Shown: positions 1-46,741 of the stretch, piece by piece
How the letters are laid out: each line of letters opens with the position of its first letter
Numbering within the stretch: position 1 is the first letter of the stretch
Origin: Bacteroidaceae bacterium
GTDB taxonomy: Bacteria; Bacteroidota; Bacteroidia; Bacteroidales; Bacteroidaceae
Length of the DNA: 46,741 nt
NCBI GenBank assembly: GCA_017541265.1
Contig: JAFXZK010000015.1
Coordinates: forward strand, 1-46,741
Direction: 5' to 3'
The notes under the pieces: generated by a model
Told to the model about the DNA's origin: nothing
The model's database searches: none
The model's input: only the letters and a program-made list of their open reading frames with translations
Position numbers and translations under genes: made by a program

Positions 1-3000
1 GAGTGGCGTGCAGATGTACGGTTCAGCTTTCCGTTGTTGTAGGAGTAGTGCAAACGTGTACTGCCTTCCACAAAGAAAAGGTTCTCGTACCTAACTTGCC
101 CATCTAAGCACCCAACTTCAGATGTCTTCACCTGAACACGGAAGCCATAGATACTGCCGATGGCAATGTACGCTTCACAAGTGCGCATTGAGTTGGCTAT
201 GCTGAACAACTTTTCTCCAAGTGCTTTTGCCTTGTCGTCTGCCGTTAGGGGCTTGCCTTCTTTGTTGACTGTCGGCATCGTGAATCCGTCAATCACGAGG
301 TCATTCACCACATTGCCCTCAGAATCTAAGCGACGCGCCTTGTTAAACTTGGCGAGGTCGGCCTTTGCTTCTGCGATGTTGCGCACATGGCACTCGTTTT
401 CGGTTTTGAGATTCTGCATCTTCTCTTCCTGCTCTCGCTGGTCACGGAGATAGCTCTTGCGCTCACCCTCCAGGCTGCCGATGCGCTTTTCAAGTTTGGC
501 ACGCTCAAGCAAGTCGGTGTTGCCACTCAGGATAGCCATGTATTCGGCGAAGTTCATGCCGTTCTCGTCCATTGCACCCTCGTCGATTGTTCGGATGCCC
601 AACTGTCCACGCTTCAACTGGCGTATGAACATCTGTTTATTGTTGAGAAGATTGAACTTGTAGCTATCCAGACTCCTCTCGACTGCGTAAACAATGACAT
701 CCACCTTATTGCCTGCATAAAGCTTCGCCACTTCGTTACCCTTGCGGATTGCCCTACCCTCTCGTTGTTCAAGGTCGGACGGACGCCACGGAGTATCGAG
801 GTGATGAACCGCAACAACCCTCTGCTGGGCATTGACACCAGTACCAAGCATCTGAGTACTACCAAACACAACCCTTACTTTTCCTTCGTTCAGTGCTGCA
901 ATCAGTCGCTGCTTGGCCCTGTCGCACTTGCATTCCTGAATAAAGCGTATCTCATTGGCGGGGATGCCATACTCCCGCACCAGCTTGTGCTTAATCTCGG
1001 AATAGACACTCCAGGCATCATTGTTCTGCCATGTTGAGAGGTCGGAGAAGATAAGCTGTGTGCCTTTCTGTGCATCGTACCTGTCGTAATACTCTTTGAC
1101 GAGTGCTGCACATCGGCTTGCCTTATTTCTCGGATGGTCGCCATACGAGGGGTCAATAAGGCGCATATCAAGGCTCATCTTCCTTGCCATATCAGTTGCA
1201 TACAACATCTTGGCCATCTCCATCTTCTTCCGTCGGTCAGGGTCGTCAGGCATCGGTATGCCTATAACCCTAAAGTCTCCTGATTTTGCAAACTCCATTA
1301 GACGCAGGATGAACTCTTCCTGATCTGGCGTTGGCTTGATGTTCAGCAGCATTGGGTGCTTTGCCGGACGCTCGATGCCAACATCCTCTGCTGTGCGGAA
1401 GTCTGTTATCTCATTGTAGAACATTGCAAGCTCCGGCACCTTGATAAAGTAGCGGAATCGTTCTTTCAGGATAATGGCGTTTGTTATCGAGAACTCAAAT
1501 TCGCTACTTTTCTTTGTAAAAATGGCTGCCCATGCGTCGAAGCAACCGATATTCTGCTTCGCCAAGGCTCTCGGACGGAGATATTTGAACAGGCAATACA
1601 ACTCTGTCAAGCTGTTTGTGACAGTCGTGCCGCTGAGGAAGGTAGCCCCGAGGTCCCTCTGTGTACGCTTCTGAATGGTGCGGATAGCCATAAGCAGGTT
1701 AAATGCACGCTTGCTGCCTTCGGGATTTCCGATGCCTGCCACACGGTCGTGACGGGTTGTGAATTGCAAGTTCTTGAAGATATGACTTTCGTCCACAAAG
1801 ATATGGTCGATACCGAGAAGGCCGAAGTCCACAATGTTATCGGCACGCTTTCTTAAAGACTGTTGGAGTTTCTGAATTTTCACGGCAACGCTTTTTTTGC
1901 GAATCTCCAACCCTCTGCGCATCTTCTTACTTACATCCCATCCCCATGTGCTCATTGCTTCAAGGCTGTCTTCCACTTCCTGCAACTCGTCTTTCAGTTG
2001 TTCCAGTTGGATTACCTCGCTCTGCGGAATACGGCCAAACTGGTCGTGCGACATGATTATACAATCATAATCGTTGTTCTTTGCATTGTTCAGGAACTCC
2101 ACGCGCTGACTGCCGGCATAGTCGCTCTCCTTTGCGAACAATATATTTGCTTGTGGATAAGCTGTGCGATATGTCTCTGCAATGGCACTGACATTCGCCT
2201 TCATGCCGATAATCATTGGCTTGTGGCACAGGCCAAGACGCTTCATTTCGTGAGCGGCAATGCACATAATGAGGGTCTTTCCGCTGCCGACCTCATGGTC
2301 GCAGATGCCCCCACCATTCAGCAACAGCATCCATACACAATCCTTCTGACTGCCGTAGATGTGTTCTATGCCATACTTCTTCTTTAGCCCGTCCATATCT
2401 ATGCCAGGGAATGTCTGATGGCTTCCGTCATATCGCGGCTTGACGAAACAATTAAATCTGCGATTGTAGGCAGCGGCAAGGTCGTCACGGAAATCTTTCG
2501 GCTGACGCTGGAGCCAATCGACAAACCCTTGACGTATCTCTTCAATCTTCGCGTTTGCCAACTGCGTCTTCTCCGCATCCTCTATCTTGATGTAATCGCC
2601 ATCGTCATCCGTCATCTTTTCGCCTTTCTCGTTGCGCTTGTACTTCATCATCTTGGGACAAGTATTATGAAGGGCATGTACCAATAGCTCCATACCGTAG
2701 TAGTCGTTGCTGGCTTCACTGCTTACACAAAACTGTGTCCAGATCTTTTCATTGCCACGATGCACATCTGCTGCATATTGGTCGAGCAAAGGCTGATACT
2801 TCACGGTCACTTCTGCTTTCGCATCGGGCATTGAAAAGAACTCCGAGGCAAACTTCTCATACACCTTCGTACTTATCCAGCGTTCTCCGAGATTAAAGTC
2901 AAGGTCGTCGAATGGGATAGGTGTTGGGATGGCAGCTTCCAAGGCACTGATGGAGCGTTGAACAAGTTCGTTGCCGTCACCCTTTCTCTTGATGCGCTCA

Positions 3001-4655
3001 AGCTTCTCGATTACGTTCCCACTGACAAAGCGAGCCTTTATCTCATATTCCCCATTTAGGGGGTTATAAAATACTTCGTCGCTCAAAGCATCCAGCAGTT
3101 CTTCTGGTGTCATCCCTGTAAGTCCAGCCATATAACCGAGCCTTGGTTCTCCGTACTCATTCAGTGATGCAGCAAGTGCCTCCTGTGCCGTGTCGCAATG
3201 GTTCAGTTCTTCCGTTGCAAAAGCAATAGGCTTCAGCATAATGTCGGCTTTCACATAGCGGAAATCCACCTTACGCTCAATAGCCAACACTTCTGTTACA
3301 TTCAGCCGCTTTGCAACCTGACGGTTGTCTTCGTTGTTCAGGTCGCCATACTTATTTGTGTAGGCATCGTAAAGGGTGTTAAGCTTCTTTCGCAATGCAG
3401 GTTTCTCTTTTCGTTCTGTTGCTTCCTTTTCGTACAGCTCCGTATAGACTTTGCACAGTTCCATCAGTTTCATCTCCTGCCCGGTGTAATGTTGCTTCTT
3501 GCCATTGCTCCGCGATACTGCGGCACCGTGATTGCCGCCTTTGTGGAAGAGGTCAACATCAACATTCGCTGCAATGTCTTTTGCAAGAACGATGCCCATA
3601 TCCCTTGCAATGCCGCTCACGCCGTCACGATGCTCATAGACGAAGCCAGGCTTGCCGTATGGGTCTGTATCAATCTTCTTATCGGTGGCAATAACATGAT
3701 CGGGGTACACCGTAAAGTAGAGGTTGGTCGGGCAGTCGCTATCGTCGTATGTTGTCAGCAGCAGCGATTCATCGGGAGTTAGCGATGTCCTACCGTTGCA
3801 CTTCTGCAACACCAACAAGTCTGTGCCTACTTCCGTGTCTGCATCTTTGAAGAGGTTGTTAGCCAATCGCAGAGCACTTACCAGTTTTGCGTTCTTCAAT
3901 GCTTCACGCAGTTGCCCCATATCGCGGTTGAGATAGTTCGACGTGATGATGTATGCCAGGATGCCACCGTTACGGAGACAGTCAAGTCCCTTCAGCACAT
4001 AGTAGCGGTGTATCATCTTTGCTGCCTCTCTCCGTACAGCGTCGTCGCTATTGGTGTATGCGGGGTCGAACACGCTGATATTGCCAAAGGGGACATTGGT
4101 CGTAACAAGGTCAAAGCGTCCCAGGTCACTTGCAGGGATAGTCTCAAAGCCCTTGCCAATAACCTTTACAAAACGTGTAAATGGCAATGCTTTCATAGAA
4201 CGGTCAAGAAGGAGAGAAGTTAAAACATCCTTTTCGTAGGCGACTACTTCATCCCCATCAATGCCAACCTGCAAAAATGAACCACTGCCAGCAGCAGGGT
4301 CAAGGATATGCTTGCTGTCAATGTGAGCATGGATAAGCGCATCCTGTATTTTGTCCGGAATGGCTTTCGGCGTATAGTACGCCGTGAGCGTGCTTTCCTT
4401 CACGCTTTGCATCCAAGCCTTGAACTCGCGCTCGTCGCTACTCTCATCTTTCAAAAGCTGATGAAGCATGATTGTGTCAAAGAAACAATCAATGTCGCTC
4501 TTCGTCCATGCTGCCGTATCGAGAGGGTTAAGGACAAAGTTCAACCCTCCAAAGCCTGTGTACTTCCTGAGTATGTCAATGTCATACTCGCTCGTTGATG
4601 TTAAAGCGTGGCGCAATGCCTCAATGTTGTCACGAAGTCTTTGTAATTTACTCAT
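1..4655 (-). CDS. N6-adenine methylase / SNF2-type helicase fusion (DarB-like), 3' end beyond window
   Basis: The frame is open from an ATG at 4655 to the left edge, so at least 1551 residues are present and the C terminus is missing. An N-terminal class I SAM methyltransferase is visible: motif I LDPAAGSG (D119) and a catalytic-type N-V-P-F-G at about 187-191. A superfamily II helicase follows, with Walker A EVGSGKT (K793), a DESH box (D955) and a late motif ending REGRAIRKGN. The same architecture is known in phages and conjugative elements, including P1 DarB and the 'N12 class' methylases, where it is linked to protecting incoming DNA from restriction. Its start overlaps the stop of the upstream gene (ATGA), so it is translated as part of the early operon. 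The antirestriction role is inferred; the domain calls are strong. Confidence 0.9.
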   Translation of the reverse strand, partial: MSKLQRLRDNIEALRHALTSTSEYDIDILRKYTGFGGLNFVLNPLDTAAWTKSDIDCFFDTIMLHQLLKDESSDEREFKAWMQSVKESTLTAYYTPKAIPDKIQDALIHAHIDSKHILDPAAGSGSFLQVGIDGDEVVAYEKDVLTSLLLDRSMKALPFTRFVKVIGKGFETIPASDLGRFDLVTTNVPFGNISVFDPAYTNSDDAVRREAAKMIHRYYVLKGLDCLRNGGILAYIITSNYLNRDMGQLREALKNAKLVSALRLANNLFKDADTEVGTDLLVLQKCNGRTSLTPDESLLLTTYDDSDCPTNLYFTVYPDHVIATDKKIDTDPYGKPGFVYEHRDGVSGIARDMGIVLAKDIAANVDVDLFHKGGNHGAAVSRSNGKKQHYTGQEMKLMELCKVYTELYEKEATERKEKPALRKKLNTLYDAYTNKYGDLNNEDNRQVAKRLNVTEVLAIERKVDFRYVKADIMLKPIAFATEELNHCDTAQEALAASLNEYGEPRLGYMAGLTGMTPEELLDALSDEVFYNPLNGEYEIKARFVSGNVIEKLERIKRKGDGNELVQRSISALEAAIPTPIPFDDLDFNLGERWISTKVYEKFASEFFSMPDAKAEVTVKYQPLLDQYAADVHRGNEKIWTQFCVSSEASNDYYGMELLVHALHNTCPKMMKYKRNEKGEKMTDDDGDYIKIEDAEKTQLANAKIEEIRQGFVDWLQRQPKDFRDDLAAAYNRRFNCFVKPRYDGSHQTFPGIDMDGLKKKYGIEHIYGSQKDCVWMLLLNGGGICDHEVGSGKTLIMCIAAHEMKRLGLCHKPMIIGMKANVSAIAETYRTAYPQANILFAKESDYAGSQRVEFLNNAKNNDYDCIIMSHDQFGRIPQSEVIQLEQLKDELQEVEDSLEAMSTWGWDVSKKMRRGLEIRKKSVAVKIQKLQQSLRKRADNIVDFGLLGIDHIFVDESHIFKNLQFTTRHDRVAGIGNPEGSKRAFNLLMAIRTIQKRTQRDLGATFLSGTTVTNSLTELYCLFKYLRPRALAKQNIGCFDAWAAIFTKKSSEFEFSITNAIILKERFRYFIKVPELAMFYNEITDFRTAEDVGIERPAKHPMLLNIKPTPDQEEFILRLMEFAKSGDFRVIGIPMPDDPDRRKKMEMAKMLYATDMARKMSLDMRLIDPSYGDHPRNKASRCAALVKEYYDRYDAQKGTQLIFSDLSTWQNNDAWSVYSEIKHKLVREYGIPANEIRFIQECKCDRAKQRLIAALNEGKVRVVFGSTQMLGTGVNAQQRVVAVHHLDTPWRPSDLEQREGRAIRKGNEVAKLYAGNKVDVIVYAVERSLDSYKFNLLNNKQMFIRQLKRGQLGIRTIDEGAMDENGMNFAEYMAILSGNTDLLERAKLEKRIGSLEGERKSYLRDQREQEEKMQNLKTENECHVRNIAEAKADLAKFNKARRLDSEGNVVNDLVIDGFTMPTVNKEGKPLTADDKAKALGEKLFSIANSMRTCEAYIAIGSIYGFRVQVKTSEVGCLDGQVRYENLFFVEGSTRLHYSYNNGKLNRTSARH

Positions 4656-4939
4656 ACTTTCTGTAATTTGTTATACTTTTTATCAAGGTTTTGGAATCTC
4701 TGCATCGTTGCTGTCTCGTTGACGAAATTGTCCCAGCCGCAGGCATGGAATTGTTGGGCTGCTACATGGAGGTCGATAACCCCTGCGACATAATCCCAAT
4801 AGAGGGCTTCGTCTGTTGTCAGGACATTCAACGTACCCTTCGGTGTCCGGCTTGGGTTATCAACCCACGGACAGCCAACGGCTCTTAACTTCTCGCGCCG
4901 CTCTTTGTATCGGCGTAACAATTTAGTTTGTTCTTTCAT
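4652..4939 (-). CDS. Hypothetical protein, 95 aa
   Basis: A 95-residue protein with a basic N terminus (KLLRRYKERREKLR) and a more acidic, aromatic middle. I do not recognise the family. Its ATG overlaps the upstream stop and its own stop overlaps the ATG of the methylase-helicase, both as ATGA. This coupling supports it as a real operon member, possibly a partner of the large enzyme. Confidence 0.7.
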   Translation of the reverse strand: MKEQTKLLRRYKERREKLRAVGCPWVDNPSRTPKGTLNVLTTDEALYWDYVAGVIDLHVAAQQFHACGWDNFVNETATMQRFQNLDKKYNKLQKV

Positions 4940-5241
4940 AATTCACAGTATTTGTTTAACTCACATTCTTGCGTATGGATGTTTATATCCGCTCCTTGGG
5001 TCTGACCATTCCGCTTCCATTCTTTGAACATTTGGCGGGCATAGTCATTGCGGCATCCCTCATAGTCTTCTCGGAGACATTCTTTGTCATATTGGCTTGG
5101 GTCAAAGTTGTCATCCAGCCTTTCCCGAATCATTTTACATACGGCACGGACAAGCGGCTTACGCTCTGTAAACACACCCATCAGCACCAAAGAGCCTGTT
5201 GAGAGCCATTGGTCGCCCTCATAAAGAAGTGTTGCTGTCAT
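4936..5241 (-). CDS. Hypothetical protein, 101 aa
   Basis: Family not recognised; acidic and charged, with a Cys-containing C terminus. The frame is open further upstream, to 5313, but that longer form would overlap the preceding gene by about 60 nt. The internal ATG at 5241 gives MTATLLYEGD and begins 13 nt after the upstream stop, so I chose it. It is coupled to the downstream gene by an ATGA overlap. Confidence 0.65.
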   Translation of the reverse strand: MTATLLYEGDQWLSTGSLVLMGVFTERKPLVRAVCKMIRERLDDNFDPSQYDKECLREDYEGCRNDYARQMFKEWKRNGQTQGADINIHTQECELNKYCEL

Positions 5242-5254
5242 AGTAGTATATCGT

Positions 5255-5518
5255 TTAGTTATCGTTAATTCCCCACAGGGCTTGCTTCTTTCCATGTCTG
5301 TCGTAATACTCACCAGTCTTCAGTGGCTTGAAGATGTGGCCGCCATGTTTCTTTACCCACTTGCGGAACTCACGCCGACCGCAAGTCCAATAGGCACCGG
5401 TCTCATAAACCCTTGCCCGTTTGTCGTGCATATTGTGGAACACGTTGAATGTTCTACCATACTTCACGACCGAAGCGTGCATCAGATTCTTCTGCCAGTA
5501 TTCTTCCTTCTTGTTCAT
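5255..5518 (-). CDS. Hypothetical protein, 87 aa
   Basis: A small basic protein rich in aromatic residues and His (for example FNVFHNMHDKRAR and WTCGRREFRKWVKKHGGHIF), possibly a nucleic-acid binder. No family is recognised. ATG at 5518, followed 13 nt after its stop by the next gene in the same direction. Confidence 0.6.
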   Translation of the reverse strand: MNKKEEYWQKNLMHASVVKYGRTFNVFHNMHDKRARVYETGAYWTCGRREFRKWVKKHGGHIFKPLKTGEYYDRHGKKQALWGINDN

Positions 5519-5611
5519 AATCGTAAAATTTGGTTTTGGTTAAACAATTCTTCTTTGCTCCCGCAGTGCCATCAAAGGCATAGGCTCATGGCCGCTGCGG
5601 GATAAGGCAGG

Positions 5612-5806
5612 TTAATGATTCCCTTCTACTTCGATAACCTCATGCGATATGCCAATGAGGTTTAACAACTCGCTTGCTCGCTTTGCTTCTGCATCGTCCA
5701 TCTTCAAGCAGAGTGTCTTGTCTGCTATGAACCGAGTCGGCCTGAGCCTATACAGGTACTTCGTGCAGTTCTCTCTGGTGTCCCAAATCTTGATTGTCTT
5801 TGCCAT
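5612..5806 (-). CDS. Hypothetical protein, 64 aa
   Basis: MAKTIKIWDTREN start at ATG 5806. An in-frame GTG two codons upstream is less likely because it overlaps the previous stop. The predicted product is a short alpha/beta protein ending in an acidic tail. Function unknown; it is supported by position in the operon and by the 2-nt gap to the upstream stop. Confidence 0.6.
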   Translation of the reverse strand: MAKTIKIWDTRENCTKYLYRLRPTRFIADKTLCLKMDDAEAKRASELLNLIGISHEVIEVEGNH

Positions 5807-5808
5807 AG

Positions 5809-6240
5809 TCACTTCTTCTTCGGTTCCTTATAGTAGCATGTCACTTTCAGTCCGTCGCGAGCCATGTACTTAGCCAGCGTCAGCATGTCCTTGTAGTAGA
5901 TGTTCAGCCGGATGTTCTTCAGCTTGCCGTTCAGGATATACTCGAACACGTTACCTTCTTTTCTGTTTTTGATAACGCTCTTCAGGTGCGCCTCGTCAAT
6001 CAGAACGGACTGAAGACTGTGTACCCACGGACGCTCGGAGTCATCGGGATGCTTCTGCTTGTAGATGTGCAGGAAGATGGCCATGCAGTTGCCGTCGCGG
6101 ATTTGTATGGGGTATCTGTTGTACACCACACAGCCCTTCTCGTCCTTCACCTCGACATACTTGCCGTCACTATTCTTCTCTCTCTTTGCCTGGCACAGCG
6201 TCAGTCTTCCGATAGTTGTTCCATTGTACTGTATTGCCAT
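5809..6240 (-). CDS. Hypothetical protein, 143 aa
   Basis: A 143-residue soluble protein with a basic C terminus (YYKEPKKK). Alternating hydrophobic and polar residues suggest a mainly beta N-terminal half. No family is recognised. It sits 4 nt from the preceding stop in the minus-strand early operon. Confidence 0.65.
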   Translation of the reverse strand: MAIQYNGTTIGRLTLCQAKREKNSDGKYVEVKDEKGCVVYNRYPIQIRDGNCMAIFLHIYKQKHPDDSERPWVHSLQSVLIDEAHLKSVIKNRKEGNVFEYILNGKLKNIRLNIYYKDMLTLAKYMARDGLKVTCYYKEPKKK

Positions 6241-6244
6241 AGTT

Positions 6245-6526
6245 TCACTTCTTTTTAGGTGGATATAAAATTCTTTTCAGTTTATTCAGGGCCTCGCTCT
6301 TGGTGGCACCTAAAACGGCGGGGTTAATGTCGCCGTCCTTGTTGATGATTTCAGCGCAAGCCCAGCGGATAAGGTGGTTCTTTGTGGCAGGCCATACCTT
6401 CTGGTAGTGGCGTGCCTCCTTCGCGGTGTCAAACACGTCGGCAAAGGCAGGTTCATCGGCAAAGTCCGGGTCGTATAGTTCGACCCAGACTTCAATTTCG
6501 TAGTCTCTGTAATTGATGCGTGCCAT
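6245..6526 (-). CDS. Hypothetical protein, 93 aa
   Basis: Starts MARINYRDYEIEVWVELYD. The N-terminal half is acidic and the C terminus basic (LKRILYPPKKK). The tail resembles that of the next gene (both end PKKK), possibly by chance. Function unknown. Confidence 0.65.
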   Translation of the reverse strand: MARINYRDYEIEVWVELYDPDFADEPAFADVFDTAKEARHYQKVWPATKNHLIRWACAEIINKDGDINPAVLGATKSEALNKLKRILYPPKKK

Positions 6527-6536
6527 ATCATAAAGT

Positions 6537-6776
6537 TTACAAACCTTTTAGCCAGTCGGCCATGTCGCCCTCGTTCTCCCACCAGCCTTCGCCCAGGCCA
6601 TTCTCACTGCCGTACTCTTCCAGCAGGTCTATGACCTTATCGCAGTTCACAGTCTGCTCCGTAGGCACGAGGTGCATATTATAGCTCTTGTCGATTTCCG
6701 CTTGGAGGATAGCCATATCATCCTCGTCCATGTTTTCTCGCACATACTTTAGTGCCGCTTTCTGTTTCTTGGTCAT
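6537..6776 (-). CDS. Hypothetical acidic protein, 79 aa
   Basis: A strongly acidic 79-residue protein ending GWWENEGDMADWLKGL. Its ATG overlaps the stop of ligA as ATGA, so it is translationally coupled to the ligase. Such acidity would fit a DNA-mimic or a ligase partner, but nothing in the sequence proves either. Confidence 0.65.
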   Translation of the reverse strand: MTKKQKAALKYVRENMDEDDMAILQAEIDKSYNMHLVPTEQTVNCDKVIDLLEEYGSENGLGEGWWENEGDMADWLKGL

Positions 6777-8857
6777 TGTCCAATCATCTTTAGGAATTGC
6801 TCTTCGTTGATAATCTCGATGCCGAGTTGTTCGGCCTTCTCGCGCTTGGCTGGCCCCATATTGTCGCCGGCAAGGATGTAGTTCGTATTCTTCGATACGC
6901 TGCTGCCGTTCTTGCCGCCATACTGCTCAATCATGGCTCTGTACTCATCGCGGCTGTGCTGCTCGAACACGCCACTGATAACGATTGTCAGACCAGCGAG
7001 AGGCTTTTGTGTTGTGCCTGATGGATGGGCTATCTTCTCTTCCATCTGCAACCCAATAGCCTGCAATCGGCTCAACAGTTCCAAGTTCTCTTTGTCAGAG
7101 AACCATTGACTAAGGCTTGTGGCAGTATTCTCTCCCACCCCGTCTATCTGCATAAGTTGTTCTGGGCAGGCGGTGGCAATGGCAACGAGCGTGTTGATGC
7201 TGCCGTAGTGCTTTAGCAGCAGCTTGGCTGTGCTTGCTCCGACATAGCGGATGCCAAGAGCAAAGAGGACGCGGTGCGCAGGAACGCTCTTGCTTTCCGT
7301 TCTGGAGAGGATTATCCTTGTCGAGAAGAATGTCTCCAACTTTTCGGACTCGTAAATATCTGCAACGTCCTTGACAATGCCGTCGCCTATCCACTCTTCA
7401 ATCATCCTTGGGCCGACGCCTTGTATGTTCATAGCGTCGCGGCTTACGAAGTGCTCCAATCTTGCTTGCAGTTGTGCAGGACAACTCTCTCCGATGCAGT
7501 AGTGGTTGCTGCCGTCCTTTACTAACGGTGCGCCACATTCGGGGCAATACTTTGGATAGGCCACTTCCTTGAAGTCCTTTGTGGCGCATGGGTCAACACC
7601 GACAACTATCTTCGGGATAATCTCGCCGCCCTTCTCAACTTCAATCTGCCCGCCGATGGCAATGTGCATGTCGTGCAGGAAGTCGGCATTGTTGCCTGTC
7701 GCTTTCCTCACAAGCGTACCAGCCAGGGGGATGGGGTCGAAGTGAACGACTGGCGTCACCTGTCCTGTTCTTCCCACTTGGAAGGTCACGTCGCGGACGG
7801 TGGTTATCATCCTTTCGGCATTGAACTTATAGGCAATAGCCCACTTTGGAGCCTTGCTTGTTGAGCCACACAGACTGCGCTGGTGACGTGCCGCCACCTT
7901 GAACACGATGCCGTCAATGGGATAGTCCATCAGCGGACGGCGAAGTACGAAGTCATTGATGACATACTCCAAACGCTCCCTGTCGAAGCAGTCCGTGTCT
8001 ATGGTGCGGTTCCCGTTGCCGTCTTTGGCGCAATACCCTACATGGAAGCTCTGCGCAGTCGGCACGCCCTTACCAAAGAGATAGTTCATCAGGTCGCATT
8101 GGTCGTTTTCCCAGAACTCATGGTCATCTTTCACCATTGCAGGATTCTTTGGGATGCGGTACGTCGAAGTCACTTCATACAGATAGACATCCAGGCATCT
8201 TTCCCTTACCACACTGCTGCGAGTGCTCTTCAACGTACCTGCTGCGGCATTTCTTGGATTGGCAAAGGGTTCCTCTCCGTTAGCCTCGCGCTGTGCATTG
8301 AGCTTGGCAAAGCTTTTGAACGGCATCAGCACCTCTCCCCTTATCTCAAAGATGGGACAAGCCTTGATATTCGGCTCATTGATGACAAGCGGCACACGCT
8401 CTATCATCTTCACGTTCTCCGTCACATCATCGCCCTGCACACCGTCGCCACGGGTCACGGCTTGCGTCAGTCGGCCATACTTGTAGATAAGCGAGATGCT
8501 TAGTCCGTCGTACTTCGGTTCGTAGGCAATCGCCACATCTTCACCATTGACGGCCTTCACGCCTTCGTACCACTGGAGCAGTTCATCCACACTGTAAGCA
8601 TTGGCAAGTGACAGCATCGGCACTTGGTGCTTGACGTGCTTGAACTCCTGCTGCAAGTCACTACCTACACGCTTCGTTGGGCTGTCATCCGCCACCATTT
8701 CGGGGTACTGTCGTTCCAGTTCCTGAAGTTCTCGCATCATCGTATCAAACTCTTGGTCGCTCACTTCGCTAAAATGGTCCACATAGTAGCGATAGTTGTA
8801 ATGGTTGAGCTGTTTTGTCAGCTCTTCCATTCTCTGCTTTGCTTCTTGCTGATTCAT
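6773..8857 (-). CDS. ligA: NAD-dependent DNA ligase
   Basis: A full-length bacterial-type ligase of 694 residues (host enzymes are about 670). It seals nicks in duplex DNA using NAD+. Visible in order: an N-terminal Ia-type segment ending in YYVD-like residues, adenylation domain with the nucleotidyl Lys in PKYDGLS (K115), OB fold, a four-Cys zinc finger (CPECG then CIGESCPAQ), helix-hairpin-helix repeats (GVGPRMIEEW, GVGENTATSL) and a C-terminal BRCT domain. ATG at 8857; the stop overlaps the next gene. Within this operon it probably serves replication or repair of the circular element. It is an intact enzyme with no missing motif. Confidence 0.97.
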   Translation of the reverse strand: MNQQEAKQRMEELTKQLNHYNYRYYVDHFSEVSDQEFDTMMRELQELERQYPEMVADDSPTKRVGSDLQQEFKHVKHQVPMLSLANAYSVDELLQWYEGVKAVNGEDVAIAYEPKYDGLSISLIYKYGRLTQAVTRGDGVQGDDVTENVKMIERVPLVINEPNIKACPIFEIRGEVLMPFKSFAKLNAQREANGEEPFANPRNAAAGTLKSTRSSVVRERCLDVYLYEVTSTYRIPKNPAMVKDDHEFWENDQCDLMNYLFGKGVPTAQSFHVGYCAKDGNGNRTIDTDCFDRERLEYVINDFVLRRPLMDYPIDGIVFKVAARHQRSLCGSTSKAPKWAIAYKFNAERMITTVRDVTFQVGRTGQVTPVVHFDPIPLAGTLVRKATGNNADFLHDMHIAIGGQIEVEKGGEIIPKIVVGVDPCATKDFKEVAYPKYCPECGAPLVKDGSNHYCIGESCPAQLQARLEHFVSRDAMNIQGVGPRMIEEWIGDGIVKDVADIYESEKLETFFSTRIILSRTESKSVPAHRVLFALGIRYVGASTAKLLLKHYGSINTLVAIATACPEQLMQIDGVGENTATSLSQWFSDKENLELLSRLQAIGLQMEEKIAHPSGTTQKPLAGLTIVISGVFEQHSRDEYRAMIEQYGGKNGSSVSKNTNYILAGDNMGPAKREKAEQLGIEIINEEQFLKMIGQ

Positions 8858-8893
8858 TGTTTCATTGGGGTTAAATTGAACACTATTATTTCT

Positions 8894-9964
8894 TTATGCA
8901 GCAAATGCCGGCAGCATCTTGGGCAATTCCATAGACTTATAGATTTCATCATAGCGGCGCAGGATGTAGTTCGTTGCCCTTTGGATGTGGTCAATGACCA
9001 TCGGAATAAAATCATCCTTCTCGCGGATGGCCTTGCGCCAACTATCAACGTATGCCATGTGCTGTTCGTCAAGCAGCTTGCCAACGCCCAGCATACTGCA
9101 AACACAAGCAGATGTCAGTTCTGCAACAAATTCTTCCATAGCATAGTCCTCGTCGCCGAAATGACCGTCCTGCGTGCGCTTCAACTCCCTGGCGGTTGAG
9201 TGCGCCATTTCGTGAATGGCTGTTCCGTAGAACGCTTCGTCGCTTTGGAAGTTCTTGCGCAGCGGAAGTCTGATGCTGTCTTGCGACGGAGAGTAGAAAG
9301 CACTATTGCCGCCGAACTCAATCGGGCATCGCCACATGCCAGGCTGCATTATCATACGTTCCAGCACAGGGTCAATGACTGTCTGGTGGTACTCATGTCC
9401 CTCGACAGTAGTCATGGCTTCGTACTCTTCGGGGTACTGCACCTTGAAATCGGTTTGGTCTATGTTCCACACATAGTAGATGCGGAGCATAAAGTAGCGG
9501 CGGCACTGCTCTTGTTCCTCTTCGGGCAATTGCTCGTAGTCATAAAGTGACAGACTATTGCCGTCCTTGTCACGGAAGCGCGGCAGGAACTTAAACACAG
9601 GGAAAGACCGCTCACGAACCATCACAGGCAAGCCCTTCTTGTCGAAGATTGCATTGCCATTTTCGTCCAGTGCTGCATGAGCATTGAGCGACAGGCCGCT
9701 AAACTTCTTGTTTTCGTCCGTCATTTCGTTGAAGGTTAAAAAGTATTGCGTTTCGTAGCCATAGATGTTGCACAGAAGGCGCAGAAGGAAATGATTAACT
9801 CCCTGATAGGGTTTCGACTTGCGATATAGATTGCATGGAACTCCATTATTAGACGATACCCAGGGCTTCTGCCATGCGCTTGCTTCGCCCTTGTCAATGG
9901 CTGCGATGAAAAGTTCAGCGTACTTTTCTTTCATGCGGTCGGTCATTTGTGATAACTTTTTCAT
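8894..9964 (-). CDS. ArdC-like antirestriction protein (N-terminal ssDNA-binding domain plus zincin)
   Basis: 356 residues. The N terminus (MTDRMKEKYAELFIAAID..W..PW, then NLYRKSKPYQGVNHFLL) matches the ArdC ssDNA-binding domain. The C-terminal half has a metallopeptidase HEMAH motif (251-255) and a downstream E in EEFVAE, the zincin pattern of this family. ArdC proteins are delivered with or expressed early on plasmid and phage DNA and protect it from restriction. Its operon partners here are the methylase-helicase and ligase. Start: ATG at 9964, preceded by three tandem 10-bp units. Confidence 0.88.
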   Translation of the reverse strand: MKKLSQMTDRMKEKYAELFIAAIDKGEASAWQKPWVSSNNGVPCNLYRKSKPYQGVNHFLLRLLCNIYGYETQYFLTFNEMTDENKKFSGLSLNAHAALDENGNAIFDKKGLPVMVRERSFPVFKFLPRFRDKDGNSLSLYDYEQLPEEEQEQCRRYFMLRIYYVWNIDQTDFKVQYPEEYEAMTTVEGHEYHQTVIDPVLERMIMQPGMWRCPIEFGGNSAFYSPSQDSIRLPLRKNFQSDEAFYGTAIHEMAHSTARELKRTQDGHFGDEDYAMEEFVAELTSACVCSMLGVGKLLDEQHMAYVDSWRKAIREKDDFIPMVIDHIQRATNYILRRYDEIYKSMELPKMLPAFAA

Positions 9965-9990
9965 TTCTTAAAATTTTATTGGTTGTTGTG

Positions 9991-10020
9991 AATTATTGGA
10001 AATTATTGGAAATTGTCGGA
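9991..10020. repeat. Three tandem 10-bp units
   Basis: AATTATTGGA occurs twice and is followed by the variant AATTGTCGGA, in the short AT-rich gap upstream of the ArdC gene. It could be an operator or simply slippage. Confidence 0.6.
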
Positions 10021-10035
10021 GTGGCGGCTTGCCGA

Positions 10036-11907
10036 TTAGCAAGCCACCAGTTTAATGATTTCCTGCACAGTCTTTCTGTGCTTTGCACTCATTTGGATTC
10101 CGGAATAGGTCGCGCCGCTTCGGGTATAGGGGCGCTTCCTTCCCCATAACGTCATCAGCACCGCCTCGATGCGGGAGGTGTCTCCAGCAACGACGATAGA
10201 CTTGCCGTAGTTGATGATGTGCGGCTGTCCTGCCTCCGGCTTGGCTGTCACCTCGCCGTGCCTTGGTGCTGGCTTGGACGTTTCGGCTGTCGGCTCTGAC
10301 TCGTCTGCCTGCTCTTCTGTAGGAACATCCGTCACTTCCTCTACTTCGCCTGCTTCGTCCGTCTCCTCTGCGCCATCGGCTTCGTCCGCTTCCTCTGTGA
10401 CTTCTTCTTTGGGTGCGGTGCGTGGCAGAACTCGCGGCTTCACAGTCGGCATTGGGGCTGCTTCCTCAGTTGCTTCCTCTTCGATAGGCTCAACATCCTG
10501 TGCTTCGGCGCATGGCTCTTCCGTTGGAGCTTGCACAAGGTCGTCTATCCTGACTCTTATGCCGCTTCTGACAAGCTGCGACATGATTTGCTGAAGCTTA
10601 TCAACAGGGAACAGACAGATAGGCACGTCGCCATGATTTTGTGTTGGCAGTCCTGTAACCTCACTGACCTTCGTTGCATCGTCGCTGATGACAACATACA
10701 CACCATTACTGCGGAAGATTGTCACAGCGTCGGGGTTCTTAGCCTTGGCTTCCTTCCACTGCTGCATAACGGGGTCGTCGCTTTGGCTTTCTTGCCCTTC
10801 GGCATTTACGATTTCCCCTATCGCGTCCGGATCGCCGTCGCCGTTAGGGTCATCCTTGATTTCCTCAAACTCCGCAAATTCATCTTCAGTTGTCGTCGGC
10901 ACGACCACATCTTGCGGTTCTTCGTGTGGCTCATCCACCTTCCATGTTCCTGCTTTCAGGTTCTCGAAAAGCCTCTCGACCGAGATGGGAATGATAGCAG
11001 CTTGCGCATTGCCACTTTTGTATTCACCTTGAAGAGTGTCACCATTGGCACTCTTAATAACGATGGTGGCGATATTCTCGCCGACGATGATTGTCTTGCC
11101 TACATAGTCCTGGGCGTTCTGAATGTTGGTTGTTTCCATAGTGTTTTGTGTGTTTATTGATTGTGTTGTTTGGGGGTTGATTGTCTCTGTGATGCCGCGC
11201 TTCACTTGCTTTGTGAGCTTCGGGTCTTCCAATTGGTCGCAGATAGCGACTTTGTATTTTGCACGTATCAGTTTCGGCAAATAGGAGTCCAGAGCGTGAT
11301 GCGGAAATCCTGCCATCTTATTGCCGGCTTTGTTATTCGTGAGGGTAATGCCAAGAACTTTTGCACACTTTTCAGCATCTTCTTCGTATGCCTCATAGAA
11401 ATCTCCGCATCTGAATAACAGCAACCTTTCGGGGTGATTCGCTTTAATTTCCCGATACTGCTTCATCATTGGGGTTTCGTCTGTTGTTTGACTGTTGTCG
11501 GAAAAGAGATACGAGCCTGTCAGTGCCACTTCCCTGATGTAAGCTTTCAGCTCGTCCCACTTGCGTCCGTCAAACAACATACGGATGTTCGCCTTGTGTT
11601 CGTCCGTATTCAGATTGGCGTACATCTGGTCGATAGTTTTCTGGCTGTTGCGGGGTGCTTCTTTCACATATACGAATTGGGTAGCGTCCAACGGACTTTT
11701 GCCGCCCATCATAACGCACCCGAAGCCGAAATCCGACCTCCATCCTGGTTGTACGGACACATAGAAGTGATTGCCGCCCACTCGATAGCTGCTATCATCG
11801 TAAGCTACTCGCACACTCAGTTTGTTGAACTCCTCTGCTGCTGGGCAGTCTGTCTTGTAAGGTGTGACGTCCACATAGAAACCACGTCCTTGAATTTTAC
11901 TTGCCAT
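10036..11907 (-). CDS. Protein with MutS domain I-like module(s)
   Basis: 623 residues. Residues about 144-245 read as MutS mismatch-recognition domain [12 protein letters not shown], then [13 protein letters not shown] with the Phe-x-Glu mismatch-probing pair (F170, E172), then [10 protein letters not shown] and [10 protein letters not shown]. No MutS ATPase or clamp follows. After a Gln/Asn/Thr linker (about 250-262) there is an acidic region with a second, degenerate copy (about 374-455, [11 protein letters not shown]) lacking F-x-E, and then a Glu/Pro/Thr-rich low-complexity stretch. The likely role is binding of distorted or foreign DNA in a multi-domain early protein. The domain call is good; the function is inferred. 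Confidence 0.75.
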
Positions 11908-11922
11908 AATTGATTGTAGGTT

Positions 11923-12810
11923 TTAATGTTTTTGTAAATAGTCATAAAGTTCTCTCGCTGTCTTATAGCACCCATCAAGAGTAGGGATGCGCTTGCCACG
12001 TTGTTTCCAGTATTGGCAATTGCCTTTTCCGTTAATCTCGATGATGACCTGCTGAAGATTGTGAACAGTGCGCAGATGGATAGCAATACCATAGCGGCGG
12101 CAAAGCGTCACGACATCCTCTCCGGCAATCTTCTCGCCATTGCGGAACTTCGCTTCCTCTTGCTTCAGTCGCCCTTCCTCTTTGGCGGCTTCCTCGGCTT
12201 CCTTGCGGGCTTTTTCTTCGCGTTCCTTGCGTGCAGCCTCCATGCGCTCTTTCGCTTTTGCTTCGCGCTCTTCCTGCTTTATAGCCCTTATCTCTTTCAG
12301 CCCCGAAAGGATGGGTGACTCGGCTTCCTCAAAGGCACGGATAGCAGCAGCGCATATCCATTTGTCGCCCGAAAGGAGATAGTTGCTGTAGTCCTGAATG
12401 GCGGTCAGTTCCTCAGTAGCCCTGTCGCGGCTTTTCTTGTCGTCAACAATTCGCCGCTGGCAGTATTCGCGCTCCTTTTCTTTCCGTTCATCGGCTGCAT
12501 TAGGATAAGCCGCAAGAAAATTGTCCAGGCATTTCTTGCAATTCGTCTCGATGTCTGCGTCTGTCTGCAATAGTCGCTCCACATCATATTTGGACAATAC
12601 CCTACTCTGAACCCACACAGCAACCTTATCGTTAAGCTGTGCATAGAGGACATAATAGTCACCATCAATCTCGTACCAAAGGGGAGATTTGCAATGCTCG
12701 TTGTCGATGTTTGGCAGCAGTTCGCTCAAGTTAAAAAGCTCGATGCTTCTGCGCTTCGGCGTGTTGCCGTCACTACCAATGTAATGGCACCAAAATTTCT
12801 TTGTGTTCAT
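11923..12810 (-). CDS. Hypothetical protein with long charged coiled coil, 295 aa
   Basis: The N-terminal globular part (about 1-130) is followed by a Glu/Lys/Arg/Ala-rich coiled coil (about 165-225, KEREEKARKEAEEAAKEEG) and a small C-terminal domain ending YKTARELYDYLQKH. The family is not recognised. The 15-nt gap to the MutS-domain gene and the 6-nt gap to its upstream neighbour place it in the same operon. Confidence 0.65.
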   Translation of the reverse strand: MNTKKFWCHYIGSDGNTPKRRSIELFNLSELLPNIDNEHCKSPLWYEIDGDYYVLYAQLNDKVAVWVQSRVLSKYDVERLLQTDADIETNCKKCLDNFLAAYPNAADERKEKEREYCQRRIVDDKKSRDRATEELTAIQDYSNYLLSGDKWICAAAIRAFEEAESPILSGLKEIRAIKQEEREAKAKERMEAARKEREEKARKEAEEAAKEEGRLKQEEAKFRNGEKIAGEDVVTLCRRYGIAIHLRTVHNLQQVIIEINGKGNCQYWKQRGKRIPTLDGCYKTARELYDYLQKH

Positions 12811-12816
12811 AATCGT

Positions 12817-13230
12817 TTAGATTTGGTCTGTCTCGAAATAGAAAATCACGTTTAGCTGGTTGCCCAACTCGTAGAACTCCACGCGGAGGCCCTCGTTTTC
12901 TGGGCACTCCCAAGCCTTGAAAGTGCTGCGGTAGTCGTCGAAGATGTACTTTCTTGCATCTTCCCAATCGGAGGTGCCGGCACATCCCGATACGGCAAGC
13001 AGCGTAATGTGTACGCAGTTGTCGCCCCACTTCCAGCGGACATCCACAATGCCGCTCCATGCAGGTATGCCGTCTTCAATGGCTGTCTTCGTCCCGACAA
13101 GGTGGCGCGTCCTACTCCCATCGCGATGGTCGCAGGCTTGATAGAAGTCGTCAAACACATCATCCTCGAAGGGGTCTTCGAGAAGGTTCTTGTTATCAAT
13201 AGGCGCTGGTATTCGATTCATGTTTGCCAT
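12817..13230 (-). CDS. Hypothetical acidic protein, 137 aa
   Basis: An acidic N terminus (DPFEDDVFDDFYQACDHRDG), then a predicted alpha/beta domain with conserved-looking WKWGDN and WEDARKYIFDDYR stretches. Function unknown. It could be a small partner or DNA-mimic type protein, but this cannot be decided from sequence. Confidence 0.6.
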   Translation of the reverse strand: MANMNRIPAPIDNKNLLEDPFEDDVFDDFYQACDHRDGSRTRHLVGTKTAIEDGIPAWSGIVDVRWKWGDNCVHITLLAVSGCAGTSDWEDARKYIFDDYRSTFKAWECPENEGLRVEFYELGNQLNVIFYFETDQI

Positions 13231-13241
13231 AGTTTTATTGA

Positions 13242-13475
13242 TTAGTCGTTCAACATCTTTTCAACTTCCTCATATACCTCTCTTACGAAAAAGTCCGAGC
13301 GATAACTGTTGTAGATTAGCACTATCTTTGTGCCATGCACTTTCTTCTTGGTGAAGCCCTCTCCGTTTACTTCCATGCTTGCTGGGCAAGCAAAAGCAAC
13401 CTGTGCCTTGCTAATTGTCATTGGCAAGACTTTCCCGATAGGGTTTATTTGCGTTAGTCTGATAAATTGCGCCAT
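13242..13475 (-). CDS. Hypothetical protein, 77 aa
   Basis: A compact 77-residue protein: beta-rich N-terminal half and an acidic C-terminal helix (REVYEEVEKMLND). Not recognised. Spaced 10-11 nt from both neighbours in the operon. Confidence 0.6.
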   Translation of the reverse strand: MAQFIRLTQINPIGKVLPMTISKAQVAFACPASMEVNGEGFTKKKVHGTKIVLIYNSYRSDFFVREVYEEVEKMLND

Positions 13476-13485
13476 AGCCGTATAG

Positions 13486-14127
13486 TTAATTGTTTTCGCA
13501 ATACTTGATGATTTTTCTCAAATTGTCCTCTGAGCCGAGGCGGTTGATACGGATGTCTGCCTCCATTTCGTAGGATGTTCCAAAGGCAGATGGGTTGCAG
13601 TTGCTGTCCACAAAAAGACTCTCCACTTGAAACTCCATTCCCCCGATGTAGAGCGTTAGCCATTCTTTGTTCTGCACTATATTCCCATCGTAGTCGTGTC
13701 GTTCAAGATAGGAAAGCACGGCATTGTCGGCGCGTTCAGCCCATTCCAACAGAGAGGTTGTCATTGGGTTGTCGCAGTGGCGGCATGGGTCGAGCGTAAC
13801 ACCCTCACTTTTCCCAATGTTGATGATTTCTTCCGTCAGATAGCCAACAAAACCATAGGCCACATCCTCTTCAATGTCAACGTCTATATTCCATCCATAT
13901 TCCGCCGACCCCGCCTTACAGCAAAGATGCCCATTCTTATCAAGCCACACGGACTTGAATTCCACATTGCCGCACCAACCTCCATGATGTTCATTGACAA
14001 TAAGAACAGGGTTGTCGGTGTTTTTATGGCGTGAGAAATTCACGCGCTTCCCATACTGCCGCAATACATTTCTCAGCTGCTCCAACTCTACTTTTTTGAG
14101 AGCCTGGTGTTTTTGATAGTTGTCCAT
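13486..14127 (-). CDS. Hypothetical protein, 213 aa
   Basis: 213 residues with an N-terminal helix (KKVELEQLRNVLRQYGKRVNF), then a mixed alpha/beta domain. Cys/His pairs (HHGGWCG, PCRHCDN) could bind metal. No family is recognised. It belongs to the closely spaced run 12-16 kb. Confidence 0.6.
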   Translation of the reverse strand: MDNYQKHQALKKVELEQLRNVLRQYGKRVNFSRHKNTDNPVLIVNEHHGGWCGNVEFKSVWLDKNGHLCCKAGSAEYGWNIDVDIEEDVAYGFVGYLTEEIINIGKSEGVTLDPCRHCDNPMTTSLLEWAERADNAVLSYLERHDYDGNIVQNKEWLTLYIGGMEFQVESLFVDSNCNPSAFGTSYEMEADIRINRLGSEDNLRKIIKYCENN

Positions 14128-14145
14128 AATTTTGAATTGTTGATT

Positions 14146-14544
14146 TTATCCGAATAGAGTGTCATAGATATTGCTGTCATCCATAGTCCTGTCCGTTGCC
14201 ATTTGCGACACGCGGACTTCTGTGTAATAGAATGGCTCTTCCGTTTCACACCACTCGTATATCTTTGCCGAATAGGTGCCTTGTTTGGTGATGCGCTCCG
14301 TGAGCACAGCATCGTTTCCGAACTCCTTTTCGTACAGCTGGTGCGTGAAAGCAATAGTCTTTTCCTTCGTGGATAGGATTGCTACCACACCGAAGTCCGT
14401 AGTCGTCTTGTCGTAAGAGCCTTCAAAATCCTTGAAGATACTGCTGCCTTCGTCCTTTTCGTTCTTCACATAATGACCATACTCGGCTGTCACAGCCCAC
14501 AAAGGCTGCATAGGCTGTGCCGTGATTGTCTTTTTAGCTTCCAT
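14146..14544 (-). CDS. Hypothetical protein, 132 aa
   Basis: 132 residues, mostly predicted beta (WAVTAEYGHYVKNEKDEGSS and VVAILSTKEKTIAFTHQ), with no membrane segment. It lies immediately downstream of the PcfJ-like gene (11-nt gap). Function unknown. Confidence 0.6.
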   Translation of the reverse strand: MEAKKTITAQPMQPLWAVTAEYGHYVKNEKDEGSSIFKDFEGSYDKTTTDFGVVAILSTKEKTIAFTHQLYEKEFGNDAVLTERITKQGTYSAKIYEWCETEEPFYYTEVRVSQMATDRTMDDSNIYDTLFG

Positions 14545-14555
14545 GAGTTTGTAAT

Positions 14556-15956
14556 TTATGCTGCAATAGCAACGGCTTGTTTTTCGGATTTCTTTGTTCC
14601 CTTAGTTGCCACTTCGCGGACTTTCAGTAGTTCCTCAATGTCCTTGCGGTGGTCGGTAATGAGTTGGCGTATTTCCTTATCACGCTCTGGCACCTGGTTA
14701 CAAGCGGCGCGGCATTGTACGATGCTGTGCCGTTGCGTGTTGTACTCAATAGTCGCCAGCCGCTTGCCGGCAGAGTCCCTCGCAGAGAGAATAAGGGTGT
14801 AAGGATGGGCATTGATGTCATAGTAGCCACAGGCATAGACGCAATGCTTCATAGCCTTTCCCTCTTCCTTGAACTCTTCGATGCTTTGCAAGGGTCGCAC
14901 AAACAAGTTCTTGCCAGATAGCGACAACGATAGCAGGCTACCCATCAGTTCGGGCCAGTGCGCTACCATTTCCGCATGTTTCTTGTCACGCTCTATCCGC
15001 TCTTGCTCCCTTTGTGCTGCCTCTTCCGCACGCCTCCGCTCTTCGACAACATCATGACGTTCCGCCAGGCGGTCGTGTTCACGCTTTAAGTTCTTTGGGC
15101 AGATGTAGTGGGGGTTGTGCAGGTCGAGATGGAAGTAGTCGAGCAATGTCAAATAATCCTTATACAACGTATAGTCCTTGATACGATAGCCGTGTCGTTG
15201 GCAAATCTTCAGGGCTTCCTTCATCTCTTGTGGTACATAGCCGCTCTTGCAAATGAGATAATTCACTAAAGCGGTCTGTCCTGTCTTCCAAAGTGTCTCA
15301 TAATAGTTGTCGGTCAGCAGCTTTACTGCCACATCTACGGGATAGTTTGAATTGCGCATTGTCCGTAGTCCGTTGCGGTGCAGCGTCTTGGCGACGCTCG
15401 TAACCTTTGTGGCGGTACAATAAAGGCTTTGCCGATAATACTCCTTTGAGCCTGTTGAAAACTTGTGCGAACTGACAAAGTGAATACGGGAGCCGTACAT
15501 CCAGTTGTCGTAATAGTACGATGGGAACGGACGCAGGTAGAGACGATAGTAATAGGTATCGCCTTTTGGCGTTATCAGTTCTCGCGCTACTTCTTCAACC
15601 CTATACGTTGCCTTGCGCCCCATAGCCACGTCGCGGAACACAGCAAAGAAGCGCATCGCCTGGGTGTCGTCCTTCCATGCCGACGATAGACAGAAATAGT
15701 CCATTGTACTATGACTGCGCTCTATCTTCCACGGCTCGCCCTTAAAGGGTCTGCCGCAATGAGGACAGACCTTCGCTTTGGGGTCTTTAACGATACCGCC
15801 ACAGTCGCTGCAATAGGTTTTCTTTTTCAGTTCTATGCGTTGCGTGGGGTGGACATGTTCGATAACCCACGTCCGCTGCCTTTCGGTCAGTGGCGTTTTA
15901 TTGGCGTGCTCATTCCATGAATCAGCCAGCACCTTATAAGTGTCTTTCCGTGCCAT
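14556..15956 (-). CDS. PcfJ-like protein
   Basis: 466 residues from ATG 15956; an in-frame TTG at 15965 is less likely. The N terminus has a zinc ribbon (CSDCG, 13 residues, CPHCG). The C-terminal part has the PcfJ-family signature: EGKAMKHCVYACGYYD, then LILSARD, LATIEYN and VQCRAACNQ. Between them is a charged helical stretch (ERRRAEEAAQREQERIERDKK). PcfJ proteins occur in the mobilisation and replication modules of plasmids such as pCF10 and widely in Bacteroidetes elements; their biochemical role is poorly known. A PcfK-like gene follows upstream, the usual pairing. Its last 25 residues resemble the tail of the 76-aa protein at 17849. Confidence 0.8.
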   Translation of the reverse strand: MARKDTYKVLADSWNEHANKTPLTERQRTWVIEHVHPTQRIELKKKTYCSDCGGIVKDPKAKVCPHCGRPFKGEPWKIERSHSTMDYFCLSSAWKDDTQAMRFFAVFRDVAMGRKATYRVEEVARELITPKGDTYYYRLYLRPFPSYYYDNWMYGSRIHFVSSHKFSTGSKEYYRQSLYCTATKVTSVAKTLHRNGLRTMRNSNYPVDVAVKLLTDNYYETLWKTGQTALVNYLICKSGYVPQEMKEALKICQRHGYRIKDYTLYKDYLTLLDYFHLDLHNPHYICPKNLKREHDRLAERHDVVEERRRAEEAAQREQERIERDKKHAEMVAHWPELMGSLLSLSLSGKNLFVRPLQSIEEFKEEGKAMKHCVYACGYYDINAHPYTLILSARDSAGKRLATIEYNTQRHSIVQCRAACNQVPERDKEIRQLITDHRKDIEELLKVREVATKGTKKSEKQAVAIAA

Positions 15957-15975
15957 AATGTTCAATGTTCAATGG

Positions 15976-16527
15976 TTAATGTTTCTCGCTTTTCAGCGAC
16001 TCGTTACTCTCATCGTAATAATGCACAGCCAATCCGAAAATTTCTTCGGGTGGTGCATAAAGACCAACGGCACTCTTGCCGCCTCGGTTCTTCTCTGCCC
16101 TCTTGCGCATGACATCGAAAATATAGTCGCAGCAACCTTCAAGGCTCTTGTCTTTCGCATTTAGCTTCTCCTTCATGTCCGGGCGGCTGTTCAGATAGAC
16201 TTCGATAGCCTGCTTGAACTCTGCAGGGATGACATAGTTTGCACCGCCTTTTGTCTTGGGCGTGTCCGTCTTGGGCGTGGCTTTTGGAGCAGACTTTCCG
16301 CCATTTGCCGCAGGCTTCACAACAGGCTTCACTAACGGCTTTGTGGCGGCAGGCTTTACTACCGGCTTCACTATAGGTTTTTCAGCCGATGTCTTGGGCT
16401 TCACAACAGGGGTAACTCTTGGCGTTACCCTTGGTTTTACACTTGCGCTTGGTGCGCTTATCTGGTTCTCGGACTTGCCCTGCAACTGTGCAGCGGCTGC
16501 ATTGATAGCGTCTAATAAATTAGCCAT
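15976..16527 (-). CDS. PcfK-like protein
   Basis: 183 residues. The N-terminal half is low complexity and Pro/Lys/Val-rich, with repeats of KPVVKP and PRVTP. The C-terminal domain (from about 98, VIPAEFKQAIEVYLNSR, then CCDYIFDVMRK and GLAVHYYDE) matches the PcfK-like family. It is found next to the PcfJ-like gene, the typical gene pair of plasmid mobilisation and phage-plasmid modules. Confidence 0.75.
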   Translation of the reverse strand: MANLLDAINAAAAQLQGKSENQISAPSASVKPRVTPRVTPVVKPKTSAEKPIVKPVVKPAATKPLVKPVVKPAANGGKSAPKATPKTDTPKTKGGANYVIPAEFKQAIEVYLNSRPDMKEKLNAKDKSLEGCCDYIFDVMRKRAEKNRGGKSAVGLYAPPEEIFGLAVHYYDESNESLKSEKH

Positions 16528-16554
16528 GATAGTTTACAATTTGATGGTTGATGT

Positions 16555-16674
16555 TTAGGCTGCCTGAAGACGCAGGCTGCCCACGGTGTATTCGTAAAGG
16601 TCGGTTTCTCCGATAGTATCTCCGTCAAGCATCATCCCGATAGCTTGCGGAAGGGATATTTTCTTTCTTGCCAT
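16555..16674 (-). CDS. Small hypothetical protein, 39 aa
   Basis: ATG at 16674 to TAA at 16555 reads MARKKISLPQAIGMM, continues to DLYEYTVGSL and ends RLQAA. It fills an otherwise empty gap in the operon and has a basic start and an acidic centre. Spacing of 27-29 nt to both neighbours fits the operon. Too short for a confident family call. Confidence 0.55.
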   Translation of the reverse strand: MARKKISLPQAIGMMLDGDTIGETDLYEYTVGSLRLQAA

Positions 16675-16703
16675 AGTTAGAAATTTTCGTTGGTATGTTT
16701 TAG

Positions 16704-17756
16704 TTATGCAGCCTTAATGATAGCCTTGAGGAAGTTTTCCAGCGTACCCTTGTTGTCCGCAGAGAGGTGGGCGGCTTTTGCCACTTCAGCAAATGCCTTC
16801 ATCAGAGCCTCTTCCGTATAGGTGCGAGTCTTCTTTGTCGCATTGATGGTCAGTTCCTTTTTGGGTGCAGGCTTCTCCGCCTTTGGCTTTGGGGCGGGTG
16901 CGGGCTTAGATAGTGCAGCAGCGTCCTTGCACACTGCCTTCCATTGTTCTGTGGTTGACTTCTCGTCGCTGAGTATCTTGGCAATACGCTTTGCGATGTC
17001 GTCATAGCCTACAGGAAAAGTCACGCAGATTTGCTCCTTGCCGTCAAGTTCTATGCGCGACTCGATGGCGTTGACAGGGCTTGCCTTACCCTCTTCTCCG
17101 CAGATATGGGTGATGCGAGGGTCGCCGTATAAGTCCCAGCGAGGGTCGTAGCCGTCAGGCTTGAAGCCAACAATGGCAGGGATGGTCTGACTCTTTTCGT
17201 CGGTGCAAGCCATGTAACTGAGCGGATAGGCTTCCGTGAATGTCTTTTGCGCAGGTTTCTCAGTCTTTGGTGCAGCCGCAGGTTTTTGTCCATCCTTCTT
17301 TTCGACAGGCTTTCTGCCTCTTGGTGCAGGCTTTTCCGCTTTGGGTGCAGACTTGCTTTCTTCGCGAGCCTTCTCGCTTTCAGCCTTGCGTTGCTGATAG
17401 GCTTTGTCGGCAAGGTCGCAGAGCGCGTCGTAGGATTCCTGCGTGAGCGTATCAAGGTCGCTGACAGTCTTTGCGGCAAGTTTTGCCACCTTGTGCCAGC
17501 ACTCTGATGCACCCCACATGACGCAGGGGGTCATAGTGCCGTCGAATTGCAGTTGGGTATAGCGTCCATGAACGGCACTCGGTTCTCCGTCCTTGCCGAT
17601 TTGGGCAATATACGCGATGCGTGGGTCATCCTTGCCCGTGAAGCCTACGAGCACAGGGATTGTCTTGCCGCTCTTTGCGCTTGTATAGGTTGCATACTGG
17701 AGGCTGTTGTTTGCCTGGTTGTTGTTCTCGGTCTGATTGTTATTCTTTGTTGCCAT
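16704..17756 (-). CDS. Hypothetical protein with two copies of an internal domain, 350 aa
   Basis: Two related segments can be aligned by eye. The first is about residues 20-112 (YATYTSAKSGKTIPVLVGF.....DPRI) and the second about 178-285 (LSYMACTDEKSQTIPAIVGF.....DPRI). Each continues through an acidic loop to a hydrophobic AKLAAKTVSD or AKRIAKILSD helix. They are joined by a Lys/Pro/Ala-rich linker (SAPKAEKPAPRGRKPVEK), and a second such linker precedes the C-terminal helical tail. The family is unknown; the basic linkers would suit a nucleic-acid-associated scaffold. Confidence 0.65.
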   Translation of the reverse strand: MATKNNNQTENNNQANNSLQYATYTSAKSGKTIPVLVGFTGKDDPRIAYIAQIGKDGEPSAVHGRYTQLQFDGTMTPCVMWGASECWHKVAKLAAKTVSDLDTLTQESYDALCDLADKAYQQRKAESEKAREESKSAPKAEKPAPRGRKPVEKKDGQKPAAAPKTEKPAQKTFTEAYPLSYMACTDEKSQTIPAIVGFKPDGYDPRWDLYGDPRITHICGEEGKASPVNAIESRIELDGKEQICVTFPVGYDDIAKRIAKILSDEKSTTEQWKAVCKDAAALSKPAPAPKPKAEKPAPKKELTINATKKTRTYTEEALMKAFAEVAKAAHLSADNKGTLENFLKAIIKAA

Positions 17757-17848
17757 AATTTTTGCCCGTCGTGCCGATAGCGCAGCGTTAGAATTTTGGT
17801 TGTTTGTTTGATATTTTGTTATGATATTTCGTTATGCTGATAGAGACT

Positions 17849-18079
17849 TTATGCGATAACTTTCTTTGCGATGTGCTTTGTTCCCGTGGTGCTGACTTCC
17901 TTTACGCTCAATAGTTCCTGGATGTCGGCAGGCATAGGCTTTGCACCCATGCTGATAAGAGGGGTTGAGAACTCGCCTTGCATGTCGCGCAGTGCGCACA
18001 TAGCGGCATCACTGTTCACGTTCTTGCCCAATACGAGGGCAGCAGTTGCCATAGCAACGAAAGATGTTGTAGTTTTCAT
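17849..18079 (-). CDS. Small hypothetical protein, 76 aa
   Basis: The N terminus is weakly hydrophobic (SFVAMATAALVLGKN), too polar to be a certain membrane helix. The C terminus, ELLSVKEVSTTGTK, closely resembles the end of the PcfJ-like protein, ELLKVREVATKGTK. The shared tail may be a docking or localisation signal. ATG at 18079. Confidence 0.55.
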   Translation of the reverse strand: MKTTTSFVAMATAALVLGKNVNSDAAMCALRDMQGEFSTPLISMGAKPMPADIQELLSVKEVSTTGTKHIAKKVIA

Positions 18080-18136
18080 TTTGATAAAAATTTAGGGGTT
18101 GTTTTGATTTATGAATTGTGATTTTTGGAATTGTCT

Positions 18137-18340
18137 TTAAGCCACTCGCTTTGCGCGTTTAGTCGCTTTGCGGGCGTTGGTAGAGGTTTCGGAACTTGCA
18201 CCTTCCGCAAACAAGAAGGCGCACACTGCGATGCCGAAGCATACGATAGCCAACAAGCCGTTTGTCATTGTTTCGCCCGATGCAAACAAGATACCTGCGC
18301 AAGCTGCAATAGCGCCTGCAATTTTAGACTGAGTTTTCAT
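18137..18340 (-). CDS. Small membrane protein, 67 aa
   Basis: Two hydrophobic segments (about 7-21, IAGAIAACAGILFAS, and about 27-45, NGLLAIVCFGIAVCAFLFA) followed by a strongly basic tail (NARKATKRAKRVA). This topology fits a small inner-membrane protein, for example a holin-like or exclusion protein, but no family is recognised. It is the first gene downstream of the candidate structured RNA. Confidence 0.55.
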   Translation of the reverse strand: MKTQSKIAGAIAACAGILFASGETMTNGLLAIVCFGIAVCAFLFAEGASSETSTNARKATKRAKRVA

Positions 18341-18394
18341 GTCTCTGATAGCGGTTGCCTATACCCCGCAAGGTTTTAGTTAAAAATAGGTTTT

Positions 18395-19085
18395 GAAACT
18401 CTGTAGAAGCGAGGGGACTCGAACCCCCTGCGTACCTGAGTACGCCCATAGCTGTCCGTGATGCTATGCACTCCTCCTCCGTCAATACATACGCGCCATG
18501 CTGCTGGTAGGGTTAAGGTTTGGGAGACCTTGCCCGTCAGCACAATGCGTACCTATTGCCTGTAAATAGTTTCCTTTTAGTTTGAAGTCCGGGCTGCTGC
18601 GTTACCACCATGTGCGCATCTCGTGCGCTTGGGTTTCCTGCTCTTGCCTTCCCCAGCGGATTTAATTTGACTTTCCAACATCTGCCCTAAATGTCCCACG
18701 TTTAGGGCTGCAACAACTTGTCTTCACCAACCTTGCGCAATACACGTATTGCAATAGGTTCCGTTTCGGTACTCGTACCTCTGGCTACCTGTCCGCCTGC
18801 CTTCCACTCGTGTACCTATGTCGGTACTCGCTTAATTGCCTACCTGCTTTGCCGTCAGCTTTCAGCTCCAAACGATTGCCCTTTTTCGCTTAATAGAGTG
18901 AAGGGTACACCCTTCGGGATTTAACGACTCCCGCAGCCGGATTTATTTGCTTGCCAAATGCCCTGAAAACTGGGCTTTTAAGGCGGTGGCTAAGTCTTGA
19001 AAACCGGACTTTTGCCGCAAATAGAAAGTTTGTAGGCTGTAGGGGTGCGAACCCCTATAAAGTCGCTCTACCAGCCTTGCCAAAT
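18395..19085 (-). ncRNA. Candidate large structured RNA with tRNA-like arms
   Basis: About 690 nt with no credible gene but many short perfect hairpins: 18412-18429 (T-arm-like, GTTCGAGT loop on the minus strand), 18430-18445 (6 bp), 18447-18468 (6 bp), 18684-18708 (8 bp), 18737-18752 (6 bp), 18900-18915 (6 bp), and a T-arm-like GGGGTTCGCACCCC near 19040. The first three abut like the arms of a class II tRNA, but no matching 5' acceptor strand exists. The 19040 element looks like a tRNA lacking its anticodon arm. Minus strand is assumed because both flanking genes and the T-arm sequences read that way. Size and phage context recall the GOLLD and ROOL RNAs; no motif proves membership. Confidence 0.45.
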
Positions 19086-19092
19086 TCAGCCT

Positions 19093-19782
19093 TTAGGCTG
19101 CTGCCAAAGCCTTTGTTAAGGCTTCGTCGAGCTGCTTTTTTGTCATTTTGCCCTTGGCAAAGTTCGCCTGAAGCTCTTGAATTGCCTTGAAAAGAGCACC
19201 CTCAACGACAGCCTTTCCCTTGCCGCCCTTCTTAGAAGTCTTAGACTTCTTAGAAGCCTTCTTCTTGGCGTCCTTTCTGGCTTGCTGCCAGCTAAACAAA
19301 TTGCCGCTCTGCTTTGCCCTCGCTTCAGCGAAGCGAAGCATCATAGATGCTGAGCTTATGATGTTCTCGAAGCTCCAAGTGGCAGCAGCCTTAAAGCTAT
19401 ATAGCTTTCCGTCGATGACTTCAGTCCATACAAAGCCGTCTCTTATAGAGAGGGGAGCAAAGTCCGAGCCACCTTCCGAGAGGTCATCCTTGACCTCCTT
19501 ACAGGAGGTTAAGAGGTAGCCGTTGCGAGCTATTATAGAACCCCACCAAAAGCCACCGCAGCCAAAAGCCTCTTCGAGGCGGTTGTATAGCTCTGCTATA
19601 CCGATAACAGACACTTCTTGAGCCTTTTTAAGGTCTGATAGGTCTGCCTCCTTACCTTGTGCAAACTTATTAAGTTTGCGCATTAGGTAAGTGGGGTTCG
19701 TGTTGATGGCTTTGGCTTCAGCCTTTGCGCACTTCTTTACTTCGTTGTTGGTCATCACTTTGTAAGCTTTGTTAGTCTTCAT
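19093..19782 (-). CDS. Hypothetical protein with Lys-rich C-terminal region, 229 aa
   Basis: The N terminus is helical and basic (KAEAKAINTNPTYLMRKLNK). A globular centre contains AFGCGGFWWGSIIARNGYLL and WTEVIDGKLYSFKA. A Lys/Ser-rich stretch (KKKASKKSKTSKKGGKGKA) precedes a short terminal helix. A DNA- or RNA-associated role is plausible but unproven. The stop codon lies in the loop of a small CAGCC/GGCTG hairpin. It has its own promoter at 19878-19909. Confidence 0.65.
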   Translation of the reverse strand: MKTNKAYKVMTNNEVKKCAKAEAKAINTNPTYLMRKLNKFAQGKEADLSDLKKAQEVSVIGIAELYNRLEEAFGCGGFWWGSIIARNGYLLTSCKEVKDDLSEGGSDFAPLSIRDGFVWTEVIDGKLYSFKAAATWSFENIISSASMMLRFAEARAKQSGNLFSWQQARKDAKKKASKKSKTSKKGGKGKAVVEGALFKAIQELQANFAKGKMTKKQLDEALTKALAAA

Positions 19783-19877
19783 AATGTTTGCACTTTTTTA
19801 TTCTGCTGTGCTGTTGCAGGGAAAATGAATTAAAAAATGTTTGCTTGTTGCGTTCCCTCCGCTGAGGAAATCTGCTG

Positions 19878-19909
19878 CAAAAGTATGGCGTTTTTATATA
19901 CCCCACAAG
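19878..19909 (-). promoter_or_regulatory. Bacteroidetes-type promoter for the 19093-19782 gene
   Basis: On the minus strand CTTG (19906-19909), 20-nt spacer, then TACTTTTG (19878-19885), matching TAnnTTTG. It gives a leader of roughly 90 nt. It could also drive the structured RNA and the early operon by read-through. Confidence 0.6.
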
Positions 19910-20093
19910 AAAATTTTCATCTTTTTTCGTGTTTTTGCGCAACTAATTTTCGGCACTTTATTGAATTTATGCGCAGGTTCATATCTTACGCGCGAGGATT
20001 TTGCTCTCCCTGCAAAAAGTTTATTTTCCCCTAATTTTTGCGAAAATTGCCACAAAAGCAGCGCAAAGAGGAAAACGCATCATTTTTCAACCT

Positions 20094-20123
20094 TAACACA
20101 ATTCTTTATAAAGAATTGTGTTA
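20094..20123. repeat. 30-bp perfect palindrome
   Basis: The two 15-nt arms are exactly complementary with no loop; the left arm is TAACACAATTCTTTA. No T-tract follows a clear stem-loop, so a protein-binding site or cruciform is more likely than a terminator. Confidence 0.85.
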
Positions 20124-20215
20124 TTTTCGGCGTTTTCCTTCATTCTCAAAAATTGCACAAACTTTGTGAAACCTTAAAAATTGCCCTTTGTCGCAATCAG
20201 GTAGCAATCCAGGCT

Positions 20216-20256
20216 TAACAATCTGGTAGTACCCTAAAGGGACTACCAGATTGTTA
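20216..20256. repeat. Long hairpin, 19 bp with one bulge
   Basis: A 15-bp outer stem (left arm TAACAATCTGGTAGT), one bulged A, then a 4-bp CCCT/AGGG inner stem closing on AA. No T-tract on either side. Confidence 0.85.
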
Positions 20257-20316
20257 CCCTTTGGTTCTCGGCTGGCTGTCTTGCCTTGTCGCTGATGAAG
20301 CAGCACCCTCCAGCTC

Positions 20317-20346
20317 CAACAGTGTCTTCTGTGGAAGACTCTGTTG
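20317..20346. repeat. Hairpin, 13-bp stem with one mismatch
   Basis: CAACAGTGTCTTC and GAAGACTCTGTTG separated by TGTG. Confidence 0.75.
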
Positions 20347-20383
20347 AGGTCAAGTGCCGCCAGTTCCGCCACCAACAGAACAT

Positions 20384-20418
20384 CAGCAGGGGAGAGTCTT
20401 AACGACACTCCCCTGCTG
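20384..20418. repeat. Hairpin, 15-bp stem with one mismatch
   Basis: CAGCAGGGGAGAGTC pairs with GACACTCCCCTGCTG around a TTAAC loop. Confidence 0.8.
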
Positions 20419-20469
20419 CCATCGCTCCCTCTGTTCCTCTCGTCTTGCCTTGCCGAAGGGGTGCAGAGC

Positions 20470-20511
20470 GGCGCATATTTGCGCCCTTCACTCTATAGGA
20501 GTGAGGGGCGC
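20470..20511. repeat. Two mutually exclusive hairpins
   Basis: Hairpin A (20470-20485) is GGCGCA-TATT-TGCGCC. Hairpin B (20481-20511) is a 13-bp stem in which GCGCCC pairs instead with a downstream GGGCGC around an inner TCACTC/GAGTGA stem and a 5-nt loop. Both need 20481-20485, so only one can form at a time, as in attenuators. Confidence 0.7.
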
Positions 20512-20695
20512 ACCCATTCAGCGAGGTGCGGGAACATGCGTAACTTCAAAAAAAAAAATTGAAAATTTTAATTTTGAAAATCTAAATGATATACATATTA
20601 TAATAATAACAAGAGATTTCCCGAAATAACAAATTCAGAAAACCTCCTGTCATATTATATATATTATATAAATGTACGCGCGTGCGCGTGATACC

Positions 20696-21295
20696 TTATC
20701 CTTCTTTATCAATTAGAAGCTGTTCCTCTAATAAATCAAGTTCATCATCCTGAACATAGCGCACAGGAGTATGGTGTTGGGGCTTTTCTCTGTCCGCAAC
20801 AACCTCTATACTGCAAAGCATTTTTGAAACAGCAAGCAGTTCGCTATTGATTTTAGAAATATCATCTGCTGATATATGGCCATAGAATTTGGATTTTGGA
20901 GCGCACAGTGCAGCACTTTTCTTTCCTTCGTTCCAGCCCAATATACGAAAGAGAAATCCAGTTAGATTGAAGTAATTGGAAAGATTCTTTACGATTGGAA
21001 CGAGTGCCGGGTCGTAAGTGTTTCCGCGACTATTGGTGAACACTTCATCTGAACCAAATGGAATAACACATTTTTTTATTTCCCATGCAAGCTTCGGAAG
21101 GGCAGCGTTTAGCCTTGGGAGTGCCCTGTTTGTTATGCTTCGCGGAGCGCCGTTTTTTCCTTTTGTACGACGAAACGAACAGATAAGCATTGACGCTGTT
21201 GACCCCATCAATTCTGCTAAAGGTCTCATCGTAACATTGTGCTCAGTTAGATACCTGTATAAAAAATCCTGCGTAACAAGTTCCTTTTCTTCCAT
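20696..21295 (-). CDS. Putative DNA-binding regulator, 199 aa
   Basis: From ATG 21295 (MEEKELVTQDFLYRYL). The N-terminal about 60 residues have a helix-turn-helix-like layout (FLYRYLTEHN, then MRPLAELMGSTASMLICSFRR) followed by basic GKNGAPRS. The C-terminal half is helical with an acidic tail (DDELDLLEEQLLIDKEG). No exact family is recognised. It stands alone with its own promoter at 21324-21354 beside the hairpin region, a position often held by phage repressors or copy-control proteins. Confidence 0.6.
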   Translation of the reverse strand: MEEKELVTQDFLYRYLTEHNVTMRPLAELMGSTASMLICSFRRTKGKNGAPRSITNRALPRLNAALPKLAWEIKKCVIPFGSDEVFTNSRGNTYDPALVPIVKNLSNYFNLTGFLFRILGWNEGKKSAALCAPKSKFYGHISADDISKINSELLAVSKMLCSIEVVADREKPQHHTPVRYVQDDELDLLEEQLLIDKEG

Positions 21296-21323
21296 GTAGC
21301 TTTTCGTTATGTGTTTGCGGCTG

Positions 21324-21354
21324 CAAAGGTACACACTTTTTATACATCTACAAA
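21324..21354 (-). promoter_or_regulatory. Bacteroidetes consensus promoter for the 20696-21295 gene
   Basis: Minus strand TTTG (21351-21354), 19-nt spacer, TACCTTTG (21324-21331). Both elements match the Bacteroidetes primary-sigma consensus; the start codon follows about 29 nt downstream of the -7 box. Confidence 0.8.
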
Positions 21355-21532
21355 GAGAAAAGTGATTTATTTTTTAATTTATGTCGAAAAACATGCGGCA
21401 AACTGGTTACAGATTGTTACCGGTTGAAAGCGTTACGGATTGTCACGGTTTCAATACCATTCTTAAACGAGGCGTGTTATGATGGCAAACATAACAGGCT
21501 ATAATGGACAACTAAACGTGCCTCGTTGAATG

Positions 21533-21565
21533 AAAAAGCGTGAGACGTTTCACAACGTCCCACGC
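21533..21565 (-). terminator. Rho-independent-type terminator
   Basis: On the minus strand a 12-bp stem with one mismatch (arm GCGTGGGACGTT) and a GTGA loop is followed by TTTTT. It ends transcripts from the epimerase gene. Confidence 0.75.
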
Positions 21566-21595
21566 CAAAAGCTATGACAAACAAAATAATCGTGG

Positions 21596-21627
21596 TGTTA
21601 AAAGTCGTAAATTGTGGTTAATTTTGA
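21596..21627. repeat. 32-bp direct repeat, left copy
   Basis: 28 of 32 bases match 25073-25104. The shared core on the plus strand is TTGTGGTTAATTTTGA. It lies just downstream of the epimerase stop. Confidence 0.75.
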
Positions 21628-21661
21628 GCCGTCGGTGGAATGTTGGGGGTACATTATTCCA

Positions 21662-22588
21662 CTACCCCATTGTCTTTTCATAGAATTTTCTTATGCCTTG
21701 CCGGATTGGAGTAAGCGGCTTATGGTAGAGCTGGCGCATACGGGTGGTGTCAAGAACCACGCTCTTAACGTCACTCTTTCGGATTGGAGCGTTCTGGATC
21801 CTGACAGGTTCTGTGGCAATGTCGGAGAGGTGTCCGAGAATGTCCTTTACTGAAAGCCCTTCGCCGGAGCCGATATTGATGGCCTCATTTGCCACATTGC
21901 TTCGGAGAACCTTTTCGACTGCACATGCGAGGTCGTCAATGTAGATATAGTCGCGCACGGAACTACCATCGCCCCATACGGTAATGGGCTGGCGGTCGAG
22001 CAACTTTCCTATGGCAACAGCAATAAGGCCCTGACTGGCGTGTATGTTCTGTCCTGGTCCGTATGGGTTAGACGGACGGAGTATGAGGTATTGCAGGCCG
22101 TTCACCCGATGCTCGAAGCGGATGTTGGCCTCGATAATTTGTTTTGATAGTCCGTAGTAGGAGATTGGATTCTGGCGGTCTGTCTCGCGGAACGGCCTGC
22201 CGTCATTGTTTTCTCCGTAGATAGCACCGCCGCTGGAGAAGTAGATGAGCTTGATGCGACGACTGCTGCATAAGCTCAGGAGGCGGATAGTAGGACGCAC
22301 GACGGAGCAAAGTTCTGTGAGGTAGTCGTAGTAGCCGCTGCCAGGTGTCATGGAAGATACCAGATGCACAACACTTGTTATGCGCCGCTCGATGATGGTC
22401 TGCTCAATGAGTTCCGTATCGTCGAGTGTGCCGCGAACAAGCCCGACGGCGCAGTCTTTTAGACGGGAGATGTCTGCCTGTGGTGGTTCAAGGACTGTGA
22501 TATTTTGACTTTCATCCTGCTGAAGCATCTTGTGAATGATACTGGAACCTATGAAGCCTGCGCCGCCAATGAAGAGAAAGTTTTCCAT
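21662..22588 (-). CDS. NAD-dependent epimerase/dehydratase (extended SDR)
   Basis: 308 residues from ATG 22588; an in-frame TTG at 22594 is less likely. N-terminal Rossmann motif GGAGFIGS, a mid-region S/GGAIYGE, catalytic YYGLSK, and the typical LRPSNPYGPGQ and WGDGSSVRDYIYIDDLA stretches. It resembles UDP-glucose/galactose 4-epimerases and dTDP-sugar dehydratases, enzymes of nucleotide-sugar metabolism. On a temperate phage it is probably a cargo (moron) gene altering host surface polysaccharide, which is inference. It ends at a strong terminator. Confidence 0.88.
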   Translation of the reverse strand: MENFLFIGGAGFIGSSIIHKMLQQDESQNITVLEPPQADISRLKDCAVGLVRGTLDDTELIEQTIIERRITSVVHLVSSMTPGSGYYDYLTELCSVVRPTIRLLSLCSSRRIKLIYFSSGGAIYGENNDGRPFRETDRQNPISYYGLSKQIIEANIRFEHRVNGLQYLILRPSNPYGPGQNIHASQGLIAVAIGKLLDRQPITVWGDGSSVRDYIYIDDLACAVEKVLRSNVANEAINIGSGEGLSVKDILGHLSDIATEPVRIQNAPIRKSDVKSVVLDTTRMRQLYHKPLTPIRQGIRKFYEKTMG

Positions 22589-22633
22589 GCTCAAGTGTTA
22601 AATGTTGTAAAAAGCGGTTAATTATTTTTCGGG

Positions 22634-22933
22634 TTATATTCTCAGGATGAAGTCATCAACTTGCAGGATGCAACAGTCACGAAGGCGGCGCGTCTGGCCG
22701 CTCTCAAATTGCACAAGGCGGCTTCCCTGCTCCGGGTAAACAGCAAGCGTCACACATGATTCTCCACGGATAACATCGCCATTCGATGCGGCAACATACC
22801 AAACCTTGAAGGGGATGCGCTCGGTGACTTGTTCGACTTTGCCGTCCGGCATCCTGCGGTTTACCAACTTTGTGCGCTCGGCTACGCGGCGGAGTTCCGA
22901 CAGGGCCAGTGTTTTCAGGCGGGGCTTTTCCAT
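22634..22933 (-). CDS. Hypothetical protein, 99 aa
   Basis: A basic N terminus (MEKPRLKTLALSELRRVAERTK), then predicted beta strands. Not recognised. It lies between the membrane protein gene and the epimerase, in the same direction. Confidence 0.6.
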   Translation of the reverse strand: MEKPRLKTLALSELRRVAERTKLVNRRMPDGKVEQVTERIPFKVWYVAASNGDVIRGESCVTLAVYPEQGSRLVQFESGQTRRLRDCCILQVDDFILRI

Positions 22934-22997
22934 ACGTTTTAGATTAGGGTGTTTATTTGTTGTGTCATAATGTTGTCGTGTTGCAATGTTGCAGTGA

Positions 22998-23522
22998 CTA
23001 AATGAGCTTCTTCAGAAGAGATAGCCACCAGGCTCTTTTCTTGAACACCCACCATGCGGCTGCTGCGAGAGCCGCAATAAGTACGACGTTTGCAAGATGT
23101 AGGCGCGTCTGCTGCCACCACGAAAGGGACTTCTCTATGTATTCAGGCACAGGGTATGGGTCTGGAACTGTATCATGCGTGGCAATGTATGTAGTGTCAT
23201 GCACTTGCCTCTCGATGTACTTGGTGTGCCATCGTTCCACCTCCAGCCAGACGGTATCGCCGCGTTGCTTTTCCTTGACGTGTGTACTGTCGCTAACGAA
23301 GATGCTGTCGTGCTGGTGCTTTGTGATGAGCAAGGTATCGGTGCGGTGTTCAATGACCGGCACATATTGTACACTCTTGCAGCCGGAAAAGAGGGCAAGT
23401 GCAAGCAGGACTATCAAGGCTATTACAAGGATGCGAATGCAGCCCTTTCCTGGGGCGTTCTGGCCGTCATCCGGCCCAACCAATTGGAAGCCGTAGTCAT
23501 CGTAGCGGAAGTGTTGATACAT
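22998..23522 (-). CDS. Membrane protein, possible spanin/lysis accessory, 174 aa
   Basis: A transmembrane segment at about 29-46 (CIRILVIALIVLLALALF) ends in a lipobox-like SGC. A long polar, beta/coil region follows (HDSIFVSDSTHVKEKQRGDT) and then a second hydrophobic segment (about 146-160) with a basic end. A membrane-anchored, periplasm-spanning layout would suit a spanin-like lysis protein, but this is inferred from topology only. It is preceded by a phage late-type promoter at 23542-23576. Confidence 0.55.
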   Translation of the reverse strand: MYQHFRYDDYGFQLVGPDDGQNAPGKGCIRILVIALIVLLALALFSGCKSVQYVPVIEHRTDTLLITKHQHDSIFVSDSTHVKEKQRGDTVWLEVERWHTKYIERQVHDTTYIATHDTVPDPYPVPEYIEKSLSWWQQTRLHLANVVLIAALAAAAWWVFKKRAWWLSLLKKLI

Positions 23523-23541
23523 AGCTTATCGCGTTTTAGAG

Positions 23542-23576
23542 CCAAAATAGCGGCAAGCTCCCATTAAGTCAAGGGC
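23542..23576 (-). promoter_or_regulatory. Phage late-type promoter
   Basis: GCCCTTGAC (23568-23576, minus), 18-nt spacer, TATTTTGG (23542-23549). It precedes the membrane protein gene by about 20 nt. Confidence 0.65.
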
Positions 23577-23700
23577 GAAGTGTCGCGCTGCTACATATAG
23601 GACAACAAAAACAGCCAGCCCCGAGAAAAGCTACAACACGGAGCCAGCTGCCAAAACCTTTGAATGAAAAAAAGTTGGTGCTTTCGCCTCACGGCGTAAG

Positions 23701-23774
23701 TGACGGGAGAAGGACTCGAACCTCCGACCTTCAGGTTATGAGCCTGACGAGCTGGCCATCTGCTCCACCCCGTT
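23701..23774 (-). tRNA. tRNA with CAT anticodon (Met or Ile2)
   Basis: 74 nt. D stem GAGC/GCTC, anticodon stem TCAGG/CCTGA with loop CTCATAA, T stem GGAGG/CCTTC with loop TTCGAGT. The acceptor AACGGGG pairs with TCCCGTC except at the 1-72 position. No CCA is encoded. The anticodon stem lacks the three G-C pairs of an initiator, so elongator Met or lysidine-type Ile is likelier. It has a consensus promoter upstream and a GTGA-capped mini-hairpin plus T7 downstream, so it is an independent unit. Confidence 0.85.
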
Positions 23775-23810
23775 ACTTGTTTTCGGAGTTATTCTTGCCC
23801 ATTTCTGCTG

Positions 23811-23842
23811 CAAAGGTACGCTAAATCAGTATAACGTGCAAG
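23811..23842 (-). promoter_or_regulatory. Bacteroidetes-type promoter of the tRNA gene
   Basis: Minus strand CTTG (23839-23842), 20-nt spacer, TACCTTTG (23811-23818); the tRNA begins about 37 nt downstream. Confidence 0.7.
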
Positions 23843-24400
23843 AAATTAAAATGTTATCTGCAACTCCCCTTTGCCGATTTCCCTGAACAATGAAGGTTAT
23901 TTCTATGTTATTGGTCGCGTAAATAATACATAAGTATTTGATTTATAATTATTTATATTTTGTTTTTGCGGTTATTTTTGTTATTTTTGCTGTAAAAATT
24001 CTTTTGAAAATTTTTATAATTTATTATAGAATATATATAACTAATTGATATTCACACATTTCTTTTCTTTTTATATACACTTATTACTAATTGTGGGTAT
24101 AAGGGAGTGACGCGCATACACGTAAAAGAATACCATTTCAGTAAGAGAACTTTTTCGTGTTTTGTTGTTTTTGAAATAGATTGTACCCGAAAATGGCCTT
24201 TTTTAGATAACTGACGATTTACGTTTTGCAATGCTCTGTGTTTTAGCGTGTTATGTGTTATTTCAGTTTTAAGTAACTTTTGTGGCGAATTTGTGCATTA
24301 TTACGCTTGTAACATCTTGAAAATCAGTAGTTATTTTTATTTATCCGAAAAACGCCCGCTTTGCGCATTGATAGATAATTTTGACAATTTTCGTGGAAAT

Positions 24401-24432
24401 CTTGCAGATGTCACGCGAAAACACTATCTTTG
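24401..24432 (+). promoter_or_regulatory. Bacteroidetes-type promoter of the 24476 gene
   Basis: CTTG (24401-24404), 20-nt spacer, TATCTTTG (24425-24432). The leader is about 37 nt. Confidence 0.75.
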
Positions 24433-24475
24433 CGGTGCGATAAACTAACTCTAACCCTTAGTACTCAAATTTTTG

Positions 24476-25078
24476 ATGCCTTCTACGACTATACCTATTG
24501 CCTGGCTGCACATTACAGGATATGCCCACGACTGGCTTTCTAATGAGTACGGCGGCTCTGTGCGGCTGTATGGCAAGCCTGTGGTTTCCATTGCCCACTT
24601 GTCCGGGGCGAAGGATATTCTTCGCATGGAAACAGTTGACGACATGGCAGCATCCGAAGACTCACGGCTGGCAATGTCTGCAATGCGTATGGACTGTATG
24701 GAAGCAGGAATCGCCCTCAGTCCTGAAACCATCCGGAGAATGTATGGTATGACCGCAGAGCAGCTGAAGATGTTCGTGCCAATAGAATGCCCCAAGATGG
24801 CACTAACGAAATATGGCGTGCTGCGTCCGTGGAACAGAACAACGACCTTCGGAAAGAGGCAGGCAATGGCACTGAACAGACTCCTGATGAAAAATTTCTG
24901 GCAAGCAATAGAGGACTATAATACTGCGCTGTGCGAGGCTGGCAAGGCCCCAGGCACAGCTATCAGTGTAATAGAGGGCTTCTGTGAAAAGACAGGGACA
25001 GGCGAGATATGGATTGAGGATCTGCGAAGAGAATGGCAGAGAAGGGTGGCGCGAAGAAAGCCAAAGCCCAAATGTTAA
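24476..25078 (+). CDS. Hypothetical protein, 200 aa
   Basis: ATG at 24476; an in-frame TTG just before it is less likely. 200 residues, soluble, helical in the second half and ending in a very basic tail (EWQRRVARRKPKPKC). No family is recognised. It is the only plus-strand gene between 18 and 27 kb and has its own host-type promoter, so it is likely expressed in the prophage state. It converges on the initiator gene and its stop overlaps a 32-bp direct repeat. Confidence 0.65.
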   Translation: MPSTTIPIAWLHITGYAHDWLSNEYGGSVRLYGKPVVSIAHLSGAKDILRMETVDDMAASEDSRLAMSAMRMDCMEAGIALSPETIRRMYGMTAEQLKMFVPIECPKMALTKYGVLRPWNRTTTFGKRQAMALNRLLMKNFWQAIEDYNTALCEAGKAPGTAISVIEGFCEKTGTGEIWIEDLRREWQRRVARRKPKPKC

Positions 25079-25104
25079 AAGGTGTTATTTGTGGTTAATT
25101 TTGA
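25073..25104. repeat. 32-bp direct repeat, right copy
   Basis: Partner of 21596-21627 (28/32). It lies 3 nt past the end of the initiator gene and overlaps the stop of the 24476 gene. Confidence 0.75.
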
Positions 25105-25106
25105 CC

Positions 25107-26957
25107 TCAATACTCCGGCATCCATATATAGCCCGGGAAATGTTTGGCGAAAATCTCATCGAATTTGTCCGGCTCCCAATAGTGCTGAACGGCCCCATCC
25201 CGCGTAAAGGTCGAGCCATCAAAACATTTCAGCCATATTATATGTTTGTCCCCTTCTATTTTAGAAGGACGCAAATGCTGCATAAGGTTCTCGAAGTGTT
25301 TTGGTTCCTCGCAAAGGTGTCCAGTCCTTGCCTTGATAAGTTCTTCCTTCATGGCAGCAAACGAAGATAGCACATCTCCCGTAATACCCAAAGGAGAATC
25401 TTGTGTTTCTCCACAAGGCACAGGGTCAACAACTTCTTGTGCAACGGTGAAGTCGGACAAAATTTCAGTCTTGCAGAAATTATCAAGGGAGCGGAAAGCG
25501 GAGTTTCTTATGGCCTTTGTCATAGCATGGTCGCGGTCTTCTTTCGCACGCTGGCGGCGGTAGTCCGTCTCTGCCGATGCGAGAGCCGTTTCATATACCT
25601 CTTCAATTCTGTCAAGTTCTTGGCATATTTTCCATTTTGGATTGCGGGTAGTAATACCTTCTATAAGGTAATCAACCTTCTTTTCCAGCAGCTGCAATTG
25701 CCCGGATGCTGTGCGTGCAAAGAAGCGGGCTTTGTCGGGCTTCTGGCAAAGCTTGTCTGTCATTTTGTCGATAACGCGCCGTTGCTGTGCGTTGATGTCG
25801 CGCCCTGCCTGTATCTGTTCACCAAGCGACGACACGTTGAGCGTGATGATGATGCGGTCTGCAACCTCGACACGAGTACCGCGCGACGTGTCTGTACGCT
25901 TCTTTACATCGTAGTTAAGGTTGTATTCCACTCGTGGTGGCGGAACTGAAGGCTCCCCGTCTTTTGCCGGCTTTGGGGCCATGCGAAGGAAGTCTTCACG
26001 AATGGGGTCAAGAACGCGACTTATGAAGAGCGACAACTTGGGATATACTCCTGCGACAATGTGAGGTGCATCTGGAGCATTTATGCGCACGCTGTGGCTG
26101 TCTGGCAGCTCCTGTATGATGTTCCTGCCGCCTTCGGGGTTCTGGTCGATACCAAGCGTTGTACGAAGAGCATGCCAGGAAAAGTCGAATGTGGTGAATC
26201 CGCGCGACCAGTAGAGAGAAAGAAACCAGTATAGACGAATACTGTACTTGCATTTGAAGTCAAGGGTAATATCGAGATAGTGGCCGTAACGATAGGGGTC
26301 AAAAATACGGTCGGCCACAATGCCACTCATGCTTATGCCAACGGCAGGCTTGCCCGTGTATTCCCAATGGAAAAGATTCTTTGGAGCATTGGAAGGAACA
26401 GGCTCTACTTCACCATTCGGCTTGCGGTGTGCATCCGGATTGTTCCATCGTCGCACGCCGCCGAGTGCAGTCGGTTGGAAAAGCTGCTTCTTTGTTGTGG
26501 AACGTCCGTGCTTCTCATCCTCAAACTCCCACTCTACGTTAATATCGCCCATCTTCATTACGACATCAAACGCTTCCTGATAATGACGCGGCGCTATGCC
26601 GAGGTCGCGCAACGGGAAACGGAACTCATAGTTTCCCACGTCGGTATATTGCGATTGGGATTTATCTGTTATCTTACCCGCTTCTCGCTCAAACTGGAAA
26701 AGCAATTGACCGTCTTCCATGCCGTTTTGCTGCATATCAATACGCTTGCGCACAAGCGACTGGATTTTGTGAAGCACAGCGTCAATGATTGCAAGTTCGG
26801 TGCGCGTAATGCCGCCGCCACGCTCACCTTCTGACAATCCGGCCTTGCCACCGTACCTCGCAACAGCAAAGGCAATAGGAATAATAATAGAGCCGTCCTG
26901 GATGGAAATAGTTTCCTTCTGCTTGACTGTATTTGCAGCCTCTTTTCTCTTAGCCAT
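25107..26957 (-). CDS. Rep_3-like plasmid replication initiator
   Basis: 616 residues from ATG 26957. A longer frame to 27014 would start upstream of the promoter and is rejected. The N-terminal half (about 1-330) shows the initiator layout of tandem winged helices: ITRTELAIIDAVLHKIQ, PLRDLGIAPRHYQEAFDVV and DFKCKYSIRLYWFLSLYW followed by FTTFDFSWHALRTTLGI. The C-terminal half is helical and charged and extends well past the usual 250-350 residues of Rep_3 proteins. Ten iterons lie immediately upstream. It should bind them to open the origin and may regulate its own promoter, as in other iteron systems. Confidence 0.82.
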   Translation of the reverse strand: MAKRKEAANTVKQKETISIQDGSIIIPIAFAVARYGGKAGLSEGERGGGITRTELAIIDAVLHKIQSLVRKRIDMQQNGMEDGQLLFQFEREAGKITDKSQSQYTDVGNYEFRFPLRDLGIAPRHYQEAFDVVMKMGDINVEWEFEDEKHGRSTTKKQLFQPTALGGVRRWNNPDAHRKPNGEVEPVPSNAPKNLFHWEYTGKPAVGISMSGIVADRIFDPYRYGHYLDITLDFKCKYSIRLYWFLSLYWSRGFTTFDFSWHALRTTLGIDQNPEGGRNIIQELPDSHSVRINAPDAPHIVAGVYPKLSLFISRVLDPIREDFLRMAPKPAKDGEPSVPPPRVEYNLNYDVKKRTDTSRGTRVEVADRIIITLNVSSLGEQIQAGRDINAQQRRVIDKMTDKLCQKPDKARFFARTASGQLQLLEKKVDYLIEGITTRNPKWKICQELDRIEEVYETALASAETDYRRQRAKEDRDHAMTKAIRNSAFRSLDNFCKTEILSDFTVAQEVVDPVPCGETQDSPLGITGDVLSSFAAMKEELIKARTGHLCEEPKHFENLMQHLRPSKIEGDKHIIWLKCFDGSTFTRDGAVQHYWEPDKFDEIFAKHFPGYIWMPEY

Positions 26958-26984
26958 GATGGTAAAATTTTGTTGTAGCCGGTG

Positions 26985-27015
26985 CAAAGTTAGCACTTTA
27001 TTTTTATTCTGCAAA
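26985..27015 (-). promoter_or_regulatory. Promoter of the initiator gene
   Basis: Minus strand TTTG (27012-27015), 19-nt spacer, TAACTTTG (26985-26992). It fixes the start codon at 26957 and lies directly beside the first iteron, which suggests autoregulation. Confidence 0.78.
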
Positions 27016-27057
27016 TTTTTTCTTAATTTATTTTCAACTATTTATAAAATAATTATA

Positions 27058-27348
27058 CATTTTGTTACGAGGGTGCAACATAGGAACTTCAAAATATGTA
27101 TGTCCACACCTACAGAAAACATTTTTGTTGCTTTTTGTTACAGGGTATGCTTTTTGTTCCTACCCCGCCTTAAAACATAGCTTTTTGTTTCGACCCATAA
27201 AAAGGAGCATTGCATTTTGTTTCGACCTTTATTGCTTTTTGTTTCGACCTACGTCAAAGAGCATTGCTTTTTGTTCCCAGCCTTTTACCTTTTTGTTACG
27301 AGCTTTGTTGCTTTTTGTTTCGACCTTTTTACCTTTTTGTTACCACCC
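27058..27348 (+). repeat. Iteron array, probable replication origin
   Basis: Ten same-strand copies of about 15 bp, consensus CTTTTTGTTWCGACC: near 27059, then 27131, 27150, 27181, 27213, 27235, 27267, 27289, 27311 and 27333. From 27181 the start-to-start distances are 32, 22, 32, 22, 22 and 22, that is, whole turns of the helix, so initiator monomers would line up on one face. AT-rich DNA lies on both sides. This is the expected layout of an iteron-controlled theta origin for the adjacent Rep_3-like gene. Confidence 0.85.
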
Positions 27349-27754
27349 TACCATTTAACACATTGATTTTCAATCACAACTTTATTTCTATAATAATATA
27401 TAATGTATATAAGTGTTATAAAATAAAGAAATAAAAGGATTATACATAAAATTTCTTTTTGTTTTGGTTTTCAAAAAATCATAGAACAATAAAGCTGGAT
27501 GGCAAAAATAGATTATTTCTTAACTTATTGAAAATGAATACACTTTATACACTATGCACGACACGCGCACGCGGACACAGCCGCACGGGGGTCGTAACAT
27601 AATGTATGAAGTTGACAGACGCCAAACATAGATGTATTGCAGAGTTCGCAGAATTTGGGTCGTAACATTTTGTGTACTTTTTATTTTCAGACCTTGCATG
27701 CCCTTGATTATTGTGGCCTTTGGTCGTATCTTGGCTGCAAATAAAGACAAGACT
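27349..27754. other. AT-rich flank with two inverted iteron cores
   Basis: No credible gene before 27755. An AT-rich stretch (27360-27540) could be the unwinding element. GGGTCGTAACA at 27589-27599 and 27657-27667 is the iteron core (TGTTACGACC) in reverse orientation. A late-type promoter follows at 27700-27734. Confidence 0.6.
27700..27734 (+). promoter_or_regulatory. Phage late-type promoter
   Basis: GCCCTTGAT (27700-27708), 18-nt spacer, TATCTTGG (27727-27734). The start codon of the next gene is 21 nt downstream. The only deviation in the upstream box is its last base. Confidence 0.6.
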
Positions 27755-28276
27755 ATGATTAACTGCAAAGAATTTGCGCTTGATGATTTGAGGGCTGTCA
27801 CGGCAATACCCCTTGCCAAGTACACGCCTTCGGGAACCACCATACTCTCGCCGACCATTGCAAACGAGAGCTTCAATCCTACGATTGGCAGCGATGCCAT
27901 TGTTATTGCCAGCACAGCATCCGTAGGCTCGCTTATCCCAATCAAGACTTCGACGTGCAAGGCAAAAGACACGGAGGCCGACAGCGTAGCCGGAAGGCTG
28001 CATACAGTTTCCGTGGACTGCGAAGTTGATGGGCGTGACAGTAGTATCTGGCCTTTGCTGCTGCAATTGGAACAGACTCCTTCGCATTTGATTCTTACAT
28101 CGAGGGACGGAACACGTTTCTTTGTGCAGGGGTCTGAAGACACCTATCTTTGTACCGTAGAACGCGATGGGGACAAAACTTCCGTTAGCTTCAAGGTACA
28201 ATGCCTGGTTGGGCTTCAGATGATTATAGACAGCACAGAGGACGCATCAAGCACTGACACCCTAAACATACAATAA
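27755..28276 (+). CDS. Probable virion structural protein, 173 aa
   Basis: ATG at 27755 (MINCKEFALDDLRAVTAIPL). The frame is open further upstream, but that part lies before the promoter. The sequence is rich in beta-forming and Thr/Ser residues, without membrane segments. The late-type promoter and position beside capsid genes suggest a tail or head component; no family is recognised. It converges on the 28331 gene across a terminator. Confidence 0.6.
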   Translation: MINCKEFALDDLRAVTAIPLAKYTPSGTTILSPTIANESFNPTIGSDAIVIASTASVGSLIPIKTSTCKAKDTEADSVAGRLHTVSVDCEVDGRDSSIWPLLLQLEQTPSHLILTSRDGTRFFVQGSEDTYLCTVERDGDKTSVSFKVQCLVGLQMIIDSTEDASSTDTLNIQ

Positions 28277-28305
28277 AAGGAGTCTGCAAGAACGAGCAAA
28301 CTCCT
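28274..28305 (-). terminator. Terminator for the 28331-28858 gene
   Basis: Minus-strand stem AGGAGT/ACTCCT with an inner TGC/GCA pair, followed by TTTT. It sits between convergent genes. Confidence 0.6.
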
Positions 28306-28330
28306 CTCTGGTTATCGGTTCAGTCGTAGG

Positions 28331-28858
28331 CTATAAATCTCTGCGTCTGACAAGCCCACTATACACTTCTTTCAGGTTTGCGATGAAGTTTGCATTAGTG
28401 GATGCTATTGCCGTGAAATGTCCGTTTGGCACAAGGTTAAACGCTCCATGCACGGCAAGGTCAGGAAGCAGGATTGCTGTGTCGTTTTGCTGAACATCGT
28501 GAAGGATAAGCCGCCCAGGATAGGGATTATTTTTCAGCCATGCAGACGCAGTTGGCGATTTCTTCTTGCGAAGGTCTGTGAGAACTGCAAGACGCGAAAT
28601 GATGTTGTGCGTGCTGTCACCATCCCCATCTGCCCATTTTCTTTCAAGCCATTTCAACAGCAGCCCTGCGGTTGCGTTGGGCAGCGACGGACAGACGAGC
28701 ATCATGTCAACTTCCGAGTAGCGCGTAAGCACAACAGGCAGCAGTTCTTCAAGCGAAAGGTCACCATATCCATGAAACATAATCGTGCCGTCCTCTCCGA
28801 TTCTCTCACGCAGTGCGGGCCAATGCTTCTGCGTACAACAAGGTTCAATCAGGAACAT
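28331..28858 (-). CDS. Hypothetical late protein, 175 aa
   Basis: 175 residues, alpha/beta, with DGTIMFHGYGDLSLEELLPVV near the N terminus and a basic C terminus (SGLVRRRDL). No family is recognised. A late-type promoter at 28904-28938 and the downstream terminator make it a single-gene transcription unit within the virion module. Confidence 0.6.
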   Translation of the reverse strand: MFLIEPCCTQKHWPALRERIGEDGTIMFHGYGDLSLEELLPVVLTRYSEVDMMLVCPSLPNATAGLLLKWLERKWADGDGDSTHNIISRLAVLTDLRKKKSPTASAWLKNNPYPGRLILHDVQQNDTAILLPDLAVHGAFNLVPNGHFTAIASTNANFIANLKEVYSGLVRRRDL

Positions 28859-28903
28859 AATGTCATTTGTTTTTGTGGTTTACAGATTTGATTTGCTTTG
28901 CTG

Positions 28904-28938
28904 GCAAGATATGAAACGCCCGGCTGTGCGTCAAGGGC
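28904..28938 (-). promoter_or_regulatory. Phage late-type promoter inside a terminator-like hairpin
   Basis: GCCCTTGAC (28930-28938), 18-nt spacer, TATCTTGC (28904-28911). The upstream box lies in the loop of the 28917-28949 hairpin and the spacer contains one arm of its stem. Confidence 0.65.
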
Positions 28939-28949
28939 ATAGCCGGGCG
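28917..28949 (-). terminator. Probable terminator of the 28970-29611 gene
   Basis: Perfect 9-bp stem CGCCCGGCT/AGCCGGGCG with a 15-nt loop, followed on the minus strand by TTTCATATCTT. The run of T is short, so efficiency is uncertain. Confidence 0.6.
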
Positions 28950-28969
28950 AGTGAACAGGAATCGCCTGA

Positions 28970-29611
28970 TTAGTTGCTGCTCGTAGAATCTCCGCCAACT
29001 TGCGGGCCTCCACCATCGACGAAGACAATGTCATCGCCATGATTGTCGAGGAAGTTGCTCGAAGAAGGATTGGCCTCCTGGACGATTGTGCCGAACCACT
29101 TCATCACTGGATATACTTGGAATCCGCAAGTTACCGTGAAGGTCTGTCCGTGATCGTCAGAACGAGCCACACCGCTGTCGGCAGATACACTCCACTCGGC
29201 TTCACCAAACTGGTTGCCGACCACCTTGTATTCTGCGCCACGACTTGTGGTCTTGCCTGTGGGGAAGAAGTACAGATACTTGTCGCTGTTGTGGAGGGAG
29301 CGGCTAACATAAGCCATCTCGTCCTCGTTCATTTCAACGCGGCCAGTACCCGTGTGTGCCCATCCAGAGCCAGAGGGGTTTGGTTCGGAAGTCACCTGAC
29401 CCGTTTGGCTCTTGAAATCAATGCGGAAGCCCTTGAGGGCCTTGCCGGTTCCAGCAGGAAGGATGTAATACTCATTGGCACCGTCGTGGATACCAATTTT
29501 CTTGATGTGCTCGGCATCGAAAGGCACGACAAACACATGGTTGCTCAGGCCTGCGGGACTCTCCGTGCATTGTGCGCCAGAGGAGAGTACGTTTTTAAGA
29601 TTACATGCCAT
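28970..29611 (-). CDS. Probable virion structural protein, 213 aa
   Basis: 213 residues with a Ser/Gly/Asn-rich acidic tail (GGGPQVGGDSTSSN), no membrane segment and predicted beta structure (GFRIDFKSQTGQVTSEPN). It follows the capsid gene in the same direction (104-nt gap) and probably shares its transcript. A tail-tube or head-decoration role is plausible; no family is recognised. Confidence 0.65.
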   Translation of the reverse strand: MACNLKNVLSSGAQCTESPAGLSNHVFVVPFDAEHIKKIGIHDGANEYYILPAGTGKALKGFRIDFKSQTGQVTSEPNPSGSGWAHTGTGRVEMNEDEMAYVSRSLHNSDKYLYFFPTGKTTSRGAEYKVVGNQFGEAEWSVSADSGVARSDDHGQTFTVTCGFQVYPVMKWFGTIVQEANPSSSNFLDNHGDDIVFVDGGGPQVGGDSTSSN

Positions 29612-29715
29612 TGTTTAACTGAATTAAGAGTTGGGAATTTGGAATCATAACTATGTCAGAGGGCGGCGGCCATGCGGCCAAGGCGTGACCGCCACTCACC
29701 TCAGACAATAGGCTT

Positions 29716-31014
29716 TTAATCGCCGCTGGAGGTTGTTCCTACACTGGAGCTGGAAGCTTCGGTAGCGTCGAACATGGCCACGAGGTTTACTACGCCGCCC
29801 GTAAACGTATAGTTGTAGGGGTTAGCGGTAGCACCATCGTTCCATCCCTTGAAGACGTAACCCGGCTGCGGAGTAGCAGTGACGGTGATGATGTCGCCTT
29901 CAGCATAGAGGTCCTTCGTTCCGCTGGTGATGGCTGCGGAGCCTTCTGCTTCGTCGCTGGTGTCAACGGTGAAGACGTCGGCAACGTAGTCGCCTGCGGG
30001 CAAGGCGAGAGGCGTGTTGACTGCATCGTTGGTGCAGAACAGCTTGGCGCTGTAGTCGCGGACGCGGCTTGCCTGAGCGGTCTGAACCTGATAGTCGAAC
30101 AGGTTGTGGTCGTCGCTGTTGCGCTCGACGGTGATGCTTGCCTGGCTCTCGGGACGGATGTCGCAGACATACTCCAGGTTGCCAGGAACGGTGGCGATGA
30201 GCTGACCGCCCTTACCCATTGCACTATGGCAGACAAGGGTGATGTTGCTCATGGTGGCAAACTTCCATCCTTCAACGAGGACGCTGGGGGAGAGCTGCGG
30301 ATGCTTCAGCATGTAGCCCTCGATGCACTTGTCGCAGAACTCGCGGCTGGCATAGATGAGAATCTCGTCCTTTGCCTGCAAGTCGGGGTGCAGCCCGTTT
30401 ACGAAGGTCTTGAAGATGGCGTAAACCTGCTCGGAGGTCTTGCCGTTGATGTCGCCTGTCTCCACCATGTTGCCGATAGCAACAGAGATGTAGCCCTTGG
30501 TCTTGGCCTGGGCAATCTTGGTGTAGATGCCGTCGTAGAGAGAGAGTCCGAGCTTCACTTGGTTAGCTGCGGTCTCTGGGAGATTGGCGTTAGCTTCGTT
30601 TCCGAAGAAGAAGTTAGCGCGAACATCCTCAGCATGACGCTTTGCGATGCGGTCGGTCAGGAAGGCCACCTGCTCTGCATTGGTCGTGCCGTCGGGATTA
30701 ACGTGGAACGGTTCCTTCTCGCGGTACTGCTGTACGTTGTCCTGGGGATGCGTAACAGCGAGGATAACCTTGGCAGGATTCTCCACCATCTTGCCGAGCT
30801 GTACTTTCTTTACAGCGCCGGCCTTGTACTGGCGTGCAACCAGTCCCTTGTCGTTGAAGACAAAGAGTTTGTTGACGTTTTCTACGTCAGTCGTGACGGT
30901 GATTTTCAGGTTGTCCAGCATCTTGTCGTCCAGCATGGAGGCGCGGAACACAAGATCGGCTTGGGTCTGCTCAGTCACCGTTTGCACTTGCGAAAGATTA
31001 ACTGCGTAAGCCAT
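29716..31014 (-). CDS. Probable major capsid protein with C-terminal InlB-repeat-like domain
   Basis: 432 residues. The main body (1 to about 340) has the length, charge pattern and position, directly after the protease-scaffold gene, expected of an HK97-type capsid protein, including an N-terminal helical arm. The C-terminal about 60 residues carry a beta module, ITVTATPQPGYVFKGWNDG followed by YTFTGGVVNLVAMF, which matches divergent InlB B-repeat (Flg_new-like) domains, then a Ser/Thr tail. Such an appended domain would face outward on the capsid. The fold of the main body is inferred from context rather than motif. Confidence 0.75.
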   Translation of the reverse strand: MAYAVNLSQVQTVTEQTQADLVFRASMLDDKMLDNLKITVTTDVENVNKLFVFNDKGLVARQYKAGAVKKVQLGKMVENPAKVILAVTHPQDNVQQYREKEPFHVNPDGTTNAEQVAFLTDRIAKRHAEDVRANFFFGNEANANLPETAANQVKLGLSLYDGIYTKIAQAKTKGYISVAIGNMVETGDINGKTSEQVYAIFKTFVNGLHPDLQAKDEILIYASREFCDKCIEGYMLKHPQLSPSVLVEGWKFATMSNITLVCHSAMGKGGQLIATVPGNLEYVCDIRPESQASITVERNSDDHNLFDYQVQTAQASRVRDYSAKLFCTNDAVNTPLALPAGDYVADVFTVDTSDEAEGSAAITSGTKDLYAEGDIITVTATPQPGYVFKGWNDGATANPYNYTFTGGVVNLVAMFDATEASSSSVGTTSSGD

Positions 31015-31062
31015 ACGTTTGAGTTGGTTTAGGTGAATAAATAAGGTTAGTTAAATCGGTTT

Positions 31063-31097
31063 CTAAAATCGTTTTATGAATGCGTTTCGTCAAGGGC
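31063..31097 (-). promoter_or_regulatory. Phage late-type promoter of the capsid gene
   Basis: GCCCTTGAC (31089-31097), 18-nt spacer, GATTTTAG (31063-31070). The -7 box is the weakest of the set, but the upstream box and spacing are exact. Confidence 0.55.
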
Positions 31098-31112
31098 AAC
31101 ATGGTCGGCGCG

Positions 31113-32999
31113 TTAGTGGCGATAGGTCTTGCGACTCTCGTCCTTGGCGCGGATGGCTGCCTTTTTCTCTTCGAGGGACATTCCCTCGGTGATAACAGAT
31201 TTGACACCCTTGTACTTCGGGGCATCGCCAGTGCCATTGTTGGCAGGCACGCCGGCTGCGGCATCTGTCATGGGTGCCGGCTTTCCGGCAAGCTCCTTGA
31301 TTTCTGCCTCTTTCTCGGCAAGCTGCTTCTTCTGGGCTTCGATGGTAGCCTGAAGGCTGGCAATGGTATCGTCGCGTTCTGCGACCATTCCATTGGCGGC
31401 AGCGAGGGCTTCCTTCAAGCCATCAATGGTCTTGCTCCGTTCCTGTGCCAAAGCCTCTGCGTTATGCAGGGTTTCGGTGATTCGGTCGATTTCTGCCTCC
31501 GCATTGGCAAGTGCCTCTGCGTCGGCTGGAGCACCTTCGCTGTCATTGCCCTTTTCCTCGGCTGCAGGAGCCTCTTCTGTGGCGGGCGCTTCCTCGGTGG
31601 CAGGTGCTTCCTCAGTTGCGGGCGCTTCCTCGGTGGCGGGCGCTTCCTCAGTAGCGGGTGCTTCCTCGGTAGCGGGAGCTTCCTCAGTAGCGGGAGCCTC
31701 TTCTGTTGCAGGGGCTTCTTCGGTGGCGGGTGCTTCCTCAGTAGCGGGGGCCTCTTCTGTTGCAGGGGCTTCTTCTGTTGCAGGGGCTTCTTCTGTTACA
31801 GGAGCTTCCTCTGTCGGAGTCTCTGCGGTTTCTTGTGCGGCCTGAGTTGCTTCAGCTTCTTCGGCCTTTTTCTCTTCTTCTTTCTTCATAGCGTTACTGT
31901 TTTGGGGTTTTGCTAATTCCTTATCTACTGGACCAAACATGGTCTCTTCTGTCGTTTTGACGTGGCCATTGTCAACAATCACATCCTTTCCGGCATTGGT
32001 GGCAATTGCGGCTCTCTGCTGCTCGTTAAGCTTGGCCATGTCTGAAGGTTTTTCGGGGTCTTCCTCTGTTTCGGGGTCGATAGGCTCCGCTGACACAATG
32101 GTGCGGGCAGCAGGCAACGTGCCGTTGACAAGCTCAAATACAGCCTCGATAGCACGGTCGTAGTCACCAATCTCATCAACCAGAGCACCCATCACTTCGT
32201 TTGCCTCGAAAGTCTTGCCTGTCAGGTGCTCTTCCTTAACAAGCGGCCTGTTCTGGCGGACGGTTTCGCGGAACTCTTCGCCGAGACGGTCAAGCTCTGC
32301 CTGCATCTTCTCTGTCTTGCCTTCGCAAGCTTCACGATACTCTGCGTTCTTGTCGGGGGAACTGATGCTGACAAGTTCGATGTAGCGATAGCCGTCACTG
32401 TCAACGGTGCCGTTAGCGACGCCCCAAAAGGCACACATAGTTCCGATGCAGCCCATCGTATGACGGCCGTTCATCACGATGGTACGGTCACAGAGAGCGG
32501 CAACAAGCTGGCCTGCGCTGCAACACAAGCCATCAACCCATGCCACGGTAGGCTTGCCCTTCTTACGGCAGTCGTCGATGGCCTGCTCATAGTCAATACG
32601 GGCACTGGCAGCACCGCCAGGCGTGTTGATGATGAAAATATGACCTTTCACCTGCGGGATGGTGTTGGCATACTTAATCTGGTCGCGATGGTCTTTGGAG
32701 CCGTATGAGCATCCATCGCCGTCGCGTGTCACGGGGCCGTCAATCATCACAACATTGATAATCTCGTCATCTTCCTGAAGCTCTTCGTCACGCCAGTAAA
32801 GGCGGTTCTCGATACGGTGGATATTTCCGACATAGAGCTTGTCTTCAAAGCCACGAGCTTTGCTAACGAAGAATCCCTGCTTCTTCTCTCCGTCGAAAGG
32901 CCGCCCCAAACGGATTGCCTCGCGGATTGCCTCTGCATACTTCTGTGCTATGTCAACCGGCATATCATAGAAGTTCTCTTGAAAGTACGTTCTAAGCAT
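31113..32999 (-). CDS. Prohead protease (S49-like) fused to scaffold
   Basis: 628 residues. The N-terminal domain (about 1-280) is an SppA/S49-type serine peptidase: FIINTPGGAASAR, then WVDGLCCSAGQL with the probable nucleophile S161, and MGCIGTMCAFWGV. It is followed by 14 units of an ATEEAP-type hexapeptide (about 395-480), and then a coiled coil (EAEIDRITETLHNAEALAQE to AEKEAEIKELAG) that should act as scaffold. Such fusions process themselves during capsid assembly. The gene directly precedes the capsid gene and has a late-type promoter at 33030-33064. Confidence 0.85.
   Translation of the reverse strand: MLRTYFQENFYDMPVDIAQKYAEAIREAIRLGRPFDGEKKQGFFVSKARGFEDKLYVGNIHRIENRLYWRDEELQEDDEIINVVMIDGPVTRDGDGCSYGSKDHRDQIKYANTIPQVKGHIFIINTPGGAASARIDYEQAIDDCRKKGKPTVAWVDGLCCSAGQLVAALCDRTIVMNGRHTMGCIGTMCAFWGVANGTVDSDGYRYIELVSISSPDKNAEYREACEGKTEKMQAELDRLGEEFRETVRQNRPLVKEEHLTGKTFEANEVMGALVDEIGDYDRAIEAVFELVNGTLPAARTIVSAEPIDPETEEDPEKPSDMAKLNEQQRAAIATNAGKDVIVDNGHVKTTEETMFGPVDKELAKPQNSNAMKKEEEKKAEEAEATQAAQETAETPTEEAPVTEEAPATEEAPATEEAPATEEAPATEEAPATEEAPATEEAPATEEAPATEEAPATEEAPATEEAPATEEAPATEEAPAAEEKGNDSEGAPADAEALANAEAEIDRITETLHNAEALAQERSKTIDGLKEALAAANGMVAERDDTIASLQATIEAQKKQLAEKEAEIKELAGKPAPMTDAAAGVPANNGTGDAPKYKGVKSVITEGMSLEEKKAAIRAKDESRKTYRH
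31561..31812 (-). repeat. 14 tandem 18-bp coding units
   Basis: In-frame units encode A-T-E-E-A-P with only rare changes (V-T and A-A at the ends). The units differ mostly at synonymous third positions, so the peptide has been conserved while the DNA has drifted. Confidence 0.9.
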
Positions 33000-33029
33000 A
33001 GTTACAAGCGTTTGTGTTCGTTTCTGCCG

Positions 33030-33064
33030 GCAATATATATAGGTATAGGGAAGCGGTCAAGGGC
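33030..33064 (-). promoter_or_regulatory. Phage late-type promoter of the protease-scaffold gene
   Basis: GCCCTTGAC (33056-33064), 18-nt spacer, TATATTGC (33030-33037). The start codon lies about 30 nt downstream. Confidence 0.6.
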
Positions 33065-33091
33065 AACATTTTGCAGGTGCTTTACAAGTAT

Positions 33092-33126
33092 GCCCTTGAC
33101 TATTTTTGCCTGTTATTATAAGTTTG
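33092..33126 (+). promoter_or_regulatory. Phage late-type promoter of the plus-strand virion operon
   Basis: GCCCTTGAC (33092-33100), 18-nt spacer, TAAGTTTG (33119-33126), the best -7 box of the set. It faces away from 33030-33064; the two upstream boxes form an inverted repeat 27 nt apart. Confidence 0.75.
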
Positions 33127-33167
33127 AGTACGAGTATGTTAAACACAAACAATTAAGACATCGTATT

Positions 33168-34184
33168 ATGATTACAAAACTCACAAGCAACGACTACCTG
33201 AAACGGTTCTCAAGCATGACCCTTGCAGAGAAGCAAGAGTACCTGGAGAAAGTCATGGACTGGAACAAGAATCAGTCCCATGCTCTCTTGCGGCACACAG
33301 CCGACACAGAAGCTCAATTGCAGAATATCTTGCAGTGCGGAAACAAATGGAAGATCGAAGAGCAAGAAGCCGTATCCGAAGGTATCAGGCTTCTCTCTGC
33401 TTTTGCTGGAAACGGTGACAGTTGGCTACCAAATGCTGTTTATTCCAAATCAGCAAAGCGTGTAATCCAGTGGATTGCCGATGGGCTAATGAGAGTTCAG
33501 GCAGACAATACGGCCACACCCAAAAGTATAGCGGCAACACAACCGCTTCCGGCAAAGAAGAGACCAGGCAGGCCGAAGAAAGAAGCCCGCGCAGAAGGAA
33601 GTGCAGACACAGCAGACACGGCATTCACTCCAGTTCGCCCAAAGCACATTGACCAGTATGTGCATCTTTTCCCAAAAAAGATACAGGAGCGTGCTGGAAT
33701 GGTTAAAGACTTGCTGCGCCAGGAGGAAGTGGCGAGAGAAAACGCACGGCTCCTGATGAACGACCCGAACAGTTCCCCTGGTGACCGTGCAAAGTGGGCC
33801 ACACTTGCCACAAAGTGCGACAAGGCCGTAAAGGACATATACAGAGCACTCGACGAGGAATGGGACAAGCTCGTCACAAGCGGAAGGGTTGTCATTGATG
33901 ACCTCGGAAATGCCAAGGTTGTATCTCCCGAAAAAACAGAAGAGAAGACAGCGGAGCCAGAAAAGCCGACCCGCACAAGGGAACAGTCTGCAAACCGAAG
34001 GACTCTCCGCAAGTGGCTTGGCGATACGCGGCGCGGCAATGGCAAGACACGCGAAGAGCATGTTAGGAAGTGGAAGGAAGCCTATCGCGAGTTCCTGAAG
34101 ATAGAAGGTGCGGATGCAGCAAAGGACAGCAAGATTGCCGAAGCCGCAAAGCACTACGGGATAGACTTGGCAAGCCTCTCATAG
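33168..34184 (+). CDS. AT-hook-containing protein, 338 aa
   Basis: ATG at 33168 (MITKLTSNDYLKRFSSM), placed after the promoter. Residues about 129-137 are KKRPGRPKK, a clear AT-hook for minor-groove DNA binding. It is flanked by a helical N-terminal domain and a charged helical C-terminal half ending AKHYGIDLASLS. First gene of the plus-strand late operon. It might be a DNA-packaging or late-regulation factor; this is inferred, since no family is recognised. Confidence 0.65.
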   Translation: MITKLTSNDYLKRFSSMTLAEKQEYLEKVMDWNKNQSHALLRHTADTEAQLQNILQCGNKWKIEEQEAVSEGIRLLSAFAGNGDSWLPNAVYSKSAKRVIQWIADGLMRVQADNTATPKSIAATQPLPAKKRPGRPKKEARAEGSADTADTAFTPVRPKHIDQYVHLFPKKIQERAGMVKDLLRQEEVARENARLLMNDPNSSPGDRAKWATLATKCDKAVKDIYRALDEEWDKLVTSGRVVIDDLGNAKVVSPEKTEEKTAEPEKPTRTREQSANRRTLRKWLGDTRRGNGKTREEHVRKWKEAYREFLKIEGADAAKDSKIAEAAKHYGIDLASLS

Positions 34185-34215
34185 AAATGCACAACAACAT
34201 AATGATATAACGCTT

Positions 34216-34371
34216 ATGTATTACATCTTCAAGAAGGACATTTGGGGAAACCGTGTCCCCTACTTTGCGGCACAGACGAACAATTCCGCAACACACTATG
34301 CCAACGGCATGAGAGACGATGCCGTCTTCCTTCACGTTCAAGGAAACACCAAAACCCTTATGGGCATTTAA
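34216..34371 (+). CDS. Small hypothetical protein, 51 aa
   Basis: MYYIFKKDIWGNRVPYFAAQ, continuing to FLHVQGNTKTLMGI. A complete frame between two genes of the same operon, 31 nt and 27 nt from its neighbours. Function unknown. Confidence 0.6.
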   Translation: MYYIFKKDIWGNRVPYFAAQTNNSATHYANGMRDDAVFLHVQGNTKTLMGI

Positions 34372-34398
34372 TGTTCAACCATCAAAGCGAAACAAACC

Positions 34399-34893
34399 AT
34401 GACATTTTATAGTATTGTAAGGCAGTGGTGCCGGGCATACAAGCCGATGTTGGACTCAAAAACAAACAGGCGGTTTTATCTGACGGACAGTACGGCTGGA
34501 ATGGTAGAGCTTGCCAAAGGCATTTCCAACTCCTTTTCGCCGTGCGTCGTAATGGACAGTTCGGTCGAAGGCTACATGAACGGCGGAAGAATCATTCGCA
34601 ACTATCCTGTGTATTTCTTTGTCCGTGCCAGAGACATGGCAGACGGCGACGCCGCTGCGGAGGCAAAGGAAGAGGCATGGCTACATGCCCAGAACTTCCT
34701 TACATGGCTGCGCAAGCTGCACGACAACGACCAGACGACAACGGGCGAGTATTCCCGAATCGACATGGAGAATAATATCGACATCCAAAGCGTCGGGCCG
34801 ATAGAGAACGGATGGTTTGCCGTCCTGATCCAGTTCGAGCGGATGGAGTTGCTGGACTTATGCGGGAACCAAGAACTTTATCAAAACGGATAA
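34399..34893 (+). CDS. Probable head-tail connector or tail-completion protein, 164 aa
   Basis: 164 residues with a mixed alpha/beta pattern (MTFYSIVRQWCRAYKPML, then NGWFAVLIQFERMELLDLC). Size and position among head-tail genes suit a connector or tail-terminator protein, but no motif is diagnostic. A 5-nt gap precedes the next gene. Confidence 0.6.
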   Translation: MTFYSIVRQWCRAYKPMLDSKTNRRFYLTDSTAGMVELAKGISNSFSPCVVMDSSVEGYMNGGRIIRNYPVYFFVRARDMADGDAAAEAKEEAWLHAQNFLTWLRKLHDNDQTTTGEYSRIDMENNIDIQSVGPIENGWFAVLIQFERMELLDLCGNQELYQNG

Positions 34894-34898
34894 TTGAA

Positions 34899-35231
34899 AT
34901 GAGCCGCATAAGGGATATTGTGTGCGAGGAGTGTGGGAAGTTCGTCATAAGGACAGACAAGCCGAATGGAGCCGCAGGCTCGGAGGTAAATATGCGAAAG
35001 CTTGGTGTCTATAAGATGCCTATCCTTTACGGCATTACGGACGGAGGCCATTTCTTCTGTTGCAAGGATTGCTTCAAGCTATGGCTTGATGCCAGAACCA
35101 CAACAGAGCAGAGGGAGAAAGGAAGAAAATCATTTGAAGAGCTGAAGCAAAAGATGGAAGCATCAAAACCCGAACTTCTCCGGAGACTGCAAAGAATACA
35201 AGCAGCATACAACAAACTAAACAAACAATAA
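34899..35231 (+). CDS. Small zinc-binding-type protein, 110 aa
   Basis: ATG at 34899 (MSRIRDIVCEECGKFVIR); a longer in-frame start at 34812 overlaps the previous gene and is rejected. Two Cys pairs, CEEC and CCKDC, about 50 residues apart could bind zinc. The C-terminal half is a basic helix (SFEELKQKMEASKPELLRRL). Function unknown. Confidence 0.6.
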   Translation: MSRIRDIVCEECGKFVIRTDKPNGAAGSEVNMRKLGVYKMPILYGITDGGHFFCCKDCFKLWLDARTTTEQREKGRKSFEELKQKMEASKPELLRRLQRIQAAYNKLNKQ

Positions 35232-35237
35232 ACCACC

Positions 35238-35369
35238 ATGATTGAAAATCCACGAAGAGCGCAAGACGCTCTGCCCAAGAGGGGCGTTATCGGCAGACTT
35301 GTCGATTGGCTTACAGGCCGCAAAGATGTAGAGATTACCAACCCGTTTAACCCATCGAAATACGACTAA
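35238..35369 (+). CDS. Small hypothetical protein, 43 aa
   Basis: ATG at 35238 reads MIENPRRAQDALPKRGVIGR and ends NPFNPSKYD. The stop is immediately followed by the amidase start (1-nt gap), so the two are probably co-translated. Function unknown; basic N-terminal half. Confidence 0.6.
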   Translation: MIENPRRAQDALPKRGVIGRLVDWLTGRKDVEITNPFNPSKYD

Positions 35370-35370
35370 C

Positions 35371-36075
35371 ATGGAGATTTACAAAATTGGCTCTAAAGGC
35401 GAGGCCGTCAAACAGATACAAAAGGCATTGGCTGGTGCAGGGCTTGCCGTTGTCTGTGATGGCATTTTTGGCAAAATCACAATGGAGGCGGTCATCGCCT
35501 TCCAAAAAGAAAATGGGCTTACCCCTGTAGATGGCATCGTTGGCCCTGCTACGCTTGCAAAGCTGATGCCCAAAGGGACATCAACCGCTTTCAGTATAAA
35601 GAAGACCAAGCGCAGGATTACGGACATCATCGTCCACTGTACCGCCACACCAGAGGGACAGGAACTGACAATGAAACAGCTGGAAGAACAGCACCGCAAA
35701 CGAGGATTCAACGGTATCGGCTATCACTATGTCGTGCTGTTGGACGGCACTATTGCCCCTGGCAGGGACATTGACACCATCGGCGCCCATTGTAGCGGCT
35801 ATAATGCCCATAGCATCGGCGTGTCATACGTTGGCGGGCTGGAGAACAAGCCAGGCGTTCCATACAAGAAGCTGAAGGCAAAGGACACCCGCACGGCAGC
35901 ACAGAAAGAAGCACTGTTCAACCTGCTGTCTCTACTGAAGAAGACATACCCCAATGCAGTGATAAAAGGACACCGTGACTACAGCCCTGACAAAAACGGG
36001 GATGGCCTTATCGAGCCTTGGGAGTGGATTAAGAGTTGCCCCTCGTTTTCTGTAGAAGAATATAAAGGAATATAG
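35371..36075 (+). CDS. Endolysin: peptidoglycan-binding domain plus N-acetylmuramoyl-L-alanine amidase
   Basis: 234 residues. Residues about 1-68 form a PG_binding_1 domain (GSKGEAVKQIQKALAGAG, DGIFGKITMEAVIAFQKENG, VDGIVGPATLAKL). Residues about 80-230 form an amidase_2 domain with zinc ligands in IIVHCTAT, GYHYVV and KGHRDYSPDKNGDG, and a final CPSF. It hydrolyses the amide link between muramic acid and the stem peptide to release progeny. No signal peptide, so it needs a holin or other export route. Confidence 0.93.
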   Translation: MEIYKIGSKGEAVKQIQKALAGAGLAVVCDGIFGKITMEAVIAFQKENGLTPVDGIVGPATLAKLMPKGTSTAFSIKKTKRRITDIIVHCTATPEGQELTMKQLEEQHRKRGFNGIGYHYVVLLDGTIAPGRDIDTIGAHCSGYNAHSIGVSYVGGLENKPGVPYKKLKAKDTRTAAQKEALFNLLSLLKKTYPNAVIKGHRDYSPDKNGDGLIEPWEWIKSCPSFSVEEYKGI

Positions 36076-36185
36076 AATGGCCGCAGGGCCGGAATGAGTT
36101 TTTGTTTTCCATGAACCCGTCAAGTCGAACCGGGGGTACGCCAAAGGCACCGTATTGATACTGGCGGTTTTTAGGATATTCTAAT

Positions 36186-36587
36186 ATGGCAAAGAGTGAA
36201 GATAGTGAAGATAGTGAAGTAAAAACGCCCTCTAAGGTGACGGACATCACGTCGGCTGAAGAGAACATAGAGCTGGCCGTGGAAGCCTTCTGCGAGAAGT
36301 GGATTTCGCTGCCAGAAATGGTTATGCCGTGTGAAATAATGGACCAAAGCCAGCTCCGTGACGCGATGGGCTTGTATGCCACCATTGACCTTGGCGACCC
36401 GTGGCCGCAAGCGGAAAGAGCATTGCTACAAGAAGGATTCAGGTGGCACGACCTTGGCGGAAGCCGCGTAATGTTTCTCCGCGAGAGGGATGACTGCATA
36501 GGCGGTGACGGCTGGGAATCCGCAGAAGAACTTGAAAACGAAGAACAAGAATGGACACCGAAACTACTCCCAATGAACGCAATCTAA
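36186..36587 (+). CDS. Hypothetical acidic protein, 133 aa
   Basis: A Ser/Asp/Glu-rich N terminus (MAKSEDSEDSEVKTPSKVTD) and an acidic C terminus (ESAEELENEEQEW). Its 3' end overlaps the following small-terminase-like gene by 37 nt. It may be a packaging accessory; no family is recognised. Confidence 0.6.
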   Translation: MAKSEDSEDSEVKTPSKVTDITSAEENIELAVEAFCEKWISLPEMVMPCEIMDQSQLRDAMGLYATIDLGDPWPQAERALLQEGFRWHDLGGSRVMFLRERDDCIGGDGWESAEELENEEQEWTPKLLPMNAI

Positions 36588-37243
36588 CACAGAAACTAAA
36601 GATTGCACTCCTGGCACACTTCATAAGCGGCGTGCCTATCATGCGGCTTGGGCTGTCTGAACAGCAAAAGAACATGGTCGCCCGTGTTGAGCATGTCTAT
36701 TGGCAATACCTAAAGAATCCGTTTCTTAATGTTCACGCCATGTTCTACGAAATGGCAAAGCAGCATTACAAGGACGGATATGGCAAAGGCCGTGCCAATG
36801 CCTGCAACTACGCACGATTTGACGAGAAGGTTTTCCAGTTTGTCTTGGATAACAGCAAGCCGCCATCGCGCAAGGACAGGGAGGTGAAGGTGCGCTTTGC
36901 GGCAGACAGGCTGATGCAGCGCGGACTCGCAACGGACAATGACCGTGCATTAGCAAAAGGCGCAGAGATAAGCATCAAAATCGACCACCTTGACCAGCCG
37001 GAGAGCGAACAGGCAGACATGAGCAGGCTGTCATTCCTGCCGCCAGTAGTGACAACGAGTGCCAAGGAGGTGGACGAGACGAAGGAAGACGTGAATGATG
37101 AAGAAATGAAGCGAATCATGACTAAATATGGCGGCTTTGTGGATGAGAAAGAGGGTGACATTGAAAAGATGGTAGAGACAATGGCGGCGAGGGGGAAAAG
37201 CCCCCTCTCCGAAGAGGAGAATCAAGAGCAAAATGAGGGATAA
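36551..37243 (+). CDS. Probable terminase small subunit, 230 aa
   Basis: Located 18 nt before the large terminase. Predicted helical N-terminal domain (LTQKLKIALLAHFISGV...LGLSEQQKNMVARVEHVYW) with an HTH-like layout, a central basic region, and an acidic C terminus. The small subunit would recognise phage DNA for packaging. The call rests on position, size and architecture, not on a diagnostic motif. Confidence 0.6.
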   Translation: MDTETTPNERNLTQKLKIALLAHFISGVPIMRLGLSEQQKNMVARVEHVYWQYLKNPFLNVHAMFYEMAKQHYKDGYGKGRANACNYARFDEKVFQFVLDNSKPPSRKDREVKVRFAADRLMQRGLATDNDRALAKGAEISIKIDHLDQPESEQADMSRLSFLPPVVTTSAKEVDETKEDVNDEEMKRIMTKYGGFVDEKEGDIEKMVETMAARGKSPLSEEENQEQNEG

Positions 37244-37261
37244 CCGGAAAACATATTTTGT

Positions 37262-39193
37262 ATGGGACGAATCGGTTCAAATCCAAATATCAGTAGCGAT
37301 AGCCTTGAAGCGCGGATGCTCCCGAATGTAGAAGGCCAAAAGCTGGAGTCGGAGGACGATGAGCAGGGTGGCTATGTGGACTACCAGGGTAGCGGGCAGT
37401 ACAAGATGTATATGGCTCCGTGGCAGAAGAAGGTGCGTAATTTCGGGTCGCGCTCCACGAAAGTGCTTGCAGGTCGCGGCACAGGCAAGTCGGCATTCCT
37501 GTCGTTCAACATGGCAGACGTTACCATTGGACTCCCTCGCATGATGGGCGGCTTCTGTGGGGCGAGTGCCAAGCAGAACTATACCCGCACTATGCCAAAC
37601 GTGCTGAAGATTATGAATCTGCTTGGCTTCACAGAGGGCGTGTACTACTTCCTTGGTCGCCCGCCTGCCAAGTTGCGTTGGCCCACTCCGCTTGCCAAGC
37701 CGAGGGTGTGGGAAAACTGCGTGAGTTTCGCTAATGGCTTTGTCTGGCAAATGATCAGCCTTGCGGTGAAGGGCAGTGCCAATGGCCTAAACCTTGCGGC
37801 ATTGATGGGCGACGAGACCAAGTACATGCCCTGGCAGCGCGTCAAAGAAGAGGTGTTGCCTACGCTGCGTGGCGACTTCATGCCTCCCGATGCCCGCAAA
37901 GTGGAGCAGCAGCGGTGGGGCTACGGCACGAATCCGAAGGTAAACAACCATTGGCTATCGCAACTATGGGTGAGCGATGCCGGACTAAATGCCCGCGAAT
38001 GTCTATGGGAGAAAGAGGCAGAGTTTGAGACGCATGATGTGAACGACAAGATAAAGGAGAAGATGGCCGAACTGCGCTACTTGGAACGGTATCATCCGAA
38101 ACAGGCACAGCGGCTGGCTCAGAACGACAACTTCCTGCGTGAACTCTATGCCCTCCGTACACAGTCTGAGAGTTTTTGGCGATTTTCCAGTATTGAAAAT
38201 GCAGCACTTTTGGGCGGCGAAGCATGGATAAGACAAATGAAGCGGGAACTCCCGGATTTATTGTTTAGGCTGCAAATTCTCGGACAGCCTCGCGGCTCTG
38301 CCAAGGATGGCTTCTATTGTAACTTCTCGGAACTGAACACCTACGTCAGCGACGAGATAGAGGATGTCGTCTTTGACAAGTACAGCACCCGCATCAAAGG
38401 CCGTGCGCTTGACGGACAGCGGTGGCCCACGGATTACGAAAGCGAGACATTGGATTGGGAACAGATGCTGCATGACGGCGAAGACTGTTCGCTCGACCTC
38501 GACCTCGATTATTCAGAACCCTTGCGTATAGCCCTCGATGCCAATGCCGACATCAATTGCTTCGTGGTAGGCCAGACGCGCATCCATCAAGGCCGTACAG
38601 CCGTAATGGTAATGAAGGAGTTCTTTGTGCAAGGGGAAATCAGGCTCAGGGGGCTATCGAAATTGTTTGCGCAGTATTATAAGCCGTTCCTGCGGAGAGG
38701 CTGCAAAGAAGTCATCTTCTACGTCGCCAGCAGTGTGCGCCAAGGGGCAAATAAAGCCTACGCCTTGGAGGAATCGGAGCAGTCGCGCTTCGACATCGTG
38801 GTAGCAGACGAATTGACCAACTATGGATTCAAGGTGACGCGGGCCGAGTTCACGTCGTGGCGTCACGAAAGGAAGTATCAGTATATCAATGACTGTTTCT
38901 CATTTGTAGAGTCGCCTGCCGTCTATATCAACCGCGAGAGTGGACGCTGCGACTATCTCCGTGCCGCATTGGAAAATACGGCCGTAGTTCCTGGGACGTT
39001 CCGAAAATACAAGGACACCGAAAAGCTTAAATCAGAAGAGGGCATCGGCGGCGACAAGCGCCAGCGCACAACAATAACCGATGCTTTCGACGATTTGTTG
39101 ATTGGAATTAAGGAGTGCGCCGAAGGCCGCACAAAGATAGGTGGTGCATTAAGGGGCCGATACTCCAACGTCAGTTTTGACGTTTTGTGTTAG
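37262..39193 (+). CDS. Terminase large subunit
   Basis: 643 residues. ATPase: Walker A AGRGTGKS (70-77) and Walker B ALMGDE (D184, E185). The RNase H-like nuclease domain starts near LRIALDANADINCFVVG (acidic D) and ends near TITDAFDDLLIGI. It cuts the concatemer and drives DNA into the prohead through the portal, with which it shares orientation. A 7-bp hairpin (39167-39184) spans its last codons, just upstream of a late-type promoter. Confidence 0.92.
   Translation: MGRIGSNPNISSDSLEARMLPNVEGQKLESEDDEQGGYVDYQGSGQYKMYMAPWQKKVRNFGSRSTKVLAGRGTGKSAFLSFNMADVTIGLPRMMGGFCGASAKQNYTRTMPNVLKIMNLLGFTEGVYYFLGRPPAKLRWPTPLAKPRVWENCVSFANGFVWQMISLAVKGSANGLNLAALMGDETKYMPWQRVKEEVLPTLRGDFMPPDARKVEQQRWGYGTNPKVNNHWLSQLWVSDAGLNARECLWEKEAEFETHDVNDKIKEKMAELRYLERYHPKQAQRLAQNDNFLRELYALRTQSESFWRFSSIENAALLGGEAWIRQMKRELPDLLFRLQILGQPRGSAKDGFYCNFSELNTYVSDEIEDVVFDKYSTRIKGRALDGQRWPTDYESETLDWEQMLHDGEDCSLDLDLDYSEPLRIALDANADINCFVVGQTRIHQGRTAVMVMKEFFVQGEIRLRGLSKLFAQYYKPFLRRGCKEVIFYVASSVRQGANKAYALEESEQSRFDIVVADELTNYGFKVTRAEFTSWRHERKYQYINDCFSFVESPAVYINRESGRCDYLRAALENTAVVPGTFRKYKDTEKLKSEEGIGGDKRQRTTITDAFDDLLIGIKECAEGRTKIGGALRGRYSNVSFDVLC
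39167..39184 (+). terminator. Weak terminator-like hairpin at the end of the terminase gene
   Basis: AACGTCA-GTTT-TGACGTT, perfect 7-bp stem followed by TTGTGTT. The T-tract is poor. It separates the terminase from the portal promoter. Confidence 0.4.
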
Positions 39194-39196
39194 CCT

Positions 39197-39231
39197 GCCC
39201 TTGACGAAGGCTTTTTCTTGATGTAATATCG
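39197..39231 (+). promoter_or_regulatory. Phage late-type promoter of the portal gene
   Basis: GCCCTTGAC (39197-39205), 18-nt spacer, TAATATCG (39224-39231). The start codon lies 30 nt downstream. Confidence 0.55.
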
Positions 39232-39260
39232 CAGTAGGAAATAATAAAACGCATTGCGAC

Positions 39261-41096
39261 ATGAAGAAAAAGATTATCGTCCACCATCCCAAGACAGAGG
39301 GCGAATTTAAGAAGCTCAACAGAGACTTGAACCGTCGCGGCTTTGTGGCTATTGATGTGCTGAAGCCCGGACCTGTACGAGACATAACAATCGGCACACC
39401 CGACCCTGCCAACAGCGGTGCGCAGGATTTGGCACAGTCCCTTGGCTCTGGTGCATGGAGTAACGGGCCGCTGTCCAAAGTGGCATGGTCATTCAACGAC
39501 CGCAGCCAAAACAAGCCGACACCCATCACTGGCAAGGATGGCAAGCCTCTTGGCAATGGCTATATCCCTTGGGGGCCCGGCGACAATATCCCAAGCGTCA
39601 TCCCTGTGCTTGCAAAGGCACTACCCTACACCGCCGCTCCGCTTCGCTATATCGCAGACCTCACGGCTGGCCTTGGCCCCAAGCTGATGTATCGTTTTCC
39701 TGACGGAACACTCTGTGAGTTCAAGGATGCCAGCTATTTTCTGCGGCTTCAAATCCAGAAAGCGAGAAAACAGGAAGAGCCGGATCTTGCAAGGGTTTCG
39801 GAGGAAACTGAATATGAGAATGGCTATATCGCGCCGTATGCACAAGACGCAGACGGCAACTTGCTTCCTGTCGGCGAAATTGCACCCGAAAACAGGCCGT
39901 CTCAACTTTCGACGGAAGGACTCGGAGTAGATTACTGGCAAGAGCTGTACGATGACTGGTGGCTGACATGGTTTGGGAACGAAGTTGCGGACGAGAATGG
40001 GTATGCAACCCATATCCCAGGCGCGAAGGAGTTCCTTGAGGACAACAACCTTAATTTCCATCTGACGCAGTGTATGCAGGATGATGTGATGCTTGACATC
40101 TATTTCCCCACCGTCGGCTTCCAGCGCGGGCGTCGCGGCAAATGGGACCCGAAAATCGTCCGTGTAGGTTACTTGCCCCCACATGTCAGATTCGAGGTAA
40201 TGAACGAGTACAGACACATCAATCATCTGTACTTCTCGGACAGATGGCGCACGAAGGGGATAGGCGATGTAGCAGTTCCTGGCAGTGATGAGATAGGCAC
40301 GGTGATGTACCCCACGGCCATGCCCGAACATACCCTTTCGGACTTGCGCTATATTGTCGAGAGCAACCAGCGCACCCGCATCAAGGAGCGTCCAACTTGG
40401 GTTGCTTGTCCGACTTATTATCCAAGCGGCGGCCCTTATTACCCGCAGCCGGCATGGTGGAGTGTGTTCACAAGCAAGGCTTTCGATTTCTCGTCAACCA
40501 TTCTCTATGACAAGGCGAAGGCGAGGGAAAACAAAACCTCTTGGGGCAAAATCATCTACATAAGCATCGACTACCTTGACATGGTGTTCTCGGACAAAGG
40601 CTATCAGGGGAACCCTGATAAAAAGCAACAGTTCATTGAAGAGCTTGACAAGAACATGGAAGACTTCTTGCAGCAGCGCGACAACAACGGAAAGATGATG
40701 CGCCAGTTCATGTTCACAACCCCGGACGGAAAGGAGCACCATAATGTAGAGATTGTGGATGTTGCTGAAACGACAAAGGATTCCGTCACGGCAGGCAAAG
40801 AGGAACTGGAACTTTCCACGTCGCCCATTTTCCTTGCCTTGCAGGTTGACCCGCGTCTGGTCGGTGTTCCAATGGTAGCGCCAAGCAACGGCGGCACAGC
40901 CCTTCGCGAGATGCACCTGTTAAAGCAGCAGCAGCTCAACGTAAAGCAACGCCTCTACTTGCAGTTTCTGAACACCGTCTGTCGCTTCAACGGATGGAGT
41001 GACCGCGCCGAGTTCGTCATCACCCAGCAGACACTAACCACGCTCGACAATAGCAAGACGGGTACGGTGGATACTATTGCCGGAGAAAAGTCGTAA
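39261..41096 (+). CDS. Probable portal protein, 611 aa
   Basis: 611 residues, directly after the large terminase. The N-terminal part is basic. The centre contains helical and beta stretches (PWGPGDNIPSVIPVLAKALP..APLRYIADLTAGLG) and the C-terminal half the long helices typical of the portal stem and crown (NPDKKQQFIEELDKNMEDFL). The region VAPSNGGTALREMHLLKQQ resembles the C-terminal part of phage portals. The portal forms the dodecameric DNA channel. The call combines position with general architecture. Its end overlaps the convergent 41074 gene by 23 nt. Confidence 0.72.
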   Translation: MKKKIIVHHPKTEGEFKKLNRDLNRRGFVAIDVLKPGPVRDITIGTPDPANSGAQDLAQSLGSGAWSNGPLSKVAWSFNDRSQNKPTPITGKDGKPLGNGYIPWGPGDNIPSVIPVLAKALPYTAAPLRYIADLTAGLGPKLMYRFPDGTLCEFKDASYFLRLQIQKARKQEEPDLARVSEETEYENGYIAPYAQDADGNLLPVGEIAPENRPSQLSTEGLGVDYWQELYDDWWLTWFGNEVADENGYATHIPGAKEFLEDNNLNFHLTQCMQDDVMLDIYFPTVGFQRGRRGKWDPKIVRVGYLPPHVRFEVMNEYRHINHLYFSDRWRTKGIGDVAVPGSDEIGTVMYPTAMPEHTLSDLRYIVESNQRTRIKERPTWVACPTYYPSGGPYYPQPAWWSVFTSKAFDFSSTILYDKAKARENKTSWGKIIYISIDYLDMVFSDKGYQGNPDKKQQFIEELDKNMEDFLQQRDNNGKMMRQFMFTTPDGKEHHNVEIVDVAETTKDSVTAGKEELELSTSPIFLALQVDPRLVGVPMVAPSNGGTALREMHLLKQQQLNVKQRLYLQFLNTVCRFNGWSDRAEFVITQQTLTTLDNSKTGTVDTIAGEKS

Positions 41097-41418
41097 GGAC
41101 TTCCTCTGCCGTCTTTTTCGCCGTCTGCCGCCATGCCTGCATAACCGCCATGTCGTCTCTGTAAGATTCAGGGTTAAGCAAGTAGTTGTTATGCAAGGCT
41201 TCCATCTGGTCTGCCGAATACTTTTCGCGCACGAGGGATGTCACAAGCCGTCCGTAGTCGGCATCCGTCAACTGTTCCTTGTAGTTGAAGGTTGCCTCTT
41301 CGCACTCATAATGCCCATCAACCTCTTCGATGTTGAAGCGCATAACAATAGTTCTTACACCTGCAGACACTACTTCTTCAATAGCCTGCGGCATTTCGTC
41401 GTAAATAGCCTTTTCCAT
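41074..41418 (-). CDS. Hypothetical protein downstream of the DGR reverse transcriptase, 114 aa
   Basis: ATG at 41418 (MEKAIYDEMPQAIEEVV); an in-frame TTG at 41430 is possible. Helical and acidic (EEVDGHYECEEATFNYKEQL), with a basic C terminus. It follows the RT by 13 nt in the same direction and may be cotranscribed with the DGR. No known DGR accessory family is recognised. Confidence 0.55.
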   Translation of the reverse strand: MEKAIYDEMPQAIEEVVSAGVRTIVMRFNIEEVDGHYECEEATFNYKEQLTDADYGRLVTSLVREKYSADQMEALHNNYLLNPESYRDDMAVMQAWRQTAKKTAEEVLTTFLRQ

Positions 41419-41431
41419 ATCATCTAACAAT

Positions 41432-42889
41432 TTAGTTAATCATTCTGTATTTTCTCCTAAGTCTCACGCTCTGATAACGTCCTTTTACATAGAAGTACCT
41501 CCAGAAATTGTTCCCGGGGCTCCCTATACAGGACTTGCGGAAATTGTACGTCTGTCTTCTCGCGCAGAAGCCGAAGTAGCTGTTAAGAACCTGCTCTATG
41601 TGTTGGAGCTTGACGACATCATACTCACACCCACATTCGTCCAGCAGCCGCCCATATCCTTCACATCGCTCCATCATTCTTCCGCATGTCCTGTTTGAGA
41701 GATAGTTTCTTCCGGGCTTTATGAACGTGCCAACAAACAATATGCCATGACTGACAGGTTGAAGGTATCGCTTGTTCTTATGAAGAGCCAGGCGCAGTTT
41801 AATCAGGAAGGCTTCTAACTTCGGAATACTTCTCACCAAGAACGGCAAATCATCGCAGACGATGGCGAAATCATCCACGAACTGCGCCATTCCCCATTTC
41901 TTCCCTCTAAAGATATACTTGACATAGCTGATGAAGAAAGACATGAGGAAGTTCGCGAATAGCTGGGTCGTAAGATTGCCGATAGGCTCTCCTGTAGGCG
42001 AAGTGAAAAGGGACTTGTTCGCGGCCATGTGTTCCTCCCATAGATAGGCTTCCGAATTAAGCACACAGTCTTTTTCGGGATGGTGCATGACAACTACTTC
42101 CGTTGCTCTCAACAGGATGTCCCAATACATATCAATATCGCCAGCGGGATTCTCCTTTCCCTGCACTTCTATCCGATGTCTCCACCTCTTGATGAACCGT
42201 TCCAGAAGATACCAAAGCAAATCCTTGTCAATGCTCATAAAGAAGCCCACAAGGTCGCCACGGAATACCCATGCCGGCTTTCTGTAATTATCGCTAACCC
42301 TGGACATCGCCGCTGCAAGATGTTCTACGGCCTTTTCCGTTCCGTAGCCCTTCCTGCAATTAAAAGAGAGGTCGCCTTGCTCCCTGAACCGATACTCGAA
42401 AAGCGGCTCCAGTCGCAGGCATATCCAGTGATGTACGATGCGGTCTCGGAAGTTGGCCGCGAACACTTCCCGCCATTTCGGATAGCGGACAAGGAAACAG
42501 GTTGAAGTTCCCGGCTTGTACGTCATGGTCCACAGCTCGCGGGCAAGGACAGGAATGTCCGCATCGGCTATCTGCATATATTCGAGTGCCTGAGTTGAGT
42601 TCATCTTTCCTCTTAGGCAGTCGTGATATGCTTCCCATACAGATTCTAAAAAGGAGGGCGGCACAACGTCATCGAATGCGGTGACAGGGCGAACTACGTT
42701 ACTGTTGTACTTGTTGTTGTTGTTCGCGTTACCATTGTTGAAGTTCACGTTCCTCGCGTTGTTACGGTTGTTCTCCGTGCTGCTCCAGTGGTTACTGCCT
42801 TTTTGCGGATTTGCATCTTCGTAACTGAAGGACTCACGTCCCGCAGTAATCCGCCCATTCAATCGACTATGTAGCTCTCGATAGTTCAT
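41432..42889 (-). CDS. DGR reverse transcriptase with the template repeat inside its ORF
   Basis: 485 residues from ATG 42889. After a 30-residue leader, residues 31-72 are encoded by the template repeat (for example SNHWSSTENNRNNAR), then the RT proper begins near PPSFLESVWEAYHDCLRGK. RT hallmarks: YKPGTSTCFLVRYPKWREVF, FRDRIVHHW, GDLVGFFMSID (D212), PIGNLTTQLFANFL (303-309, where DGR enzymes usually have SQ) and the catalytic FVDD (337-340). With Avd it copies TR RNA error-prone at adenines and replaces VR. No Met lies between TR and the RT core, so the fusion product is likely unless translation begins at an alternative codon such as GTG. Confidence 0.92.
   Translation of the reverse strand: MNYRELHSRLNGRITAGRESFSYEDANPQKGSNHWSSTENNRNNARNVNFNNGNANNNNKYNSNVVRPVTAFDDVVPPSFLESVWEAYHDCLRGKMNSTQALEYMQIADADIPVLARELWTMTYKPGTSTCFLVRYPKWREVFAANFRDRIVHHWICLRLEPLFEYRFREQGDLSFNCRKGYGTEKAVEHLAAAMSRVSDNYRKPAWVFRGDLVGFFMSIDKDLLWYLLERFIKRWRHRIEVQGKENPAGDIDMYWDILLRATEVVVMHHPEKDCVLNSEAYLWEEHMAANKSLFTSPTGEPIGNLTTQLFANFLMSFFISYVKYIFRGKKWGMAQFVDDFAIVCDDLPFLVRSIPKLEAFLIKLRLALHKNKRYLQPVSHGILFVGTFIKPGRNYLSNRTCGRMMERCEGYGRLLDECGCEYDVVKLQHIEQVLNSYFGFCARRQTYNFRKSCIGSPGNNFWRYFYVKGRYQSVRLRRKYRMIN
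42674..42799 (-). repeat. DGR template repeat (TR)
   Basis: 126 bp, collinear with 43504-43629 (offset 830). It holds 46 adenines on the coding strand, mostly in AAC/AAT codons. Fourteen of these differ in VR; only one non-adenine position (42742) differs. The 3' 26 nt are identical in both and contain the presumed initiation site of mutagenic homing. Confidence 0.95.
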
Positions 42890-42899
42890 CGTTCAACGC

Positions 42900-43337
42900 T
42901 TAACCGTTAATGCCTATCCCCTGACTCTTGAAATAGTCCCTAAGCTTGACAGACTGCCCAGCGACTTTTTGTGCCAGCCTCCTTATTGCCTTCTTCCTGT
43001 CCTTGCCTATCACGCCAAGCTGCGACATGATAACCGTATCGTCCATGATGTCCTCGGCAAGTACCTTCGCATAGCTCAGGTTCTCTGCCCTTGTCACCTC
43101 GCTACCACTCTCCAAAGCGAGGGCGAGACTCTGCTTCGCATTGCTCACGGAAACAAGCATTTCGTCGAAATACTTTGCGTATTTTCGCGGTGCATCTGCC
43201 ATCGACTGAACAATGAGGTATTTCAAGTTTGCGGCATCCCTATAAATTTGGGTCTGCCGCATTGACTTGTGGCTGCGTTTCTTCTCCTTGCTCTGCTCCA
43301 CCACTTCCTGCGGAATCACTACTTTGCTCTCGTTCAT
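42900..43337 (-). CDS. avd: DGR accessory variability determinant (Avd-like)
   Basis: 145 residues, helical and basic. From about residue 35 it reads as a four-helix bundle: AANLKYLIVQSMADAPRKYAK, then SVSNAKQSLALALE, then ENLSYAKVLAEDIMDD, then LGVIGKDRKKAIRRLAQKV and RDYFKSQG, the layout of Avd. Avd forms a pentameric barrel that binds the RT and the TR RNA. Position between VR gene and TR matches the Bordetella phage order. Basic N-terminal extension of about 25 residues; an internal Met at 43262 is an alternative start. Confidence 0.8.
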   Translation of the reverse strand: MNESKVVIPQEVVEQSKEKKRSHKSMRQTQIYRDAANLKYLIVQSMADAPRKYAKYFDEMLVSVSNAKQSLALALESGSEVTRAENLSYAKVLAEDIMDDTVIMSQLGVIGKDRKKAIRRLAQKVAGQSVKLRDYFKSQGIGING

Positions 43338-43422
43338 ATATTTCTGTTTCGGCCTCCAGGATGCCGTTTCTTTCTGTTATAGTTAGTTTCCTCCCTGCGA
43401 AATGATATACACTTTGTCTCAT
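43240..43422 (-). CDS. Small protein overlapping avd, 60 aa
   Basis: ATG at 43422 (MRQSVYHFAGRKLTITERNG), then an acidic Ser/Gly/Gln-rich tail. It starts 67 nt after the variable gene and overlaps the avd start by 98 nt in another frame. The first 30 residues look protein-like; the tail may simply reflect the overlap. Possible DGR accessory gene, low certainty. Confidence 0.4.
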   Translation of the reverse strand: MRQSVYHFAGRKLTITERNGILEAETEIYEREQSSDSAGSGGAEQGEETQPQVNAADPNL

Positions 43423-43443
43423 ACTCGCTTAATTTAAGTTGGG

Positions 43444-43469
43444 GGCGACGGTCTTTAAGGACCGCCGCC
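43444..43469 (-). terminator. Hairpin after the DGR variable gene
   Basis: Minus-strand 10-bp stem (arm GGCGGCGGTC) with one G.U pair and a CTTAAA loop. No T-tract follows, so it may be a partial terminator or part of the DGR target structure rather than a full stop. Confidence 0.45.
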
Positions 43470-43483
43470 AAATAAAAGGAATG

Positions 43484-43497
43484 GTGCCTTACGGCAC
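43484..43497 (-). promoter_or_regulatory. DGR target-site hairpin across the stop codon of the variable gene
   Basis: GTGCC-GTAA-GGCAC on the coding strand, starting 6 nt after the VR end; the TAA stop lies in the loop. Bordetella-type DGRs need a hairpin at this place for efficient retrohoming. Stem is 5 bp, shorter than the known ones. Confidence 0.65.
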
Positions 43498-46400
43498 AAA
43501 TCTGAATGCGGTGACAGGGCGAACTACGTAACTGCCGTACTTGCCGTAGTTGCCCGCGTAACCATTGTTGACGTACACGTACCTCGCGTTGTTACGGTAG
43601 TACTCCGTGCTGCTCCAGTGGTGACTGCCAGAACTTATGGGAATAGTCCTGCCGCGAGCGATTGCATTGGCAAATAGCGGGAGCTGCGCTTCGAGTGCCA
43701 CATTTTCGTTTGCGTAGGTAGCGGAAGGTGCGCTGCTGGTGTTGTAGGCAGCACGGCTGTTTGCCATGAAGTTGAAGATCCTTGCCAGTAAGCCGCTCGA
43801 CGGAAGCATCCACTTCCCTCGCTTGTAGCTCTCATGCAGCTTGTCCTCGTCAATAAGCGAACCGCTAATGTCAGCAGGACACCACACATTGCACCGACGG
43901 CTTGCCATGAACAGCAATTGCCTGTACCTTGAAGGCTTCGTCGCTCCGTAGGTATCAATCACCTTCTGGACAATCAAATCTGCGATGTCGTGCAGGCCGG
44001 TAGTCGTGAGAGGTATGCCCTCTGAAGTGCAATGTCCGGCTGCCCTCAGCGTCGCGTAATCATCCTGCGAGATGTTGAGCACTTGCAGCGTAGCCTTCAG
44101 TACGGTATCGGCGTAGGACATCAGTACGACATTCTCCTCCTTCGTCTGGAAGTTATTCATGTAGTTCTGACTGTATGTCGCATAGCCATCGTTTGCCACG
44201 TTGCTCTCGTCCTGCATGGCGATACCACCGCCTGCTGCCGTGACTGCTGCTGCATCTTTGCGGATGTACTGGTCGCCAGTCATATTCGTAAGTGGCGTAT
44301 CAAATACGTCCGTCTTATAGGTCGAATCACCGCCATACGTCACACTGCTTGGCTTCGTCCAGCTCTGAACGGCCTGAAGGACTGCATTCAGCACGGCATC
44401 GTTGTATTCTCCGTTAGTCTTGGCATCGGTCAGTCCGTCCGTTTGCGCTGCCTGCGGATAGATACCCCACGAGCTTTCATAGCCACCGCCATCCTGAACA
44501 CCACTCGTCGGGAAGGAAGCATCGGCGGCACTCAGGATGTCGAGGTCATACACCGTCTTTCCGTCAACTTGTGTCTGTGTTCTGCGAATGACAACGCCCG
44601 CCAGCTGCTTGGAGGCATCATTTGTGTTATCGAACTGCCCGTCCGTCCAAGCGTAGTCGCCTACTTCAGGAATACGATTCCACAAACCGATGACCTTTTC
44701 TGCCGTTCTTGTCTCTCCGCTCGTATTGGTAAGGGTTACCCTCACGTTCAGGACAATGTTACTTACCGCATTGCCCTTCAGTTTAAGGTGGAGGACCGGA
44801 CTGTACGGGTCCTGGAACTCTGCATAAGTGCTTGCAGAGGAATCAGTCAGCTCCCACACTACATCAGGAACAGGATTACCCTGTCCGTTGATCGCTACTG
44901 CCACATCGTTGCCGCTTGACACAAGCAATGCGAGGTCATTGAAGTTGTCATTTGCATCGAGGTCGTAGCTATCGGAACCAGTATTTGTGTTGATGTACTT
45001 CTTGCCCTCAATGCTGATTGCACCTGCACTGATACTTGTGCCAGAGAAGCGGACAAAGAGAGGATTATCCGTGGAACGGATATTGCCGTACCTCACAATA
45101 AGCTTTGCCACGTCCTCATAATAGAGGATGCCCTGCGCACCTGTGACGCAAGCGATACTTCCTGCAAGCTCGCAGATGCCGCTATCGCCAATACCGATGA
45201 GCCACCTGATTACGTCACCCTCAACAGGCTGTGAGAGCCAGTCTATACCGTTTATCTTCAGCACAGAGATTGGAGACTCTGCCTCAATCATGGCAAGCAC
45301 ATTGGCACGAGTTGCATTTGCCAGCAGAGGTGAGCCTGTCACAACAAACTGTGCCAGGTCGTCATAGCCCTGCATATCGAGCGTCGCCAAAGATGGCTGT
45401 GCAACAAGCGAAAGGGCCGTAAGCGTCTTTGGCAGATGCAGTGTAGTAAGCGTTGCCGTTTCCGGCAAGGTGACGGACTGTGCAATCGTATTGCGAAGGT
45501 CTATCTCCTCGGCCAGTGTCAGTCGGGACAAGTTCAGCGGCACCATAGCCGTACTGCCAGTTGTCGTACATCCATTCAAGGACAGTTTGCGCAGGCGTGT
45601 AGCGCCATTCTGGTCGTTGGATATTTGCAGGTTGGCAGGCTTCGAGAAAGCAGGTGCATAGCCCGCCTTCTGTGCATCGTCGAGTGCTTCATACTGTTCA
45701 CGGGTAATGCTGCCGCCGCCTTGCGTCGTGCTATAGTACGTCGTAGGCTCTGCGATGAACTCTGTCAGGCGTGTACCCTGGATAGAGAAGCTGCTGGCGT
45801 TGATGGTCTTGTCGCCGAGGTTCCCGACGGAACGGTAGTAGTTCAGTCCGCGAAGCTCAATAGGATAGGTGTTGGCGAATTGGAATGTCGTCGTATAGGT
45901 AAAAGCCTCTCCTGGTGCAGTGCGCCTGCGTGTAGCATTCGTCTGGCTCTGCCATGTGAAGACAGGGAAGAGATATTGGTGGGGCTTGACCGTGAACGTC
46001 TGGTCGGGCGTGCCGCCGTTGGGCAATGCCACGGAGTTGACGGCCAGTGTCGCAACAGCATCACCAATGCCCGTGCTGCCCGTACTCGTTCCTGTCGTGG
46101 CGGCGAATTCTCCGAATCCTGCGTAGGATGCCATATAGATAAGGCGACGCTTCATGAACTGAATCTCTGCCTCTAACTGGTCGCCCATCGACTGCGCCAA
46201 TGGGTCAGCCTCTCCGTTACGTCCTACGAAGCCCAGCATGGCTGGGAACTCATAGCGGATTCTTGCCGTCTCATTGAAGGCGACTTGCGGGAAGTAACGC
46301 TGTATGTCGAAGAGATAGCGGTTCAAGGTGCGCCATACGCCGCCTTGCGTATTGCTCTCGGCAGAGCCGATGCCGCCCGTGAGACTGAGCATTGAGCTGA

Positions 46401-46741
46401 GTATGGAGCCAACGGCATTGGCAATCGTGCCGTTTTCCTCCCACATTGCTTCCACGAGGTCAAAGAGCGTGTTGAGCATACCGTCATAGCAGGACTCGTT
46501 CTCCGCTCTCACGGTGTCATTGTCGTCATACGGATTCATGCGGTCAACGTAGTATGGCTTTGTCTGGAAGCCGAAGTTGTCCGTTGCAATTGTCGTGTCA
46601 ACGTCATCCTGATGCAGCTCAATGAGGTGCGTCACAGGGTCAACAACATAATAGGTGTTCTTTGAGCAGTTGTCCGTTCCTGCAATGAAATGGTTTTGGA
46701 AGGCATAGTGGAAGCGCAAGCTCTTCACGTTAAAATACGCA
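43489..46741 (-). CDS. DGR variable protein with C-type-lectin-like C terminus; 5' end beyond window
   Basis: A GTG at 46728 gives 1079 residues, but the frame stays open to the right edge, so the true start is probably outside. Regions in order (numbered from the GTG): an N-terminal virion-like domain (about 1-220); leucine-rich-repeat-like stretch (about 370-460, LRKLSLNGC, LHLPKTLTALSL, LATLDMQGY); a beta/Ig-like central part (about 560-690); and a C-terminal lectin fold (GKWMLPSSGLLARI...HHWSSTEYYRNNARY...VRPVTAF). The VR covers residues about 1034-1075. Likely a tail or receptor-binding protein whose binding loops are diversified by the DGR. Stop TAA in a hairpin loop. Confidence 0.85.
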   Translation of the reverse strand, partial: AYFNVKSLRFHYAFQNHFIAGTDNCSKNTYYVVDPVTHLIELHQDDVDTTIATDNFGFQTKPYYVDRMNPYDDNDTVRAENESCYDGMLNTLFDLVEAMWEENGTIANAVGSILSSMLSLTGGIGSAESNTQGGVWRTLNRYLFDIQRYFPQVAFNETARIRYEFPAMLGFVGRNGEADPLAQSMGDQLEAEIQFMKRRLIYMASYAGFGEFAATTGTSTGSTGIGDAVATLAVNSVALPNGGTPDQTFTVKPHQYLFPVFTWQSQTNATRRRTAPGEAFTYTTTFQFANTYPIELRGLNYYRSVGNLGDKTINASSFSIQGTRLTEFIAEPTTYYSTTQGGGSITREQYEALDDAQKAGYAPAFSKPANLQISNDQNGATRLRKLSLNGCTTTGSTAMVPLNLSRLTLAEEIDLRNTIAQSVTLPETATLTTLHLPKTLTALSLVAQPSLATLDMQGYDDLAQFVVTGSPLLANATRANVLAMIEAESPISVLKINGIDWLSQPVEGDVIRWLIGIGDSGICELAGSIACVTGAQGILYYEDVAKLIVRYGNIRSTDNPLFVRFSGTSISAGAISIEGKKYINTNTGSDSYDLDANDNFNDLALLVSSGNDVAVAINGQGNPVPDVVWELTDSSASTYAEFQDPYSPVLHLKLKGNAVSNIVLNVRVTLTNTSGETRTAEKVIGLWNRIPEVGDYAWTDGQFDNTNDASKQLAGVVIRRTQTQVDGKTVYDLDILSAADASFPTSGVQDGGGYESSWGIYPQAAQTDGLTDAKTNGEYNDAVLNAVLQAVQSWTKPSSVTYGGDSTYKTDVFDTPLTNMTGDQYIRKDAAAVTAAGGGIAMQDESNVANDGYATYSQNYMNNFQTKEENVVLMSYADTVLKATLQVLNISQDDYATLRAAGHCTSEGIPLTTTGLHDIADLIVQKVIDTYGATKPSRYRQLLFMASRRCNVWCPADISGSLIDEDKLHESYKRGKWMLPSSGLLARIFNFMANSRAAYNTSSAPSATYANENVALEAQLPLFANAIARGRTIPISSGSHHWSSTEYYRNNARYVYVNNGYAGNYGKYGSYVVRPVTAFRFVP
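43504..43629 (-). repeat. DGR variable repeat (VR)
   Basis: 126 bp at the 3' end of the variable gene. Relative to TR it has 14 adenine-site changes, giving one N to H, seven N to Y and three N to G, plus one T to G change (F to V). Five Asn codons are unchanged. The framework residues HWSSTE, VRPVTAF and so on are untouched. Confidence 0.95.

Follow-up and report, generated by a model that had tools for sequence, protein, structure and literature searches.

The template of a diversity-generating retroelement (DGR) is usually presented as a non-coding RNA, and the locus studied here raises the question of whether a template repeat (TR) can also be translated, as the N terminus of its own reverse transcriptase (RT). 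The stretch of DNA that we analysed (the window) comprises 46,741 nt of contig JAFXZK010000015.1, from a Bacteroidaceae bacterium (GCA_017541265.1). It holds a DGR made of a target gene with its VR, then a gene for an Avd-fold protein, then an RT ORF that contains the TR:

43489..46728, minus strand: DGR target gene, an ORF of 1079 aa with the VR at its 3' end
43504..43629, minus strand: VR, the 126-nt repeat of the TR
43484..43497, minus strand: small hairpin directly 3' of the VR, across the target stop codon, read from the sequence
42900..43337, minus strand: avd-like gene, 145 aa, assigned by position and by its AF2 four-helix fold
41432..42889, minus strand: RT ORF of 485 aa, codons 1-72 being leader and TR, assigned by ORF, RVT_1, PHROG 1423 and fold
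42805..42854, minus strand: 5' stem-loop RNA element within the RT leader, from covariation, frame-locked span, fold and covariance-model match
42848-42854 pairing with 42805-42811, minus strand: outer stem of this element
42838-42847 pairing with 42824-42833, minus strand: its inner hairpin
42812-42823, minus strand: its 12-nt bulge
42674..42799, minus strand: TR, RT codons 31-72 in the target's frame, from repeat comparison
42664..42666, minus strand: in-frame GTG after the TR (codon 76), a rival RT start codon
41435..42658, minus strand: RT fold, residues 78-485, from AF2

By comparing TR (42674-42799) and VR (43504-43629), we found an ungapped direct repeat of 126 nt with 88% identity, in which 14 of the 15 mismatches fall at adenines of the TR when read on the minus strand (7 A>T, 6 A>G and 1 A>C), the single exception being a T>G. 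This near-repeat with mismatches at TR adenines comes together with a DGR-type RT and an accessory Avd protein. The RT matches Pfam RVT_1 at 2.5e-8 and PHROG 1423 at 2.3e-55, and the top Foldseek match of its predicted fold is the BPP-1 DGR RT (8ub7_A, E 4.0e-15). For the avd-like protein, AF2 predicts a four-helix fold that matches Avd 4dwl_C (TM 0.86 by target length, E 0.034), although its best structural matches are to 2gsc; no family was found for it in Pfam or PHROG, and BLASTP links it weakly to its counterparts in the phage BS-TP1 and the Bacuni phages (E 0.008 and 0.023, respectively). No Pfam domain was found in the 1079-aa target protein. Hairpins resembling the one that follows the VR are present in some relatives.

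The TR starts 90 nt past the RT ATG at 42889, and 141 nt lead from the VR start through the target stop codon, the VR ending 15 nt short of the ORF end, stop counted. Since both starts are 0 mod 3, TR and VR share their reading frame. Between the TR and the first RT helix (residues 78-92 in the AF2 model) there are 15 nt; no ATG occurs from the TR to the fold, and the next Met is residue 96, already inside it. An in-frame TR within the RT ORF is therefore confirmed, as the first-pass annotation had described it: at residues 31-72, in the frame of the VR and with no Met before the RT core. The GTG start that it considered near 42676 is not there, the in-frame GTGs being at 42664 (codon 76, past the TR) and 42748 (codon 48, within the TR). 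It had also pictured an Asn-rich copy of the target's lectin loop on the RT; the TR does form codons 31-72, but residues 1-73 have an AF2 pLDDT below 50 and are predicted to be disordered, and we rejected a lectin domain in this tail on that prediction. The Lcl_C match of the TR-coded part (1.7e-4) is below the curated cut-off. Overlap of the TR with the end of the RT ORF, the definition of DiGReF group 3, became a named class of DGRs in 2012; the TR of the window overlaps the RT ORF in this way, at its 5' end.

Then, we asked how the TR lies in related loci, using viral scans (in one, the best 80 of at least 119), whose patterns included TR-derived ones and may favour fused loci, and a genome scan with RT patterns only. 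The best 80 of 165 in the genome scan comprised 26 fused with an ATG, 1 fused with an alternative start, 2 open without a start, 25 separate, 6 partial, 1 in another frame and 19 without a TR. The census left out L016-L049 (short unoriented duplicates), L117 and rows with an RT score below 300. After dereplication at 90% RT identity, the matches listed gave 142 RTs; the TR finder returned no TR in 21 of them and a TR in 121, of which 61 are fused in frame with an upstream ATG, 3 are fused with GTG/TTG only, 6 are open without a start, 7 carry the TR within the ORF but in a different frame, 11 overlap partially and 33 are separate. Among these matches, the separate TRs are mixed in frame relative to the RT (10, 9 and 14 in frames 0, 1 and 2), whereas 31 of the 33 RTs most similar to that of the window (score at least 700, TR found) have a frame-0 TR preceded by an in-frame ATG, so that chance is not a serious option. 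The fusion group consists of phages and prophages of Bacteroidota from gut and rumen.

In an RT-core tree (a quick tree, with some long branches), the window falls in a clade of 56 members among the matches listed (SH-aLRT 99). There, the TR lies in frame downstream of an in-frame ATG in 47, is fused with an alternative start in 1, is open without a start in 1 and was not found in 5; the remaining 2 were scored as separate, but one of these, L153, has a fused TR and a frameshift in its RT core, leaving L075 as the sole clearly unfused member. Over 4250 codons we counted 225 and 316 stops in the other two frames and 0 in the RT frame; the last value is zero by construction, and it is the other-frame stops and the clade fractions that are informative on openness. 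Judged from these sequences, the fusion is inherited in the clade, with TR frame and upstream ATG kept. The conservation of the TR frame in relatives, which had been proposed as a check, thus turned out in favour of a TR that is read into the N terminus of its own RT. The fusion is a trait of the clade and not of this locus alone. Our literature search found no report of a conserved TR/RT fusion or of a translated hairpin.

The first-pass annotation overlooked that the leader before the TR is a covarying RNA hairpin. In a first set of 20 sequences, 92.4% of the cells were paired, with a covariation of 0.663 against 0.103-0.181 for slid pairings; in a second set of 19, the values were 96.1% and 0.616 against 0.022-0.144. 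Judged by these alignments, the leader is structured as RNA and shows strong compensatory covariation. The outer-stem span is 50, 53, 56, 59 or 62 nt in the first set (20/20, one phase) and 45, 48, 51, 60 or 63 nt in the second (19/19, one phase), that is, it varies in steps of three only in all 39 elements measured. Within 60 nt from the motif, stops occur in the RT frame in 0 of the 39 elements, compared to 24 and 28 in the other frames. The element of the window scores 81.6 bits against a covariance model to which it contributed itself, and 5 of the 56 clade members among the matches listed matched neither RNA model (R1 or R2). Folding energy was below the shuffle mean in 4 of the 6 elements folded (z -1.85 to -3.89) and not in L170 and L162 (z 0.24 and 0.39). 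A search of 90 sources with R1 returned 4 matches, all of them clade members and none outside the clade; R2 matched 11 sources outside it at E 5e-5 to 0.4, the weakest being unconvincing alone. Elements related to the leader RNA adjoin the TR in some non-clade DGRs, with mixed lengths. Given the frame-locked span inside the clade and these mixed lengths outside, it seems that a template RNA was drawn into the coding frame and kept both roles.

As protein, the leader is weakly constrained, with a pN/pS of 0.61 compared to 0.30-0.34 in the core. We rejected the reading of LNGR.TG in the leader as an independent protein motif, given this pN/pS and given that the 5' arm of the RNA accounts for much of it. 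Synonymous identity in 15 sequences (without L146, L006 and L147) exceeds expectation by 0.25-0.39 over codons 1-75 and by 0.15 over codons 76-90, then by 0.00-0.10. The window and L146 hardly differ between about -660 and +840 nt relative to the TR, and this pair therefore says little on constraint. Downstream of the TR, RNAalifold found no conserved pairs of a spacer-like RNA, and the synonymous constraint fades by about codon 90. The only Rfam match was DnaX-like, between target and avd, and sub-threshold (22.5 bits, cut-off 35).

These data bear on where translation of the RT begins. In the window, a late start would lie at one of two GTGs, 42664 or 42748 (inside the TR), with leader and TR untranslated or separately read and the open frame a by-product of the open VR frame. 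The window keeps both GTGs, the one at codon 76 precedes the first RT helix by two codons, and its GTG-Pro context is common to the window, L146, L050, L004, L007, L005, L008, L151 and L153. Moreover, 5 of the 47 fused relatives among the matches listed have an ATG between TR and RT fold, and 26 have GTG/TTG only. The other 16, however, have no ATG, GTG or TTG there, which means that their RT begins inside the TR, where a GTG or in some an ATG occurs, or upstream of it. Also against a late start, the hairpin span moves in threes only (39/39), and an in-frame ATG lies at most 30 nt from the avd stop in 47 of 51 clade members among the matches listed, against a high background of 1290 of 2800 random RT-core points (46%), with an exact ATGA overlap of avd stop and RT start in 9. 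Even the unfused L075 has a TR ORF that begins 4 nt inside the avd end. We therefore regard a late start as improbable.

Alternatively, the RT might be translated through the TR while a separate short transcript serves as working template, the copy in the message being a passenger and ribosomes and RT not competing. RNA-level constraint is over by about codon 90, which fits a short template RNA; on the other hand, in most clade members among the matches listed avd and the RT start run into or almost abut each other, so that a promoter would hardly fit immediately upstream of the element, and we find this option rather doubtful. The translated tail may instead have a job of its own, such as holding the nascent RT on its message or binding target or Avd. 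Its retention in 47 of the 56 clade members among the matches listed speaks for such a job, but the predicted disorder, the leader pN/pS and the existence of L075 without a tail make it a poor candidate. What we consider likely is that the template RNA, composed of the 5' stem-loop and the TR, sits inside the RT reading frame and is both translated as the front end of the RT and used as template.

Comparison with known systems places this layout. The window resembles BPP-1 in the order target-VR, avd, TR and RT, in the RT and Avd folds, in the hairpin 3' of the VR and in a coding 5' flank of the template (avd). In BPP-1, however, the TR (2887-3020) abuts avd and lies 144 nt from brt (1756-2742), and the spacer between TR and RT is described as structured, recruiting RT-Avd and priming cDNA (PMC12875486). 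Such a non-coding spacer is absent in the window, where the TR is part of the RT ORF and the first RT helix begins at residue 78; the conserved structure found in its group is 5' of the TR, and R2 gave no match on BPP-1 (at most 5 bits). The Bacuni phages of Bacteroides uniformis (L003) have a related RT (35% identity) and a TR between avd and RT, in what the authors call a "TR containing gene (ORF 24)" (PMC8143477), but this is a separate ORF with the TR in another frame and a stop overlapping the RT ATG by 4 nt. The isolated Bacteroides phage BS-TP1 (L001), whose name was absent from the papers listed by our literature search, shares the fused layout with the TR in frame 0; its RT is 46% identical to that of the window. 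The RT CDS, as deposited, begins upstream of the TR and shares 14 nt with the four-helix gene before it, and its RNA element matches R1 at 65.2 bits. Quimbyvirus, another Bacteroidota phage, also has an odd reading arrangement of its DGR RT, but there the gene is split over three frames with proposed frameshifts, and the accessible part of its description contains no mention of TR translation (PMC8008677).

For the translated template that we favour, ribosomes ending avd would restart at the ATG near its stop, traverse the stem-loop and the TR in the target's frame and then enter the RT fold, the first ~73 residues being a disordered passenger tail. While untranslated, the same RNA would fold the stem-loop and act as template, so that the two uses may compete. 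Because TR and RT leave no space between them for a non-coding spacer like that of BPP-1, the element would, by analogy with BPP-1, be expected to delimit the template at its 5' end or to anchor the RT-Avd complex. More tentatively, the RNA could be under three constraints at once, as stem-loop structure, as adenine-coded template and as ORF of its own enzyme, with silencing and ribosome gating as possible consequences. In that case, an RT could arise only where the template reads open in the target's frame: stops or frameshifts in the TR would silence the mutator before they reach the target by copying, and the passage of ribosomes through the hairpin would decide when the RNA is copied.

Together, these observations indicate that a large clade in Bacteroidota, to which an isolated phage is related, retains the template in frame within the RT gene, and that a folded RNA evolves there in codon-sized steps. 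The N termini of annotated DGR RTs may hold template sequence and call for caution. The fused layout also poses the questions of what defines the template ends without a spacer, and of whether hypermutation is regulated or quality-checked by the translation of its template.

The DGR cassette lies on the minus strand, where we placed these features:

46728-43489, minus strand: DGR target gene (ORF), with VR near its 3' end
43504-43629, minus strand: VR, 126-nt ungapped repeat with the template repeat (TR), 88% identity
43337-42900, minus strand: 145-aa ORF, Avd-like (predicted fold)
42889-41432, minus strand: reverse transcriptase (RT) ORF (RVT_1; PHROG 1423)
42674-42799, minus strand: TR, 126-nt ungapped repeat with VR, 88% identity

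This element is a DGR. TR adenines are the site of 14 of the 15 TR/VR mismatches, the RT matches both RVT_1 (Pfam) and PHROG 1423, and the PDB structure nearest to its AlphaFold model is the BPP-1 DGR RT. The 145-aa protein found no family match in Pfam or PHROG, and its predicted fold is Avd-like. The first-pass annotation had placed the TR in frame inside the RT ORF, in the same frame as VR in the target, and we could confirm this: RT codons 31-72 are the TR, read in the target's frame. Downstream of VR, a hairpin (43484-43497, minus strand) spans the target stop codon and is followed by a GC-rich one (43444-43469); comparable layouts occur in several relatives. A sub-threshold Rfam match to the DnaX frameshift element (43346-43399, minus strand; 22.5 bits, cut-off 35, E 0.068) is probably due to chance.

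Relatives were drawn from phages, viral contigs, genome contigs and related genomes, and their RT ORF, TR, VR and frame were placed by script. An RT score of at least 300 gave 186 rows, dereplicated at 90% RT identity to 142, with a TR found in 121. Among the matches listed, 61 of these 121 had the TR in frame and preceded by an in-frame ATG, 3 had GTG/TTG only and 6 were open without a start; the TR lay inside the ORF in another frame in 7, overlapped it partially in 11 and was separate in 33, where its frame was mixed (10/9/14). The RTs closest to the window (score at least 700, TR found) were fused in 31 of 33 cases, again among the matches listed.

A quick tree built from the RT core of 141 rows places the window in a clade of 56 (SH-aLRT 99). 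Conservation of the TR frame among relatives, raised as a check in the first-pass annotation, was borne out here, with 47 of the 56 members fused with an upstream ATG; one more is fused with an alternative start, one is open without a start, 5 have no TR found and 2 scored as separate. One of these two, L153 (a MAG), keeps leader (the RT ORF codons before the TR), TR and RT start in one frame and carries a frameshift within the RT core, reflecting an inactive RT or an assembly error. The other, L075, is unfused: its TR ORF begins 4 nt inside the avd end and terminates before the RT, which has a separate ATG 8 nt further on. From the tree, the fusion looks old within the clade, with one clear split (L075). 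Outside the clade, 14 relatives are fused with ATG and the TR is in frame 0 in 21 of the 28 having it inside the ORF; we do not lean on these cases, since the VR frame is open there in any case, and stops are common in the other frames.

The window and L146 share a near-identical block from about -660 to +840 nt around the TR, and diverge more in the RT 3' half and upstream target, which suggests a recent exchange of the cassette core. The window's genome (G000) also holds a second fused DGR (L050, C2:44031-45485) with an 81% identical RT and its own avd-like gene, TR and VR. Remote second VRs lie on two other contigs: one on C58 (L061, +4830) matches the window TR at 102/126 positions (17/24 mismatches at A), and one on C119 (L062, +4839) matches the TR of the C2 copy at 104/124 (16/20 at A). 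Several non-A mismatches fall in the first 6 nt.

Where does RT translation start? The window leader ATG lies 10 nt past the avd stop, and an in-frame ATG within 30 nt of that stop was found in 47 of 51 clade members tested, compared with 1290/2800 positions drawn at random from the RT core; start and stop overlap exactly as ATGA in 9 of the 51. The window RT could instead start late, as it belongs to the GTG/TTG-only group, with in-frame GTGs after the TR (42664) and inside it (42748). However, the stretch from TR to RT fold lacks ATG, GTG and TTG alike in 16 of the 47 fused members (26 have GTG/TTG only there, 5 an ATG), so that in these 16 the RT must start inside or upstream of the TR; a late start is therefore unlikely as a rule.

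Starting upstream would add a tail to the RT that reads as a passenger. In the AlphaFold model (46 sequences, mean pLDDT 84.6), residues 1-73 score below 50, the TR-coded segment is predicted to be disordered and the first RT helix begins at residue 78. Leader pN/pS is 0.61 versus 0.30-0.34 for the core (18 sequences); judged from these ratios, protein-level constraint on the tail outside the TR is weak.

At the nucleotide level, the excess of synonymous codon identity over expectation across 15 relatives is 0.25-0.39 for codons 1-75, 0.15 for codons 76-90 and 0.00-0.10 beyond. The leader DNA is laid out as an outer stem, a 12-nt bulge and an inner hairpin. With pairs assigned by eye from the tested sequences themselves, which inflates pairing more than covariation, 92.4% of cells are paired in the window subclade (20 sequences) and 96.1% in the sister subclade (19 sequences). 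Pairs were altered on both sides somewhere in 14/17 and 9/12 cases, respectively, and covariation was 0.663 versus 0.103-0.181 for slid pairings in the former and 0.616 versus 0.022-0.144 in the latter. Covariance models found the element in 51 of 56 clade members (E ≤0.1), 39 of which had built the models. The window minimum-energy fold reproduces the same stems; folding six elements alone gave energies under the mean of the shuffles for four (z -1.85 to -3.89) but not for the other two. On this comparative evidence, the leader is an RNA element.

The outer stem spans 50/53/56/59/62 nt in 20/20 sequences of the window subclade and 45/48/51/60/63 nt in 19/19 of the sister subclade, and model matches exceed the window's by 63 nt in L154 and L070 and by 54 nt in L075. 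Over the 60 nt from the motif, a stop in the RT frame occurs in 0 of 39 elements, and one in each of the two other frames in 24 and 28 of them. Outside the clade, 11 sources gave a match to R2, one of the two covariance models; the element ends no more than 7 nt from the TR start in them, and match lengths (62-75 nt) fall into each of the three residue classes (6, 4 and 1 matches). Because four of these sources (L106, L198, L203, L218) are themselves open through the TR in frame, and L106, L198 and L214 are highly similar to one another, the contrast between frame-locked lengths inside the clade and mixed lengths outside is suggestive and does not amount to a formal test. Read most simply, a template RNA carrying a 5' stem-loop would have existed first, with the RT reading frame extending through it later. 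Outside the fused clade, a related stem-loop adjoins the TR in L183, L174, L176, L189, L015 and L108 (E 5e-5 to 0.16), and such an element may be a general feature of DGR templates in Bacteroidota.

For BPP-1, PMC12875486 describes a spacer 3' of the TR that brings in RT-Avd and provides cDNA priming; it places the end of reverse transcription at a motif in the avd 3' end. The TR-brt distance in BPP-1 is 144 nt, whereas the window has no such spacer. A 'TR containing gene' distinct from the RT is described in Bacuni phages (PMC8143477), and an RT spread over three frames in Quimbyvirus (PMC8008677). Our literature search, with many subscription papers outside its reach and hence no proof of absence, returned neither a conserved in-frame TR/RT fusion nor a covarying, translated 5' element. 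We regard the TR/RT fusion as a conserved form of an already known system.

An RNAalifold search downstream of the TR found no structure that would account for cDNA priming. As to the 5' element, it may mark the template 5' end or hold the RNP. We propose that one RNA would be used in turn by ribosomes and by the RT, and a TR broken in frame would then be unable to yield RT.
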